This document shows, piece after piece, positions 1-50,474 of a stretch of 50,474 nt of DNA. The position numbers were made by a program, and so were the translations under genes. Within the stretch, counting starts at the first letter, position 1. Every line of letters begins with the position of its first letter. The notes beneath the pieces are model-generated. The model ran no database searches. It saw nothing but the letters and a program-made list of their open reading frames with translations, and was not told the origin of the DNA. Source of the stretch: Bacteroidota bacterium (GTDB taxonomy: Bacteria > Bacteroidota > Ignavibacteria > Ignavibacteriales > Ignavibacteriaceae); NCBI GenBank assembly GCA_021824565.1, contig JAKAKL010000108.1:1-50474 (forward strand), written 5' to 3'.

Positions 1-54
1 TCTTAATATTTTTACTTTGAACTCTGCGCTGTGTTTTCTTTTTTCTGACGGCAT
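1..54 (-). CDS. Transposase-like protein, N-terminal fragment cut by window edge
   Basis: The minus strand starts an ATG at base 54 and stays open to the window edge for 18 codons. The peptide contains HSAEFKVKILR, which resembles the opening of the helix-turn-helix region of IS3-type OrfA and related transposases. A good ribosome binding site (AGGAG) lies 8 bases upstream of the ATG. Only the first turn of the DNA-binding domain is visible, so the IS family cannot be named and no terminal inverted repeat could be identified in bases 55-153. It suggests that a mobile element borders the accessory region that follows. Seen: ORF and binding site. Inferred: transposase identity. Confidence 0.55.
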   Translation of the reverse strand, partial: MPSEKRKHSAEFKVKILR

Positions 55-153
55 TTTGATACTCCTGAAGTTTTGTTATACATAAGTTAATTTTTCAAAA
101 GTATCTTTCCAACTTAAGCATTATAATATTTATCCTTTATAATATTTTTAGTC

Positions 154-1347
154 TCATTTCAACAAGATTAATTTCTTTGTATCTACAAACTGACCAGCCT
201 GCATGCGGTAGAAATAAATACCGCTTGCAAGGCTTCCTGCGTTGAAGTTTACAGAATAATTACCGGCTTTCTTTTCTTCGTTTACCAAAGTCGCGACTTT
301 TCTTCCAAGCATATCATAAACCTTTACTGTAATAAAACTTGCTTTGAGTAAAGAATAATTTATTATTGTTGTAGGATTAAAAGGATTGGGATAGTTCTGA
401 GCTAAAGAGAATATAATAGGCAAATTATTTTTTGTTTCATTAATGCCTGTTATCATTTCAGAAAGTGGACGTTTCCATACACCTCCTCCAGACCCAACAA
501 ATATATCTGAACTATCAGCAGCTATAGCACGGACATAATTAAAAAGTCCTGAATCAATTTCGCTCCAACTTTTACCTAAATCAGTTGAAAGGAAGAGTCC
601 ATTATTTGATCCAACAAATAACTTGTCATTAAGAGCCAAAAGACTGACAATTTGTATATTTGGGAAACCTATATTTTGCCAAAGATTACCAAAATTTGAT
701 GAATAAAATACTCCTCCATTACTTCCGGTAAATAGTAAACTATCATTAGCTGTTAACGACCATATTCTAGTATTAGATAATCCAGAATCAGATAAAGTCC
801 AATTTTCTCCATTATCCTTTGAAACATACATGTCATTATCGCCATTGATTCCAGCAAAAATATGAGTACCTATTGAAGCAAGTGCTTCACAATTACCAAG
901 GGAACCACCATTAAGATCTAGCTTTAGATTCCAAGTTGAGCCATAATCTGTCGATAAATAAACTCCTTCGTCACAGCCTGCTATTAATATATTATTATAA
1001 AACAATAAAGATCGGACATCACTATTTGAGAGTCCAACTAAATCCCATTTGTTTACTTTCATAGAGTATTGATACACTCCAGATCCACCATTTAGTCCAA
1101 GGAATATATTCGAATCTTTTATAGCTATTGAACTAATGTTTAAATAACTGAGTCCATTATTAATTTCACTCCAGCTAGATCCTTTGTCAGTAGAAAGAAA
1201 CACGCCATTATAGGCACCTACATAAATATCATTGCCCATGATTGTAATTGCATGAACACCAGCGGCCTGACAATTTGTTTTTACCCATTGCGCATTAGAA
1301 ATGCTTAATAATATTATTACAAAAAAGATTGTATAAAATATTTTCAT
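154..1347 (-). CDS. Secreted Asp-box repeat protein with type IX secretion sorting domain
   Basis: This 397-residue protein starts with a signal peptide (hydrophobic core to about residue 19, ending SNAQ). The middle carries at least five Asp-box/BNR-like units of the form S-x-D-x-G-x-x-W (for example STDKGSSW, STDYGSTW, STDLGKSW), which points to a sialidase-type β-propeller. Residues 313-397 form a type IX secretion (Por) C-terminal sorting domain, with QNYPNPFNPTT at its start and a GIYFYRM strand near the end. It is therefore expected to cross the outer membrane and be released or anchored at the surface. No catalytic residues of a glycosidase are evident, so a binding or adhesive role is as likely as an enzymatic one. 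A strong AGGAGG precedes the ATG. Confidence 0.9.
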   Translation of the reverse strand: MKIFYTIFFVIILLSISNAQWVKTNCQAAGVHAITIMGNDIYVGAYNGVFLSTDKGSSWSEINNGLSYLNISSIAIKDSNIFLGLNGGSGVYQYSMKVNKWDLVGLSNSDVRSLLFYNNILIAGCDEGVYLSTDYGSTWNLKLDLNGGSLGNCEALASIGTHIFAGINGDNDMYVSKDNGENWTLSDSGLSNTRIWSLTANDSLLFTGSNGGVFYSSNFGNLWQNIGFPNIQIVSLLALNDKLFVGSNNGLFLSTDLGKSWSEIDSGLFNYVRAIAADSSDIFVGSGGGVWKRPLSEMITGINETKNNLPIIFSLAQNYPNPFNPTTIINYSLLKASFITVKVYDMLGRKVATLVNEEKKAGNYSVNFNAGSLASGIYFYRMQAGQFVDTKKLILLK

Positions 1348-1732
1348 ATAAGGAGCCTCCTCATAGTTTCCAAAATTATTTGAGTAGTAATAGCTTTCTT
1401 GCTGCTGGTATACCTAACGGTTATAATATTTTACTTACATGTAACTTCATTAATGTTAATGGTTTCCTGAGTAAACCATTCTTGATGCTATATAACCGAG
1501 CTTAATCTAAAACTACCAATCCTTTTCCTACTACCACTTTCAAAAATGTTTTACATTTAATCAACTTCACGATAATCCATAAGTATTTTAATTAATAAGT
1601 ACTCCCAATTTCCCCCGTTTGGGAAACTTCCTTAAATTATTTTTTATTTTTTTCTGGAATTATTCAACTAATATTTATATTTTAAACTCTGTACACGGTA
1701 TTACTATTTTGTAACAATCTGGGTGAGTATTT
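1348..1732. other. Intergenic region between divergent genes
   Basis: These 385 bases separate the minus-strand T9SS protein from the plus-strand gene at 1733 and must contain both promoters. The sequence is AT-rich. I see two small potential hairpins: ATGGTTT paired with AAACCAT around a 7-base loop, and TTTCCC (1609-1614) paired with GGGAAA (1621-1626). No confident promoter, RNA gene or ORF could be recognised. Confidence 0.5.
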
Positions 1733-2734
1733 ATGCTTAAGAATGGTACCTTGTTTTATATAAGAAAAATTCAAAAGGAGGAATTCTCATACATTGAGCT
1801 TAGGGAATTTATTGAGTTTTGTACTGAAGTCTCTCTTTTTCTTCTTAAGAAAAATCATCAGAATATAAAAAAGCGCTTTGACAATAATAATATTTCTTTT
1901 GAAGACGTCGCTGTTGATTCCATTACTCCACTGTTTATTAAAGATGACTGTCTTAATGTTACCGGATTTAAGTTTGCCTTAAATAGTTGGCGCAATGAGA
2001 TTATTACTGAAGCTGACGCCCATTTCTTTGTGCTTAAAATAATTACTAAAAAAACCAGCCAAACTGTAAATTCTATTTTAGGCGAGATCGATCCGCTTTA
2101 TAAAAAACTTTTGAAAAATATTTCTTATCAATCGTATAAGCTTGGTTATAAAAAAGCTTATCGTTCCGGAATTGCGTACCTTATTGATCCGGGTTCATAT
2201 AAAAGGAATGGTAAAATTGTTACTGATGAACATTTTGAACAAATTCCTCTTAACATTCCTAAAGATAAAATTAGTGTGAATATTTGTGATGTGTTTGCTT
2301 ATCTTAAAAATAATACTGAGTATATTTCAGCTATACCTTTGAATAAATTAATTCTAAGGTTAAAGAACATTTATGTAAATTTATTGGAATCAAAACCGGG
2401 AGAAGATAATATTCAGCTTGTTTTGGAAGTAAAGTATTCTATTGAAAGGGCTTTAAATTCTACTTTAAACAAATTAGAGAAATCTTATGTCAATAAAGAA
2501 ATACTTTCTGAATTTGAAGCCGATATTATGAAAAAGGCTCTACTGGAAGTTTCAAGCGACTTAATGGACGGCGGTATTCAACCTGGACTTGAAAATTATT
2601 TGCTGCCCTATTTTGACAATTTCTCTAAGAATGATGTTGCACTCAAGTATAGAAATATATTTGACTATCTGATACGTTGTCTCAAAAAGGAAATTTATAA
2701 GGAACTTGATTTTCAAACTTTTCCCAAATCTTAA
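1733..2734 (+). CDS. Unknown cytoplasmic helical protein, possible divergent sigma-like regulator
   Basis: I do not recognise this 333-residue protein with certainty. It has no signal peptide or membrane segment and is rich in Lys, Asn and predicted helix. Residues about 30-70, containing SFEDVAVDSITPLF, resemble in outline region 2 of ECF sigma factors, where an E-D-hydrophobic-x-x-D helix follows a basic helix. A later stretch (residues about 110-145, around EIDPLYKKLLKNI) could be a second helical domain. The next gene starts 45 bases downstream and the membrane Lon-like gene follows 229 bases after that, all on the same strand. The sigma-like idea is an inference from a short stretch; another helical adaptor or substrate protein is equally possible. 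Confidence 0.6.
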   Translation: MLKNGTLFYIRKIQKEEFSYIELREFIEFCTEVSLFLLKKNHQNIKKRFDNNNISFEDVAVDSITPLFIKDDCLNVTGFKFALNSWRNEIITEADAHFFVLKIITKKTSQTVNSILGEIDPLYKKLLKNISYQSYKLGYKKAYRSGIAYLIDPGSYKRNGKIVTDEHFEQIPLNIPKDKISVNICDVFAYLKNNTEYISAIPLNKLILRLKNIYVNLLESKPGEDNIQLVLEVKYSIERALNSTLNKLEKSYVNKEILSEFEADIMKKALLEVSSDLMDGGIQPGLENYLLPYFDNFSKNDVALKYRNIFDYLIRCLKKEIYKELDFQTFPKS

Positions 2735-2779
2735 ATTTTAGTCGTACTTATTTACTATAAAGAAAATAATATTTTTAGA

Positions 2780-3304
2780 ATGAAGATAAAAGAAGAAGAT
2801 ATTTTTAAGTATGTTCTATTTCCTGATGAGTTAGACTCTAAACGCAGAGATTTTATTAAGGAAAATGAAATTCTTTTTTCAGAACAAATACGTTTTTACG
2901 AGTCTTACTTAAAAAGTAAAAATGATCTTGATATTATTGCAAGCGCTAAAAAAGTAATTAGTAAAATTCCGGCATTGCAAAAAATTATTATACTTTCGCC
3001 TGTACTAAATAAAAATAATTCCGTCAATAAAATACCCACATTAGCTGCAGCTACAAGAGCTGAAGTAACAAAAAAATCAGAGTCTATAACTTTCACTGAT
3101 GAAAATCAAAAATATATGATTAGGCTAATCACTGGAAATAGTAAAAGTATCTTATATTTTTTCCCTAAGATTGAAAACGAAAAGCAAAGAATAAAGCTTA
3201 CTCTTGTTCCTTCTAATGAGACTTTTCATGTAGAAAGTAAAGCTCTCGAAATTGAAATTAATAATCAAAGCGTGGTTGAGAAAGTCTTTATTGAAACCGA
3301 CTAA
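2780..3304 (+). CDS. Unknown small cytoplasmic protein, possible regulatory partner
   Basis: This protein of 174 residues has no signal peptide and no membrane segment. The N-terminal half (about residues 1-70) is charged and helical, starting MKIKEEDIFKYVLFPDEL. The C-terminal half (about 95-174) alternates hydrophobic and polar residues as in a β-sandwich. No catalytic motif was found. It lies 45 bases after the 333-residue gene and before the membrane Lon-like gene. If the first gene is a sigma-like factor, this one is the natural candidate for its inhibitor or adaptor, but nothing in the sequence proves that. It ends just before a pair of 35-bp direct repeats. Confidence 0.6.
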   Translation: MKIKEEDIFKYVLFPDELDSKRRDFIKENEILFSEQIRFYESYLKSKNDLDIIASAKKVISKIPALQKIIILSPVLNKNNSVNKIPTLAAATRAEVTKKSESITFTDENQKYMIRLITGNSKSILYFFPKIENEKQRIKLTLVPSNETFHVESKALEIEINNQSVVEKVFIETD

Positions 3305-3364
3305 ATCAGGATTAAAAAGAAAATACAACTTCGATAGAATTAATATTATTATATTAAAAGTATA

Positions 3365-3451
3365 TCTCCTAATAGTAGGAACTTCGCCAGAAGTAACATG
3401 ATTGTAGAAAATAATTCTCTCCCGATAATAAGAACTCGCCAGAAGTGACAT
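3365..3451. repeat. Two imperfect 35-bp direct repeats with ACTTC-GCCA-GAAGT core
   Basis: Copy one spans 3365-3399 and copy two spans 3418-3451. They share the frame TCTCC/TCTCC, then a TAGGAACT or AAGAACT segment, then CGCCAGAAGT and RACAT. In copy one the core forms a perfect hairpin: ACTTC (3381-3385), loop GCCA, GAAGT (3390-3394). In copy two a base is missing from the left arm, so the stem is weaker. The pair lies in the 229-bp gap between the 174-residue gene and the membrane protease gene. They may be a dispersed REP-like element, operator sites or transcript processing sites. Confidence 0.75.
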
Positions 3452-3533
3452 ATAAATATTAAAATAATTAAATATATTTGCATTAAGTGTATAAATTATA
3501 TACGTTAAAGTATAAATTTCCTAAACTATTTGT

Positions 3534-5627
3534 ATGAATGCATTTGAAGCAGAGGAATTAAGGCAAAATACATTTGAAGAGCTGTCCCGTTCTAGTTCTC
3601 CTAAGGAAAGACTTTTTATTCTTAAAAGGTATTATTCTCTTCTTCTTAACGATTCAATTGATTTTATCGCAGACGCATTTTTAAGTGAGTACTTAGACGA
3701 CTTCCTAAAAAGCGCCGCAAAGTTCGAAGTTTTTTTCTCGCCGCCTAGTGTAACCGAAAATGTTTTAGCAGTCCTAAACGATCTTAAAAAACATGATGCT
3801 ATATCTAACCAGTTTGATAAGATAACTAATATCGAAAATAGACTGCATTCCAAACTGCTCCTCCTGAATGAAATTTTAGAAGAAAAAGAGTTAGATAAAT
3901 TTGACTCAAACAAACTTCATGTGCCGATGCTTGAAAAAAATCTTTCTCCTGATTATGATCTTAGCATTGGCTCGCTGGAGACTCTAACTATTAGTATTAA
4001 GAAGAACAGCGAAATAAATAAGTTTATTATTGTCCCCTCTTCCGGCAGTAATGACGACAATTTAATGGAACAGGTAAACAAATCATGGAGAACATCTGTA
4101 GAATATTTTAGAAAGTACGGCGGGAAGGTAAAAGATTTTCATACTGTAATTATTCATTTCGATAATCAACTCGGGAATTATACTGGAATTTCGTTTGGCG
4201 CTGCTTTAACTATTTGCTTTATTGAAGAGTTGATTAAATATTATAATTTTTCTTATCTAATAAACATAAGAAAAAATGTTGCTGTCACCGGTGGGTTTAA
4301 TAATGAAGGCGATCTTATTTCAATTACTGAAAACCTTATTATCAAGAAGCTCGAAATTGTCTTCTATTCGCACATTAAAATATTTGTTGTACCCGAGGGA
4401 AATAGACATTCGCTTGAAAATTACTTAATTGAACTTAGAAGAACATATCCCGATCGCAAACTTGAGATAATCGGAATTAAGAACCTGCAGGATTTATTTA
4501 ATAGAAGAAACATACTCGATATTAGAAAACAAAATCCGGTTAAAAGGACACTAAGATATGCTAAGAAAAATTATGTAGTTGCAATATTACTGCTTATTTT
4601 ATTTGCGTTGTCTGGATATTTCTATGTATTTAATTTTGATGATAACCCGGCAATGCTAAAAATGGATGAATATAATTTGTTGGTGCAAAACAACAGCGGG
4701 AAAGTACTTTGGTCAAAGAAAGTAGACTATGACCTACGATTTCCAAACTACGTGTTAAGATATATGACTAAAATAATAAGTCTAAATAATAAAAAGGAAA
4801 ATGATGTACTAATTTGCGGGCTAGACCGAACTGGTATCAAAAATAAAAAAGAATTTGGTAGTATATTTTGTTTCAATTATTTGGGAAAGGAATTGTGGCA
4901 TTATCAATTTAAAGATACTGTAAAATCATATGGAGAAAATCTTGAGCCAATTTATAACTGTATTTTAATAGATACCATAACAATCAAAGGTAAGCAATTA
5001 TTAGTAGCTAAAGCAACAAACGGTCCTTCATTTTCTTCTGCAATTTTTACACTTGACTTAAAATCTGGAAGTAGAGTTGGCACCACTTTTTGGAACCCTG
5101 GTTTTGTAGAGGAAGGTATTATAAAAAGATTTCCCGATGACAAAGAACTAATAATATTTGCAGGTAATAATAATGGATATGAAAGACCTTTTATTGGTGG
5201 TATTCAATTAGATAAGCTTACGGGTTACGCACCATCTACACACTATTATACTTTTCTAAATATGAAACCTGCTTATTTGGATTTCTATCTTTTGTTGCCC
5301 GAAACGGATTACTTAAAACACTTTACAGTTTTCAGAGGTGGCTGCATTGAACAAGGCAGTTTATATGATTCGGAGAGAGAAAACAAGATAGAATTTACTA
5401 CATGCGAAAAAGATATTGATGAAGCAAGCCTCAACTATAGGCTTGATTACAATTTTAAGGATATTTCAATTATAGTCGACAGCAATTTTAGGTTGGAGAG
5501 GGATACAGCAGTCGCTCACGGATTACTCAAACTTCCTCTTACTGACACGCCGCAGTATTGCAAAATATTGGAAGACCAAGTACTTTACTGGAACGGGAAA
5601 CGCTTCGTTAAAAAAGATAAATTATAA
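3534..5627 (+). CDS. Membrane-anchored Lon-like (S16) protease with propeller-like C-terminal domain
   Basis: This 697-residue protein has three visible parts. Residues 1-150 are charged and helical. Residues about 150-325 match the proteolytic fold of Lon: GISFGAAL places a serine at 220 where Lon has GPSAG, AVTGGFNNEGDL matches Lon AMTGEITLRGNIL, Lys271/Lys272 fall where Lon has the catalytic lysine, and FVVPEGN matches the IIPKEN segment. Residues 347-368 are one transmembrane helix. The remaining 330 residues, with NNSGKVLW and NYLGKELW repeats, look like a PQQ/WD-type β-propeller outside the cytoplasm. No AAA+ domain is present. It is the last gene of a three-gene group. A role as a sensor that triggers cytoplasmic proteolysis is inferred; a non-proteolytic S16-fold protein is the alternative. 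The ATG at 3534 gives the cleanest N-terminus; another ATG at 3538 is out of frame. Confidence 0.7.
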   Translation: MNAFEAEELRQNTFEELSRSSSPKERLFILKRYYSLLLNDSIDFIADAFLSEYLDDFLKSAAKFEVFFSPPSVTENVLAVLNDLKKHDAISNQFDKITNIENRLHSKLLLLNEILEEKELDKFDSNKLHVPMLEKNLSPDYDLSIGSLETLTISIKKNSEINKFIIVPSSGSNDDNLMEQVNKSWRTSVEYFRKYGGKVKDFHTVIIHFDNQLGNYTGISFGAALTICFIEELIKYYNFSYLINIRKNVAVTGGFNNEGDLISITENLIIKKLEIVFYSHIKIFVVPEGNRHSLENYLIELRRTYPDRKLEIIGIKNLQDLFNRRNILDIRKQNPVKRTLRYAKKNYVVAILLLILFALSGYFYVFNFDDNPAMLKMDEYNLLVQNNSGKVLWSKKVDYDLRFPNYVLRYMTKIISLNNKKENDVLICGLDRTGIKNKKEFGSIFCFNYLGKELWHYQFKDTVKSYGENLEPIYNCILIDTITIKGKQLLVAKATNGPSFSSAIFTLDLKSGSRVGTTFWNPGFVEEGIIKRFPDDKELIIFAGNNNGYERPFIGGIQLDKLTGYAPSTHYYTFLNMKPAYLDFYLLLPETDYLKHFTVFRGGCIEQGSLYDSERENKIEFTTCEKDIDEASLNYRLDYNFKDISIIVDSNFRLERDTAVAHGLLKLPLTDTPQYCKILEDQVLYWNGKRFVKKDKL

Positions 5628-5793
5628 CATTGTATTAAATGGATATACAATACAAACTTGTGGAAATTATATTATAAACCTGTCAGTCTAAAGCCGGATA
5701 GGAGAAATAGATATAACATTACATTTTTCTTAATAATAACCAGCGAAATAATTGGCTGTGTGAAAATTGGATTTTAGTTTATTGATATTAATA

Positions 5794-5825
5794 AAGTAGA
5801 ATACTTCCACTCCTACTTGAAGTGG
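5794..5825. repeat. Overlapping inverted repeats, REP-like or terminator
   Basis: AAGTA (5794-5798), loop GAA, TACTT (5802-5806) form one hairpin. ACTTC (5803-5807) can instead pair with GAAGT (5819-5823), and CCACT (5807-5811) with AGTGG (5821-5825). The alternative pairings share arms. A T-run follows at 5840, so it could act as a terminator for the upstream gene. The ACTTC/GAAGT arms are the same as in the repeat at 3365-3399. Confidence 0.5.
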
Positions 5826-5951
5826 CAGGAACCTCTCAGTTTTTTTCCTCTTTACCTTTACCTTTTCCTATTCCTATCTTTTTTTCCCGCAAACCGATTC
5901 ACCTTTTAACCTTATAACCTTTTATCCTCTTTTCCTTCCCTTTTCCCTTCT

Positions 5952-5979
5952 CGTCACTCGTTACTCGTCACTTGTCACT
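5952..5979. repeat. 7-bp tandem repeat, four units
   Basis: Four adjacent units read CGTCACT, CGTTACT, CGTCACT and TGTCACT. They directly follow a pyrimidine-rich tract. The unit length is not a multiple of three and there is no ORF across it. Confidence 0.8.
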
Positions 5980-6078
5980 CCTTGCATATATGCAAATTAT
6001 TTTCTATATTAACAGCCATAAGTATTTAATATATTATTACTTACCATCCTATTTAAGAAGCAATATCAAATACCAAAC

Positions 6079-6133
6079 GAAAGCCCTCTGAATCCCATGT
6101 GAATCCCCTCTGAAAGCCTTGTGAAAGCCCTTT
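6079..6133. repeat. 11-bp tandem repeat, five units
   Basis: Five adjacent 11-base units read GAAAGCCCTCT, GAATCCCATGT, GAATCCCCTCT, GAAAGCCTTGT and GAAAGCCCTTT. All begin GAAWSCC and the period is exact. Eleven bases is close to one DNA turn, so every unit presents the same face. No spacers exist, which rules out a CRISPR array. Confidence 0.85.
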
Positions 6134-6211
6134 AACTTAACAGTACTTTCGCTGTTCTCTCAATTCTAATTACACTGATTTGCCGTTTACCATTACTCTC
6201 AGCTATACAGA

Positions 6212-7138
6212 CTACTGGACTATAATTTTTTTATTCTCAATATCAATCGTTATTTTATTGCCAAGCCAGTTGACGCATGTGATTCCGTCATAGATCAGCC
6301 CGCTTAAAAATGACGCCTCTACTTTACCCGTATGTATGACAGGCTTATTTAGCAGTTCTATTTTCTTTATTACTGCCTTATAAAATTCATTTTCTACTTT
6401 CGGATTAAGGCTGCTTTTCTTAAAATATTTCTCCGCCTTTGAAGTGTCTATTCCCATTTCATTCATATATGCCGCGTTGAATCTAAACACGTTAAATCCC
6501 GCGCCGCTGTCCAATGCTACCTGAAGCGCAAGCTTATCATTTACTCTTACCTTTGTAAACATATCGAGCGATACGCCTCGCTGGTCGTCAAGCTGTATCG
6601 GTACAACTGTTCCATCTTTCTCTCTTTGCTTAATGGATTTATTCGTTTCGAGATATATTTTCTTATCCTTAAAATCAATCGTAAATGCCCTGTCCCGGAA
6701 GCATGTAAGAGATATTAATCCGTCAATATTTCCAAAGTCCGCGTCTATAATCGTAACGAAAGGATTTAGTATTTTCACATCACCGATCATTATACTTTTC
6801 GCCTTGTACAATTTCATTGTTATCTCTTCACCTGTAGCGCGGAAGCCTGTAAAGCTGCCGTCCTGCTGCCTTATATCATTCAGTCCTCCGGTAAATTTCT
6901 TAAAAAGCACGTTGATGCCTGCGCCTGTGTCGAGTATAAAATTGCCTTCCTTGCCGTTAACTTTAGCCTTAAGCACAATATGACCCTCCTTAGTAATGTC
7001 TATTGGAATTGCAGAGGGCGCTTTAGAATTTCTATGAGTATATTCTGATACTTTAGCTTCTGCGGCAAAAGCGTGGCTTGAATACAGACTTATTACATAG
7101 ATCATGCAAACAGTAAAGAGCGTAATTATATTTTTCAT
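6212..7138 (-). CDS. Exported two-lobed retropepsin-like aspartic protease
   Basis: The protein has two aspartic-protease active-site loops: FILDTGAG with Asp70 and ALDSGAG with Asp210 (numbered from the chosen start). Each is followed by the expected hydrophobic segment, so one chain could build the complete two-aspartate site, unlike single-lobed retropepsin homodimers. I chose the ATG at 7138 because it gives a clean signal peptide (MKNIITLFTVCMIYVISLYS...AFA); an upstream ATG at 7267 would bury it behind 43 residues. It is thus predicted to act in the periplasm or at the surface. It is divergent from the peroxiredoxin gene. Family: aspartyl protease PF13650/PF13975 type; substrate unknown. 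Confidence 0.82.
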   Translation of the reverse strand: MKNIITLFTVCMIYVISLYSSHAFAAEAKVSEYTHRNSKAPSAIPIDITKEGHIVLKAKVNGKEGNFILDTGAGINVLFKKFTGGLNDIRQQDGSFTGFRATGEEITMKLYKAKSIMIGDVKILNPFVTIIDADFGNIDGLISLTCFRDRAFTIDFKDKKIYLETNKSIKQREKDGTVVPIQLDDQRGVSLDMFTKVRVNDKLALQVALDSGAGFNVFRFNAAYMNEMGIDTSKAEKYFKKSSLNPKVENEFYKAVIKKIELLNKPVIHTGKVEASFLSGLIYDGITCVNWLGNKITIDIENKKIIVQ

Positions 7139-7411
7139 ATTTTCTTGTAATGTTAAAAATGGATAATGTAATTTAATCATGATATCGAATAAAAAAGATA
7201 AATACTCCGCATGATGAATGTTTTTTGGTTCAATAATCCCGGTTATGTGATATGTATTATCTAACATGGTTTTTCTGATGCAAGTAGTTTTATCTTAATG
7301 TATATTGACTGTTATCCTTACGCGGTTTACCTGAGGTTTGCAGATCATAATTAATAATTACAAGTTCAGTAACACACAATTATTTAATCAACTTAAAACA
7401 GAGAGGCAAAA

Positions 7412-7951
7412 ATGAAAAAGATAATTTCTTTTGCTGCGGCAATCTCAATGTTATTATTGCTTTCGTCAGCTTATGCTCAAAACAAAAATGAAATGACTAA
7501 ATCAGAATTAAAGGTAGGTATGAAAGCGCCTAACTTTAGTCTTGAAGACGCTTACGGTCATCATTTCTCTCTTGCAAAATACAAAGGCAAATCGCCTGTA
7601 ATTGTTTACTTCTATCCTAAAGCCGGTACTGCAGGCTGTACTAAAGAAGCTTGCGGTATTAGAGATGACTGGGGCAAGTTCAAAGCAAAGAAGATTCAGG
7701 TGCTCGGCATCAGCGTAGATACTAAACCCGAAATAATGAAGTTCATTAAAGATAATAACCTTAACTTCCCTCTTCTTTCGGATGCAGGTAAAAAAGTCTC
7801 TAAAGAATACGGCGTTTATAATAAGAATGGCTACGATAACCGTGTTACTTTTATAGTGAATAAGGAAGGTAAGATAACCAACATTATAAAAGTGACGAAC
7901 ATTGAAGAGCATGCGGCGGAAGTCTATAAGATTGCCTTAAAGCTGCTGTAA
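7412..7951 (+). CDS. Exported PrxQ/BCP-type peroxiredoxin
   Basis: A 179-residue atypical 2-Cys peroxiredoxin that reduces hydroperoxides. The signature YPKAGTAGCTKEACGIRD places the peroxidatic cysteine at 76 and the resolving cysteine at 81, the PrxQ spacing. A signal peptide (MKKIISFAAAISMLLLLSSAYAQ) precedes the domain, so the enzyme should work in the periplasm rather than the cytosol where most BCP proteins act. In the usual PrxG-C motif the residue before Gly is Pro; here it is Ala (AGC instead of PGC), a mild change. A ribosome binding site GAGAGG stands just before the ATG. It needs an exported thiol donor, which is not seen in this window. Confidence 0.92.
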   Translation: MKKIISFAAAISMLLLLSSAYAQNKNEMTKSELKVGMKAPNFSLEDAYGHHFSLAKYKGKSPVIVYFYPKAGTAGCTKEACGIRDDWGKFKAKKIQVLGISVDTKPEIMKFIKDNNLNFPLLSDAGKKVSKEYGVYNKNGYDNRVTFIVNKEGKITNIIKVTNIEEHAAEVYKIALKLL

Positions 7952-7965
7952 CAATTCGCATTATA

Positions 7966-8730
7966 TTAAAACGTATGATATAACCCAAGATAATACGCAA
8001 AATGCTTATACGAAGTTATTCCGTTGCCGAGATCGCTTGAGAATAATATTTGGTATGAATCGGCAATAGGGATTCCTCCGCCTAAATGAATTCCGGTGTA
8101 AGCGTTGTCGGTTTGTATCACCGAAGATGTCTGATGAAATAATTCTATTCCAAGGAAGAAATTATCAGTAAAATTATATTGAATTAATATCCCGGTAAAT
8201 TGCCAGTTCTTGTTTCCGTTGCCGGGATTTATCCAGTACCCGCTTCCGCCGTAAACCGTCCATTTGCCGATATCTTTCTGAAGCCAGAGCGGCAGATATA
8301 ATTGAGTCTTGCCGTTCCCTAAATTTCGCGCCGCGTTTCCCGTAGGCACTTCTACAAGCGGGAACGCTGCTATATCCGGTATTACTGAAGATTGGTCTAC
8401 AAATCTATATTTGACTCCGACTTCGGTATCGCCGTAACCTGCATAGGCTGTTTCTCCTTTCGGTATCGAAAATGCCAGCGGCGCAACTATATGAAATTGA
8501 GTATTAGGAAGGATCCCGTAATTAAATTCAATTGCCGGACCTACTCCGCTTGTACCGCCATTATCAGTTACTCCGGTTGAAAATAAATAAAGCTCGCCGC
8601 TTAAATATGGAACCGGTACCGGGTCGTCTGTCCTGAACGGCGGTCCGCCGTAAATATTTTTATCCAATACTAAGAAGAAAAGTACCGTATAAAATAAGAC
8701 TGTTGTTTTATTACTAAATAATAAATTCAC
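7966..8730 (-). CDS. Outer-membrane β-barrel protein of the PF13557-like type
   Basis: This protein of 254 residues starts with a signal sequence (about residues 1-28) and continues GGPPFRTDDPVPVP, a motif frequent at the mature N-terminus of barrel proteins often labelled 'transporter' or phenol-degradation MetA-like. The rest alternates aromatic and glycine-rich amphipathic strands, such as QFHIVAPLAF and VGVKYRFVD, and it ends in an aromatic residue (YHTF), as outer-membrane barrels do. The substrate is unknown. It converges on the peroxiredoxin gene with a 14-bp gap. Confidence 0.75.
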   Translation of the reverse strand: MNLLFSNKTTVLFYTVLFFLVLDKNIYGGPPFRTDDPVPVPYLSGELYLFSTGVTDNGGTSGVGPAIEFNYGILPNTQFHIVAPLAFSIPKGETAYAGYGDTEVGVKYRFVDQSSVIPDIAAFPLVEVPTGNAARNLGNGKTQLYLPLWLQKDIGKWTVYGGSGYWINPGNGNKNWQFTGILIQYNFTDNFFLGIELFHQTSSVIQTDNAYTGIHLGGGIPIADSYQILFSSDLGNGITSYKHFAYYLGLYHTF

Positions 8731-8808
8731 TTCTATGTTTCAATTTAATTCAAATATTTTATTACCAAAATAGGTTACACAATAAAACCATTTTGTGCTT
8801 TGTAATAA

Positions 8809-9810
8809 TTAAAACTGGAATGACATGCTTAGCGAGAATGGATTAGCCTGCAGAGGCGCAGATATATTAGCTTGATTGCTTCCCGATGGATGCCTTAATG
8901 AATAAACATTCCTATAATATTTTCCTACCGTCGACCCGATTGCGTAAGCCATAAAAGCTGCTGCTACCGCGTCCGAGAACCAGTGCATTCCTCCTCTGTT
9001 TACCGAAGATACTCCAAATATTGTGTACGCGACCAAACTGTATCCTGCTGCCTTAAGCCAGGCAGAATTAGGGTAATAATTTATTAACGCCGAAACTACT
9101 GCCATCGTTGTAGAAGTATGCCCCGAAGGCCATCCCCAGAATATTCCGCCTCTCATAAATCCAAATCGAAAACTTTTACTTAGACTTTCCATATCGCTGT
9201 TGTTTCTCCAGTTCGGATTAGGTCTCCCTGTAATTGCCTTTAAAGCGGAATTGTAAAGAAACTCAATTAAGCTCGCCTGCAGCACCGCGTATGAAGCGCC
9301 GACGGCTTCTTCATTATTCTTAATCTTTCCATAAGCGTAGAGCGAACCGCCTGCAATAAACGGAAGAAACATACCCGTGAAAACCACAGGTCTCCCCCAC
9401 TTTCCGTATTCTTCATGCTGATTAAAATAATGTTCCACATAATAATCAACATTCAAGCTTACAATAAGCGCCGTAGAAGCTATCCCTGCAAGATGATAAT
9501 AAATGTTGTTTCCCTTAAAGCTGTCTAAAATATTATTCCCGAAATTTCCGAATAATGTAATATCGGGCGGTGATTGCTGCGCAATTATATTTGATCGATT
9601 GAATAACGAAGCTGAAGCGGAAAATCCGAAGTCATTACCTTTATATGTATTACTTGAATTAAGAGATAACGATATTTTCGGAACTGCCATGTCGCTAAAT
9701 TTAATTGATTGGGAAAAACCTTTAACCTGCGTTAGGGATATCAGTATAAATATTATTGAAAGAATTCTTGCGGGACTCTTTTTCAGCAGTACGTTACAAA
9801 TACAGTTCAT
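8809..9810 (-). CDS. PAP2-family phosphatase, exported or membrane-anchored
   Basis: The three PAP2 signature blocks are present in order: K-A-I-T-G-R-P, PSGHTS, and NRGGMHWFSD (the usual SRxxxxxHxxxD with Asn for Ser). These hold the acid-phosphatase/lipid-phosphatase histidines and arginines. The protein is 333 residues, with a signal-like N-terminus (residues about 13-35) and four to five hydrophobic helices. A likely role is dephosphorylation of an envelope lipid such as undecaprenyl pyrophosphate or phosphatidate, on the periplasmic side. The long N-terminal extension before the core (about 90 residues) is typical for Bacteroidota-type members. Confidence 0.9.
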   Translation of the reverse strand: MNCICNVLLKKSPARILSIIFILISLTQVKGFSQSIKFSDMAVPKISLSLNSSNTYKGNDFGFSASASLFNRSNIIAQQSPPDITLFGNFGNNILDSFKGNNIYYHLAGIASTALIVSLNVDYYVEHYFNQHEEYGKWGRPVVFTGMFLPFIAGGSLYAYGKIKNNEEAVGASYAVLQASLIEFLYNSALKAITGRPNPNWRNNSDMESLSKSFRFGFMRGGIFWGWPSGHTSTTMAVVSALINYYPNSAWLKAAGYSLVAYTIFGVSSVNRGGMHWFSDAVAAAFMAYAIGSTVGKYYRNVYSLRHPSGSNQANISAPLQANPFSLSMSFQF

Positions 9811-9879
9811 TTAATTATTGCAGTTTTAATTTTCAAACATACTATATTATAATTTATTAAGAAATGTTGCTTATCCGGT

Positions 9880-9909
9880 TTGACTTTTCATGCGACATAA
9901 ACGTATTTT
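9880..9909 (+). promoter_or_regulatory. Candidate promoter of tRNA-Arg
   Basis: TTGACT at 9880-9885 and TATTTT at 9904-9909 are separated by 18 bases and lie about 22 bases before the tRNA. The fit to the primary sigma-factor consensus is moderate. Confidence 0.4.
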
Positions 9910-9931
9910 TACTTAGGAACATTTTATTCAT

Positions 9932-10005
9932 GCGCCCGTAGCTCAACTGGATAGAGCACTTGACTTCGGATCAAGCGGTTGAGGGTTCGAATCCTTCCGG
10001 GCGTA
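9932..10005 (+). tRNA. tRNA-Arg (anticodon TCG)
   Basis: A full cloverleaf can be folded: acceptor GCGCCCG with CGGGCGT, D-arm GCTC/GAGC, anticodon stem CTTGA/TCAAG with loop CTTCGGA (anticodon TCG), and T-arm GAGGG-TTCGAAT-CCTTC. The length is 74 bases with discriminator A. CCA is not encoded. It decodes CGA and probably other CGN codons. Confidence 0.95.
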
Positions 10006-10048
10006 CTTAAGTTACTGAAGAAAAAATAATCATATTATTGAAAATCGA

Positions 10049-10522
10049 ATGCTCTTTGATGAACACGTTTATAAGTTTATGTTCGCAGCACTTCAAGAAG
10101 CTGAAGCTGCTCTCGAACAGAACGAAGTTCCCGTTGGCGCTGTTATTGTTCACAAAGATAGAATAATTGGACGAGGTTACAACCAGGTTGAGAAGCTGAA
10201 AGATCCGACAGCACACGCGGAAATGATCGCTGTTACCGCCGCTTCGAATCATCTCGGCGACTGGCGTTTGAATGAATGCGACATTTACGTAACTCTTGAG
10301 CCTTGTGTAATGTGCACGGGCGCTTTGCTTGCTGCCCGCATCCGAAGTATATATTTTGCAGATTATGATCCTAAGTTCGGCGCATGCGGCTCTCTCTATA
10401 ATATTGCAGAAGAAGGAAAATATAATCATAAGATAAAAACTTATTCCGGTATTTATTCATTTGAAAGCAAGGAGCTTCTTAAACGATTTTTCTCTAATAT
10501 CCGTAAGGACAATCTTAACTGA
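10049..10522 (+). CDS. tadA: tRNA-specific adenosine deaminase TadA
   Basis: This 157-residue zinc deaminase converts the wobble adenosine of tRNA-Arg(ACG) to inosine. The catalytic HAE motif is at 56-58 and the zinc-binding PCVMC motif at 85-89. VPVGAVIVHKD at the N-terminus and GACGSLYNI after the second motif also fit TadA. The gene lies only 43 bases after a tRNA-Arg gene, and the two could be cotranscribed, but that tRNA reads CGA through TCG and is not the TadA substrate. Other cytidine/guanine deaminases are less likely given the motif spacing. Confidence 0.93.
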   Translation: MLFDEHVYKFMFAALQEAEAALEQNEVPVGAVIVHKDRIIGRGYNQVEKLKDPTAHAEMIAVTAASNHLGDWRLNECDIYVTLEPCVMCTGALLAARIRSIYFADYDPKFGACGSLYNIAEEGKYNHKIKTYSGIYSFESKELLKRFFSNIRKDNLN

Positions 10523-10590
10523 CGCTACAAAATGGCGCTTGTTAAATAATTCAAACAATCATAACTTTGATTAAACATTAAGGAAAACTA

Positions 10591-11256
10591 ATGCGAATTA
10601 TATTATTTGGGTCTCCCGGTGTTGGAAAGGGAACACAAGCAAAAATTATTTCTTCAGAATTGAAAATCCCTCATATATCTACCGGCGATATTTTAAGACA
10701 GGCTGTTGTCGATCAAACGCCTCTTGGTCTTGCCGCTAAGGAAGCAATGAAAAAAGGCGAGCTTGTTTCTGACGAAATAATGATAGGTTTAATTAAGGAT
10801 ACTTTGAATAATAGCGAATGTTCAAACGGCTTTATACTCGACGGCTTCCCCAGGACTTTGCTTCAAGCTGAAGAACTCGACGAGCTTTTTGATCAATTAA
10901 ATATTACTGATGTCCGCATTGTTATTATCTCCGCTAATGAGGACGAAATTGTAAGAAGGCTTACTAATCGAAGAGCTTGCAAGAATTGCGGAAATATTTT
11001 TAATTATAACGACATCAAAGAGCTTACATCATGTCCAAACTGCGGAGAGTCGGACAGCTTTTATCAAAGAGAAGATGATAAAGAAGACGTTATACGCAAC
11101 AGATTAAAAATATATAAGAAAAATACCGAGCCTGTATTAAACTATTTTCAAAATAAAAAGAATGAAATTTATATTGACGGGCTTGCTCCTATCGAGGATG
11201 TAACAAAGAATATCTTGGATGAATTGAAGAAGGCAGATAAGAAAATTACTGCTTAG
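10591..11256 (+). CDS. adk: Adenylate kinase
   Basis: A long-type adenylate kinase (221 residues) that interconverts ATP + AMP and 2 ADP. It begins with the P-loop GSPGVGKGTQ, has the AMP-site block STGDILR and DGFPRT, and carries a zinc-binding LID with Cys130, Cys133, Cys148 and Cys151 instead of the hydrogen-bonded LID of enterobacteria. AAGGA sits upstream of the ATG. The 3' end overlaps the convergent ABC ATPase gene by 11 bp. Confidence 0.97.
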   Translation: MRIILFGSPGVGKGTQAKIISSELKIPHISTGDILRQAVVDQTPLGLAAKEAMKKGELVSDEIMIGLIKDTLNNSECSNGFILDGFPRTLLQAEELDELFDQLNITDVRIVIISANEDEIVRRLTNRRACKNCGNIFNYNDIKELTSCPNCGESDSFYQREDDKEDVIRNRLKIYKKNTEPVLNYFQNKKNEIYIDGLAPIEDVTKNILDELKKADKKITA

Positions 11257-11917
11257 GCTTCAGTACAACTTTGAGAGCTTTGCCGTCTTCAATCTTAATT
11301 ATTTTTGCATTGTGGCTTTTGATCAGCTCATAATTATGTGTTGCAAGAATTACAGCCGTTCCGCGGGCATTTATCTTTTTAATTATATCCAAAATTTCCA
11401 GCGATGTTTCCGGATCTAAATTGCCTGTCGGCTCATCAGCTAAAATCAGCATCGGGTCGTTCACTATAGCTCTGGCTATAGCTATGCGCTGCTTTTCCCC
11501 GCCGGATAATTCATCGGGCATGCTGTATCTCCGGTGAGACAATCCTACATCGGTTAAAGCATCGTTTACTCTTTTCTTTATTTCGCTTCTTGTCCGGCTG
11601 GTTGCCTCTAATACGAATGAGAGGTTCTCGTAAATGTTTCTGTCTCTTAACAGCTTAAAGTCCTGGAAGATAATTCCGAGCTTCCTTCTCAGCATCGGAA
11701 GCTCACGCGGCTTTATGGTTTGGGAATCGTACTTGTCGAAAATAATTCTGCCGTATGAAGGAAGAATATTCATATAAATTAATTGAAGAAACGTGCTCTT
11801 GCCTGCCCCGCTTTTACCAATAACATAACAGAATTCGTTCTGGCTTAAATCGAAATTAAGATCGGAAAACACGGGCTGGGCCTGGTAATTAAATTCTACG
11901 TTCTTAAATGACAGCAT
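11246..11917 (-). CDS. FtsE/LolD-like ABC transporter ATPase
   Basis: This ATPase subunit has 223 residues. Walker A is GKSGAGKST, the signature LSGGEKQR, Walker B LILADEPTGNLDP, and the H-loop ATHNY. The sequence GRIIFDKYDS...RRKLGIIFQDFKLL is very close to FtsE, the partner of FtsX in septal peptidoglycan hydrolase control. It starts in a TAATG overlap with the pdxA stop codon, so it is translated from the same mRNA. No permease gene is next to it, so its membrane partner must be encoded elsewhere. LolD-type or MacB-type ATPases are alternatives. Confidence 0.88.
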   Translation of the reverse strand: MLSFKNVEFNYQAQPVFSDLNFDLSQNEFCYVIGKSGAGKSTFLQLIYMNILPSYGRIIFDKYDSQTIKPRELPMLRRKLGIIFQDFKLLRDRNIYENLSFVLEATSRTRSEIKKRVNDALTDVGLSHRRYSMPDELSGGEKQRIAIARAIVNDPMLILADEPTGNLDPETSLEILDIIKKINARGTAVILATHNYELIKSHNAKIIKIEDGKALKVVLKPKQ

Positions 11918-12906
11918 TATTTTCTTTCATTTATTTTTCTGTTGTTAACAATTTTTTCCGCGTAAGAAAAAGCCTGGAGGATACTTGATTCATCGGCTTT
12001 ATTTTTTCCGGCAATATCAAATGCAGTTCCATGATCCGGTGATGTTCTAACAATAGGCAAGCCCGCAGTATAATTAACGCCCATTCCAAAGTTCAGCAGC
12101 TTAAAAGGTATCAAGACCTGGTCATGATACATTCCGAGCACCATATCATAATTAGAATAAAGCCTGTTGGCAAAGAATGCATCCGGCGAAAATGTACCGA
12201 AGAAATTCTTTGAATATTTTTTTCTGTTTATAACCGGCTTAATTATTTCTTCTTCTTCGCTTCCTATGAATCCGTTTTCTCCCGCATGCGGATTAAGTCC
12301 GAGCACAGCAATTTTAGGCGAGCTTATTCTTAAATCCTTTTTAAGCATATCTAATAATAAATCAAACTTAGCGCTGATTAAATCTTCGTTTATCAAGCGG
12401 GATATATTTTTTACCGGCTCGTGAATCGTCATTAAAGCGGCATTCATTTTAGCAGAAAGAAAAGTCATTGCGTAATCTTTCCGTTTGCTCCACTTTGCAT
12501 ACATCTCGGTATGACCGGGAAAATTTATTCCTGCAAGCTTCAGAGCGGTCTTAGAAATAGGCGCGGTAATTATTCCATCAGCAATTCCAACGTCAGCTAA
12601 TTCAAATGAAAGTTTAATCGCGTTAAATGCCGCGTCGCCGCTCTCTGCAGTAGGAAATCCAGTTTGCTGTTTTGCGTTACCAATATTAAAAATAATAACG
12701 TCATTGAAATCGAAAAATTCTTTACTGTCTATGATTTTATATCTGAAGTTAACACGGACTTTCTTTATAGTCTGAAGAAAGACATTTTCAGGGCAAATAA
12801 AAATAAATTTTGAGGATCTTCTCCGGTATAATTTATTCAGAGCTTTTAGTGTAATTTCCGGACCGATTCCATTTATATCTCCGCAGGTAAAAACAAAATT
12901 ATTCAT
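11917..12906 (-). CDS. pdxA: 4-hydroxythreonine-4-phosphate dehydrogenase PdxA
   Basis: This enzyme oxidises 4-phosphohydroxy-L-threonine with NAD in the DXP-dependent pyridoxal phosphate pathway. The protein has 329 residues, the family length. Visible hallmarks are GDINGIGPEI at the N-terminus, the metal-binding histidines in FPGHTEMYAKW and GMYHDQVLIPFK, and the C-terminal TSPDHGTAFDIAGKNKAD block. It starts 2 bases after the GWxTD gene and overlaps the ABC ATPase by one base, so the three are one transcription unit. Confidence 0.96.
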   Translation of the reverse strand: MNNFVFTCGDINGIGPEITLKALNKLYRRRSSKFIFICPENVFLQTIKKVRVNFRYKIIDSKEFFDFNDVIIFNIGNAKQQTGFPTAESGDAAFNAIKLSFELADVGIADGIITAPISKTALKLAGINFPGHTEMYAKWSKRKDYAMTFLSAKMNAALMTIHEPVKNISRLINEDLISAKFDLLLDMLKKDLRISSPKIAVLGLNPHAGENGFIGSEEEEIIKPVINRKKYSKNFFGTFSPDAFFANRLYSNYDMVLGMYHDQVLIPFKLLNFGMGVNYTAGLPIVRTSPDHGTAFDIAGKNKADESSILQAFSYAEKIVNNRKINERK

Positions 12907-12908
12907 AC

Positions 12909-14189
12909 TTATTTCAGCTTAAAATTTCCCGTGCCGTCGTTGTCAATAAAAACAAATTCCCTCTTTGGTTTAGAGTATATCCAGGTCTCAACTACTTTGC
13001 CGTATTGATTGGACGACCTTTCTATTTTCTGCGGCGCTCCGAACTGGATATAAATTTTAGCTCTATCGGTCTCAATTCCGCTCTTGCCGGAAATAGTTGC
13101 AAAATTTCTTGCGGCGAAATCGATACGCGAATAATATTCTTTCATCAACGGATTATAAGTATCGCGGGCAGAAGGACGATATTTCTTCCAGTAATTGTAT
13201 AATGCCTCTTTATATTCATCGGATTTTGCGCGAAGCAGATTGTTAATAACCGAATCCGGCTCTATATATTTTAAGAGTTTGATTGCCGCTTCCGGGCTGC
13301 GCAGAGAGAATGGCTTATCAAACCAGATAACTTTCTTGATGAACGGCTTAGATACTTTACCGCCGTCCGCTTTTACAAAGATCGATATCTCCCCTTCGGA
13401 GAAAGCGGGCAAATCTGAAATAATAAAATTATTTAGAATATGATCCTTTGATTCCCCAAGTACCACATCGTTCCCGCTGCACGCCTTAAACTGAATGTCC
13501 GATTGAAAATGATCAAAGATGTCGGCTCTGTAAACCGTATCCGAATTATTTCTAATAACAACATTTATTTTTTTTACGGATGTATCGGAGCACGGAATAA
13601 GTATTTCGTTTGTGCTGTCGGAGTAAGGGAAAGAGTCGTCGAAATTTGTTAAGGTAAAAAGACTGTCATTATGACAAAGAGTTTTTTCACGGCTAACAAT
13701 AATAGGCGAATAAAAAATCCCGTTTATCAATTGATTGGTATCCAAGAATAAATCGCGAAGTTTAATTTGAACATTCGTATGGAGGTCAGTAAAGAACGGA
13801 AGGATCTTATACCGCCCGTCTTTAATATTGAAGCTGACCACGTTTTGGTAATAATTATTCTTATTTAACGTTTCATCAAAATCGTTGACATAGAATTTTT
13901 CTTCTTCTATTTGCCTTGTGACATGATTAGAAGCGGTATCGGTAATTTCCAAAGCAAGCCTGAAAGAAGCCAGATACCTGTCATCATCTTTAATAAATAC
14001 CAGCCGTGAATACGGAATACGGTAGGAAAAAGATATTAGGTTTGCTGAATCTCTAAGGACAGAATGTACTTCAGTATAAAAAAATTGCTGCGCTAAGTCA
14101 GGTTTTTCAAATTCATTTCTAAATTTTTGCCTTTGTGCAAAGCCTTGAGCAAATATTACAACTGCAATAAAAATTATTTTTCTAATCAC
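12909..14189 (-). CDS. Exported GWxTD-domain protein
   Basis: The protein is 426 residues with an N-terminal signal peptide (MIRKIIFIAVVIFAQGFAQ). The last 130 residues correspond to the GWxTD domain: YYSRIDFAARNF, then GIETDRAKIYIQFGAP, then a VETWIYSKP block. The name-giving Trp is replaced (G-I-E-T-D instead of G-W-x-T-D). The preceding 280 residues are β-rich. GWxTD proteins are common in Bacteroidota, Chlorobi and Acidobacteria but have no established function. It heads the pdxA-ABC ATPase transcription unit. Confidence 0.82.
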   Translation of the reverse strand: MIRKIIFIAVVIFAQGFAQRQKFRNEFEKPDLAQQFFYTEVHSVLRDSANLISFSYRIPYSRLVFIKDDDRYLASFRLALEITDTASNHVTRQIEEEKFYVNDFDETLNKNNYYQNVVSFNIKDGRYKILPFFTDLHTNVQIKLRDLFLDTNQLINGIFYSPIIVSREKTLCHNDSLFTLTNFDDSFPYSDSTNEILIPCSDTSVKKINVVIRNNSDTVYRADIFDHFQSDIQFKACSGNDVVLGESKDHILNNFIISDLPAFSEGEISIFVKADGGKVSKPFIKKVIWFDKPFSLRSPEAAIKLLKYIEPDSVINNLLRAKSDEYKEALYNYWKKYRPSARDTYNPLMKEYYSRIDFAARNFATISGKSGIETDRAKIYIQFGAPQKIERSSNQYGKVVETWIYSKPKREFVFIDNDGTGNFKLK

Positions 14190-14216
14190 ATCATTAGACG
14201 GATTTTAAAAATGAAT

Positions 14217-15470
14217 TTAGCTGTTCATGTTATTTAAGAAGTCTTTGTTATTCTTCGTACCTCTAATTTTGTCGAGCAGGAAGTCCATTGCTTCTACAGG
14301 AGAAAACTCGCTTAAAATTTTTCTAAGTATCCAGACTTTGCCGAGGTCGTCTTCTTTCATCAACAAGTCTTCGCGTCTTGTACCTGAACGGTTAACATCA
14401 ATTGCAGGGAAAATTCTTCTATCGCTTAAGTCCCTGTTAAGAACTAGTTCCATGTTGCCTGTGCCTTTGAATTCTTCAAAGATAACATCATCCATTCTGC
14501 TTCCGGTATCAATCAATGCGGTTGCGATAATAGTTAAACTGCCGCCGTCTTCGGTATTTCTTGCGGCTCCGAAAAATCTTTTTGGTTTATGAAGAGCGTT
14601 TGCGTCAACACCGCCGGAGAGTATTCTTCCGCTGTGCGGCACTACTATGTTGTGTGCTCTTGCAAGTCTCGTAATACTATCAAGCAGAATAACAACGTCT
14701 TCTTTTGCTTCAACAAGGCGTTTTGCTTTTTCAATAACCATATCCGCAACCTGGACGTGGCGTTCGGCAGGTTCGTCAAAAGTAGAACTTATTACTTCGG
14801 CTTTTACGGAACGCTCCATATCCGTAACTTCCTCAGGACGCTCATCGATTAGAAGAATAATTAATTTTATTTCAGGATGGTTACGCGTAATAGAGTTCGC
14901 AATTTTCTGAAGCAGGATTGTTTTACCGCTTTTGGGAGGCGATACAATCAAACCACGCTGTCCTTTTCCTATAGGCGAAAGCAAATCCACAATTCTCATC
15001 GAATACTCACCAGGCGCGGACTCAAGATTAATTCTCTTTGTTGGATAGACCGGGACAAGGTTATCGAACAGCGTTCGCTCTCTTATTCCTTCCGGCGCGA
15101 GATTGTTTACCGCTTCTACACGAAGCAGAGCAAAAAACCTTTCGCCTTCTTTTGGAGGTCTTACCTGACCGCTTACAAAATCACCTGTTCTCAGGCTGAA
15201 CTTTTTTATTTGAGAGGGCGATACATATATATCGTCCGGCGAAGGAAGATAATTATAATCCGACGATCTTAAAAATCCATATCCGTCAGGCAGCACTTCC
15301 AGCACGCCTTTCGAGAAGGTTAGTCCGTCTTTTGCGGTTTGCGCTTCAAGGATTTTAAAGATTAATTCTTGTTTTCTCAGGTCGCTGTACCCGGCAATGT
15401 TTAATTCTTTGGCAATCGTATTTAACTCAACAATCTTTTTTGACTTGAGTTCAGAAATATCCATTGGCAT
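14217..15470 (-). CDS. rho: Transcription termination factor Rho
   Basis: Rho is a hexameric RNA-dependent ATPase that terminates transcription. The 417-residue protein shows the N-terminal helical Rho domain (residues 1-45), the cold-shock-like RNA-binding domain around [15 protein letters not shown], Walker A SPPKSGKT, Walker [11 protein letters not shown], and the Q/R-loop block [16 protein letters not shown]. There is no long Asn/Gly-rich insertion of the type seen in some Bacteroidota Rho proteins. It is followed by the GWxTD gene after 27 bases. Confidence 0.98.
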
Positions 15471-15654
15471 TTTTTATTGTCCTATTAAATTTGTGATGAG
15501 ATTATTTACTTGGTTTGATGTTATGTAACACACTATTTACTAAAAAATTTTTCTGGAAAAACTACTATGAGGTTTCTTTTATAATTCAAACATCTTTTAA
15601 TTGTTGAAAGGAACAAGAGGTTTAATCCAAACATAATGTTATTAAAAAAGAATG

Positions 15655-16920
15655 TCAAGCATTTATTTGGTTTTGAATTAAAGATTTTATATCGCCCAGG
15701 AGGTACATACTTCCGGCTACAACGAGGCAATCGTCTTTGTTTTTTCTCTTAAATTCTTCTACGAATTTTGCCGGGCTGCTTTCCGGTACCACTTTAAGTG
15801 AAAGCTGGTTCGCCACGTCATGGAGTTCATCCAGCTTGCACGAGCGTTCGGTGTTTACTTCCGTAATGTGTATCTCGTCAAAATGATCCTTCAGAAGGGA
15901 TAGGATTTCTTTTACGGATTTATCCTTCATAACTCCGAAAAGCAAAATTTTTTTTCTATACAGGCTTGAATGCTCTTTGAATTCTTCCATAAAATTATGA
16001 ATGCTTTCAGGGTTATGCGCCGAATCGAAAATGATGTCAGGCTTCTTCCAGAAGAATTCAAACCTGCCCTGGATGCCCGTATTCTTAATAACATTTTTAA
16101 TCCCGTTCTCAATAGCGCGGAAATTATCTATCTCTAAAATTTTAGTAACAGCAAGTGACGCAAGCGCAGCATTATATTTTTGATATTTCCCGTGAAGCGG
16201 CATTTTAAAATCATCAATCTCTATTTCTTCGGTATATAATTCAAGAAAATTTTTTTTCTCTATTACATAATCTTCGATCTTATACAAAATACTTTCGGTA
16301 CTCGCGCATTTTTCTTCAACAACTGTCATAGCTTCTGCCGGGAGCTTGCCTGCAAATACGTGCGAATGCCGTTTTATAATCGCGGCTTTTTCCACCGCAA
16401 TCTCTTTAAGCGTGTTCCCTAAAATATTTGTATGCTCAAGGCTGATAGAAGTAAGGACAACATTCCCCGGTTTAAGAACGTTTGTTGCGTCAAGCCTTCC
16501 GCCTAAGCCTGTTTCAATAACTGCAAAATCAATTTTTTCTTCCGCAAAGTATTGAAAAGCCATTGCTGTGGTTACTTCAAAAAAAGTGAGCTTATGTTCG
16601 TCAATATATCTTTCATTTAGTGAAATGAAATTCGTTACGTATGAATCCGGGATTTGCTTATTGTTTATTTTTATTCTTTCGTTGAAGCGGATAAAATGCG
16701 GTGATGTGTAAAGTCCAACTTTATAATCTAAATCCATCAGGATGCTTGCAATAAAAGATGAAGTGCTTCCCTTCCCATTTGAGCCTGCTACATGAAAGGT
16801 TTTTAATTTCAGCTGGGGGTTTTCCAATCGTTCCAGAAATCCATTTATATTTTCCAGACCGAGTTTCATCCCGAAAGTGTGGAGTGAGAAAAGTTTTTCT
16901 AATGCTTGTTCTACATTCAT
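15655..16920 (-). CDS. folC: Folylpolyglutamate/dihydrofolate synthase
   Basis: FolC adds glutamate to dihydropteroate or to folates. The protein of 421 residues has the Mur-ligase P-loop GSNGKGST, the substrate-site ETGLGGRLDATN, and the HNPES motif of the C-terminal domain. Its ATG overlaps the pyrD stop by 4 bases (ATGA), so translation is coupled, although the two pathways differ. A bifunctional DHFS/FPGS role is likely since no second copy is seen here. Confidence 0.96.
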   Translation of the reverse strand: MNVEQALEKLFSLHTFGMKLGLENINGFLERLENPQLKLKTFHVAGSNGKGSTSSFIASILMDLDYKVGLYTSPHFIRFNERIKINNKQIPDSYVTNFISLNERYIDEHKLTFFEVTTAMAFQYFAEEKIDFAVIETGLGGRLDATNVLKPGNVVLTSISLEHTNILGNTLKEIAVEKAAIIKRHSHVFAGKLPAEAMTVVEEKCASTESILYKIEDYVIEKKNFLELYTEEIEIDDFKMPLHGKYQKYNAALASLAVTKILEIDNFRAIENGIKNVIKNTGIQGRFEFFWKKPDIIFDSAHNPESIHNFMEEFKEHSSLYRKKILLFGVMKDKSVKEILSLLKDHFDEIHITEVNTERSCKLDELHDVANQLSLKVVPESSPAKFVEEFKRKNKDDCLVVAGSMYLLGDIKSLIQNQINA

Positions 16921-17837
16921 TTAAGTTTTAGCGAGCCGGTTAATTCGGAAATCTTTTTTACGTTATATTTAATACAATATTCCTCTAAGCCTTTCAATAT
17001 TTCTTCAGACGCTTTTGGATTTATAAAGTTCACTGTACCTAATTGAATTGCCGATGAGCCTGCAATCATGAATTCAATTACATCCTGCCAATTCATTATT
17101 CCGCCTATGCCAATTACAGGTATTGGAACTCTTTGATTAATTTCTAAAACTTTTGCAAGTGCAACCGGTTTTATTGCAGGACCGGATAAGCCTCCGGTGA
17201 CATTATAAATTTTCGGACGTCTTGTAAAAATATTAAAAGAAGTCCCGACAAGTGTATTGATAGCTGATACTGCATCGCCGCCTTCGTCTTTTACAACCTT
17301 AGCAAAATCAGATATGTATGATACGTTCGGAGATAATTTTATTATAAGAGGCTTGTTCGTTACTGCTTTAACTTTAGCCGTAATTTTTCCGACAGCAGAA
17401 ATATCATTGCCGAACTGCAAGCCGCCTTCTTTTACATTCGGACATGAAACATTAATTTCAAAAGCAGATATGGATCTTTCTTCTGTCAGAATTTTCGTAC
17501 ACTCGATATATTCTTCAATTGTGCTTGCAGCTATATTGCAAATTAAAGGCACATCGAATTTTTTTAAGAATGGGATTTTTTCTTTTAAGAAAACTTCTAC
17601 TCCAACATTAGCAAGACCAATCGCGTTTAACATACCGGCTGGTGTTTCGACAATTCGCTGCGGCGGATTTCCTTTTCTGGGTTTTAAGCTTAAAGATTTT
17701 GTAACGATTCCGCCTATTTTATTCAGATCAATATGCTCCGACATTTCATTGCCGTAGCCAACTGTACCCGAAGCAAGAAGAATTGGATTCCGTAATTTTA
17801 AAGGACCAACTGAAACACTAAGATCAACTTTGTTCAT
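16917..17837 (-). CDS. pyrD: Dihydroorotate dehydrogenase, class 1B catalytic subunit
   Basis: It oxidises dihydroorotate to orotate with FMN in pyrimidine synthesis. The 306-residue protein has NVSCPNVKEGG with the class 1 catalytic cysteine, the NTLVGTSFN segment, and FMN-binding GIGGI. It overlaps pyrK upstream and folC downstream by 4 bases each, and the adjacent PyrK marks it as the NAD-linked class 1B enzyme. It is cytosolic. Confidence 0.96.
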   Translation of the reverse strand: MNKVDLSVSVGPLKLRNPILLASGTVGYGNEMSEHIDLNKIGGIVTKSLSLKPRKGNPPQRIVETPAGMLNAIGLANVGVEVFLKEKIPFLKKFDVPLICNIAASTIEEYIECTKILTEERSISAFEINVSCPNVKEGGLQFGNDISAVGKITAKVKAVTNKPLIIKLSPNVSYISDFAKVVKDEGGDAVSAINTLVGTSFNIFTRRPKIYNVTGGLSGPAIKPVALAKVLEINQRVPIPVIGIGGIMNWQDVIEFMIAGSSAIQLGTVNFINPKASEEILKGLEEYCIKYNVKKISELTGSLKLK

Positions 17838-18598
17838 ATCTCAACATCCTTAACGTTAAAAACAGGTCCGTCTTTGCATACGAGTAAATATTTTTCATGA
17901 TTATGTGTTGATTCAATCGGACAGCCCTGGCATATACCGAAACCGCATGCCATTGCGCATTCGGTAGAGACCTCGCATTCTAAATTATTTTTCAAGCAGA
18001 ATTCCTTTAAAGCTCTAAGCATTGCATTCGGTCCGCACGAAAATATTTTTACTTTTTCATTTTTCAGCAGGTTAATATTGCGATTTAATAAATTTACAAC
18101 CGTACCTTTTAAACCAAGCGAGCCGTCGTCGGTAGATATAAAAATGTTTTCCATTCCATAGGTGATAACATCGCTTTCGGTTTTCCCGCCTACGAAAGAT
18201 ATTATATTTTTTTTATTTCTTTTTAGTTCCCGTATCAAGTATGGAAAAGGTGCAGCGCCTAAACCGCCTGCAACAATAACGGCAGTCTCAAAGTCATCCG
18301 CGTAGGTAAAGCCGTTGCCGAGGGGACCTAAGATGTCTATCGTTTGCCCTTTATGTTTGTGCGCTAAAATTTTAGTCCCTTCGCCGAGCACGTTGAACAT
18401 TATAAAAATATGATCACCTGTAACATCGCAAACACTAAATGGTCTGCGCAGCAATGGATAATAAGTTTCAGAGACTCTGACGTTTAGAAATTGTCCTGGC
18501 TTTATGTTCGAGGCAATATTGGGAGATAATATTTTTAGAAGGTAAATGTTATTGCCAAGTTCTATTGTCTTTGCAACAGGTGCTTCGGTTGTAAGCAA
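17834..18598 (-). CDS. pyrK: Dihydroorotate dehydrogenase electron-transfer subunit
   Basis: The 254-residue flavin/iron-sulfur subunit passes electrons from PyrD to NAD. The FAD site RRPFSVCD and the NAD-site GGLGAAPFPYL are visible, and the C-terminal CAMACGFGICQGC plus a later Cys (LVCKDG) bind the 2Fe-2S cluster. It is the first gene of the pyrK-pyrD-folC set; a 146-bp gap separates it from manC, which may hold the promoter. Confidence 0.95.
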   Translation of the reverse strand: MLTTEAPVAKTIELGNNIYLLKILSPNIASNIKPGQFLNVRVSETYYPLLRRPFSVCDVTGDHIFIMFNVLGEGTKILAHKHKGQTIDILGPLGNGFTYADDFETAVIVAGGLGAAPFPYLIRELKRNKKNIISFVGGKTESDVITYGMENIFISTDDGSLGLKGTVVNLLNRNINLLKNEKVKIFSCGPNAMLRALKEFCLKNNLECEVSTECAMACGFGICQGCPIESTHNHEKYLLVCKDGPVFNVKDVEI

Positions 18599-18744
18599 GT
18601 TAATTCCTTTTGTATAGATAGAAATATTCCGGATTCAATACGCACTATCAAATTTTCGGCTGGATCCATTTGTATAAAACAATCGTAAAAATCTTTATCA
18701 CTAAAATAATAAATAATATTTTTAGAAACGAGGCAGCGCAGGTA

Positions 18745-19815
18745 TCAAAGATGTTCGTTAAGCTTATTAATTTTTAGATAGTCTACAACTTTTTTTACTT
18801 CTTGAGATTGATCCCGTCTGCAGATCAGCAAAGCATCTTTAGTATTTATAACGATAAGATTATCTACTCCAATAACAGCGGCAAATTTTTCCGGAGAAAA
18901 TATATAAGAATCGGTAGTCATGTCTACAAAAATATTTCCGCTGGTAAAATTCCCGTTTGAATTTTTTTCAGATAGTTGATAAACTTCCTCCCAGCTTCCG
19001 ACATCGCTCCATGAAAATTCTCCTTTTATTAAAAAAACCTTTTGAGATTTTTCCATTATTCCGTAATCAATTGAAATGCTGCGAAGCATCCCGTATACAT
19101 TAGATAAAACATCCTTATAGCCGGGCGAATTAATTTCCTTTTCTACTTTTTCCAGGCCTTCAAATAAATCAGGCATATAACTTTTTATTTCTTCAAGAAT
19201 AACATCTGTGCGCCATATAAACATTCCGCTGTTCCAGAAAAAATCCCCGCTTTCTAAAAATCTTACGGCTGTTGCATAATTCGGTTTCTCCGCGAATGTG
19301 TATACTTTAAAAATATTTTCTGAAACTTCTTTTTCATCTATTTGAATATAGCCGTAGCCGGTTTCAGGTCGCGTCGGTTTTATTCCAATCGTTACCAGAC
19401 CTTTGAAATTATATGCGAAGGCTGCCGCCGTTAGGATTGTCTTATGAAATAATTCTTTTTCTTTAATAATATGGTCTGCCGGCAGTACTACTGTTACGCC
19501 GTCTTTAGCCTTTTGACTAACGATTATAGACGCCAATCCGATGCACGCCGCCGTATTTCTGCCGAACGGCTCTTCGATAATATTTTCTGCAGGTATTTCC
19601 GTTAGCTGATTTATAATTTCCTCTTTTTGAATTTTGTTAGTAATGACAAAAATATTTTCCTTCTTTACAATGCCGTCCAGTCTTTTCACGGTATCCTGGA
19701 TCATTGTATTGCTGCCGAAAATTTTAAGTAATTGCTTCGGCGTTTTTTCTTTGCTCCTCGGCCAGAATCTTGAACCAACGCCTCCTGCCATTATAACTGC
19801 AAACAATTCCATCAA
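18745..19815 (-). CDS. manC: Mannose-1-phosphate guanylyltransferase
   Basis: The enzyme makes GDP-mannose from mannose-1-phosphate and GTP for surface polysaccharides. The 356-residue protein has the nucleotidyltransferase signature AGGVGSRFWPRSKEKTPKQ, the catalytic-site block FAEKPN and GMFIWR. It lacks the fused phosphomannose isomerase domain of bifunctional enzymes. Its start overlaps the preceding unknown gene by 4 bases, giving an alr-unknown-manC transcription unit related to cell-wall building. Confidence 0.93.
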   Translation of the reverse strand: MMELFAVIMAGGVGSRFWPRSKEKTPKQLLKIFGSNTMIQDTVKRLDGIVKKENIFVITNKIQKEEIINQLTEIPAENIIEEPFGRNTAACIGLASIIVSQKAKDGVTVVLPADHIIKEKELFHKTILTAAAFAYNFKGLVTIGIKPTRPETGYGYIQIDEKEVSENIFKVYTFAEKPNYATAVRFLESGDFFWNSGMFIWRTDVILEEIKSYMPDLFEGLEKVEKEINSPGYKDVLSNVYGMLRSISIDYGIMEKSQKVFLIKGEFSWSDVGSWEEVYQLSEKNSNGNFTSGNIFVDMTTDSYIFSPEKFAAVIGVDNLIVINTKDALLICRRDQSQEVKKVVDYLKINKLNEHL

Positions 19816-20714
19816 ATATTTTCCTTAACTTTTATAGTTTGAATTTCTTTGCCGAATTCTTCGGCTCTGTTTAAATAAGTCGTAATATCCACTTCCTTGC
19901 CGCGGACCAAAGCTACAATTACAATCAAACATGCTCTTATTGATTCGGACGTTTCCCTGCTCTGAATCAGGTCATGATTTTTTAACAGCAGAAGCGACTT
20001 TGAGACAATCCAGTGCATGTTGGCAATTATATCGAAGCCTATTTTTGCAGATATATCGCCGTTGTTTTTCATTGTCTTTGCCAGAGAGATTAATTCATCA
20101 TCTTTAATTTCACTTCTGCCAAGCTGCTTTAAAATATTATCTACCGGCTTAATTGTTTTTAATATTTCCGTCTCGTAATTCTGGAAAAATATATCCTCAT
20201 CATTTTTATCATCTTCAAGGATAAGCTTCTCTTTTAACTTTTTATTTTCCGATTCTTCAAAGAACGTTTCGCTTTCCTTTCTCTTCGATAAATCTATACT
20301 GATTCCATTTTCACTTTCATCCGAAGCGGGCATTTCATCTGGCGTCGATTTAATTTCTTCCGCCGCACTATTATTTAATTTTTCAAGAGCTGTTTTAAAA
20401 GTGGCTGGATTTACCATGTCGAGCATGTGGCTCAAGTCTTTAATCAAGTACTGGCTGTGCTCTTTAAATTTTTCGGAAAGCTTAAATAAATCAATTTGCG
20501 ATTGTGTAAGATAAGTATAGATTTCATTCAGCCTGATTGCAAGAGTAGAAAGCTCGGTAATCTTCTTCATGCTTTTGATGTCGGCTTCGAGATTTTCAGA
20601 CTTAACAATTGCTTCGCGAAGCAAGGCGACAACTTCAATTTTTTGAGTGCTGAGTCTTAAATTATTTGAAGCCGCGGAAATGCTTTGGATAATATATTGC
20701 TTTGTTAATTCCAT
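19812..20714 (-). CDS. Unknown two-domain helical protein between alr and manC
   Basis: This 300-residue protein is not recognised. It has no signal peptide or membrane segment. Residues 1-120 form a series of amphipathic helices. Residues about 120-175 are a charged, Glu/Asp/Lys-rich linker. Residues about 180-300 are helical again, including GFDIIANMHWIVSKSLLLL and ESIRACLIVIVALVRG. Both halves could be helical bundles. The ATG follows the alr stop codon immediately, and the end overlaps manC by 4 bases, so it belongs firmly to this operon. A structural or regulatory role in envelope precursor supply is conceivable but not shown. Confidence 0.7.
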   Translation of the reverse strand: MELTKQYIIQSISAASNNLRLSTQKIEVVALLREAIVKSENLEADIKSMKKITELSTLAIRLNEIYTYLTQSQIDLFKLSEKFKEHSQYLIKDLSHMLDMVNPATFKTALEKLNNSAAEEIKSTPDEMPASDESENGISIDLSKRKESETFFEESENKKLKEKLILEDDKNDEDIFFQNYETEILKTIKPVDNILKQLGRSEIKDDELISLAKTMKNNGDISAKIGFDIIANMHWIVSKSLLLLKNHDLIQSRETSESIRACLIVIVALVRGKEVDITTYLNRAEEFGKEIQTIKVKENI

Positions 20715-21836
20715 TTACTTTTTATAAACCCGCGGAACTCTTTTGCTTATTCCGCATGTAATTTCATAAGGAATTGTATTTAAAATTTTTGCCCAGTCCC
20801 ATGCATCAATTTTATGATTTCCGTGTTTGCCCAACAAAATAACTTTATCTTCAGGTTTTATATTTGCGTCATTTACATCAAACATAATTCTGTCCATTGT
20901 AACCGTACCAATCTGCCGGACGATTTTGCCTTTAATAATAGCTGCTGCAAAGTTAGTCAAATTACGATTAAAACCATCGGCATATCCAATCGGCACGGAA
21001 ACAATTTTTGTAGTCCTTACTGCCGTAAATTTTCTTCCATAGCTTACCGTCTCTCCAGCTTTGATTTCCTTAATACTCGTTACCTTGGAATGCAGCGACA
21101 TTACCGGTCTCAAAGGAATTGTCCGCTGAACTTCAAGCGAAGGGTAATATCCGTAGATTAAAATCCCAGGTCTAACCATATCAAAATACGATTCCGGCAA
21201 GCTTAGAACAGCGCCGCTGTTGGCTGCATGAACTAATCCGTAATTTATTTTTGCAGCATTAAGTTTAGATAGGAAATTCTTAAAGCGTTCGGTTTGAAGA
21301 TCGGCGAACTTTTTATCTATTTCGTCGGCGGTTGCATAATGAGTATAAATACCGTCTATTACAAAATTTTTATTCAAAGAAATTTTTTTGACAAAATTAA
21401 AAGCCTCATAATAGTCAATGCCAAGGCGGTTCATTCCGGTATCAATCTTAATATGAATTTTTAATTTTATATTCTTTGAAAATTTCTTCTTTGCATTTAA
21501 TAATATACGCAGATGATATTCTGAAAAAACAGTCGGGATTAAATTATATTTAAAAATTAATTCAGCTTGTTCTCTATTAAAGGGATCAAAAACAAGAATT
21601 GGCTGGCTTACTTTTAAACGACGAAGTTCAACAGCTTCTTCAGGAATAGCAACGGCAAAATAATCAGGCTTTTTATTGCCTAAAGAATTTAGTGACTTTG
21701 CAACTTCGCCAACTCCGTGCCCGTAGGCATCGGCTTTAACAACTGCCATTATTTTTTTGTCTTTAATTTTTCGGCGTATGTTTAAAAAATTATATTTTAA
21801 ATTTGATAAATTTATTACTGCAAAAGTAGGACGCAT
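20715..21836 (-). CDS. alr: Alanine racemase
   Basis: PLP-dependent interconversion of L- and D-alanine for peptidoglycan. The PLP lysine lies in AVVKADAYGHG and the catalytic tyrosine segment follows GETVSYGRKF; the C-terminal block has VTMDRIMFDVND. I chose the ATG at 21836 (MRPTFAVINLSNLKYN), the usual family start; an in-frame ATG at 21890 would add 18 unusual hydrophobic residues. It is the first gene of alr-unknown-manC. Confidence 0.95.
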   Translation of the reverse strand: MRPTFAVINLSNLKYNFLNIRRKIKDKKIMAVVKADAYGHGVGEVAKSLNSLGNKKPDYFAVAIPEEAVELRRLKVSQPILVFDPFNREQAELIFKYNLIPTVFSEYHLRILLNAKKKFSKNIKLKIHIKIDTGMNRLGIDYYEAFNFVKKISLNKNFVIDGIYTHYATADEIDKKFADLQTERFKNFLSKLNAAKINYGLVHAANSGAVLSLPESYFDMVRPGILIYGYYPSLEVQRTIPLRPVMSLHSKVTSIKEIKAGETVSYGRKFTAVRTTKIVSVPIGYADGFNRNLTNFAAAIIKGKIVRQIGTVTMDRIMFDVNDANIKPEDKVILLGKHGNHKIDAWDWAKILNTIPYEITCGISKRVPRVYKK

Positions 21837-22168
21837 CAAAATTTCATAAATTGTTGGCAAAAATATACTTTTTATGAAAGTTATAATCAATTAAACTAAT
21901 TATATTGATTCATTAAAGATTTTATTTAATATATTTCTTTTTTTGCTTCTCTCATGTGAGAATACTTTTTGCCTTACCATCTTAATATTGAAAAATCTAA
22001 ATTTATTTAGTACATCATTTGAATAACTTGCCGACTTAATATTATCTTTTTGCTTGGCATATATATTGTTTTGGTTTAAGCGATTTTATTTAAGACATGA
22101 ATTTAACTTTACTTATTTCTTGACATTACTTTGAGGTTATTTTAATTTCAAATAATAAATTTTTTTAA
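21837..22168. other. Divergent intergenic region between alr and nuo operon
   Basis: These 332 AT-rich bases hold the promoters of alr (minus) and nuo (plus). Apart from the candidate promoter at 22120-22148, no operator, riboswitch or ORF was recognised. Confidence 0.6.
22120..22148 (+). promoter_or_regulatory. Candidate nuo operon promoter
   Basis: A perfect TTGACA at 22120-22125 is followed after 17 bases by TAATTT (22143-22148), a weak match to TATAAT. The nuoA ATG is 20 bases further on. Confidence 0.4.
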
Positions 22169-22600
22169 ATGATGCTAACAGAATTTGGTAAAATATTCGT
22201 TTTTATTTTAGTAGCCGTTTTTTTTGTGGTTGTAGCTGTAATCGCTGCTAAATTTGTCAGACCCAAAAGACCAACTCACGAAAAACTTTTAACTTACGAA
22301 TGCGGCGAAAATATTATCGGCTCTCCATGGGTTAAATTCAACATTAGGTTTTATGTAGTTGCTCTTATCTTTTTAATTTTTGATGTTGAAGTTGTACTTT
22401 TAATACCGTGGGCTTTGGTTTATAAGCAGTTCGGATTGGAAGGATTTCTGATCGGAGCAATTTTTCTTTTTCTGCTTGGTCTTGGAATGGCATACGAGTG
22501 GCGCAAGGGTGATCTCGAATGGGTCAAACCAAAAGTGATCCCGCCTGCTTTAAAAAAAGAAGTGACTGCCGAACAAGTTACTGAAGAAGTTACAGCCTAG
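22169..22600 (+). CDS. nuoA: NADH-quinone oxidoreductase subunit A
   Basis: A small membrane subunit of 143 residues with three transmembrane helices (about 8-30, 62-85 and 90-110). The family marks YECGENIIGSPWVKF and FDVEVVLLIPWA are present; the first contains the conserved loop cysteine near the quinone site. A polar, Glu/Val-rich tail of about 20 residues follows the last helix. It is the first gene of the eleven-gene complex I operon. Two ATG codons in tandem (22169 and 22172) both fit. Confidence 0.96.
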   Translation: MMLTEFGKIFVFILVAVFFVVVAVIAAKFVRPKRPTHEKLLTYECGENIIGSPWVKFNIRFYVVALIFLIFDVEVVLLIPWALVYKQFGLEGFLIGAIFLFLLGLGMAYEWRKGDLEWVKPKVIPPALKKEVTAEQVTEEVTA

Positions 22601-22641
22601 ATTTTATAAGAAATTTTTATTTATAAAACAATAATAATGTC

Positions 22642-23130
22642 ATGGGTTTATTAGATAAACAGTTTAACGACGATAACATTGTAATAACAAAAGTAGATGA
22701 CCTGCTTAACTGGGCAAGGCTTTCATCATTATGGCAGGTTGGCTTTGGTCTTGCCTGCTGCGCAATTGAAATGATGGCGACTTCTGCTTCTCATTATGAC
22801 TTCGACCGTTTCGGAGTTATTCCGCGCCCTTCACCTCGTCAATCCGATGTTATTATTATTTCTGGTACTGTCACTCTTAAAATGGCAACGCGTGTAAAAA
22901 GATTGTACGAGCAAATGCCCGACCCTAAGTACGTAATTTCAATGGGAAGCTGCTCTAACTGCGGCGGACCTTATTGGGAACACGGTTACCATGTTTTAAA
23001 AGGAGTCGATAGGGTTATCCCTGTCGACGTTTATGTCCCTGGCTGCCCTCCTCGACCGGAAGCATTATTAGAAGGCTTATTAAAGCTTCAGGAAAAAATT
23101 AGAAATGAATCTTTGGTGAAGAAAAGCTGA
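22642..23130 (+). CDS. nuoB: NADH-quinone oxidoreductase subunit B
   Basis: This subunit carries the N2 4Fe-4S cluster that reduces quinone. In the 162 residues, the ligands appear as the tandem Cys39-Cys40 in [10 protein letters not shown], Cys104 in GSCSNCGG, and Cys135 in VPGCPPRP. It sits at the membrane face together with NuoC, D and I. The stop codon overlaps the nuoC start by one base. Confidence 0.98.
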
Positions 23131-23660
23131 TGAAATCTACGGAAGAAATTTTTGAAATCCTTAAAGCTAATTTTGGGGAATCTATTTTAGAATTAGTTGC
23201 AGCGGTTCCTGTCGAAAAATTTATTCGCATCAATCAACTTGAAATTGATAAAGTTTGTTTGTTCTTGAGAGACGATCAAGATTTATTATTTGACAGCTTA
23301 ATGAACCTATCCGGCGTTGATGATGCTAACGGTAAAAAAGTTGCTTCTGAAAATGGAGATCAAATAATTTCTGGCGGAACGCTTTCAGTTTATTATCATC
23401 TCGAATCGACAAAGTACCGACATAAATTAGTTTTAAAAACGTCGGCAGAACGTGAAAAGCCTGACATTATTTCCGTATCTAATGTTTGGCGCCATGCAGA
23501 CTGGCATGAGCGCGAAGCTTATGACTTGCTTGGAATAAATTTCCTAAACCATCCTGATCTCAGAAGAATTTTGATGCCTTATGACTGGGAAGCGGGCTAT
23601 CCATTAAGAAAAGATTATAAAAATCCTGAGTTTTATCAGGGCATGAAAGTTCCTTATTAA
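23130..23660 (+). CDS. nuoC: NADH-quinone oxidoreductase subunit C
   Basis: The 30-kDa-type subunit (176 residues) of the connecting module. The signature WHEREAYDLLGINFLNHPDLRRILMP (positions around 128-153) and the ending YPLRKDY are clear. It is a separate protein rather than fused to NuoD as in enterobacteria. A 23-base gap precedes nuoD. Confidence 0.96.
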   Translation: MKSTEEIFEILKANFGESILELVAAVPVEKFIRINQLEIDKVCLFLRDDQDLLFDSLMNLSGVDDANGKKVASENGDQIISGGTLSVYYHLESTKYRHKLVLKTSAEREKPDIISVSNVWRHADWHEREAYDLLGINFLNHPDLRRILMPYDWEAGYPLRKDYKNPEFYQGMKVPY

Positions 23661-23683
23661 AAACTTATTTACTATAAATTAAA

Positions 23684-24799
23684 ATGGCTCTAAAAACCGA
23701 AGAAATGATTTTGAACATGGGACCTCAGCACCCGTCTACTCACGGCGTGCTTAGGCTGGAACTTGAACTTGAGGGCGAAATTATTATTGGCGCCAAGCCG
23801 CATATTGGATATCTTCATCGCTGTTTCGAAAAACATTGCGAAGCAATGACATATCCCCAGGTTACTCCTTATACGGACAGAATGGATTATCTAGCTTCTA
23901 TGTATAATGAGTTTGGCTATGCGCTGGCAGTAGAAAAATTACTTGGCATCCAGGTTCCTGAACGAGTAGAATATATTAGAGTGATTATGGGCGAGTTCCA
24001 AAGAATCGCTTCACACCTTGTGGCAATTGGAACTTATGGATTGGACATTGGAGCGATGACTCCTTTCCTATACTGCTTTAGAGACCGCGAAAGAATTTTA
24101 AGCCTATTCGAACAAACATGCGGTGCAAGGCTTCTTTACAATTATATTTGGGTTGGCGGTCTTTCACATGATCTTCATCCGGATTTTATAAATCAAGCAA
24201 AAGATTTCATAAAATATTTCCGACCAAAAATAAAAGAGCTAAACGATCTTCTTACCAACAATAAAATTTTTATTGACAGAACCGCTAACGTCGGTATTTT
24301 GCCGCTTGACTTGGCTATTAACTACGGCATCAGCGGACCTAACTTAAGAGCTAGCGGTTTTAAATGGGACATCAGAAAAGATGATCCTTATTCTGTATAT
24401 AATAAATTTGATTTTGAAATTCCTATCGGCAATGGTACTATGGGAACTGTCGGAGACTGCTGGGACAGGTATTATATCCGCGTCCTTGAAATGGAAGAAA
24501 GCTTAAAAATAATTGAGCAGGCTCTGGAACAAATCCCGGAAGGCGATGTAACTTCTGCAATCCCGAAAAGGATCAAACCGGCAGTTGGACAAGTTTATTC
24601 ACGTGTTGAAAATCCAAGAGGTGAATTAGGATATTTTGTTATGAGCGACGGCTCGGTGAATCCATTTCGTGTAAAAGTGAAAGGTCCGTCGTTCGTTCAT
24701 CTTGGAATAATGAATGAATTATTGAAAGGCTATATGATTGCCGATGTAATAGCAATCTTAGGAAGCATAGATATTGTTTTAGGAGAAGTTGACAGATGA
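23684..24799 (+). CDS. nuoD: NADH-quinone oxidoreductase subunit D
   Basis: The 49-kDa-type subunit forms the quinone cavity with NuoB. The 371-residue sequence begins with [15 protein letters not shown], which holds the loop histidine near the quinone, and has GYLHRCFEK and the C-terminal GEVDR end. Hydrogenase-type metal cysteines are absent, as expected for complex I and not for a hydrogenase. It overlaps nuoH by 4 bases. Confidence 0.98.
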
Positions 24800-25869
24800 T
24801 TTACGATTTCTTTTTGAAAATTACAGGCAGCAATATTCTTGCCTCGATAATTCAAAGCCTTCTACCTTTATTTATTTTTATATTACCTTTTGCACTTTTT
24901 GCAGTCTGGCTTGAAAGAAAAGTTTCGGCTCACATGCAGGATCGCTTAGGTCCCATGAGAGTTGGAAAACATGGTTGGCTTCAAACAGTGGCAGATATTT
25001 TAAAGCTGATTCAAAAAGAAGATATCGTTCCTAACGACGCCGACAAGCCTCTTTTTAATATCGCTCCTATTTTGGTTTTTGTTGGAAGCTACGCCGTGTT
25101 TGCTGCGATTCCATTTTCAGGCGCATTCATTGGTTCTAATATAGATTTAGGAATAATCTTTATAATTGCAGCTTCAGGCTTTGTCGTTGCTGGTATTTTA
25201 ATGGCTGGCTGGGCATCAAATAATAAATATTCTTTGCTTGGAGCAATGAGATCAGCCGCTCAGATTATCAGTTATGAAATACCGACTGTGCTTGTAGTTT
25301 TAACAATTATAATGATTACGGGGACTACAAACCTCGCTACACTTAGCGAAATGCAAACTGGTCATTTCTGGAACTGGATGATCTTCGGCGGTCCAAATTT
25401 TGGGATCGCAAAATTTATTTTCATTCCTTTCATGATAATAAATTTTATTATTATATACATTAGTACTCTTGCAGAGGTTAACCGTACGCCGTTTGATATT
25501 CCGGAAGCAGAGTCGGAACTTGTTTCAGGTTATCATACAGAATATTCCGGGATGAAATTTGCAATGTTCTTTTTAGCCGAGTATGCAAATATGTTTGCAG
25601 TTTCAGCTATTGTTACCGCATTATTCTTCGGCGGCTACCAATCGCCGATTGGATATCTTGGCAATTTATTTGGTGCACATTGGTTAATTCCTATAGAACA
25701 ATTTATTTGGTTCACTGCAAAAGGAATTTTCTTTGTCTTTGTGCAAATGTGGTTAAGATGGACTTTACCCCGACTAAGAGTAGACCAGTTAATGGCTGCT
25801 TGCTGGAAATATCTTATTCCGATTGCGTTTGTTAACTTAATTATTATAGGCTTAATAACGGTTTTATAA
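24796..25869 (+). CDS. nuoH: NADH-quinone oxidoreductase subunit H
   Basis: A membrane subunit of 357 residues with about eight transmembrane helices. It links the quinone site to the proton-pumping arm. Conserved marks are [20 protein letters not shown], the loop [23 protein letters not shown] (charged residues of the E-channel) and [13 protein letters not shown]. It begins in an ATGA overlap with nuoD. Confidence 0.98.
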
Positions 25870-25873
25870 AATC

Positions 25874-26434
25874 ATGAAAGAATATTTTAAAAATGCCTGG
25901 AGCGCTTTGTTTACCATCTTCGTTGGAATGAAGGTAACGTTTAAACATCTTTTCGTTCCAGCCGTTACAATTCAGTACCCTGACGTTAAACTTCAGCTCC
26001 CTGAAAGAGAGAGAAATCGTCTTTATGTTAATATGGACGACTGCATCGGATGCGATCAGTGTGCGCGCGCCTGCCCCGTAGATTGTATTTCTATTGAAAC
26101 TGTAAAGGGTTTACCAGGAGAAGATTTAGGTAAAACTTCTAATGGAAAAAGGAAGGCTTTGTGGGTAACTAAGTTTGATATAGATTTTGCAAAATGCTGC
26201 TACTGCCAGCTTTGTGTTTTCCCGTGCCCGACAGAATGTATCTACATGACTGACGTTTATGAGTTTTCAGAATTTGAAAGATCAAATTTAATTTATGATT
26301 TTGTTACTCTTACTCCACAGGAGCGTGAAGAGAAAAAAATAAATTACGCAAAGTTTGAAGCCGAGAAAGCCGCTGCTAAACTGGCACCGGCTGCTGTCAA
26401 ACCTGCTGAAAGCAAGGAAGCGCCAAAGCCATGA
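25874..26434 (+). CDS. nuoI: NADH-quinone oxidoreductase subunit I
   Basis: A 186-residue ferredoxin-like subunit with two 4Fe-4S clusters (N6a, N6b). Ligands: Cys57, 60, 63, 67 in CIGCDQCARACP and Cys108, 111, 114, 118 in CCYCQLCVFPCP. The C-terminal 30 residues are an Ala/Pro/Lys-rich tail. In an eleven-subunit complex this protein would accept electrons directly from the external donor. It overlaps nuoJ by 4 bases. Confidence 0.97.
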   Translation: MKEYFKNAWSALFTIFVGMKVTFKHLFVPAVTIQYPDVKLQLPERERNRLYVNMDDCIGCDQCARACPVDCISIETVKGLPGEDLGKTSNGKRKALWVTKFDIDFAKCCYCQLCVFPCPTECIYMTDVYEFSEFERSNLIYDFVTLTPQEREEKKINYAKFEAEKAAAKLAPAAVKPAESKEAPKP

Positions 26435-26919
26435 ATGTTTACGATATAATATTTTATCTTTTTGCTGCCATAACTATTTTGTCCGCTTTTTTTGTTGTTA
26501 CAACAAGAAACATTGTTTATTCGGCATACTACCTTTTATTTACTTTTTTTGGCGTAGCCGGAATTTATGTTTTGCTTGGCGCAGATTTCATTGCCATGGT
26601 TCAGCTAATTGTCTATGTCGGCGGTATTCTAATTTTATTACTGTTTGGAGTCATGCTTACAAACCGCATAACAAGTGTTGAAATCAGAAGCGGCTCAATT
26701 CATGTTGTTCCAGCCACGATTGGTGTTGCACTGTTTGCAGGAATTCTTTTAGCTTCAATGTGGAACACCGAATGGAAAAGCGTTGACACTGCTGCGCCGG
26801 CAGCCACAACTCAAAACTTAGGTTTTCTTTTGATTCATCAATACACATTGGTTTTTGAATTATTAGGAATTTTGCTTTTAATAGCTCTAATCGGAGCCGC
26901 ATCAATGGCTCGTAAATAA
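26431..26919 (+). CDS. nuoJ: NADH-quinone oxidoreductase subunit J
   Basis: A five-helix membrane subunit (162 residues). The segment LLGADFIAMVQLIVYVGGILIL contains the π-bulge helix typical of NuoJ, which takes part in gating of the proton pathway. The protein is slightly shorter than the enterobacterial form. An 11-base gap separates it from nuoK. Confidence 0.95.
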   Translation: MNVYDIIFYLFAAITILSAFFVVTTRNIVYSAYYLLFTFFGVAGIYVLLGADFIAMVQLIVYVGGILILLLFGVMLTNRITSVEIRSGSIHVVPATIGVALFAGILLASMWNTEWKSVDTAAPAATTQNLGFLLIHQYTLVFELLGILLLIALIGAASMARK

Positions 26920-26929
26920 GAAGAATAAA

Positions 26930-27241
26930 ATGATACAAGTTGGTTTAAATCATTTCTTAGTTGTTAGTACGGCTCTCTTTGCGCTTGGTATTCTCGGTAT
27001 TGTTACCCGGAAGAACGCTGTAATGGTTTTGATGGGAATTGAACTCATACTTAACTCGGCAAACATTAACTTTATTGCCTTTGCTAAGTTCGGAAATTTC
27101 GGATTCCAGGGACAGGCGATGGCTTTGTTCGTCATCATTCTTGCCGCTGCTGAAGCGGCGATAGCGCTGGCAATCGTACTTAATATTTATAAAACTTTTT
27201 CAACTGTCAACGTTGATGAAATTGATACGTTAAAGGATTAG
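26930..27241 (+). CDS. nuoK: NADH-quinone oxidoreductase subunit K
   Basis: A three-helix subunit (103 residues), MrpC-like. GIELILNSANINFIAF and AAAEAAIALAIVL hold the two membrane glutamates conserved for proton transfer. It is followed two bases later by nuoL. Confidence 0.96.
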   Translation: MIQVGLNHFLVVSTALFALGILGIVTRKNAVMVLMGIELILNSANINFIAFAKFGNFGFQGQAMALFVIILAAAEAAIALAIVLNIYKTFSTVNVDEIDTLKD

Positions 27242-27243
27242 AC

Positions 27244-29343
27244 ATGACTGAACCCATGATGATAAATTTAGCTTTGGCAATTCTATTCCTTCCGCTTTTA
27301 GGATTTTTAGTAACCTTGCTATTCGGCAAAAGGATAAAGTCGATCTATACTTTTGAGATTGCCATAATAATCCTTGCCTTCGTTGGCGCCGTGGTACTGC
27401 TTTTTACAAAACTTAGTTACTATCAAAACACCGACATAGTTTCGCAAGTAAGCTGGATAAACCTTGGCAACGTGCCTTTATTAGGAAATACTACAATAGA
27501 TATTGGGATCCTTATTGACAATATTTCCGTGCTCATGATTTTCGTTGTTACTTTGATAAGCATGTTGGTTCATATTTTTTCAATCGTGTACATGGAAGGC
27601 GATAGATTATATAACAGGTACTTTGCTTACTTAGGAATTTTCACTTTCTCAATGACCGGCATCGTATTCACGCACAATATGCTAATGATGTATATCTTCT
27701 GGGAATTAGTCGGTCTTTCTTCTTATCTTTTAATCGGTTTTTGGTACGAAAAGAAATCTGCTTCAGATGCAGGCAAGAAAGCTTTTATCGTAAATAGAGT
27801 GGGTGACCTCGGAATGCTTTCAGGTATTCTTCTTCTTTATACAACTTATCATACTTTCACCTTCTCTCAGATATTTTCTCAGATAGCTGCCGGACATTTT
27901 CCTTTGAACAGCGAATTCTGGTTAACCGTAACCGGCATATTATTATTCTGCGGTGCTATAGGAAAATCGGCTCAGTTCCCTCTTCATGTTTGGCTGCCTG
28001 ACGCCATGGAAGGTCCAACTCCAGTAAGCGCATTGATACACGCGGCTACAATGGTTGCCGCAGGAGTTTATTTAGTTGTAAGAATTTTTCCTCTTCTTAC
28101 TTCCGGCGCTTTAATGTTTATTGCGGTCATCGGTATGCTATCGGCTTTTATTCCGGCTACTATAGCATTAACACAAAATGATATTAAAAAAGTTTTAGCT
28201 TACTCAACAATAAGCCAGCTTGGCTATATGGTAATGGGGCTTGGCGTCGGAGCATACAAGTTTGCGTTCTTCCATTTAATTACACACGCATTCTTCAAAG
28301 CTCTTTTATTCCTTGGTTCCGGTTCAGTAATACACGCAATGCACCATGAACAGGACATTACCAAAATGGGCGGACTGAGAAAAAAGATGCCTATAACTTA
28401 TGCAACTTTCTTAATTGCTTCATTAGCAATTTCAGGTATTCCTTTAACTTCAGGCTTTTTGAGTAAGGACGGAATTCTTCAAGGCTCGTTTGCATTTGGA
28501 TCGCTAACCGGTTATTGGATTTTTGCATTCGTCGGATTTTTAGTAGCAATGATGACGGCATTCTATATGTTCCGCCTGTTGATTTTAACATTTCACGGAG
28601 AGCCGAGAGATCATCATAAATACGAGCATGCACATGAATCTCCGTTTACAATGGCGATGCCTCTCGCAGTGCTTGCGGTGCTTTCTATTTTTATCTGGTA
28701 CACTCCGAATCCGTTTAATCCTGAGCAAGGAGCCATTCTTTCTAACTGGATAAAAACTCCGCAATTAGTTACGCCGCAGGATTCAAGATTTAATTTTATG
28801 AAATCCGAACTTCCAGCAAATGTTGCAGTTCAACAGGTAACTCAAAATTCTGAGGTAATGTATTCTGAAAGCTATACACAAGCCTTGGAAGGAGCGCATA
28901 TACCTTCTTTATTATTATCTCTTACTCTTGCCGGATTAGGAATTCTGATTGCATTTTCTTTTTACCAGTGGAAAAAAGTTGATGTAGATAAACTTGCTGA
29001 TTCGATTAAACCGCTGTATAAATTATCTTATAACAAATGGTATTTTGACGAGATTTATGGCGCTGTGTTTGTCGGCGGCACATTACTTCTGAGCAGAGCA
29101 TTAGCCTGGTTTGATCAATACATTGTTGATGGTATTGTAAATGGCGCAGCAACTGTAACACGCGCAGTATCCAGATTCAGCGGCAAATTTGATAACGTTG
29201 TAGTTGACGGTATGGTAAACGGTACTGCATACGTTAGTGGTTTTATAGGACTTATTTTTAGGCGCTTCCAGACCGGTAAAGTCCAAACTTATATTGTTCT
29301 CGTAGTATTTTCATTAGTGATTCTTTTATTCATCTTTAAGTAA
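27244..29343 (+). CDS. nuoL: NADH-quinone oxidoreductase subunit L
   Basis: The distal antiporter-like proton-pumping subunit (699 residues, about 16 helices). Landmarks are YFAYLGIFTFSM, FWELVGLSSYLLIGFW with the key glutamate, HVWLPDAMEGPTPVSALIHAATMV and KKVLAYSTISQLGYM with the pump lysine. The C-terminus has the lateral helix region, including a short duplication VDGIVNG/VDGMVNG, as in many non-proteobacterial NuoL proteins. Confidence 0.97.
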   Translation: MTEPMMINLALAILFLPLLGFLVTLLFGKRIKSIYTFEIAIIILAFVGAVVLLFTKLSYYQNTDIVSQVSWINLGNVPLLGNTTIDIGILIDNISVLMIFVVTLISMLVHIFSIVYMEGDRLYNRYFAYLGIFTFSMTGIVFTHNMLMMYIFWELVGLSSYLLIGFWYEKKSASDAGKKAFIVNRVGDLGMLSGILLLYTTYHTFTFSQIFSQIAAGHFPLNSEFWLTVTGILLFCGAIGKSAQFPLHVWLPDAMEGPTPVSALIHAATMVAAGVYLVVRIFPLLTSGALMFIAVIGMLSAFIPATIALTQNDIKKVLAYSTISQLGYMVMGLGVGAYKFAFFHLITHAFFKALLFLGSGSVIHAMHHEQDITKMGGLRKKMPITYATFLIASLAISGIPLTSGFLSKDGILQGSFAFGSLTGYWIFAFVGFLVAMMTAFYMFRLLILTFHGEPRDHHKYEHAHESPFTMAMPLAVLAVLSIFIWYTPNPFNPEQGAILSNWIKTPQLVTPQDSRFNFMKSELPANVAVQQVTQNSEVMYSESYTQALEGAHIPSLLLSLTLAGLGILIAFSFYQWKKVDVDKLADSIKPLYKLSYNKWYFDEIYGAVFVGGTLLLSRALAWFDQYIVDGIVNGAATVTRAVSRFSGKFDNVVVDGMVNGTAYVSGFIGLIFRRFQTGKVQTYIVLVVFSLVILLFIFK

Positions 29344-29372
29344 AAATTAGTTTGAAATTTTAGGTAAATAAC

Positions 29373-30977
29373 ATGACGTACTTTCCTATTTTATCGTTTA
29401 TAACTTTTCTGCCGATTGTCGGAATGATTTTAATTCTTTTCATTCCTAAATCTCAGGCTGTAATAATTAAGAGCCTTACTCTCGTTATTACCGGTATTCA
29501 GGTAATTGCCGCTCTTTTTATTCTGCATTATTATAATTATAGTCTCGGCGGAATTAACGATCCGAATTCTTTTCAGTTTATTGAAAAGTTTAGATGGATA
29601 GATATTGCGGGCTTCTCATGGATTGGAAGAATAAAAATAGATTACTTCCTCGGCATTGATGGAATAAGTGTTCCGCTTGTGCTTCTAACTGCGATAGTAA
29701 CATTCATCGCTACAATTTCGTCATGGACTATAAATAAATCTGTAAAAGGATATTTCGCGCTTTTCTTACTGCTTGATACCGGCATGATGGGCGTATTTGT
29801 TGCGCTTGACTTTTTCCTTTTCTACATCTTCTGGGAATTGATGCTTCTCCCGATGTATTTTCTAATTGGAATTTGGGGCGGACCAAGAAGAGAATACGCC
29901 GCAATCAAGTTCTTCATCTATACTTTGTTTGGAAGTGTCTTTATTCTTCTTGTTATGATCGGATTGTACTTTAGCTCTACGGAAACATTAGCGGACGGTA
30001 CAAAAATTTTCACGTTCAATATGCTTGCAATGATGAATCCTCATAACTTTACACAGTTCGGAATTTTATCGCCGCTTAATCCGAATAATTTAAGATTGAT
30101 TGCATACATATTTTTGTTCATCGGTTTCGCAATAAAAATTCCTATGTTTCCTTTCCATACTTGGTTGCCTGATGCTCACGTTGAAGCGCCGACTGCTATA
30201 AGTGTTATACTGGCAGGCGTACTTTTGAAGATGGGAACTTATGGAATTTTAAGAGTGTGCTTCCCTATCTTCCCGGAAATTACACAGCAGCTGGTCTGGT
30301 ATATTGCGCTGTTTGGAATGATAAATATTATATACGGCGCGCTCTGCGCAATGGCTCAGAAAGATTTTAAGAAGCTCATTGCTTATTCTTCCGTCTCTCA
30401 CATGGGCTTTGTGATGCTGGGAATGGCTTCGTTAAATACTCTTGGAATCTCAGGAGCAATATTCCAGATGTTTAACCATGGGACAATTACTGCAATGCTC
30501 TTCTTGATTGTCGGAGTAATTTACGACAGAGCACATACAAGAGATCTGGAAGCTTTCGGAGGGCTTGCAACGCAAATGCCTGTCTATACTGGCTTTGTCA
30601 CTCTTGCATTTTTTGCTGCAATAGGCTTACCGGGCTTAAGCGGATTTGTCTCAGAGTCATTTGTCTTTTTAGGCGCTTTTGGATTTGGATTGATCAGAGT
30701 TCTGACTGTTGTTTCTACTCTCGGAATTTTATTAGGCGCTGGCTACATGCTCTGGACTCTACAAAGAGTATATCTCGGTTCATTAAAAGAAAAATGGACT
30801 TCATTAACCGATCTGACCTTTAGAGAATACGCAATGTTTATTCCATTATCATTAATTATAATTTTTCTAGGCGTTTATCCATCGGCTATGCTCTCGCTTA
30901 TGAATACATCAGTCAATTCGATGGTTAAGTTTATGGCAGACGCTAAAGTAATGTATAGCTCTTTAGCAGGTTTTTAA
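29373..30977 (+). CDS. nuoM: NADH-quinone oxidoreductase subunit M
   Basis: The middle antiporter-like subunit (534 residues, about 14 helices). FYIFWELMLLPMYFLIGIWGG carries the conserved glutamate, FPFHTWLPDAHVEAPTAISVILAGVLLK and KKLIAYSSVSHMGF carry the lysines of the proton path. It lies 29 bases after nuoL. Confidence 0.97.
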   Translation: MTYFPILSFITFLPIVGMILILFIPKSQAVIIKSLTLVITGIQVIAALFILHYYNYSLGGINDPNSFQFIEKFRWIDIAGFSWIGRIKIDYFLGIDGISVPLVLLTAIVTFIATISSWTINKSVKGYFALFLLLDTGMMGVFVALDFFLFYIFWELMLLPMYFLIGIWGGPRREYAAIKFFIYTLFGSVFILLVMIGLYFSSTETLADGTKIFTFNMLAMMNPHNFTQFGILSPLNPNNLRLIAYIFLFIGFAIKIPMFPFHTWLPDAHVEAPTAISVILAGVLLKMGTYGILRVCFPIFPEITQQLVWYIALFGMINIIYGALCAMAQKDFKKLIAYSSVSHMGFVMLGMASLNTLGISGAIFQMFNHGTITAMLFLIVGVIYDRAHTRDLEAFGGLATQMPVYTGFVTLAFFAAIGLPGLSGFVSESFVFLGAFGFGLIRVLTVVSTLGILLGAGYMLWTLQRVYLGSLKEKWTSLTDLTFREYAMFIPLSLIIIFLGVYPSAMLSLMNTSVNSMVKFMADAKVMYSSLAGF

Positions 30978-31007
30978 TTTTAACAATAAATTTTTTTCTG
31001 AAATACA

Positions 31008-32519
31008 GTGAATACAATAAGTCTAAATTATTTGGTTGACAGCTTAAAACTGATTAAGCCCGAGATTGCATTATCAATTACATTAGTCCTAATTGTTCTT
31101 GTTGATTTAATTATGAACAAGGACAAAAAATTTCTCCCATATGTTTTTGTTGCGGGACTTCTAGTAACTGTATATCTTCTCATCGAGCAATTTTCAACAA
31201 GCGCTTTTGCTTTTACTACGGCTCCCAATTTAGGCATGGTCATCATTGATCCTTTCGGAAATTTTTTCAAACTTCTAATTGCTTTTGCTACGATTATTGT
31301 TATAATGTTTTCTGTTTTGTCTAATGAAATTAAAGAAGGCTTAGATAGGCAAGGAGAATATTATGCTTTAATGTCTGGAATGATTCTCGGCATGTTCTTA
31401 ATGGCATCTTCCGCAGATTTGATTTTGATATATGTTTCTCTTGAATTAGTATCGCTCTCTTCTTACGTGCTTGCCGGCTTTAACAAAAACCATGTAAGGA
31501 ACAGCGAAGCTTCGTTGAAGTATGTTATTTACGGCGGCATTTCTTCCGGTATAATGTTGTTTGGAATATCAATTTTATACGGATTAACCGGGAGTACAAA
31601 TCTTTATGAGATTAATTCTTTAATCCAGGCTTCTCAAGTCCACGGTTTAACTTTTATAGTTGCTTCGGTCTTAATATTTGTTGGAATGGGATTTAAGATA
31701 TCTGCCGCTCCATTCCATTTCTGGACTCCGGATGTTTATGAAGGCTCTCCTATCCCAATAACGGCTTACCTTTCTATCGCAAGCAAAGCCGCCGGATTCG
31801 CCCTGTTGATAAGATTTATAAAGATTACTTTCATTCAATCTGTTGATCCAAACGGTTTCTGGCACTTGTTGAATGTAATTGATTGGAAGACTTTCTTCAT
31901 AATTATTTCAATCTTGACAATGACTCTTGGAAATTTTGCAGCGCTCTGGCAGAACAACATGAAGAGACTTCTTGCATATTCCAGTATAGCACATGCTGGT
32001 TATCTCTTGCTTGGATTGACAGTATTATCAAACGAAGGAATTATGGCAATAATTATTTACTTCGTTGTTTATGGTATTATGAATCTTGGTGCTTTTCTCG
32101 TTGTTATGCTGATCGCTAACAAACTTGGAAGCGAAGAGATTGACGATTACGATGGGCTTGGATCAAAGGCTCCTTTCTTAAGTGTGTCGCTTGCTATCTT
32201 TTTGGTTTCATTAACAGGACTTCCGCCAACGGCGGGATTCATTGGCAAGCTTTATATTTTTATGGCTCTTGTAGATGCTAAGATGATTGCTGTAGCCGTA
32301 ATAGCTCTGCTGAACACTGTTGTTTCACTATATTATTATATTAGAGTTTTAAAACATATATTCTTAAATGATCCGCAGAAAGAGACTCAGGTTCTCTCTA
32401 CATCTGTTGCGTCAGTTGTTTTTCTTGTTGTATTGATTACGCCGGTTTTATTATTTGGAATATATTTTACACCGCTAGTTGATCTTGCTAAAAGCTCGAT
32501 TTCTTTGATGGGATTTTAA
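31008..32519 (+). CDS. nuoN: NADH-quinone oxidoreductase subunit N
   Basis: The third antiporter-like subunit (503 residues). YVSLELVSLSSYVLAGF, FHFWTPDVYEGSPIPITAYLS and KRLLAYSSIAHAGYLLLG are characteristic. The start codon is GTG (31008). It closes the operon. No strong intrinsic terminator is visible after it. Confidence 0.97.
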   Translation: MNTISLNYLVDSLKLIKPEIALSITLVLIVLVDLIMNKDKKFLPYVFVAGLLVTVYLLIEQFSTSAFAFTTAPNLGMVIIDPFGNFFKLLIAFATIIVIMFSVLSNEIKEGLDRQGEYYALMSGMILGMFLMASSADLILIYVSLELVSLSSYVLAGFNKNHVRNSEASLKYVIYGGISSGIMLFGISILYGLTGSTNLYEINSLIQASQVHGLTFIVASVLIFVGMGFKISAAPFHFWTPDVYEGSPIPITAYLSIASKAAGFALLIRFIKITFIQSVDPNGFWHLLNVIDWKTFFIIISILTMTLGNFAALWQNNMKRLLAYSSIAHAGYLLLGLTVLSNEGIMAIIIYFVVYGIMNLGAFLVVMLIANKLGSEEIDDYDGLGSKAPFLSVSLAIFLVSLTGLPPTAGFIGKLYIFMALVDAKMIAVAVIALLNTVVSLYYYIRVLKHIFLNDPQKETQVLSTSVASVVFLVVLITPVLLFGIYFTPLVDLAKSSISLMGF

Positions 32520-32615
32520 TTACTTATTCATATTCTCATCTTAGTTTGAATTGGATATATATCTAACCGCATTTTTTGATTTTAATATTTCCATTAATTT
32601 TTGAAAGAATTTTTC

Positions 32616-33635
32616 ATGGATATAAAATCATATCGTATAACTAAAGTTGGCTCTCTTAAAAATTTAAAGCTTGTCTCTGAAAATATTGATAAACCAAAAG
32701 ACAATGAAGTTTGTGTAGCTGTAAAAGCAATAGGGCTGAACTTTGCGGATGTTTTTACAATTCTTGGATTATACAAAGCGTCTCCTAAAGAAAACTTTAT
32801 TCCCGGTTTAGAATTCAGCGGAGTAATAATAGACAAAGGCAGGAATGTTACTTCGGTAAATATTAATGACAGAGTAATGGGATCAGTTAGATTCGGCTCT
32901 TACACAACGCATCTTAACATAGATTACCGCTATGTAATTCCACTGCCAAATGACTGGAGCTATGAAGAAGGCGCAGGATTCATAGTACAAGCTTTAACGG
33001 CATATTATGCATTGGTTCAATTGGGAAATATTATAAATAACCAGACAGTGCTTATTCACAGTGCTGCAGGCGGAGTGGGAATTTATGCAAATAGGATCGC
33101 AAAAAAATTTAATGCGTTTACAATCGGTACTATTGGTAACCCATCTAAAGTTGATCTTCTTAAATCAGAAGGATACGATGAAATAATAGTCAGAGACGGC
33201 AACTTTAAAAATCAGCTTAAGCAAAAACTAAACGGCAGAAACCTTGATTTAATCCTTGATGCTGTCGGCGGTAAAGTACAAAGGTCAAGCTTTGATTTAC
33301 TGTCTACAACAGGCAGAATGGTGGCGTACGGTCTTTCTGTCTACGCTTCCCCATCTTCAAGACCTAACTATTTAAATCTTCTTTACCAATTTATAACAAT
33401 GCCGCGCTACCATACTCTAACTTTAATCGAGTCAAATAAATCAGTACTTGGCTTTAATTTGATCTGGATTTATGATAGAACAGAATTGCTGTTAGATATG
33501 CTCAGCAAAATTAACGAGCTTAAACTTGATAAACCATATGTAGGAAAAATTTTCGAGTTCCAAAATCTTATAGAAGCAGTAAAGCTTTTTCAATCCGGCA
33601 AAACGACTGGCAAAGTTGTCGTTACTATTGATTAA
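32616..33635 (+). CDS. Zinc-independent MDR oxidoreductase (quinone oxidoreductase-like)
   Basis: A medium-chain dehydrogenase/reductase of about 339 residues. The GroES-like N-terminal domain shows GLNFADVFTILGLY and FIPGLEFSGVI; the Rossmann domain starts VLIHSAAGGVGIYANRIAK, the NADPH-binding motif of the quinone oxidoreductase/synaptic vesicle protein VAT-1 group. The structural and catalytic zinc cysteines are missing, so it should reduce an enone or quinone rather than oxidise an alcohol. I prefer the ATG at 32616; a TTG at 32601 is in frame. It comes 96 bp after nuoN but need not be related to respiration. Confidence 0.88.
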   Translation: MDIKSYRITKVGSLKNLKLVSENIDKPKDNEVCVAVKAIGLNFADVFTILGLYKASPKENFIPGLEFSGVIIDKGRNVTSVNINDRVMGSVRFGSYTTHLNIDYRYVIPLPNDWSYEEGAGFIVQALTAYYALVQLGNIINNQTVLIHSAAGGVGIYANRIAKKFNAFTIGTIGNPSKVDLLKSEGYDEIIVRDGNFKNQLKQKLNGRNLDLILDAVGGKVQRSSFDLLSTTGRMVAYGLSVYASPSSRPNYLNLLYQFITMPRYHTLTLIESNKSVLGFNLIWIYDRTELLLDMLSKINELKLDKPYVGKIFEFQNLIEAVKLFQSGKTTGKVVVTID

Positions 33636-33637
33636 GC

Positions 33638-34213
33638 TTACAGAGCATTTATTACATCGTCAGTCTTGCGGATTAAGCCAAGCCTTGGGAAAATATATTT
33701 TACGGGAAATTCATGCTCATCCTTTGAGCGTGCCGTCATGGCATCTTCAACAAAAATCTGGTTGAATCCGTATTCAAAAGCAAACCTTGCAGTGCTTTCA
33801 ACTCCAAAGTTAGTAGCAATTCCGCAAATAATTATAGTGTTGATTCCTCTTCTTCTTAATTGAAGATCCAGCTCGGTTCCGTAAAACGCGCCCCACTGAT
33901 GTTTTGTAACTAGGAAATCATTCTGTTGTACATTCAATTCCGTAACGTATTCGCTCCAAGATGGATTATAGCTCGACATTTGAAATGTGGTTTCAGAGAT
34001 TGGTCTCAGCATATCTTTCAAATCATGCGATGGTGTAACACGAACTAAAAACACAGGCATATTTTTTTTTCTTACTACAGTTAGAAGTCTTGCAGCATTT
34101 TCAATTACAGATTTAGTTGAATGAGGTTCAGCAGGAATTGACGTAATTCCTTTTTGTAAATCGATTACAACCATTGCTGTTTTTTGAATATCAATTTTAA
34201 ATTCTGTTGACAT
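33638..34213 (-). CDS. Isochorismatase-fold hydrolase without the usual cysteine
   Basis: A protein of about 191 residues with the isochorismatase-like fold: the aspartate in MVVIDLQKGI, the lysine in TKHQWGAFYGTELD, and the loop CGIATNFGVESTAR. In nicotinamidase-type enzymes the nucleophilic cysteine stands at the place of the Gly in NFGVES, so this protein resembles isochorismatase-like members lacking the nucleophile. The start at 34213 is preceded by AGGAGA at good distance; an in-frame TTG at 34261 lies upstream. It converges with the MDR gene, with a two-base gap. Substrate unknown. Confidence 0.85.
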   Translation of the reverse strand: MSTEFKIDIQKTAMVVIDLQKGITSIPAEPHSTKSVIENAARLLTVVRKKNMPVFLVRVTPSHDLKDMLRPISETTFQMSSYNPSWSEYVTELNVQQNDFLVTKHQWGAFYGTELDLQLRRRGINTIIICGIATNFGVESTARFAFEYGFNQIFVEDAMTARSKDEHEFPVKYIFPRLGLIRKTDDVINAL

Positions 34214-34390
34214 AATACTTTCTCCTATCTTTTTTAAATTTAAATAATTTTTATCTTGCAACTGTCGGGTATAGTTTTGCGGTAGTTAATAGGATGAATA
34301 TAAATTAATATTGCCTGAGAAACCGCACGAACACCAATTGAAAAGGGTTTTCGTATGAACTACAAAGAAATATTCTTACTTTAAAAACAT

Positions 34391-34421
34391 ATAAGCTTGA
34401 AAATAGAATTTTCAAGCTTAT
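34391..34421 (-). terminator. Rho-independent terminator of tRNA-Gln
   Basis: A perfect 14-bp inverted repeat (34391-34404 with 34408-34421, loop AGA) lies six bases beyond the 3' end of the minus-strand tRNA-Gln. The minus strand continues ATGTTTTTAA, giving a T-run. The stem is AT-rich. Confidence 0.7.
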
Positions 34422-34426
34422 AATTG

Positions 34427-34499
34427 CTGCCCCGCCAGGGCTCGAACCTGGAGTCTTCTGATCCAGAGTCAGACGTGTTGCCAATTACACCACGGGGCA
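34427..34499 (-). tRNA. tRNA-Gln (anticodon CTG)
   Basis: The minus strand folds as acceptor TGCCCCG/CGGGGCA, D-arm GTGT/ACAC, anticodon stem TCTGA/TCAGA with loop CTCTGGA (anticodon CTG), T-arm CCAGG-TTCGAGC-CCTGG, and discriminator G. The length is 73 bases. CCA is not encoded. It reads CAG; a second tRNA-Gln (TTG) must exist elsewhere. Confidence 0.95.
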
Positions 34500-34631
34500 A
34501 ACGTTGCAAAATTAATTATCAATGACTTAATTTCAAAATAAATTTATTATTTTTGGTCGAAATAAATCTTTTTTTTATTTATAATTTTATTTCAAAGTTT
34601 ATCTGAAATAATATTTTTTTAACAACATAAG

Positions 34632-35501
34632 ATGAAACAAAAATATTTATTCCTCAGCTTTTGTATTGTAATTATAGTTTCATTTTACCAGGACAATGTT
34701 TATCCGCAGGAATATTTATATATAAATTCAATTGGAAATTTTAAGAATGCTGTTTCTTTTTCTATTACACCGGCCGGAATTTTTTATGTTACTGATTCCA
34801 GCACGGATGAAATATATAAAGTTGATTCACTCGGCAATAAACTAAAATATGCCGGAGGTTACGGCTGGGACTCCGGATTATTCGATGATCCGACGGATGT
34901 CTGCGCGACTGTACTTTCAATATTTGTGTGTGATAAAAATAATCATCGTATTGAACGCTTCGACAAAGATTTAAATTATATTTCACAGCTTTATACTCGT
35001 GAAAACGATGATAAGAATGTTAGATTTGGTTATCCACTCGGGTGTGCGGTTTCGCAGCAAGGCGACTTGTTTATACTTGATTCGGAGAATAAAAGAATAA
35101 TTAAGTTTGATCTGTTTGGCAATTATATTCAAAACTTCGGCGGATATGATGCAGGCAAATTTTCCCTTGCAAATCCTTTGAAGCTTGCTATGTCTGATAA
35201 TAATGATGTGTTTGTAATTGACAATGACAAAATTGTTGTATACGACCAATACGGAAACGGCTTGAATACCATTGATCTTTCGGTACCATTAAAAGGAATT
35301 CAAATAGTCTTTAACAATCTTACAGTAAATTCGGATTCAACTATTTATTATGCCAATCTAAAGACTCAGAATTTTATTCTTCAGAAGGTTAATTTTCAAG
35401 GCAATGATGAGCTGAAAGAAGTTATTAGCAGCTTGATCTTCAATGATAAGTTATATATTCTCACTTCCACAAAGATACTCGTCTACCAGAGAATTAAATG
35501 A
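34632..35501 (+). CDS. Exported NHL-type β-propeller protein
   Basis: The 289-residue protein has an N-terminal signal sequence (residues 1-26, ending VYPQ). It then repeats blocks such as VDSLGNKLKYAGGYGWDSGLFDDP, CDKNNHRIERFDKDLN and LDSENKRIIKFDLFGNYIQNF, which are NHL/6-bladed propeller units with about 45-residue spacing. Such proteins bind ligands or protein partners outside the cytoplasm. It overlaps the next gene by 4 bases and so heads a four-gene set with three small membrane proteins. Confidence 0.82.
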   Translation: MKQKYLFLSFCIVIIVSFYQDNVYPQEYLYINSIGNFKNAVSFSITPAGIFYVTDSSTDEIYKVDSLGNKLKYAGGYGWDSGLFDDPTDVCATVLSIFVCDKNNHRIERFDKDLNYISQLYTRENDDKNVRFGYPLGCAVSQQGDLFILDSENKRIIKFDLFGNYIQNFGGYDAGKFSLANPLKLAMSDNNDVFVIDNDKIVVYDQYGNGLNTIDLSVPLKGIQIVFNNLTVNSDSTIYYANLKTQNFILQKVNFQGNDELKEVISSLIFNDKLYILTSTKILVYQRIK

Positions 35502-35980
35502 ACATATCATATCTACTAAAGTCCAGGAAATTTTTCAGAATATTTTTTTTCATATTAATCTTTATATGGTGCTTTGGCTTTATTTCTCCAGTATTATTTG
35601 GTTCTATACGCGTATTATCATTAACCTATCCATTTACAAAAAAAATATACTCGCTTGTCTGTCATCAAATTCCTGCTAAAACTTTTTTCATCAACGGAGA
35701 CAGTTTTTTAGTTTGCGCACGCTGCACCGGGATTTACTCTGGCGCTTTAATATTTTCTGCAATGTCTCTCCTGGGCTTGTCATTCAATATTAAGAGCAGC
35801 AATATTTTATTAATTTCTTTGCTGCCTCTGTCACTAGATGTTTTGATGACTACAGCAGGAGCATATTCATATTCAAAGTTTATAGCAATGATTACAGGTT
35901 TATTTTTTGGTTCTGTTTCATTTATTTATATTTTGAGCGCTGTTGAAAAAAATTTATTTGATGAGGAAAATGGACAATAA
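35498..35980 (+). CDS. DUF2085 membrane protein
   Basis: The 160-residue protein has four predicted transmembrane segments. The DUF2085 signature is evident: SLVCHQIPAKTFFINGD followed by FLVCARCTGIYSG, i.e. CHQ and CARCTG with cysteines and histidine that could bind a metal. The function of the family is unknown. It starts in an ATGA overlap with the propeller gene and ends inside the next gene. Confidence 0.88.
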   Translation: MNISYLLKSRKFFRIFFFILIFIWCFGFISPVLFGSIRVLSLTYPFTKKIYSLVCHQIPAKTFFINGDSFLVCARCTGIYSGALIFSAMSLLGLSFNIKSSNILLISLLPLSLDVLMTTAGAYSYSKFIAMITGLFFGSVSFIYILSAVEKNLFDEENGQ

Positions 35981-36473
35981 AAAAATATTACCTTCTTTAG
36001 TTTGTGGTTTTGGTGCTGCCGTAATTTCCACAGTACCAGGAGTAAAAAACATTGGTTGCTGCTTAATTGTACCTGCCGCAGCTTTAATCTCATTATTCTT
36101 GGACGAAAAAATTAATCATGCAGACCCGCCAATCGACTTAAAAAAAGCCGTAAGCTTTGGCATATTGACAGGATTAGTTGCTGCTTTTTTTTCAACTTTC
36201 TTTGATTTGTTATTAACTTTTATTTCACACACTAATGATTATATAGACACTCTTCCGCAAACAGAATCTTTAATTAAAAGCTATAACCTCGGACCTCTGT
36301 TTGACCAAACTTTGAAAATGCTTGAAGCTATGGCAAAGCAAATAAAGGCAAATGGCTTTTCACCTTTGTATACATTTATGATTTTTATTTCAAATATTTT
36401 TATTGATATAATATTTGGAATTATCGGCGGACTTCTCGGAATGTCTTACCTTAATAAAAGAAAGAATGTCTAA
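35970..36473 (+). CDS. Small membrane protein, DUF4199-like
   Basis: About 167 residues with three to four hydrophobic helices: residues near the N-terminus (PSLVCGFGAAVIS), a central pair (AVSFGILTGLVAAFFSTFFDLLLTF) and a C-terminal one ending in a GIIGGLLGM segment. The layout, with a helix-loop region LKMLEAMAKQIKANG before the last helix, resembles DUF4199 proteins of Bacteroidota. I chose the ATG at 35970 (MDNKK), which has GAGG just upstream; ATGs at 35943 and 35961 are in frame. It overlaps the DUF2085 gene by 11 bases. Confidence 0.7.
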   Translation: MDNKKILPSLVCGFGAAVISTVPGVKNIGCCLIVPAAALISLFLDEKINHADPPIDLKKAVSFGILTGLVAAFFSTFFDLLLTFISHTNDYIDTLPQTESLIKSYNLGPLFDQTLKMLEAMAKQIKANGFSPLYTFMIFISNIFIDIIFGIIGGLLGMSYLNKRKNV

Positions 36474-36481
36474 AAACTAGC

Positions 36482-36781
36482 ATGGTTACAGCAGTAATTT
36501 TTTTCGCTCACTTTATTTTCGCGCTTATTATTTTCACGAAGAAATGGCAGGATGAAAGCCTCTCTACTGCATTTATAAATATTGGATTGATTGGTTTGCT
36601 GTTCACCGTCGGCTGGTCGATAGCAAGTATAATTTCGAAACTTCTAATGGATCAAAAAGGATTTGGAATTTATTTTGATAGAGATACTTTTTCTCTCTCC
36701 CTGCTTTCTATTGCAGAACTTTTCTTTTACAAAATGTATTACGCAGATATCATTAACGCAGGCGATAAGGAAAAACAATAA
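36482..36781 (+). CDS. Small membrane protein of unknown function
   Basis: A 99-residue protein with hydrophobic segments at about 3-19, 30-50 and 68-85. It begins eight bases after the previous stop codon and so belongs to the propeller/DUF2085 group. Its 3' end overlaps the convergent TonB-like gene by 29 bases. No family recognised. Confidence 0.65.
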   Translation: MVTAVIFFAHFIFALIIFTKKWQDESLSTAFINIGLIGLLFTVGWSIASIISKLLMDQKGFGIYFDRDTFSLSLLSIAELFFYKMYYADIINAGDKEKQ

Positions 36782-37451
36782 CCGCCATTTGCTGAACTTG
36801 CTTTTGAGAAGGCGCAAGAGCTTCAAACCGCCATTGTCTTAAAGCATTTATCGCAGAGTTTTCTAAACGCGTGTCTGCTTTAATTAGAGGAATAATTGTT
36901 CCTACTGTTCCATCAGGCATGATGCTGAACTTTAATCTAATATCAATTTCTTTATCAACGCCTTCCGGATATGGTGGAATTATGTAGCTGTAAATTTTTC
37001 TTTGTCCTTGACCGCCCCAATCAATATCATAACCAAAACTTCCGTTCCCACCCGTCTTATTTCCCATTCCTAAAGAATTAAAGCTTGAGTTCGTATTTTT
37101 CTTATCAATATTTTTATCGTTTTTACCTTTTTCATTTTTCTTGTCCGATGGCGAAATCAAGTCTTCATTGGATAAATTTTTTGAATCATGTATCTCGGTA
37201 GTCTTTATGTCTTCCGTTTTATTTTTTGAATCACTTGCTGTTGACTGCTGTATTTCTTGATCGTTGCTGTTGATCTGGTCCCCAATGGCTCCAGAAGAGC
37301 CTGGCAAGCCTGATTGCCCGAATGAAAGTTCGACATATTTTTCCGGAGGATAATTAGCAGAGAATTTTAACGTCAGCAGAAAAACTATTATTATAATATG
37401 CACGAACACAGATAACGATGCAGAAATATTTTTTACCGAATTATATACCAT
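36753..37451 (-). CDS. TonB-like protein (energy transducer C-terminal domain)
   Basis: The 232-residue protein has a short cytoplasmic N-terminus, one membrane helix (residues about 12-30), a long polar linker rich in Asn, Lys, Asp and Ser, and a C-terminal TonB-type domain: DIRLKFSIMPDGTVGTIIPL, then SAINALRQWRFEAL. These are the hallmarks of TonB-family C-terminal domains that contact outer-membrane transporters. The usual Pro-Lys/Pro-Glu linker is replaced by the polar one. It is the last gene of the five-gene envelope operon. ExbB/ExbD are not in the window. Confidence 0.85.
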   Translation of the reverse strand: MVYNSVKNISASLSVFVHIIIIVFLLTLKFSANYPPEKYVELSFGQSGLPGSSGAIGDQINSNDQEIQQSTASDSKNKTEDIKTTEIHDSKNLSNEDLISPSDKKNEKGKNDKNIDKKNTNSSFNSLGMGNKTGGNGSFGYDIDWGGQGQRKIYSYIIPPYPEGVDKEIDIRLKFSIMPDGTVGTIIPLIKADTRLENSAINALRQWRFEALAPSQKQVQQMAVIVFPYRLR

Positions 37452-37474
37452 ATCAAAATACTTTTAATTAAAAA

Positions 37475-39301
37475 TCATTGGTTGGATGTTAAAAATTTTT
37501 GCGCTTCATTTAGAGTTTTAAATCCGCTTACTTTTACCCTGTACCAGGTTCCGCGCCCGGTAACGACTGCTTTCTCTACACCTGAATTATAACCTTTATC
37601 TTTAAATTTAGAAGCTTCCTGATACGCAATAGTTTTTGATTTCCATGACGAAACTTGAACAACATAATTTCCATTGCTCCCGTAAATATTATTTCTAACT
37701 TTCTTAAGAGCTTCTATATTATTTCTTACTTGGTTTGCATTATATGATGAATTCAATATCGACGTTAAATTTTTCCCATCATTATTTTGCTGAATACCTT
37801 CGCTTGAGCTATTGTTAAATGCATTAGAATCAATTGTTCCATTTGCGGAGTTATTGCCAGTCTGAGTTTTCTGATAAGGATAAGTAACCGGCACTTTGTA
37901 GTCGCGGTTTATTATTTCTGTTTTCGATTTTCTTGCTAAAGTACTATTAATATTTCTCTTCGGAATAAAAATTCCCATCACATCATATTTTGTAACTACC
38001 CCATATAAAACTACTGCGACAAAAAGTATAACGGCAAGCGCAATCAAAAAGACAAAAGAAGATCTGAAACGCGTTGATAATTTTTCTTTCTTTTGCTCAG
38101 TTACTGTCGGCTGAGCCGAGATTGGAACATTTACTTCAGATTCTTTTGGCTCATGCAAAACCGGAATTAACACTTCATCTACTTCTTTAGACGCAGGTTT
38201 TTCAATATAATTCTTATGCTTATCAAATTCATTTAATTCTCCAATCTCTTCTCTTTCAGTCTGAATCACTTCTTCTGAGATTTTTGAAACTGTTTTCCCA
38301 AAATCCCACGAAAGATCACGTTCGGATTTTGTTAAGCTGAACTTTGGAGGAAGTTCAGGAAATTCATTTGTTAACGGCTTAACTTGTTCAAAATTATTTA
38401 TTTCCTTAGTAATTCTTTTCCCATATTCTTCGGCAGAAAAGTTATCATCAATAAAATCATTCTCTGCTTCATATTCTTGATTATCATCTTCTTCAATAGA
38501 AAAATTAGATTGAGCCTTTTTGCTGTTGTTATCGACATTCAGGTTAGATTCTATTGCGCTTCCAAAATTCCATTCGATTCCGCCGGTATCTTCATAATCA
38601 ATAATCGGCGCAGAATCTTTTGTCGTATCAAGTAAAATTTCTTCTTCGATCTGCTTTGATAGGTCTTCTCCAAAACCCCATTCCAAATTGTCTATTTGAT
38701 CTTCAACTTCAGATGTTTTCTCAGTTGAGGATTGTATAATATCTTCAGTTAGAACATTATCCCAGTTGAATTCATATTGATTAAGATTATTTTTTTCAGC
38801 GTCAATTATTAAAAACTCACCGCCTTTTATATGCTTGTCTAATATTTCAACTTCGCTTAATAATTTTTCAACCTTAGCCTGAAGCAGCTTTTTCAGTTCC
38901 ATTCCTGTCGGCGGTATGAACAACTCACTTTCGGCAACACCGCGCAAAGGGATTACAGGCTTTCCTATGCTTAGACTAAAGTACAAGTCGATGTAGTGGA
39001 AATCTTCTTCTCGGTTAGATGGGACGTTAAAAACAATGCTTTCACTTTCATCTTCTGTTAATGAAGTAAAAACTATAAGGTCGGCGTAGGCAAAATTTTT
39101 ATCGGCGTTTAAATGCGAAGAAACATTTTTTATCATCCCTCTCTTAAACTGGAAATAGCCGAAGTTAATTAATTTTACAGCCTCACCGGGTTTTAACATT
39201 TCCGAAGCACGAATTAAAAAAAACTCAAAGAATATTTTGGCTTCGGAATCCGGTACACCGTTTCGCCGTGCTAATTTCCTTATTAATTCTGCTTTAGTCA
39301 T
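37475..39301 (-). CDS. HU-like domain / transmembrane / SPOR fusion protein
   Basis: A 608-residue protein of unusual build. Residues 1-90 look like an HU/IHF-type fold (MTKAELIRKLARRNG, GEAVKLINFGYFQFKRG). A long acidic region follows with motif L/I-E/S-W-x-F-G at W208, W244 and W332 (LEWGFG, IEWNFG, LSWDFG) and a degenerate copy at W180. One membrane helix lies at about 414-435. The last 70 residues are a SPOR domain (NYVVQVSSWKSK, WYRVKVSGFKTLNEAQKFL) that binds denuded peptidoglycan. The HU-like domain is thus cytoplasmic and the SPOR domain periplasmic. It may link the nucleoid or a cytoplasmic partner to the septum, which is inference. Confidence 0.82.
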   Translation of the reverse strand: MTKAELIRKLARRNGVPDSEAKIFFEFFLIRASEMLKPGEAVKLINFGYFQFKRGMIKNVSSHLNADKNFAYADLIVFTSLTEDESESIVFNVPSNREEDFHYIDLYFSLSIGKPVIPLRGVAESELFIPPTGMELKKLLQAKVEKLLSEVEILDKHIKGGEFLIIDAEKNNLNQYEFNWDNVLTEDIIQSSTEKTSEVEDQIDNLEWGFGEDLSKQIEEEILLDTTKDSAPIIDYEDTGGIEWNFGSAIESNLNVDNNSKKAQSNFSIEEDDNQEYEAENDFIDDNFSAEEYGKRITKEINNFEQVKPLTNEFPELPPKFSLTKSERDLSWDFGKTVSKISEEVIQTEREEIGELNEFDKHKNYIEKPASKEVDEVLIPVLHEPKESEVNVPISAQPTVTEQKKEKLSTRFRSSFVFLIALAVILFVAVVLYGVVTKYDVMGIFIPKRNINSTLARKSKTEIINRDYKVPVTYPYQKTQTGNNSANGTIDSNAFNNSSSEGIQQNNDGKNLTSILNSSYNANQVRNNIEALKKVRNNIYGSNGNYVVQVSSWKSKTIAYQEASKFKDKGYNSGVEKAVVTGRGTWYRVKVSGFKTLNEAQKFLTSNQ

Positions 39302-39371
39302 TTCTATTAAAAATTATTTCTTAAACTAATTTAATGAATTCTACATCTAATTAGAAAGTCAAACATTGAAA

Positions 39372-40982
39372 TCAGAATTGATACGTCAATCCTCCAACGA
39401 TATTTAGAGGAATATCCTGGTATCCATTCCACAAATAATTTTTATTATTAATTAAATTAGATAATTGAAGCGTTAAAAGAAATCCAGGATTTAATTGATA
39501 TGATAGTTTAACTCCCAAATTAAAATAAGGGCTCAATGATTTTGTGTTCTGGATATCTATATAAGAACCGGTATTATATTTTAAATTCATTTCGCCGTAC
39601 CATTGAGTGCTAAAATTATATCCATAGTTCAAAGATGTTTTAAACTGTGGGAAATACGGGATAAAATATACTGCGGTGTCCTGTGTTCTGTTCGCTTCAA
39701 CAGTACCATAGAACCTTCCATAAGGACCTAAGTGAAATAAAAGATTAACAAATGCGGAGTAGCTTTTTGCCGAAGCTGTCTTGATCATAAATTCTCCTTT
39801 TGAAGAAGCATCCGTGAAATAAGGAAGGTTCTCAGCATTATAAAATTTCACGCCGCCGTCAATTTCAAAGAAGCGGTAATACTCATACTTAAGATAAGCA
39901 TTTATCGCAGCATTCTTTTTTAAGAAAAGATTATTAAAATTCTGGGGTCTGAAGTACGGATTTATATCAAGAAAATATTTTGGAGTCAAAAATTCCGTTC
40001 CGGGAGAAAATTCACCAAATAAAGATAAGCCGTTTCCAAGCTTCAAAACACCGGAAGCATATATTGAAAATAAATTATCTCCTCTAACCTGCGCATAATT
40101 AATTCCAAACGAAGCTCTCAATAAATCAGTCACATTTAGTTCTGCAAATGGTCTTGCAGCAAGATAATAATAATTTGAAACATTATTTGAAGAGCTATCA
40201 GTTAAAAATTGTTTTTTAAAAGAAGCGCTTGCGCCAACATAAAAAGTTGGGAAACCCATTTTGGCAAAGCCTTCAACATTCATCAAGTTCTCAGAAAGAT
40301 TTTCACTTTTCAAATCGGTAATGTTATCTTCCACGATACCGCTGAAGATCAAATACTTACTAAGCAGGTTTTCAATCTTCACATAACCGTGACCTTCACT
40401 TAGATTTAGTGCTGTGCTTTTCAAAATTGGATTTTGCGAATTATACAGATAATAATTTAATGAAGAATAATCGCCTCCGAATTTAAAATGAGTGCCAGGC
40501 AGAAAGCCGCTGTTTTCTTTAACAAACAATAACAAATTAGCTCCGCCTTTTATCGAATATTTTTGACTGTTGTTTACATTGGGAATTGCTTTTTGATTAA
40601 ACCCGCTCGCGTATCCCTCCAACATACCATTAGCAAACGGCTGCGAATAATTTAAATTAAGAAATGGATTCGCATATAAGCCCATCCCTCCTTCTATTCG
40701 ACCCTTAAAATAGTTTAAAGAATCATTTTGGATTACCGATCCTTTAATCGGGATAGAAACATTTTTAATTTGTAAATCCTCCGGCGAAAAAGCTGGTTTA
40801 AAAAATTGTCCGGATACTGTTGGAATAAAAGGAGGCGGAATTTTCTTAGCATTCTCGACTGATATAACATCCTTGCCGGTTATAACGAAATCCGGCAACT
40901 GCACGCCTGGATTTTGCTTTTGAGAATCCTGCGCAAAAAGATTAATTAAACTAAACAATATGATTACTAATATTTTTTTCAT
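39372..40982 (-). CDS. Outer-membrane β-barrel, TonB-receptor-like
   Basis: This protein of 536 residues begins with a signal peptide (MKKILVIILFSLINLFAQ) and the segment VQLPDFVITGKDVISV, which recalls the start of TonB-receptor-like proteins. It continues as alternating aromatic strands over the whole length and ends in GGLTYQF with a terminal Phe, as required for barrel insertion. A full plug domain is not obvious, so it is barrel-only or divergent. It follows the TPR gene after two bases and precedes the HU-SPOR gene. Confidence 0.78.
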   Translation of the reverse strand: MKKILVIILFSLINLFAQDSQKQNPGVQLPDFVITGKDVISVENAKKIPPPFIPTVSGQFFKPAFSPEDLQIKNVSIPIKGSVIQNDSLNYFKGRIEGGMGLYANPFLNLNYSQPFANGMLEGYASGFNQKAIPNVNNSQKYSIKGGANLLLFVKENSGFLPGTHFKFGGDYSSLNYYLYNSQNPILKSTALNLSEGHGYVKIENLLSKYLIFSGIVEDNITDLKSENLSENLMNVEGFAKMGFPTFYVGASASFKKQFLTDSSSNNVSNYYYLAARPFAELNVTDLLRASFGINYAQVRGDNLFSIYASGVLKLGNGLSLFGEFSPGTEFLTPKYFLDINPYFRPQNFNNLFLKKNAAINAYLKYEYYRFFEIDGGVKFYNAENLPYFTDASSKGEFMIKTASAKSYSAFVNLLFHLGPYGRFYGTVEANRTQDTAVYFIPYFPQFKTSLNYGYNFSTQWYGEMNLKYNTGSYIDIQNTKSLSPYFNLGVKLSYQLNPGFLLTLQLSNLINNKNYLWNGYQDIPLNIVGGLTYQF

Positions 40983-40984
40983 CG

Positions 40985-43957
40985 TTATAACTTCCTAAGC
41001 TTTAGTCTTGCTTCGCTGCCGAAAGAATCTGAATGGTGATTTATAAGAACAGCTCTATAAATTTCTCTTGCCTTCCGATAATCTTTAAGCTTAACGTAGC
41101 AATCTCCCAATCTTAAATTTGATTTAGTAACCCATTCATCATAAGCTTGAAAAACCGTCCCCACAGATACGAAAGCAGAAATAGCATCCTGGAAATCATT
41201 TTGTTCAAACAAAGTTTCTCCGATATAATATTGAGCCTCAGCGCCGGTTTCATCCGTATGCGTCTGCGCTAAATCTTTGAAATATGAATTAGCATCAGAA
41301 TACTGCTTCGCCGCTAAATCCATAATTCCTATTTCAAGTTTTGATTTATCAGCAAAAACACTTTGACTATATTCTTGAACAATTGTATTAAAAACCTGAG
41401 CCGCGGTGCTTACATCCTTCTTATTTATGAGCGTCATTCCTTTCATAAATAAAATTTCCGGAAATCTCAATTGGTCCGGCAGAGTACTTAATGCTTTATC
41501 ATAGAGATTTAAAGCTGCATCATAATTTTTCATTGAGTTATAAATATTTCCCATTTCAATTACTGAAGCGGGCGCGGATTCGCTTGCCGGATAAGAATCC
41601 AAAACCTTCTGGAAATAAAAAAGCGCATCGTTATTTTGATTTAAATTTTCAGCGCTCTTTCCAACCCAATAATAAGCCTGCGGAACAAGCTTGCTGTTTG
41701 GATAATTTGTAATAAATTCTTTGTAGCTCGACTCTGCGTCTTTGTAATCCTGCATGCTGTAATAAATATCTCCCTTCTTAAAATAAATTTGATCCGCAGA
41801 TGCCATTCCCGGATTTGAATCAACAAATTGATCTATCATCTGGATCGCTTTTTCAGGATGATTTTCGGCTACATAACAATATTGTATGCCGTTTATCGCA
41901 TCAAGGACGTGAGGAGAGCTTGGATAGTCAGTCATTACTTTCTGATAATTATTTATAGCCGAGTCATACTCTGCAAGATTATAATATGAATCTCCGATTG
42001 AATAAAAAACATTCGGCGCAAGCGAGGAATGAGGATAATGATCGAGAACATTTAAATAACCGTTTATCGCTTGCAGATAATTTCCCTGCTGAAAATAAAT
42101 CCACCCTATTACAAACAACGAACGGTCGGCATATTCGGACCGTGGAAATTTTTCCTGCAAACTTTGAAATTCACTAATTGCTTCGGATGTTTTATCTGCT
42201 TTATACAAAGCCTGCGCATACTGGTAATATGCGTAAGGATTATCAAGTGATCTTTTATCCTGATGGAACATTTCCTTATAAATTGAACTTGAAGCATTAA
42301 AATTTTTACTGCCATAGTAACTGTCTGCCAATCTAAGTTTCGCATCTATAATCCGTGTATTGTCGGGATATTTGTTGATATATGCCGAAAAAGCTTTAGC
42401 AGCGCTGTTAAAATCCTTCAAATTAAAATAACAATATGCTTTGCCGTATAAAGCGAGACTCCCGACTTCCTTATCATCTTCATTAACTTTGTTGTAGCTG
42501 TTTAAAGCGTCTTTATATTTTTGTTTTGCATAATAGCTTTCCGCTATATAAAAATTTACTTTGTCCATCTCAAGATTAGAGCCGGAAGAGGTTATTTCAG
42601 ACAGTGTAGAAATAGCTGCATCGTAATTGTGAAGGAAATATTCCGCTGCACCAATACCGAGCACCGATCTCATTACTTCGTCATCAGGAGCGCCTGGAAC
42701 TGTTTTAGCTTCATTAAAATAATTTATTGCTTCATTATATTTTCTTTTTTCAAGATTTATTTCTCCAATTAACATTAAAGACTTTGCTTTAACCGAACTG
42801 TCAGCGTCTTCAATTGAACTACTTAAATATTTTTCGGCAAGATTATAATTCTTTAGATTGAAATAATAAGCGCCGAGCTGAAACATTACTCCCTTTATCA
42901 AATCGCTTTCCGGAAATCGTTCAGCAAATTCTTTATATAATTTAAATGCTTGTATTTCATCTCCGGCATATCTTTTTGCTTCAGCTTTCCAGTAAAATGA
43001 TTTGACCGCTATGCTGTCGCTTCCATCTGATATGGAATTGAAAACTTTGTATGCTTCATCAAAATGTTTCTGCTGGAAGTAACACCAGGCTAAACCATAT
43101 TTTGCGCTCCGTATATCTTTATACTCGGAATAATTTTCAATCACTTCAATATAAGCGCGTTCAGCATTAGGATAATCTTGAAGCCGGTAATAAGAATTTG
43201 CTAACAAATAAATGTCTTCTGCATACTCGTTCGGAGGAAGTTTTTTTAAGATGGGATTGTTAAGCTCAAGTACAGAGGAATCGTAGTCTTTAACTTTAAA
43301 GTAGCAAATCCCGATTCTGATATGCGCCGCACTCGCAAGTGGACTGTCGCTGTGATAAGACAGCAGGTTATCATAATATTTGATCGCATCATCATAATCT
43401 CGCATCTTTTCATAAATATTCGCCAGAGTATATATTGAATAATCTATATACTGATCATTAGGATTATTTTTTATGGCTTCTTTAAGAAAAGTAACAGCCG
43501 CTGCAAAATCATTTTCTTTTGTAAAGTCTTCTCCGATCCAGTAAAATGATTGCCCTGCATAATCACTTGAAGGATATTCATCAATTAATTTTTCAAGTCT
43601 CTCTACGCTTACCGCATATTGTCCTTTTTCATAATATATCAGACCTAGGTTGTATAGCGCTTTGTCTCTAAAATTTGAAAGTTTAAAATTATTTACAAGA
43701 TATTCAAACCCGGCAGCGGCGGCATCTTTCTCTCCCATTTTCAACAGGGCGTCTGCAGAATAGAATTTTGCCGTAGCATATAATTCATCAGTAAGATGAT
43801 GTTCTAAAAAAAATTTCTGAAATAATTGGTTTGCAATTCCATACTGCCTCGCGTTGTATGCATCCATAGCTTTTGAATACTTATCGGCAGCAGTTTGTCC
43901 ATGTAATGAAACAACTGATATTAATAATAATATAAAAACGGGATATATCTTTTTCAT
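40985..43957 (-). CDS. Exported TPR-repeat protein
   Basis: The 990-residue protein has a signal peptide (MKKIYPVFILLLISVVSLHGQ) followed by some twenty-five tetratricopeptide units of the YbgF/BamD style, for example KAMDAYNARQYGIANQLFQKF, ALYNLGLIYYEKGQYAVSVERL and SYYNLAEYDSAINNYQKVM. The repeats run to the C-terminus with no other domain. It likely forms a long periplasmic superhelix that binds envelope partners, probably the barrel protein encoded next to it. It starts in an ATGA overlap with the DUF92 gene. Confidence 0.9.
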   Translation of the reverse strand: MKKIYPVFILLLISVVSLHGQTAADKYSKAMDAYNARQYGIANQLFQKFFLEHHLTDELYATAKFYSADALLKMGEKDAAAAGFEYLVNNFKLSNFRDKALYNLGLIYYEKGQYAVSVERLEKLIDEYPSSDYAGQSFYWIGEDFTKENDFAAAVTFLKEAIKNNPNDQYIDYSIYTLANIYEKMRDYDDAIKYYDNLLSYHSDSPLASAAHIRIGICYFKVKDYDSSVLELNNPILKKLPPNEYAEDIYLLANSYYRLQDYPNAERAYIEVIENYSEYKDIRSAKYGLAWCYFQQKHFDEAYKVFNSISDGSDSIAVKSFYWKAEAKRYAGDEIQAFKLYKEFAERFPESDLIKGVMFQLGAYYFNLKNYNLAEKYLSSSIEDADSSVKAKSLMLIGEINLEKRKYNEAINYFNEAKTVPGAPDDEVMRSVLGIGAAEYFLHNYDAAISTLSEITSSGSNLEMDKVNFYIAESYYAKQKYKDALNSYNKVNEDDKEVGSLALYGKAYCYFNLKDFNSAAKAFSAYINKYPDNTRIIDAKLRLADSYYGSKNFNASSSIYKEMFHQDKRSLDNPYAYYQYAQALYKADKTSEAISEFQSLQEKFPRSEYADRSLFVIGWIYFQQGNYLQAINGYLNVLDHYPHSSLAPNVFYSIGDSYYNLAEYDSAINNYQKVMTDYPSSPHVLDAINGIQYCYVAENHPEKAIQMIDQFVDSNPGMASADQIYFKKGDIYYSMQDYKDAESSYKEFITNYPNSKLVPQAYYWVGKSAENLNQNNDALFYFQKVLDSYPASESAPASVIEMGNIYNSMKNYDAALNLYDKALSTLPDQLRFPEILFMKGMTLINKKDVSTAAQVFNTIVQEYSQSVFADKSKLEIGIMDLAAKQYSDANSYFKDLAQTHTDETGAEAQYYIGETLFEQNDFQDAISAFVSVGTVFQAYDEWVTKSNLRLGDCYVKLKDYRKAREIYRAVLINHHSDSFGSEARLKLRKL

Positions 43958-44742
43958 TTTAACAACAAGAATATGATTGAAAATAAACCACCTAAAATTG
44001 AAGCAGTAAAATTAACAAAATCATTGTTCATCCATAAATAACCTTTCACAAGAATAGAATCGCTTGAACAATGCTTTTTCCTCTCTGTAATAATACCGCA
44101 TCGGCTGCATTTAAATTGTGCCTGAAACAACGCTCCCAAAATACTATCCATTATATTTCCAAATAAGGCCGATGAAACTACTATCAATACAAAAGAAAAA
44201 TAATTTAGATACGTATACCCCAACGAAATTAAACAAATTATTATTGAACCGGCAATCCCTCCGGCGGTTCCCACAAATGAAATTCCGCCTGAAGTCCCCT
44301 GCATTACTGAACTAAAATTTGTAATGTTAAAAGTTTTAGTTTTAAACATGGTTCCAATTTCTGTTGACCACGTATCTGCGCAGACTGTTGCAATTGATGA
44401 GACGAAAACAATAAATAAAAGTTCCGAAGGAATAAAATAATTTATTATTACTAATAAACATCCAAAGCCGCCGTTAGAGAATACCTGCATTGCATCGCGT
44501 TTGGAATTTTTGTCGAATAATTCATCTACTAAAATATTTTTGTTCTTTCTGATTTTTGAAAGAATGCTTGATAGAATAAAAAAAGTCAATATGGGCGTGG
44601 TCCACCTTAAACCCCCGATACCGTATATAAAAATCGCAAGCATAAAGACAGCTACCGCTCCACTCTTTGTAAGGAATTTTAATTTATATGAAAGGATAGA
44701 AATTAAAACTGAAAAAACTATTGTTAAAAGAATGTGGCTCAT
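43954..44742 (-). CDS. DUF92/TMEM19-family membrane protein
   Basis: A 262-residue protein with six to seven transmembrane helices. DUF92 landmarks are TKSGAVAVFMLAIFIYGIGG, SSIATVCADTWSTEIG, GTSGGISFVGTAGG and GNIMDSILGALFQAQFKC, followed by a short cysteine-rich loop CSRCG...HC. The family includes plant VTE6 phytyl-phosphate kinase, so a CTP-dependent isoprenoid kinase role is possible. It is the first gene of the operon and shares 4 bases with the TPR gene. Confidence 0.87.
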   Translation of the reverse strand: MSHILLTIVFSVLISILSYKLKFLTKSGAVAVFMLAIFIYGIGGLRWTTPILTFFILSSILSKIRKNKNILVDELFDKNSKRDAMQVFSNGGFGCLLVIINYFIPSELLFIVFVSSIATVCADTWSTEIGTMFKTKTFNITNFSSVMQGTSGGISFVGTAGGIAGSIIICLISLGYTYLNYFSFVLIVVSSALFGNIMDSILGALFQAQFKCSRCGIITERKKHCSSDSILVKGYLWMNNDFVNFTASILGGLFSIIFLLLK

Positions 44743-44892
44743 GATTAAAAAAATATAATCGCTTTTATTTTAGTCTCTTGATAGAAAACATGGTCATATA
44801 AAATTATAGATAATGTCGTTGACAAATTTGATATTTTCCTTAAAAATAATTTATCTTTAGTAAGTTAAAAATAATAATGATGCAGGTGTAAA

Positions 44893-45537
44893 ATGAAAAT
44901 ATTTTTTCCAGTTATTACAGTTTTGTTTCTTACAGTATTATTCGCAAACACGGCTAATGCACAATTAGTAAAAATCGGTGTAGGAATGGGTTTGACAAAA
45001 TTACAGTCTCCTTCGCTATATACAAATAATTTCGCAATACAGAATGTTGATCCTGTTTCTGGTTATGGAACAGTAACAGGATATGGGCTTGGAAACGCTT
45101 ATCATTTTGGTCTTGAAGCTAAATTCAATATTCCTTTAGTCCCAATTACTCCTGTCGCTTTTATTGATTATCATTTAATGAAAGGTACAGGAAATGCCGA
45201 TTCAATGGCTTATTCAACTTCTCAAAATATTTTTACAATAGGAGTTGAATTAGAGTATTTTATAATCCATCTTCCTTTTGTCAGCCCTTATGTGGCAGTA
45301 AATGCGTCCGAGAATTTTTTTGGAAAACTTGAAACTGACGTATCCCAAACAGGAACCGCCTGGACCTATCCCGCAGAAAATAGAATGGGAGGAGGAGTTG
45401 GCGTTGGTGCGGAAATTACTCTTCCTCCTATTGATTTCGACCTAAGTTTAAAATACAACTACTTTAATCTTATCGGCAAGTCTTCCGGAGAACAAAACAT
45501 AAATTCTCTCAACTTAAATTTAGAATTATTGTTTTAA
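44893..45537 (+). CDS. Outer-membrane β-barrel protein (small)
   Basis: The 214-residue protein has a signal peptide (residues 1-23, ending ANAQ) and glycine/aromatic-rich alternating strands: LVKIGVGMGLTKL, YHFGLEAKFNIP, FTIGVELEYFI, FDLSLKYNYFNLIG. It resembles OmpA/OmpX-type eight-stranded barrels of Bacteroidota. Function unknown. It is transcribed alone and is followed by a strong terminator. Confidence 0.78.
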   Translation: MKIFFPVITVLFLTVLFANTANAQLVKIGVGMGLTKLQSPSLYTNNFAIQNVDPVSGYGTVTGYGLGNAYHFGLEAKFNIPLVPITPVAFIDYHLMKGTGNADSMAYSTSQNIFTIGVELEYFIIHLPFVSPYVAVNASENFFGKLETDVSQTGTAWTYPAENRMGGGVGVGAEITLPPIDFDLSLKYNYFNLIGKSSGEQNINSLNLNLELLF

Positions 45538-45563
45538 TTCATGCTTCTTTTTTACTTCTTATC

Positions 45564-45603
45564 AAACCGCCTCTAACTCACAATTAAGAGGCGGTTTCTT
45601 TTA
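45564..45603 (+). terminator. Rho-independent terminator
   Basis: AAACCGCCTCT (45564-45574) pairs perfectly with AGAGGCGGTTT (45587-45597) around a 12-base loop, and the plus strand continues CTTTTAATA. The 11-bp stem with seven G/C pairs is the most convincing intrinsic terminator of the window. Confidence 0.88.
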
Positions 45604-45760
45604 ATAAAAGTTATCTACTAACAACCCTATTAATGTAATTTTAACAAGTACATTTTACTTATTAAAATAATTATTACTTTTTAGCGCAATTTAATTCCTT
45701 ATTAAATCTGCTAATTTATAATTTGGTACGGTAATTGGATTTTAATTTATTTAAGAATAT

Positions 45761-46300
45761 TTGCATGTGATAAATGTGAGCACTCCAAGTTTCTTATATG
45801 ATTTATTTAAGCACATGAATTGGGCTGATTCCGTGGTATGGAATTCCATACTTAGCTTTGCACCTGCCGAAAAGGATAATAAAATTTGGAGCCTTCTTCA
45901 TCATTATTTGACTGTTCAGCATGTTTATCTATCAGTTTGGATAAGCGAGCCTCTTGACGTACCTGAAAGATCAAGCTTTGATAATTTGTTTTCGCTTTCA
46001 AAATGGGGATTCGACTTTAGCCAGAAAGTTATTCCTTATGTTGAATCATTAGATGAAGAAAAACTTAATTCTAATATTTATCTGCCCTGGTCAAAGATTG
46101 CCGAAAATAAGCTCGGCAAACAAGTACACTCAACAACTATAAAAGATACAATGTTGCAAGTTATATCTCACAGCGCTTATCACCGCGGACAAATAAATAT
46201 GCGCTTCAGAGAAATCGGCGGCGAACCTGAACTTGTCGATTTAATTATGTGGATTTGGCTCGGCAAACCAAAAGAAGAATGGCTCGAATTTGCTAAATAA
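45761..46300 (+). CDS. DinB-family metal-dependent protein
   Basis: The protein is up to 179 residues long and shows the DinB/YfiT four-helix metal site: the first His in DLFKHMNWADS, a central HHYLTVQHVY, and the last pair in SHSAYHRGQINMRF, the HxxxHRGQ mark of the family. Members are thiol-dependent transferases or of unknown function. The start is unsure: TTG at 45761 opens the frame, and GTG at 45776 (MSTPSFLYDLF) is as good; no clear ribosome binding site supports either. Confidence 0.87.
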   Translation: MHVINVSTPSFLYDLFKHMNWADSVVWNSILSFAPAEKDNKIWSLLHHYLTVQHVYLSVWISEPLDVPERSSFDNLFSLSKWGFDFSQKVIPYVESLDEEKLNSNIYLPWSKIAENKLGKQVHSTTIKDTMLQVISHSAYHRGQINMRFREIGGEPELVDLIMWIWLGKPKEEWLEFAK

Positions 46301-46426
46301 ATCCGAGACACTTAAAATTTTTAAAATCATACTTTTTTTTCTTCTTTCTAAATTTACTAAAAAGCAGGAAAAGTATTAGAAAAGTCTTAAATTAGAAACT
46401 CAACCAGTGTAATGAAATTGTTGTGG

Positions 46427-47194
46427 TTAATTTATTTTTAGAATATTTACAATTTCGTTATGAATTAAGCCGTTGGAAGTAAGAAACTTTTTTGAATAAA
46501 TGTCAGTTCTGTTTCCTTCAAAATCAGTCACTACCCCACCGGCTTCTTCGACAATTAATTTGCCGGCGCAAACGTCCCACGGATTTAACTGAACTTCCCA
46601 GAAGCCGTCAAATACTCCTTTTGCAACATAGCATAAATCCAACGCGGCAGAACCAAGCCGTCTCATTCCACGCGATGCTCTGGTTAAAGCCGAAAACTTC
46701 TCTAAAGCGTTCTCGGGGTTATCGGCAATGTTGTAAGGGAATCCGGTTACAAGCAAACTCCTGCTTAATTTATCGTTCTTACTTACAGATAATTTTTCCG
46801 AACCTGCGTATGACCCTCCTCCTAATTCCGAAGCATACATAATGTCGTTCATAACATCATAAACAACTCCGGCAATTGTATTACTATTTTTCCGTACTCC
46901 AATTGATACGGAAAAAATAGGCAAGCCGTGAGCAAAATTTGTTGTTCCATCTATAGGGTCAATTACCCACAAATATTCAGAATCCATATTGAAACTTGCT
47001 CCCTCTTCGGCAAGTACTCCGTGAGAAGGAAATTTCTTCTTAACAAAATCAGTAATTAATTTCTCAGAAGCTTTATCAATTTCAGTAACAAGATTTGATT
47101 CGTTAGTTTTAAATTCAATCTTAAATTTTGTCCCGAACGCATCTCTTATTAAACTGCCAGCCTCTGTAGCTATATGTTTTATATCTTCGATCAT
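46427..47194 (-). CDS. suhB: Inositol monophosphatase family protein (SuhB-like)
   Basis: A Mg-dependent phosphatase of 255 residues. Motif A (WVIDPIDGTTNFAHGLP) and motif B (NPWDVCAGKLIVEEAGG) with their metal aspartates are complete, and EEGASF provides the third metal ligand region. The SuhB-type is favoured because of the length and context; a 3'-phosphoadenosine or fructose-bisphosphatase-like substrate cannot be ruled out. Confidence 0.92.
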   Translation of the reverse strand: MIEDIKHIATEAGSLIRDAFGTKFKIEFKTNESNLVTEIDKASEKLITDFVKKKFPSHGVLAEEGASFNMDSEYLWVIDPIDGTTNFAHGLPIFSVSIGVRKNSNTIAGVVYDVMNDIMYASELGGGSYAGSEKLSVSKNDKLSRSLLVTGFPYNIADNPENALEKFSALTRASRGMRRLGSAALDLCYVAKGVFDGFWEVQLNPWDVCAGKLIVEEAGGVVTDFEGNRTDIYSKKFLTSNGLIHNEIVNILKIN

Positions 47195-47375
47195 TTTTAT
47201 CCTTTTTTATCATGACAAATATATAAATAACTTTCTTTGAATTTTGAGAAATATTCATAAACATTCATAAAACGAGAAAAATTTTCATCATAAAAATAAA
47301 TGTTGAAGGAAAGATTGCTTTGTGACCGCAAAAGATTACAGTTCATAAAAAACTTCCCTTACATTTTAACTTACC

Positions 47376-47404
47376 TTGATAGCACCGGCATATTTTGGTA
47401 TATT
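47376..47404 (+). promoter_or_regulatory. Candidate promoter of lon
   Basis: TTGATA (47376-47381), a spacer of 17 bases, then TATATT (47399-47404). Each box differs from consensus by one base. The lon ribosome binding site follows 24 bases on. No heat-shock operator (CIRCE-type inverted repeat) was seen. Confidence 0.6.
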
Positions 47405-47439
47405 TTGCCACCAATTTTAAAGTGAATAAGGAGAAGTAA

Positions 47440-49884
47440 TTGACCGAATTTAAAGAATCAGAAGTTAGTGCAATACGCGAAGATTCTATTGTAGATAATA
47501 TGCCAGAAGTCCTCCCGATTCTGCCTTTGCGGGATGTTGTTATATTTCCGTATATGATATACCCTGTGCTTGTCGGGCGTGAACAGTCAATCAAAGCAGC
47601 AAATTATGCCTTAGATAATACTAAATATATTTTCCTTTCTACTCAGCGTAAGCCTGGTATAGAAGATCCTAAGCGCGATGATATTTACCGCGAAGGAACA
47701 ATTGCAAAGATAGTCCAGATTCTAAAATTGCCGAATGGATTAATGAAAATTTTAGTTGATGGTTTGCTGCAAGGGAAAATTATTCAGTTTACAGAAAACA
47801 AAGATTTTTTTGAAGGTAAGATTGAAGTTATAGTTCCGCAAGTTGCAACCGATCATGAAATGAACGCCATGATCAGACAAATGTCGCAGCTTTTCAAAGA
47901 TTATGTTAAGATAAGCCGAAACATTCCTAATGAAGCTATCTCCGCCTTTGATAATATTGATGAACCTGATAGGAAATTATTTTACGTTGCGGCAAACATT
48001 AATCAATCCATCGATGTGAAGCAGACTATTCTGCAGAAGTTCGATCTTAAGGAGCAGTTTCTTGAAGTAATAAAAATCCTTAATTCGGAAATCGACATTC
48101 TGAAAATAGAAAAGGAAATTGATAATAAAGTTCAGGAAAACATTGCTAAAACACAGCGTAAGTTTATAATACAAGAGCAGATTAAAATTCTCCAGGATGA
48201 ATTGGGCGAAGAGGATGATTCCAACCCTGAATATTCAAAGCTGCGAGATCAAATTAAAAAAGCCAAGATGAGCAAACCCGCTGAGGAAAAGGCGCTCGAA
48301 GAATTAAACAAGCTTAAGAAAACTCCGCCAATGTCACCGGAGTCAACTGTAATAAGAAATTATTTGGACTGGCTTGTTGAAGTTCCATGGTCAAAAAGGA
48401 CAAAAGATAATTTAACAATCGGACATGTTCAGAAAATTTTAGATGAAGACCATTTTGGTTTGGAAAAACCTAAAGAAAGAATTATCGAACATATCGCGGT
48501 ATTAAATCTCGTAAAACAAATGCGCGGACAAATATTGTGCTTCGTTGGACCTCCCGGAGTCGGCAAAACTTCTCTTGGAAAATCAATAGCAAGAGCATTA
48601 GGAAGAAATTTTGTTAGAATAAGTTTGGGCGGCGTACGTGATGAAGCTGAAATAAGAGGTCATAGACGGACTTATATCGGCTCTATGCCCGGCAAGATAA
48701 TTCAGTCGATGAAAAGAGCCGGTACCGTAAATCCGGTTATCTTAATGGATGAAATCGACAAAATGAGTATGGATTTTAGAGGCGATCCTTCATCAGCTAT
48801 GCTTGAAGTTCTTGATCCAGAACAAAATAATGCTTTTAATGATCATTATCTCGAAGTGGATTACGATCTCTCGCAGGTAATGTTTATAACTACTGCAAAC
48901 GTGCGGTATAATATTCCTCTGCCGCTTCAAGATAGAATGGAAATAATTGAATTGCCTGGCTATCTTGAATACGATAAAATTGAAATAGCAAAAAGACATA
49001 TCGTTCCGAAGCAGCTTGAGAACCACGGCTTGAAAAACAAAAACGTAACTGTAAAAGATGAAGCGATAAAAAAAATTATTTCCGAATATACGCGTGAAGC
49101 GGGCGTAAGAAATCTTGAAAGAGAATTAGCTTCTGTTTGCAGAAAGCTCGCAAGAGATATAGTATTAAAAGAATCTTCCAACGGTCATGCTAAAGGAAAA
49201 ATTAGTTATGTCGTTGATGAGAAAAAAATTGAAGAATATTTGAAAACTCCGCGTTTCAGATTACATAAACATAATTTAGGAAGACAAATCGGCAGCGTTA
49301 CTGGTTTGGCTTGGACAAGCGTTGGCGGAGAAATTCTGACTGTTGATGTTACAATTATGAACGGTTCGGAAAAATTAATTCTTACAGGTCAGCTTGGTGA
49401 TATAATGAAAGAATCGGCTCAAGCTGCTTTAAGCTGTATACGTTCTAAAGCAAAAGACTTTGGTCTTGATCCTAATTTCTTTAGAGGAAAAGAGATTCAT
49501 ATTCATCTTCCCGAAGGAGCAATTCCAAAAGACGGACCTTCGGCCGGAATTACAATGGCAATGGCTATTCTTTCAGCCGTAAGCGGGAAACCAGCTAATA
49601 ATAATATTGCCATGACAGGTGAAATAACTCTTCGCGGAAATATTCTTCCAATCGGCGGACTTAATGAAAAATTACTTGCTGCAAAACGAAATGGAATACT
49701 GTCTGTCATTATTCCGAAAGAAAATGAAATTGATCTAAATGAAATAACCGCTCCTGTGAAGGAAGGATTAAAAATAATACCGGTAGAAAAATTTGAAGAC
49801 GCACTTCCCTATGTCTTCAAAGATTCTTTTACGAAAAGTGCAAATGTAAAGAGTAACAAGTTTCAAAAAAAAATAAAGAAATAG
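47440..49884 (+). CDS. lon: ATP-dependent protease Lon
   Basis: A complete LonA of 814 residues: N-terminal substrate domain (about 25-220), coiled-coil connector, AAA+ domain with Walker A GPPGVGKT (370-377) and Walker B VILMDEID, and C-terminal S16 protease with Ser701 in DGPSAGIT and Lys744 in GGLNEKLLAAK. It degrades damaged and regulatory proteins in the cytosol. The start is TTG with a strong AAGGAG in front. The stop codon is directly followed by the ATG of the next gene. It offers an in-window reference for the divergent Lon-like domain at 3534-5627. Confidence 0.98.
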   Translation: MTEFKESEVSAIREDSIVDNMPEVLPILPLRDVVIFPYMIYPVLVGREQSIKAANYALDNTKYIFLSTQRKPGIEDPKRDDIYREGTIAKIVQILKLPNGLMKILVDGLLQGKIIQFTENKDFFEGKIEVIVPQVATDHEMNAMIRQMSQLFKDYVKISRNIPNEAISAFDNIDEPDRKLFYVAANINQSIDVKQTILQKFDLKEQFLEVIKILNSEIDILKIEKEIDNKVQENIAKTQRKFIIQEQIKILQDELGEEDDSNPEYSKLRDQIKKAKMSKPAEEKALEELNKLKKTPPMSPESTVIRNYLDWLVEVPWSKRTKDNLTIGHVQKILDEDHFGLEKPKERIIEHIAVLNLVKQMRGQILCFVGPPGVGKTSLGKSIARALGRNFVRISLGGVRDEAEIRGHRRTYIGSMPGKIIQSMKRAGTVNPVILMDEIDKMSMDFRGDPSSAMLEVLDPEQNNAFNDHYLEVDYDLSQVMFITTANVRYNIPLPLQDRMEIIELPGYLEYDKIEIAKRHIVPKQLENHGLKNKNVTVKDEAIKKIISEYTREAGVRNLERELASVCRKLARDIVLKESSNGHAKGKISYVVDEKKIEEYLKTPRFRLHKHNLGRQIGSVTGLAWTSVGGEILTVDVTIMNGSEKLILTGQLGDIMKESAQAALSCIRSKAKDFGLDPNFFRGKEIHIHLPEGAIPKDGPSAGITMAMAILSAVSGKPANNNIAMTGEITLRGNILPIGGLNEKLLAAKRNGILSVIIPKENEIDLNEITAPVKEGLKIIPVEKFEDALPYVFKDSFTKSANVKSNKFQKKIKK

Positions 49885-50376
49885 ATGACGGACGAATTTG
49901 TAATTGATAAAAACCTCAGCATTGAAGATCAGTATCAACTCTTGCTGAAGCAAATGAGAAGTCTGCTGAATAAGAGTGAAAATTTAATTTCTAATCTTGC
50001 CAACGCTTCTGCGGCGCTAAAGCAGACATTTGACAAAATTAATTGGGTTGGCTTTTATCTATACAACGGCGCTAAGTTATACCTTGGACCTTTTCAGGGT
50101 AAAATTGCTTGCTCTATTATTGAATTAGGGAAAGGCGTGTGCGGCACCGCTGCAAAAGAAGGACGTACAATCATTGTGCCTGATGTAAATAAATTTCCGG
50201 GACATATTTTTTGCGACGCGGATTCAAAATCGGAAATTGTTGTGCCTATTAAAAATGGTTACAATATTTTTGGTGTGCTTGATGTTGACAGTGATTCATT
50301 TGACTCATTTAATGAAATAGACAAAAAATATTTAGAAGAGTTTTGCAACTTTCTTTCCAAGAATATATTTCAATAA
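49885..50376 (+). CDS. msrC: Free methionine-R-sulfoxide reductase (GAF domain)
   Basis: A stand-alone GAF-domain enzyme (163 residues) that reduces free methionine-(R)-sulfoxide. The three functional cysteines are Cys76, Cys86 and Cys110 (KIACSI, GKGVCGTA, HIFCDADS) with the 10- and 24-residue spacing of the E. coli enzyme. VNWVGFY-type N-terminal block (INWVGFYLYNG) and EIVVPI near the end also fit. It starts right after lon and is probably co-transcribed, matching an oxidative protein-quality theme. Confidence 0.93.
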   Translation: MTDEFVIDKNLSIEDQYQLLLKQMRSLLNKSENLISNLANASAALKQTFDKINWVGFYLYNGAKLYLGPFQGKIACSIIELGKGVCGTAAKEGRTIIVPDVNKFPGHIFCDADSKSEIVVPIKNGYNIFGVLDVDSDSFDSFNEIDKKYLEEFCNFLSKNIFQ

Positions 50377-50398
50377 AATTTTTAGGATAGTAATTTAG

Positions 50399-50474
50399 AT
50401 GGCGTTTGTTGTAACTGCAAGAAAATGGAGACCGCAAAAGTTCAGCGATGTTGTAGGACAGGAACATATTACTG
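50399..50474 (+). CDS. dnaX: DNA polymerase III subunit tau/gamma, N-terminal fragment
   Basis: The first 25 codons are visible before the window ends. ARKWRPQKFSDVVGQEHIT is the well-conserved opening of the DnaX clamp-loader ATPase (usually ARKYRPxxFxxVVGQEHV). It follows the msrC stop after 22 bases with TAGGA upstream, so it may be in the same transcript. Confidence 0.9.
   Translation, partial: MAFVVTARKWRPQKFSDVVGQEHIT

Follow-up and report, generated by a model that had tools for sequence, protein, structure and literature searches.

A three-gene module on the + strand of the window, as we call the whole 50,474-nucleotide stretch of DNA analysed here, recurs in related genomes, and its third product (P3) carries, by profile and model comparison, a Lon proteolytic fold with an invariant Ser/Lys pair. 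A predicted topology of one membrane helix and an outer propeller, an anti-sigma motif in relatives of the second product (P2), and a motif in P2 that goes with the Lon domain were also computed. By analogy, the module is one that would work like the type III CRISPR cascade CalpL/CalpT/CalpS, of which it is not a member. The Calp cascade, which the sequence-only reading had not named, is a precedent for the scheme.

The gene trio and its distribution

P1 (1733..2734, + strand) encodes a soluble, helical protein of 333 aa without a named family, a probable sigma-factor-like regulator. P2 (2780..3304, + strand) encodes 174 aa, probably a zinc-less anti-sigma-type inhibitor and protease substrate, and P3 (3534..5627, + strand) encodes 697 aa with a helical N-terminus, a Lon (S16) domain, a membrane helix and an FG-GAP-type propeller. 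The ORF listing gave exactly these coordinates, and the nearest substantial flanking ORFs, 154-1347 and 6212-7267, lie on the - strand, as expected from the earlier description of a same-strand trio free of neighbours on its strand. Hydropathy analysis found zero membrane segments in P1 and in P2, which had both been described as lacking membrane signals. A 16-nt direct repeat sits between P2 and P3 and is not a genome-wide element. When the three window proteins were looked up directly, nothing significant was found in Pfam, NCBIfam or PADLOC.

P3 or its C-terminal part was matched in 42 of 97 related genomes (own genome counted), and P1 was found nearby on the same strand for 51 of the 62 long P3 genes within the neighbourhood stretches examined. 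These counts indicate that the trio is not a chance arrangement and that its members are also neighbours in other genomes. P1 was missing from the stretches around 11 of the 62 long P3 genes, six of these 11 lying away from the stretch ends. The neighbourhood occurs in two gene orders and extends to distant families within the phylum, and the own genome holds three other copies of the module besides the window copy. Where P3 genes stand in tandem, two to four in a row, a single P1 accompanies them, as would be expected if several sensors feed one output. The genes between P3 and P1 had no constant member in the nine intervals listed. When 7-mer enrichment was used to look for a common promoter motif, the top 7-mer upstream of P1 was present in 9 of 80 regions against 1.2 expected, and the top one upstream of P3 in 7 of 71 against 0.4, both raw values for the best of all 7-mers.

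A link to type IX secreted proteins, considered for the divergent gene 154-1347, was rejected since their tails are too common genome-wide (at least 150 in the own genome of 4.59 Mb; 186 candidates, 150 scored) and absent near the other copies: no listed tail lies within about 5 kb of the other three, the contig C148 ending beside P1.

The patchy distribution of the module and its multiple copies per genome, together with the functional parallel with CalpL/T/S, are in favour of a Calp-like defence system that detects phages or rivals attacking the envelope. However, PADLOC matched none of P1, P2 and P3, no CRISPR, phage, cas or other defence gene was recognised by eye in the ORF lists of the window, and the patterns used to search viral contigs brought up no relative. 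A role in defence has, in our view, a low probability.

The Lon domain, membrane helix and propeller of P3

The S16-like domain announced by the sequence-only reading was confirmed by several approaches and located at residues 122-333 of P3 (3897..4532, + strand). The P3 profile matched the proteolytic domains of LonB (1z0e, E 0.00059; 1xhk, E 0.00088) with the Ser-Lys pair at aligned positions. With the P3 model, the best 50 of 898 Foldseek matches were all Lon structures (best E 1.5e-9), the TM-score reaching 0.78 of the target, and residues 122-330 of the model were superposed on 6x27_D with a structural Z of 20.0 (rmsd 2.8, 178 residues aligned, in a chain of 185). Ser220 (4191..4193, + strand), the predicted nucleophile, and Lys272 (4347..4349, + strand), the predicted general base, were both invariant in 30/30 relatives, so that the catalytic pair is kept in homologues; in an 87-row alignment, Ser220 was found in 80 of 81 aligned letters and Lys272 in 79 of 79. 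Among 30 relatives, five matched the Pfam family Lon_C at E up to 1 (best 0.0021), and the window P3 had no Pfam match, a weak NCBIfam match to lon_rel (E 0.077) and nothing significant against PDB sequences. P3 shares the proteolytic fold and the Ser/Lys pair with LonA, LonB and LonC (MEROPS S16). Unlike them, it has a single membrane helix and a propeller fused to this fold, and an AAA+ ATPase domain was not found: no AAA family is among the 25 of 26 Pfam families listed for 30 members, and residues 1-122, predicted to be almost wholly helical, are too short for one. Proteolysis by P3 is what we infer from this fold and pair.

The Lon domain may also be inert, P3 tethering P2 and P1 at the membrane until a signal releases both without cutting. 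ComM and BrxL, which are also among the 50 rows listed in the structural comparison of P3, have Lon-like folds and are not known to act as proteases, and a Lon-less form of the system, described below, is a membrane anti-sigma protein with the same propeller and no protease domain. Yet no position in the N-terminal half of P3 is better conserved than Gly218, Ser220 and Lys272, a conservation of the catalytic pair that a pure scaffold would not need, and a Leu-Ala-Ala linker motif in P2 goes with the Lon domain. We therefore hold such a scaffold to be improbable and keep an active Lon domain as the preferred reading.

The membrane helix (residues 348-366; 4575..4631, + strand) lies in the hydropathy segment 343-366, where two overlapping windows merge into a single membrane segment, in agreement with the single helix described before. 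An excess of K/R on the N-terminal side of this helix was observed in 69 of 73 long rows, and just 12 of 26 short forms followed the positive-inside rule. Beyond the helix, residues 370-697 (4641..5624, + strand) form a propeller-like outer region, the proposed sensor. FG-GAP repeats were detected by Pfam in 17 of 30 long P3 relatives (E up to 1, best 2.6e-6) and above the curated cut-off in the short-form relatives L045, L082 and L044, which is in accordance with the outside propeller first proposed; in the window P3 alone, Pfam detects no FG-GAP. Since no structural row among the matches listed covers the region, the propeller fold rests on the Pfam repeats and on predicted strands.

P2, P1 and a Lon-less form of the system

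A second architecture (the duo) was found in which P1 is followed by a single protein without Lon, where a zinc anti-sigma motif and a membrane helix are combined with the same propeller. The motif, HxxxCxxC, is present in the N-terminal helical domain of 27/27 duo proteins of 400-600 aa and missing in L196, an 863-aa form beyond this range. It is also intact in seven free P2 (L170, twice, L172, L177, L197, L039 and L182), while it is not present in the window P2, whose zinc ligands are lost, as they are in 44 of 49 P2 profile matches. The duo protein weakly matched the anti-sigma factor RsiW by profile (5wuq, E 0.059), and zf-HC2 was found below cut-off in 4 of the 10 sequences scanned (duo proteins or P2) and in 1 of 18 long P2 relatives (E 0.0058). 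The P2 profile itself gave chance-level matches only against the PDB. Because of the duo architecture and of the motif in some free P2, P2 is probably an anti-sigma-type inhibitor, predicted to bind and inhibit a sigma factor, and P1 probably its sigma-like partner. RsiW is a zinc-binding anti-sigma factor with a membrane helix, controlled by a site-1/site-2 protease scheme. Such ZAS factors resemble the duo and the P2 relatives by their HxxxCxxC helical inhibitor domain and adjoining regulator gene, and the duo also by its membrane-tethered inhibitor, to which it adds an outer propeller. In contrast, the window P2 is soluble, zinc-less and apart from the sensor, and it is the protease domain that is fused to the sensor.

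The candidate protease recognition or cleavage site of P2 is Leu88-Ala89-Ala90 (3041..3049, + strand), a highly conserved motif in a disordered linker. Among 50 distinct P2, A90 was kept in 49, L88 in 45 and A89 in 43, and the two ten-residue blocks holding the motif had mean pLDDT values of 32 and 38. A motif of the Leu-Ala-Ala type, a pattern defined post hoc from the alignment, was found in 44/50 Lon-partnered P2 versus 1/27 Lon-less fusions. The linker is followed by a C-terminal beta domain (residues 97-174; 3068..3301, + strand) with a weak likeness to a CalpT10 fragment: it matched 8b0u_C with a Z of 5.5 (rmsd 2.6, 66 of 76 residues), beta sandwiches without relation to it, namely MATH and fungal toxin domains, scored equally, and no sequence match to CalpT10 was obtained by profile search. 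The earlier suggestion of the small protein as a substrate gains support from the anti-sigma motif and the Lon-linked Leu-Ala-Ala, the cleavage being what these would predict.

P3 could instead destroy P1 and so turn the response off. In PMC10662116, one case is reported of a sigma factor degraded by a canonical Lon protease. But P3 has no detected AAA+ unfoldase part, the conserved disordered motif belongs to P2, and the free P2 goes with the Lon form, the inhibitor domain being fused to the membrane part in the Lon-less one. We give destruction of P1 very little credence and retain P2 as the likely target of P3.

We then looked at whether P1 resembles sigma factors, a short stretch of it having been described as sigma-region-2-like. 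The predicted fold of residues 1-119 (1733..2089, + strand) was matched first to a sigma chain, 7khi_F (sigma70 residues 108-446; Z 6.5, rmsd 3.1, 93 aligned), and the second rank was also a sigma chain (Z 6.2, rmsd 7.1); a Z below 8 is suggestive, and values in the range of 6.5 are called common by the tool. The C-terminal half resembled assorted helical folds only, among the matches listed, and Foldseek found nothing below E 0.001 for the P1-P2 model. P1 had no Pfam match, its matches in NCBIfam and, by profile, in the PDB were at chance level, and none of the 18 Sigma70_r2 matches in the own genome falls on a P1 locus. No Pfam sigma family was listed for two sets of 28 and 23 P1 members (two common to both), 25 of 26 families being listed for the 28-member set. 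Two single members weakly matched NCBIfam models, one SigW (E 0.023, out of register) and the other ShbA (E 0.051, in the expected register).

Alignment of a 64-row P1 profile with local sigma alignments by hhalign was not significant, the best P (0.0092) being for the N-terminal half versus RpoD. This score was matched by 1 of 150 column-permuted and 2 of 150 block-permuted RpoD decoys, and the reversed alignment scored lower, while 8 of 150 block-permuted ECF decoys equalled the ECF score and the reversed ECF and mixed sigma alignments (two of three reversed) outscored the forward ones. A P1 HMM ranked 35 sigma sequences above 604 other ORFs, unmatched for helix content, with an AUC of 0.93. 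Over their own reversals, sigma sequences had a modest excess (P 0.04, 0.001 and 0.005 for the N half, the C half and the whole, respectively), and for the N half the top-scoring individual reversed or shuffled copies did equally well. Of the 19 best alignments that cover the conserved Asp of the P1 motif eDlAiD (model position 54, hand-counted), 16 placed it on the Asp of sigma region 2.2 (model position 53 or 54), 12 of these 16 being near-identical RpoD copies and all scores below 5 bits. Altogether, the sequence comparisons are suggestive and no proof, and the structural ranking agrees with the sigma-like stretch.

The anatomy and cleavage of P2 could be as proposed with P1 being some other regulator, or an effector, that P2 keeps inactive. 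Its lack of a significant sequence match to sigma factors and the assorted helical matches of its C-terminal half would fit such a protein. In contrast, its partner carries a zinc anti-sigma motif in 27/27 duo forms, sigma chains hold both first structural ranks, and the weak SigW and ShbA matches point the same way. A non-sigma P1 is unlikely, though to be reckoned with, and we keep a sigma-like P1 in the scheme.

A proposed membrane switch and its likeness to the Calp cascade

Each of the two systems is a trio of a Lon-domain protease, an inhibitor and a sigma factor, the last two being proposed for the module. According to PMC11417357 and PMC12751052, cleavage of the CalpT inhibitor gives one part bound to the regulator and another, small one, as we propose for P2, and CalpL, like P3, has its Lon part towards the N-terminus and its sensor at the C-terminus of one chain. 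The sensors differ, CalpL having a SAVED domain that binds cyclic adenylates whereas P3 has a membrane helix and an FG-GAP propeller. No SAVED is among the 25 of 26 Pfam families listed for 30 P3 members, and a SAVED search of the own genome gave no match, its positive controls being equally silent. The inhibitor N-terminus is zinc-anti-sigma-like in the P2 family, whereas the 23 kDa part of CalpT is described as MazF-like in PMC9704534; MazF families were found in 0/18 long P2 relatives (14 families listed), and the window P2 has no Pfam match. Finally, the Calp regulator is an ECF sigma factor, and P1 is not recognisable as one.

In the mechanism we propose, P3 would span the inner membrane, exposing the FG-GAP propeller on the outside and keeping the Lon domain within the cell, while P2 would hold P1, a sigma-like transcription factor that has diverged strongly. 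Signal binding by the propeller would change or cluster P3 and so switch on the Lon domain, which would cut P2 at Leu-Ala-Ala, in the linker between its inhibitor domain and a C-terminal docking domain. P1, once freed, would redirect transcription. We regard this cascade, taken as a whole from propeller signal to release of P1, as rather probable. As for the overall interpretation given in the sequence-only reading, it is supported in part and withstood three tests, the trio being found together in other genomes, the Ser/Lys pair being kept and the predicted fold being that of Lon; signal sensing, activation, cleavage, docking, regulator release and the sigma activity of P1 are the steps that we infer.

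Known outside-to-inside control of anti-sigma factors relies on a site-1 protease and a distinct site-2 protease, on partner switching or on transducers of the FecR type. If the proposed mechanism is true, a single molecule would combine sensing with proteolysis and act on a soluble inhibitor, and the Calp cascade of CRISPR systems would join a wider family of Lon-driven transcription switches. That the module stands for a phylum-wide class of switches, with sensor and protease in one membrane protein that cuts a soluble anti-sigma protein, a sigma factor too divergent for the sigma models searched, arrays of two to four sensors sharing one regulator, and Calp as a cousin that exchanged the propeller for a nucleotide sensor, is a tentative proposal to which we give somewhat less than an even chance. 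The proposed cleavage motif and the predicted catalytic residues are now concrete and testable, and the Lon-less duo of the same clade is a natural control. The scheme proposes a function for three protein families hitherto without one, and P1 may represent a sigma-like class overlooked by present models.

A membrane protein with a Lon domain

Exactly as the sequence-only reading had placed them, three genes lie on the + strand at 1733-5627 with - strand genes on either side. By the ORF listing of the window they encode the soluble helical protein P1 (1733-2734, 333 aa), the small P2 (2780-3304, 174 aa) and P3 (3534-5627, 697 aa). As single queries, none of the three had a significant match in Pfam, NCBIfam or PADLOC; the sole family pointer was NCBIfam lon_rel for P3 (E 0.077), and P3 as a single sequence matched no PDB sequence. 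Searched against the PDB, a profile built on 30 P3 relatives matched two LonB proteolytic domains, one from A. fulgidus (1z0e, E 0.00059) and one from M. jannaschii (1xhk, E 0.00088), as well as a Bacillus Lon (8dvh, E 0.0056). Among these relatives, Pfam Lon_C was found in five (best E 0.0021) and FG-GAP_3, the propeller, in 17 (best E 2.6e-6). We modelled P3 with AlphaFold2 from 14 sequences (mean pLDDT 84.9, pTM 0.51), and the best 50 Foldseek rows were all Lon structures (best E 1.5e-9, TM-score of target up to 0.78). With a second structural aligner, residues 122-330 gave Z 20.0 and rmsd 2.8 over 178 aligned residues; Lon filled nearly all rows, and BrxL and ComM, whose folds resemble that of Lon, came near the end of the list. 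Profile and structure both bear out the S16-like domain proposed earlier: P3 is a membrane protein that carries a Lon protease domain.

All 30 sequences of the P3 alignment have the Ser220 and Lys272 pair. In a larger alignment of 87 rows, which includes some records twice and some fragments, Ser220 was kept in 80 of 81 and Lys272 in 79 of 79 rows with a letter there, the single non-Ser row being a fragment of a broken reading; Ser220, Gly218 and Lys272 headed the conservation list. Read by eye, Lys272 stands two positions further from the conserved Thr-Gly stretch than its counterpart in Lon does, but keeps an equal distance to the following proline. Residues 343-366 form the one hydrophobic segment of P3. 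Lys and Arg are more numerous before this segment than after it in 69 of 73 long rows (some records are counted twice), so that in long P3 the Lon part should, by this charge rule, be cytoplasmic and the propeller outside; just 12 of 26 short forms, which lack the Lon domain, follow the rule. An 814-aa, ordinary-looking Lon protease gene (by eye) lies at 47440-49884 (+), about 42 kb from the module. The gene divergent from P1, at 154-1347 (-), encodes a 397-aa secreted protein that has repeats and ends in a type IX secretion tail. The P2-P3 gap holds two near-identical 16-nt direct copies (3384-3399 and 3436-3451), the first adjoining a short palindrome; they are not a genome-wide repeat.

Gene order and tandem copies in relatives

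P3 or its C-terminal part was matched in 42 of 97 relatives (own genome counted). Across the class, 107 of 294 genomes matched the P1 profile; across the phylum, 48 of 395 matched the P3 profile, short forms counted. In the window and the regions fetched from related genomes (L031-L084, L158-L197), 51 of 62 long P3 genes had a same-strand P1 at up to 12.6 kb, a count that takes in tandem copies and the four module copies of the own genome, all of which have a P1. The trio is thus kept as neighbours elsewhere. P1 was upstream for 32 of the 51 (P1-P2-P3) and downstream for 19 (P3-P1-P2, sometimes with other genes between). Five of the 11 long P3 genes without P1 lay within 3 kb of either end of the fetched stretch and six did not; for one of these six, in L060, a same-strand P1 is found 7.2 kb away, just beyond the stretch. 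In reverse, we took 22 P1 genes spread over 20 regions, chosen from the P1 list with the P3 list in view and with some genomes on both lists. Of these, 19 have a propeller partner no more than 1.4 kb downstream (15 short forms, four trios); two of the other three have less than 800 bases of sequence remaining. In L055, L035, L056 and L058, the interval from P3 to P1 holds large secreted LamG-like proteins (by eye) encoded on the other strand. L170 (2968-13637) carries two complete trios in back-to-back orientation, with a zinc-motif P2 in both.

Some loci carry several P3 copies: L179 (5598-14589) reads P1-P2-P3-P3-P3, L180 (5132-11711) P1-P2-P3-P3, and L034 (2533-18848) combines four copies of P3 with a single P1 and two P2. 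The Lon domain was more alike than the propeller in 10 of 10 array paralogue pairs (means 0.52, 0.49 and 0.57 vs 0.37, 0.37 and 0.35). All 1891 P3 family pairs lean the same way, more weakly (0.27 vs 0.24), so this likeness is a family trait and not array-specific. It fits diversified sensors acting on one shared inhibitor.

P2, a probable anti-sigma-type protein

In the Lon-less duo, the gene after P1 encodes a single protein, about 420-555 aa long, whose HxxxCxxC domain at the N-terminus is joined to a membrane helix and to the propeller also seen in P3. Zinc-binding anti-sigma factors are marked by HxxxCxxC within a short helical domain. The motif was intact in 27 of 27 duo proteins of 400-600 aa, a count that leaves out shorter contig-cut copies and L196, where an open frame of 863 aa (1549-4140, -), cut short by the contig end, combines a P2-like N-terminus with a membrane segment and two propellers and lacks the motif. 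Below formal cut-offs, the duo profile matched RsiW (E 0.059) and single members reached zf-HC2 (best E 0.0087). Free P2 of other lineages kept the motif in 5 of 49 profile matches, as did 2 of 5 further ORFs from P1-P3 gaps; the window P2 belongs to the majority without zinc ligands. Given the motif in duo proteins and some free P2, P2 is probably an anti-sigma-type protein, and by gene position P1 occupies the place where its sigma factor should stand.

Conservation among 50 distinct P2 proteins was highest at Ala90 (49), Glu5 (46), Leu88 (45), Leu72 (44) and Ala89 (43). Leu88-Ala89-Ala90 lies between the helical and C-terminal beta domains, in blocks of pLDDT 32 and 38 in the P1-P2 model. 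With a loose pattern written after viewing the alignment, the motif occurred within residues 56-150 in 44 of 50 P2, against 3 occurrences in the 6472 residues that these proteins have outside that range. In the duo proteins, the stretch from zinc motif to membrane segment, a linker not strictly homologous to that of P2, holds it in 1 of 27, as Ile-Ser-Ala. Leu-Ala-Ala is a likely cut site for the protease, since it is conserved in a disordered linker only where the protease domain is present. The earlier proposal of the small protein as substrate gains from the anti-sigma motif of its relatives and from this Lon-linked motif.

P1 and the likeness to Calp

A sigma-region-2-like stretch had been suggested in P1. 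No sequence search identified P1 as a sigma factor: a Sigma70_r2 search of the own genome gave 18 matches, the P1 loci not among them, and the P1 profile against local sigma alignments was not significant, with 2 of 3 reversed controls scoring higher. NCBIfam on 23 P1 members gave SigW in one (E 0.023, out of register) and ShbA in one (E 0.051, in register), both among other chance-level hits. We modelled P1 and P2 as one chain by reading through the stop codon (from 13 sequences; mean pLDDT 73.7, pTM 0.53), and Foldseek returned nothing below E 0.001. With the second aligner, which warns that Z below 8 may reflect a common arrangement, 7khi_F ranked first (Z 6.5, rmsd 3.1, 93 residues, with P1 residues 1-119 on its residues 108-446), and 9e87_F came second (Z 6.2, rmsd 7.1, 127 residues). 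The aligner table names these as E. coli RNA polymerase and M. tuberculosis complexes; we take chain F to be the sigma subunit in both, and 108-446 of 7khi_F presumably spans sigma regions 1.2 to 2.4. A putative sigma-like function for P1 is likely, because this structural ranking stands together with the neighbourhood. Some P1 genes are split near the middle, by a same-frame stop (L062 6968-7954, L071 8886-9881) or a frame change (L058 3626-4611, L065 5365-6235), which may reflect gene decay, a fault in the assembly or a protein truly made in two parts. One P1 reading (L096 587-1099, +) lacks a large central stretch.

The sequence-only reading, in which an outside signal read by the propeller drives the Lon-like domain to free a regulator, gains partial support and is sharpened: parts, Lon fold, invariant dyad, neighbourhood, predicted topology and motif come from computation. 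The propeller would sense an outside ligand, P3 would be activated by conformational change or clustering, and the Lon domain would cut P2 at its linker. The helical part of P2 would then lose its hold, or be degraded further, and P1 could act on RNA polymerase.

The trio shares its logic with the type III CRISPR cascade of CalpL, CalpT and CalpS, and its domain order is similar. Oligomerisation activates CalpL (PMC11417357), a parallel to the clustering proposed for P3, and a 2022 review (PMC9704534) describes the 23 kDa part of CalpT as MazF-like. The P2 C-terminal domain aligned with 8b0u_C of the CalpL/T10 complex (Z 5.5, rmsd 2.6, 66 residues, 15 per cent identity), a chain that we took to be T10 because it has 76 residues, numbered 195-269. 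Unrelated beta sandwiches score equally. We filed the trio as one that would work like Calp and not as a Calp member, because its sensor differs, its inhibitor shows anti-sigma zinc-finger features, its regulator is unrecognised, and the T10 match is shared with unrelated beta sandwiches. The literature searches, which cover open-licence papers, listed no description of such a system. On this reading the trio is a variant on a known scheme.
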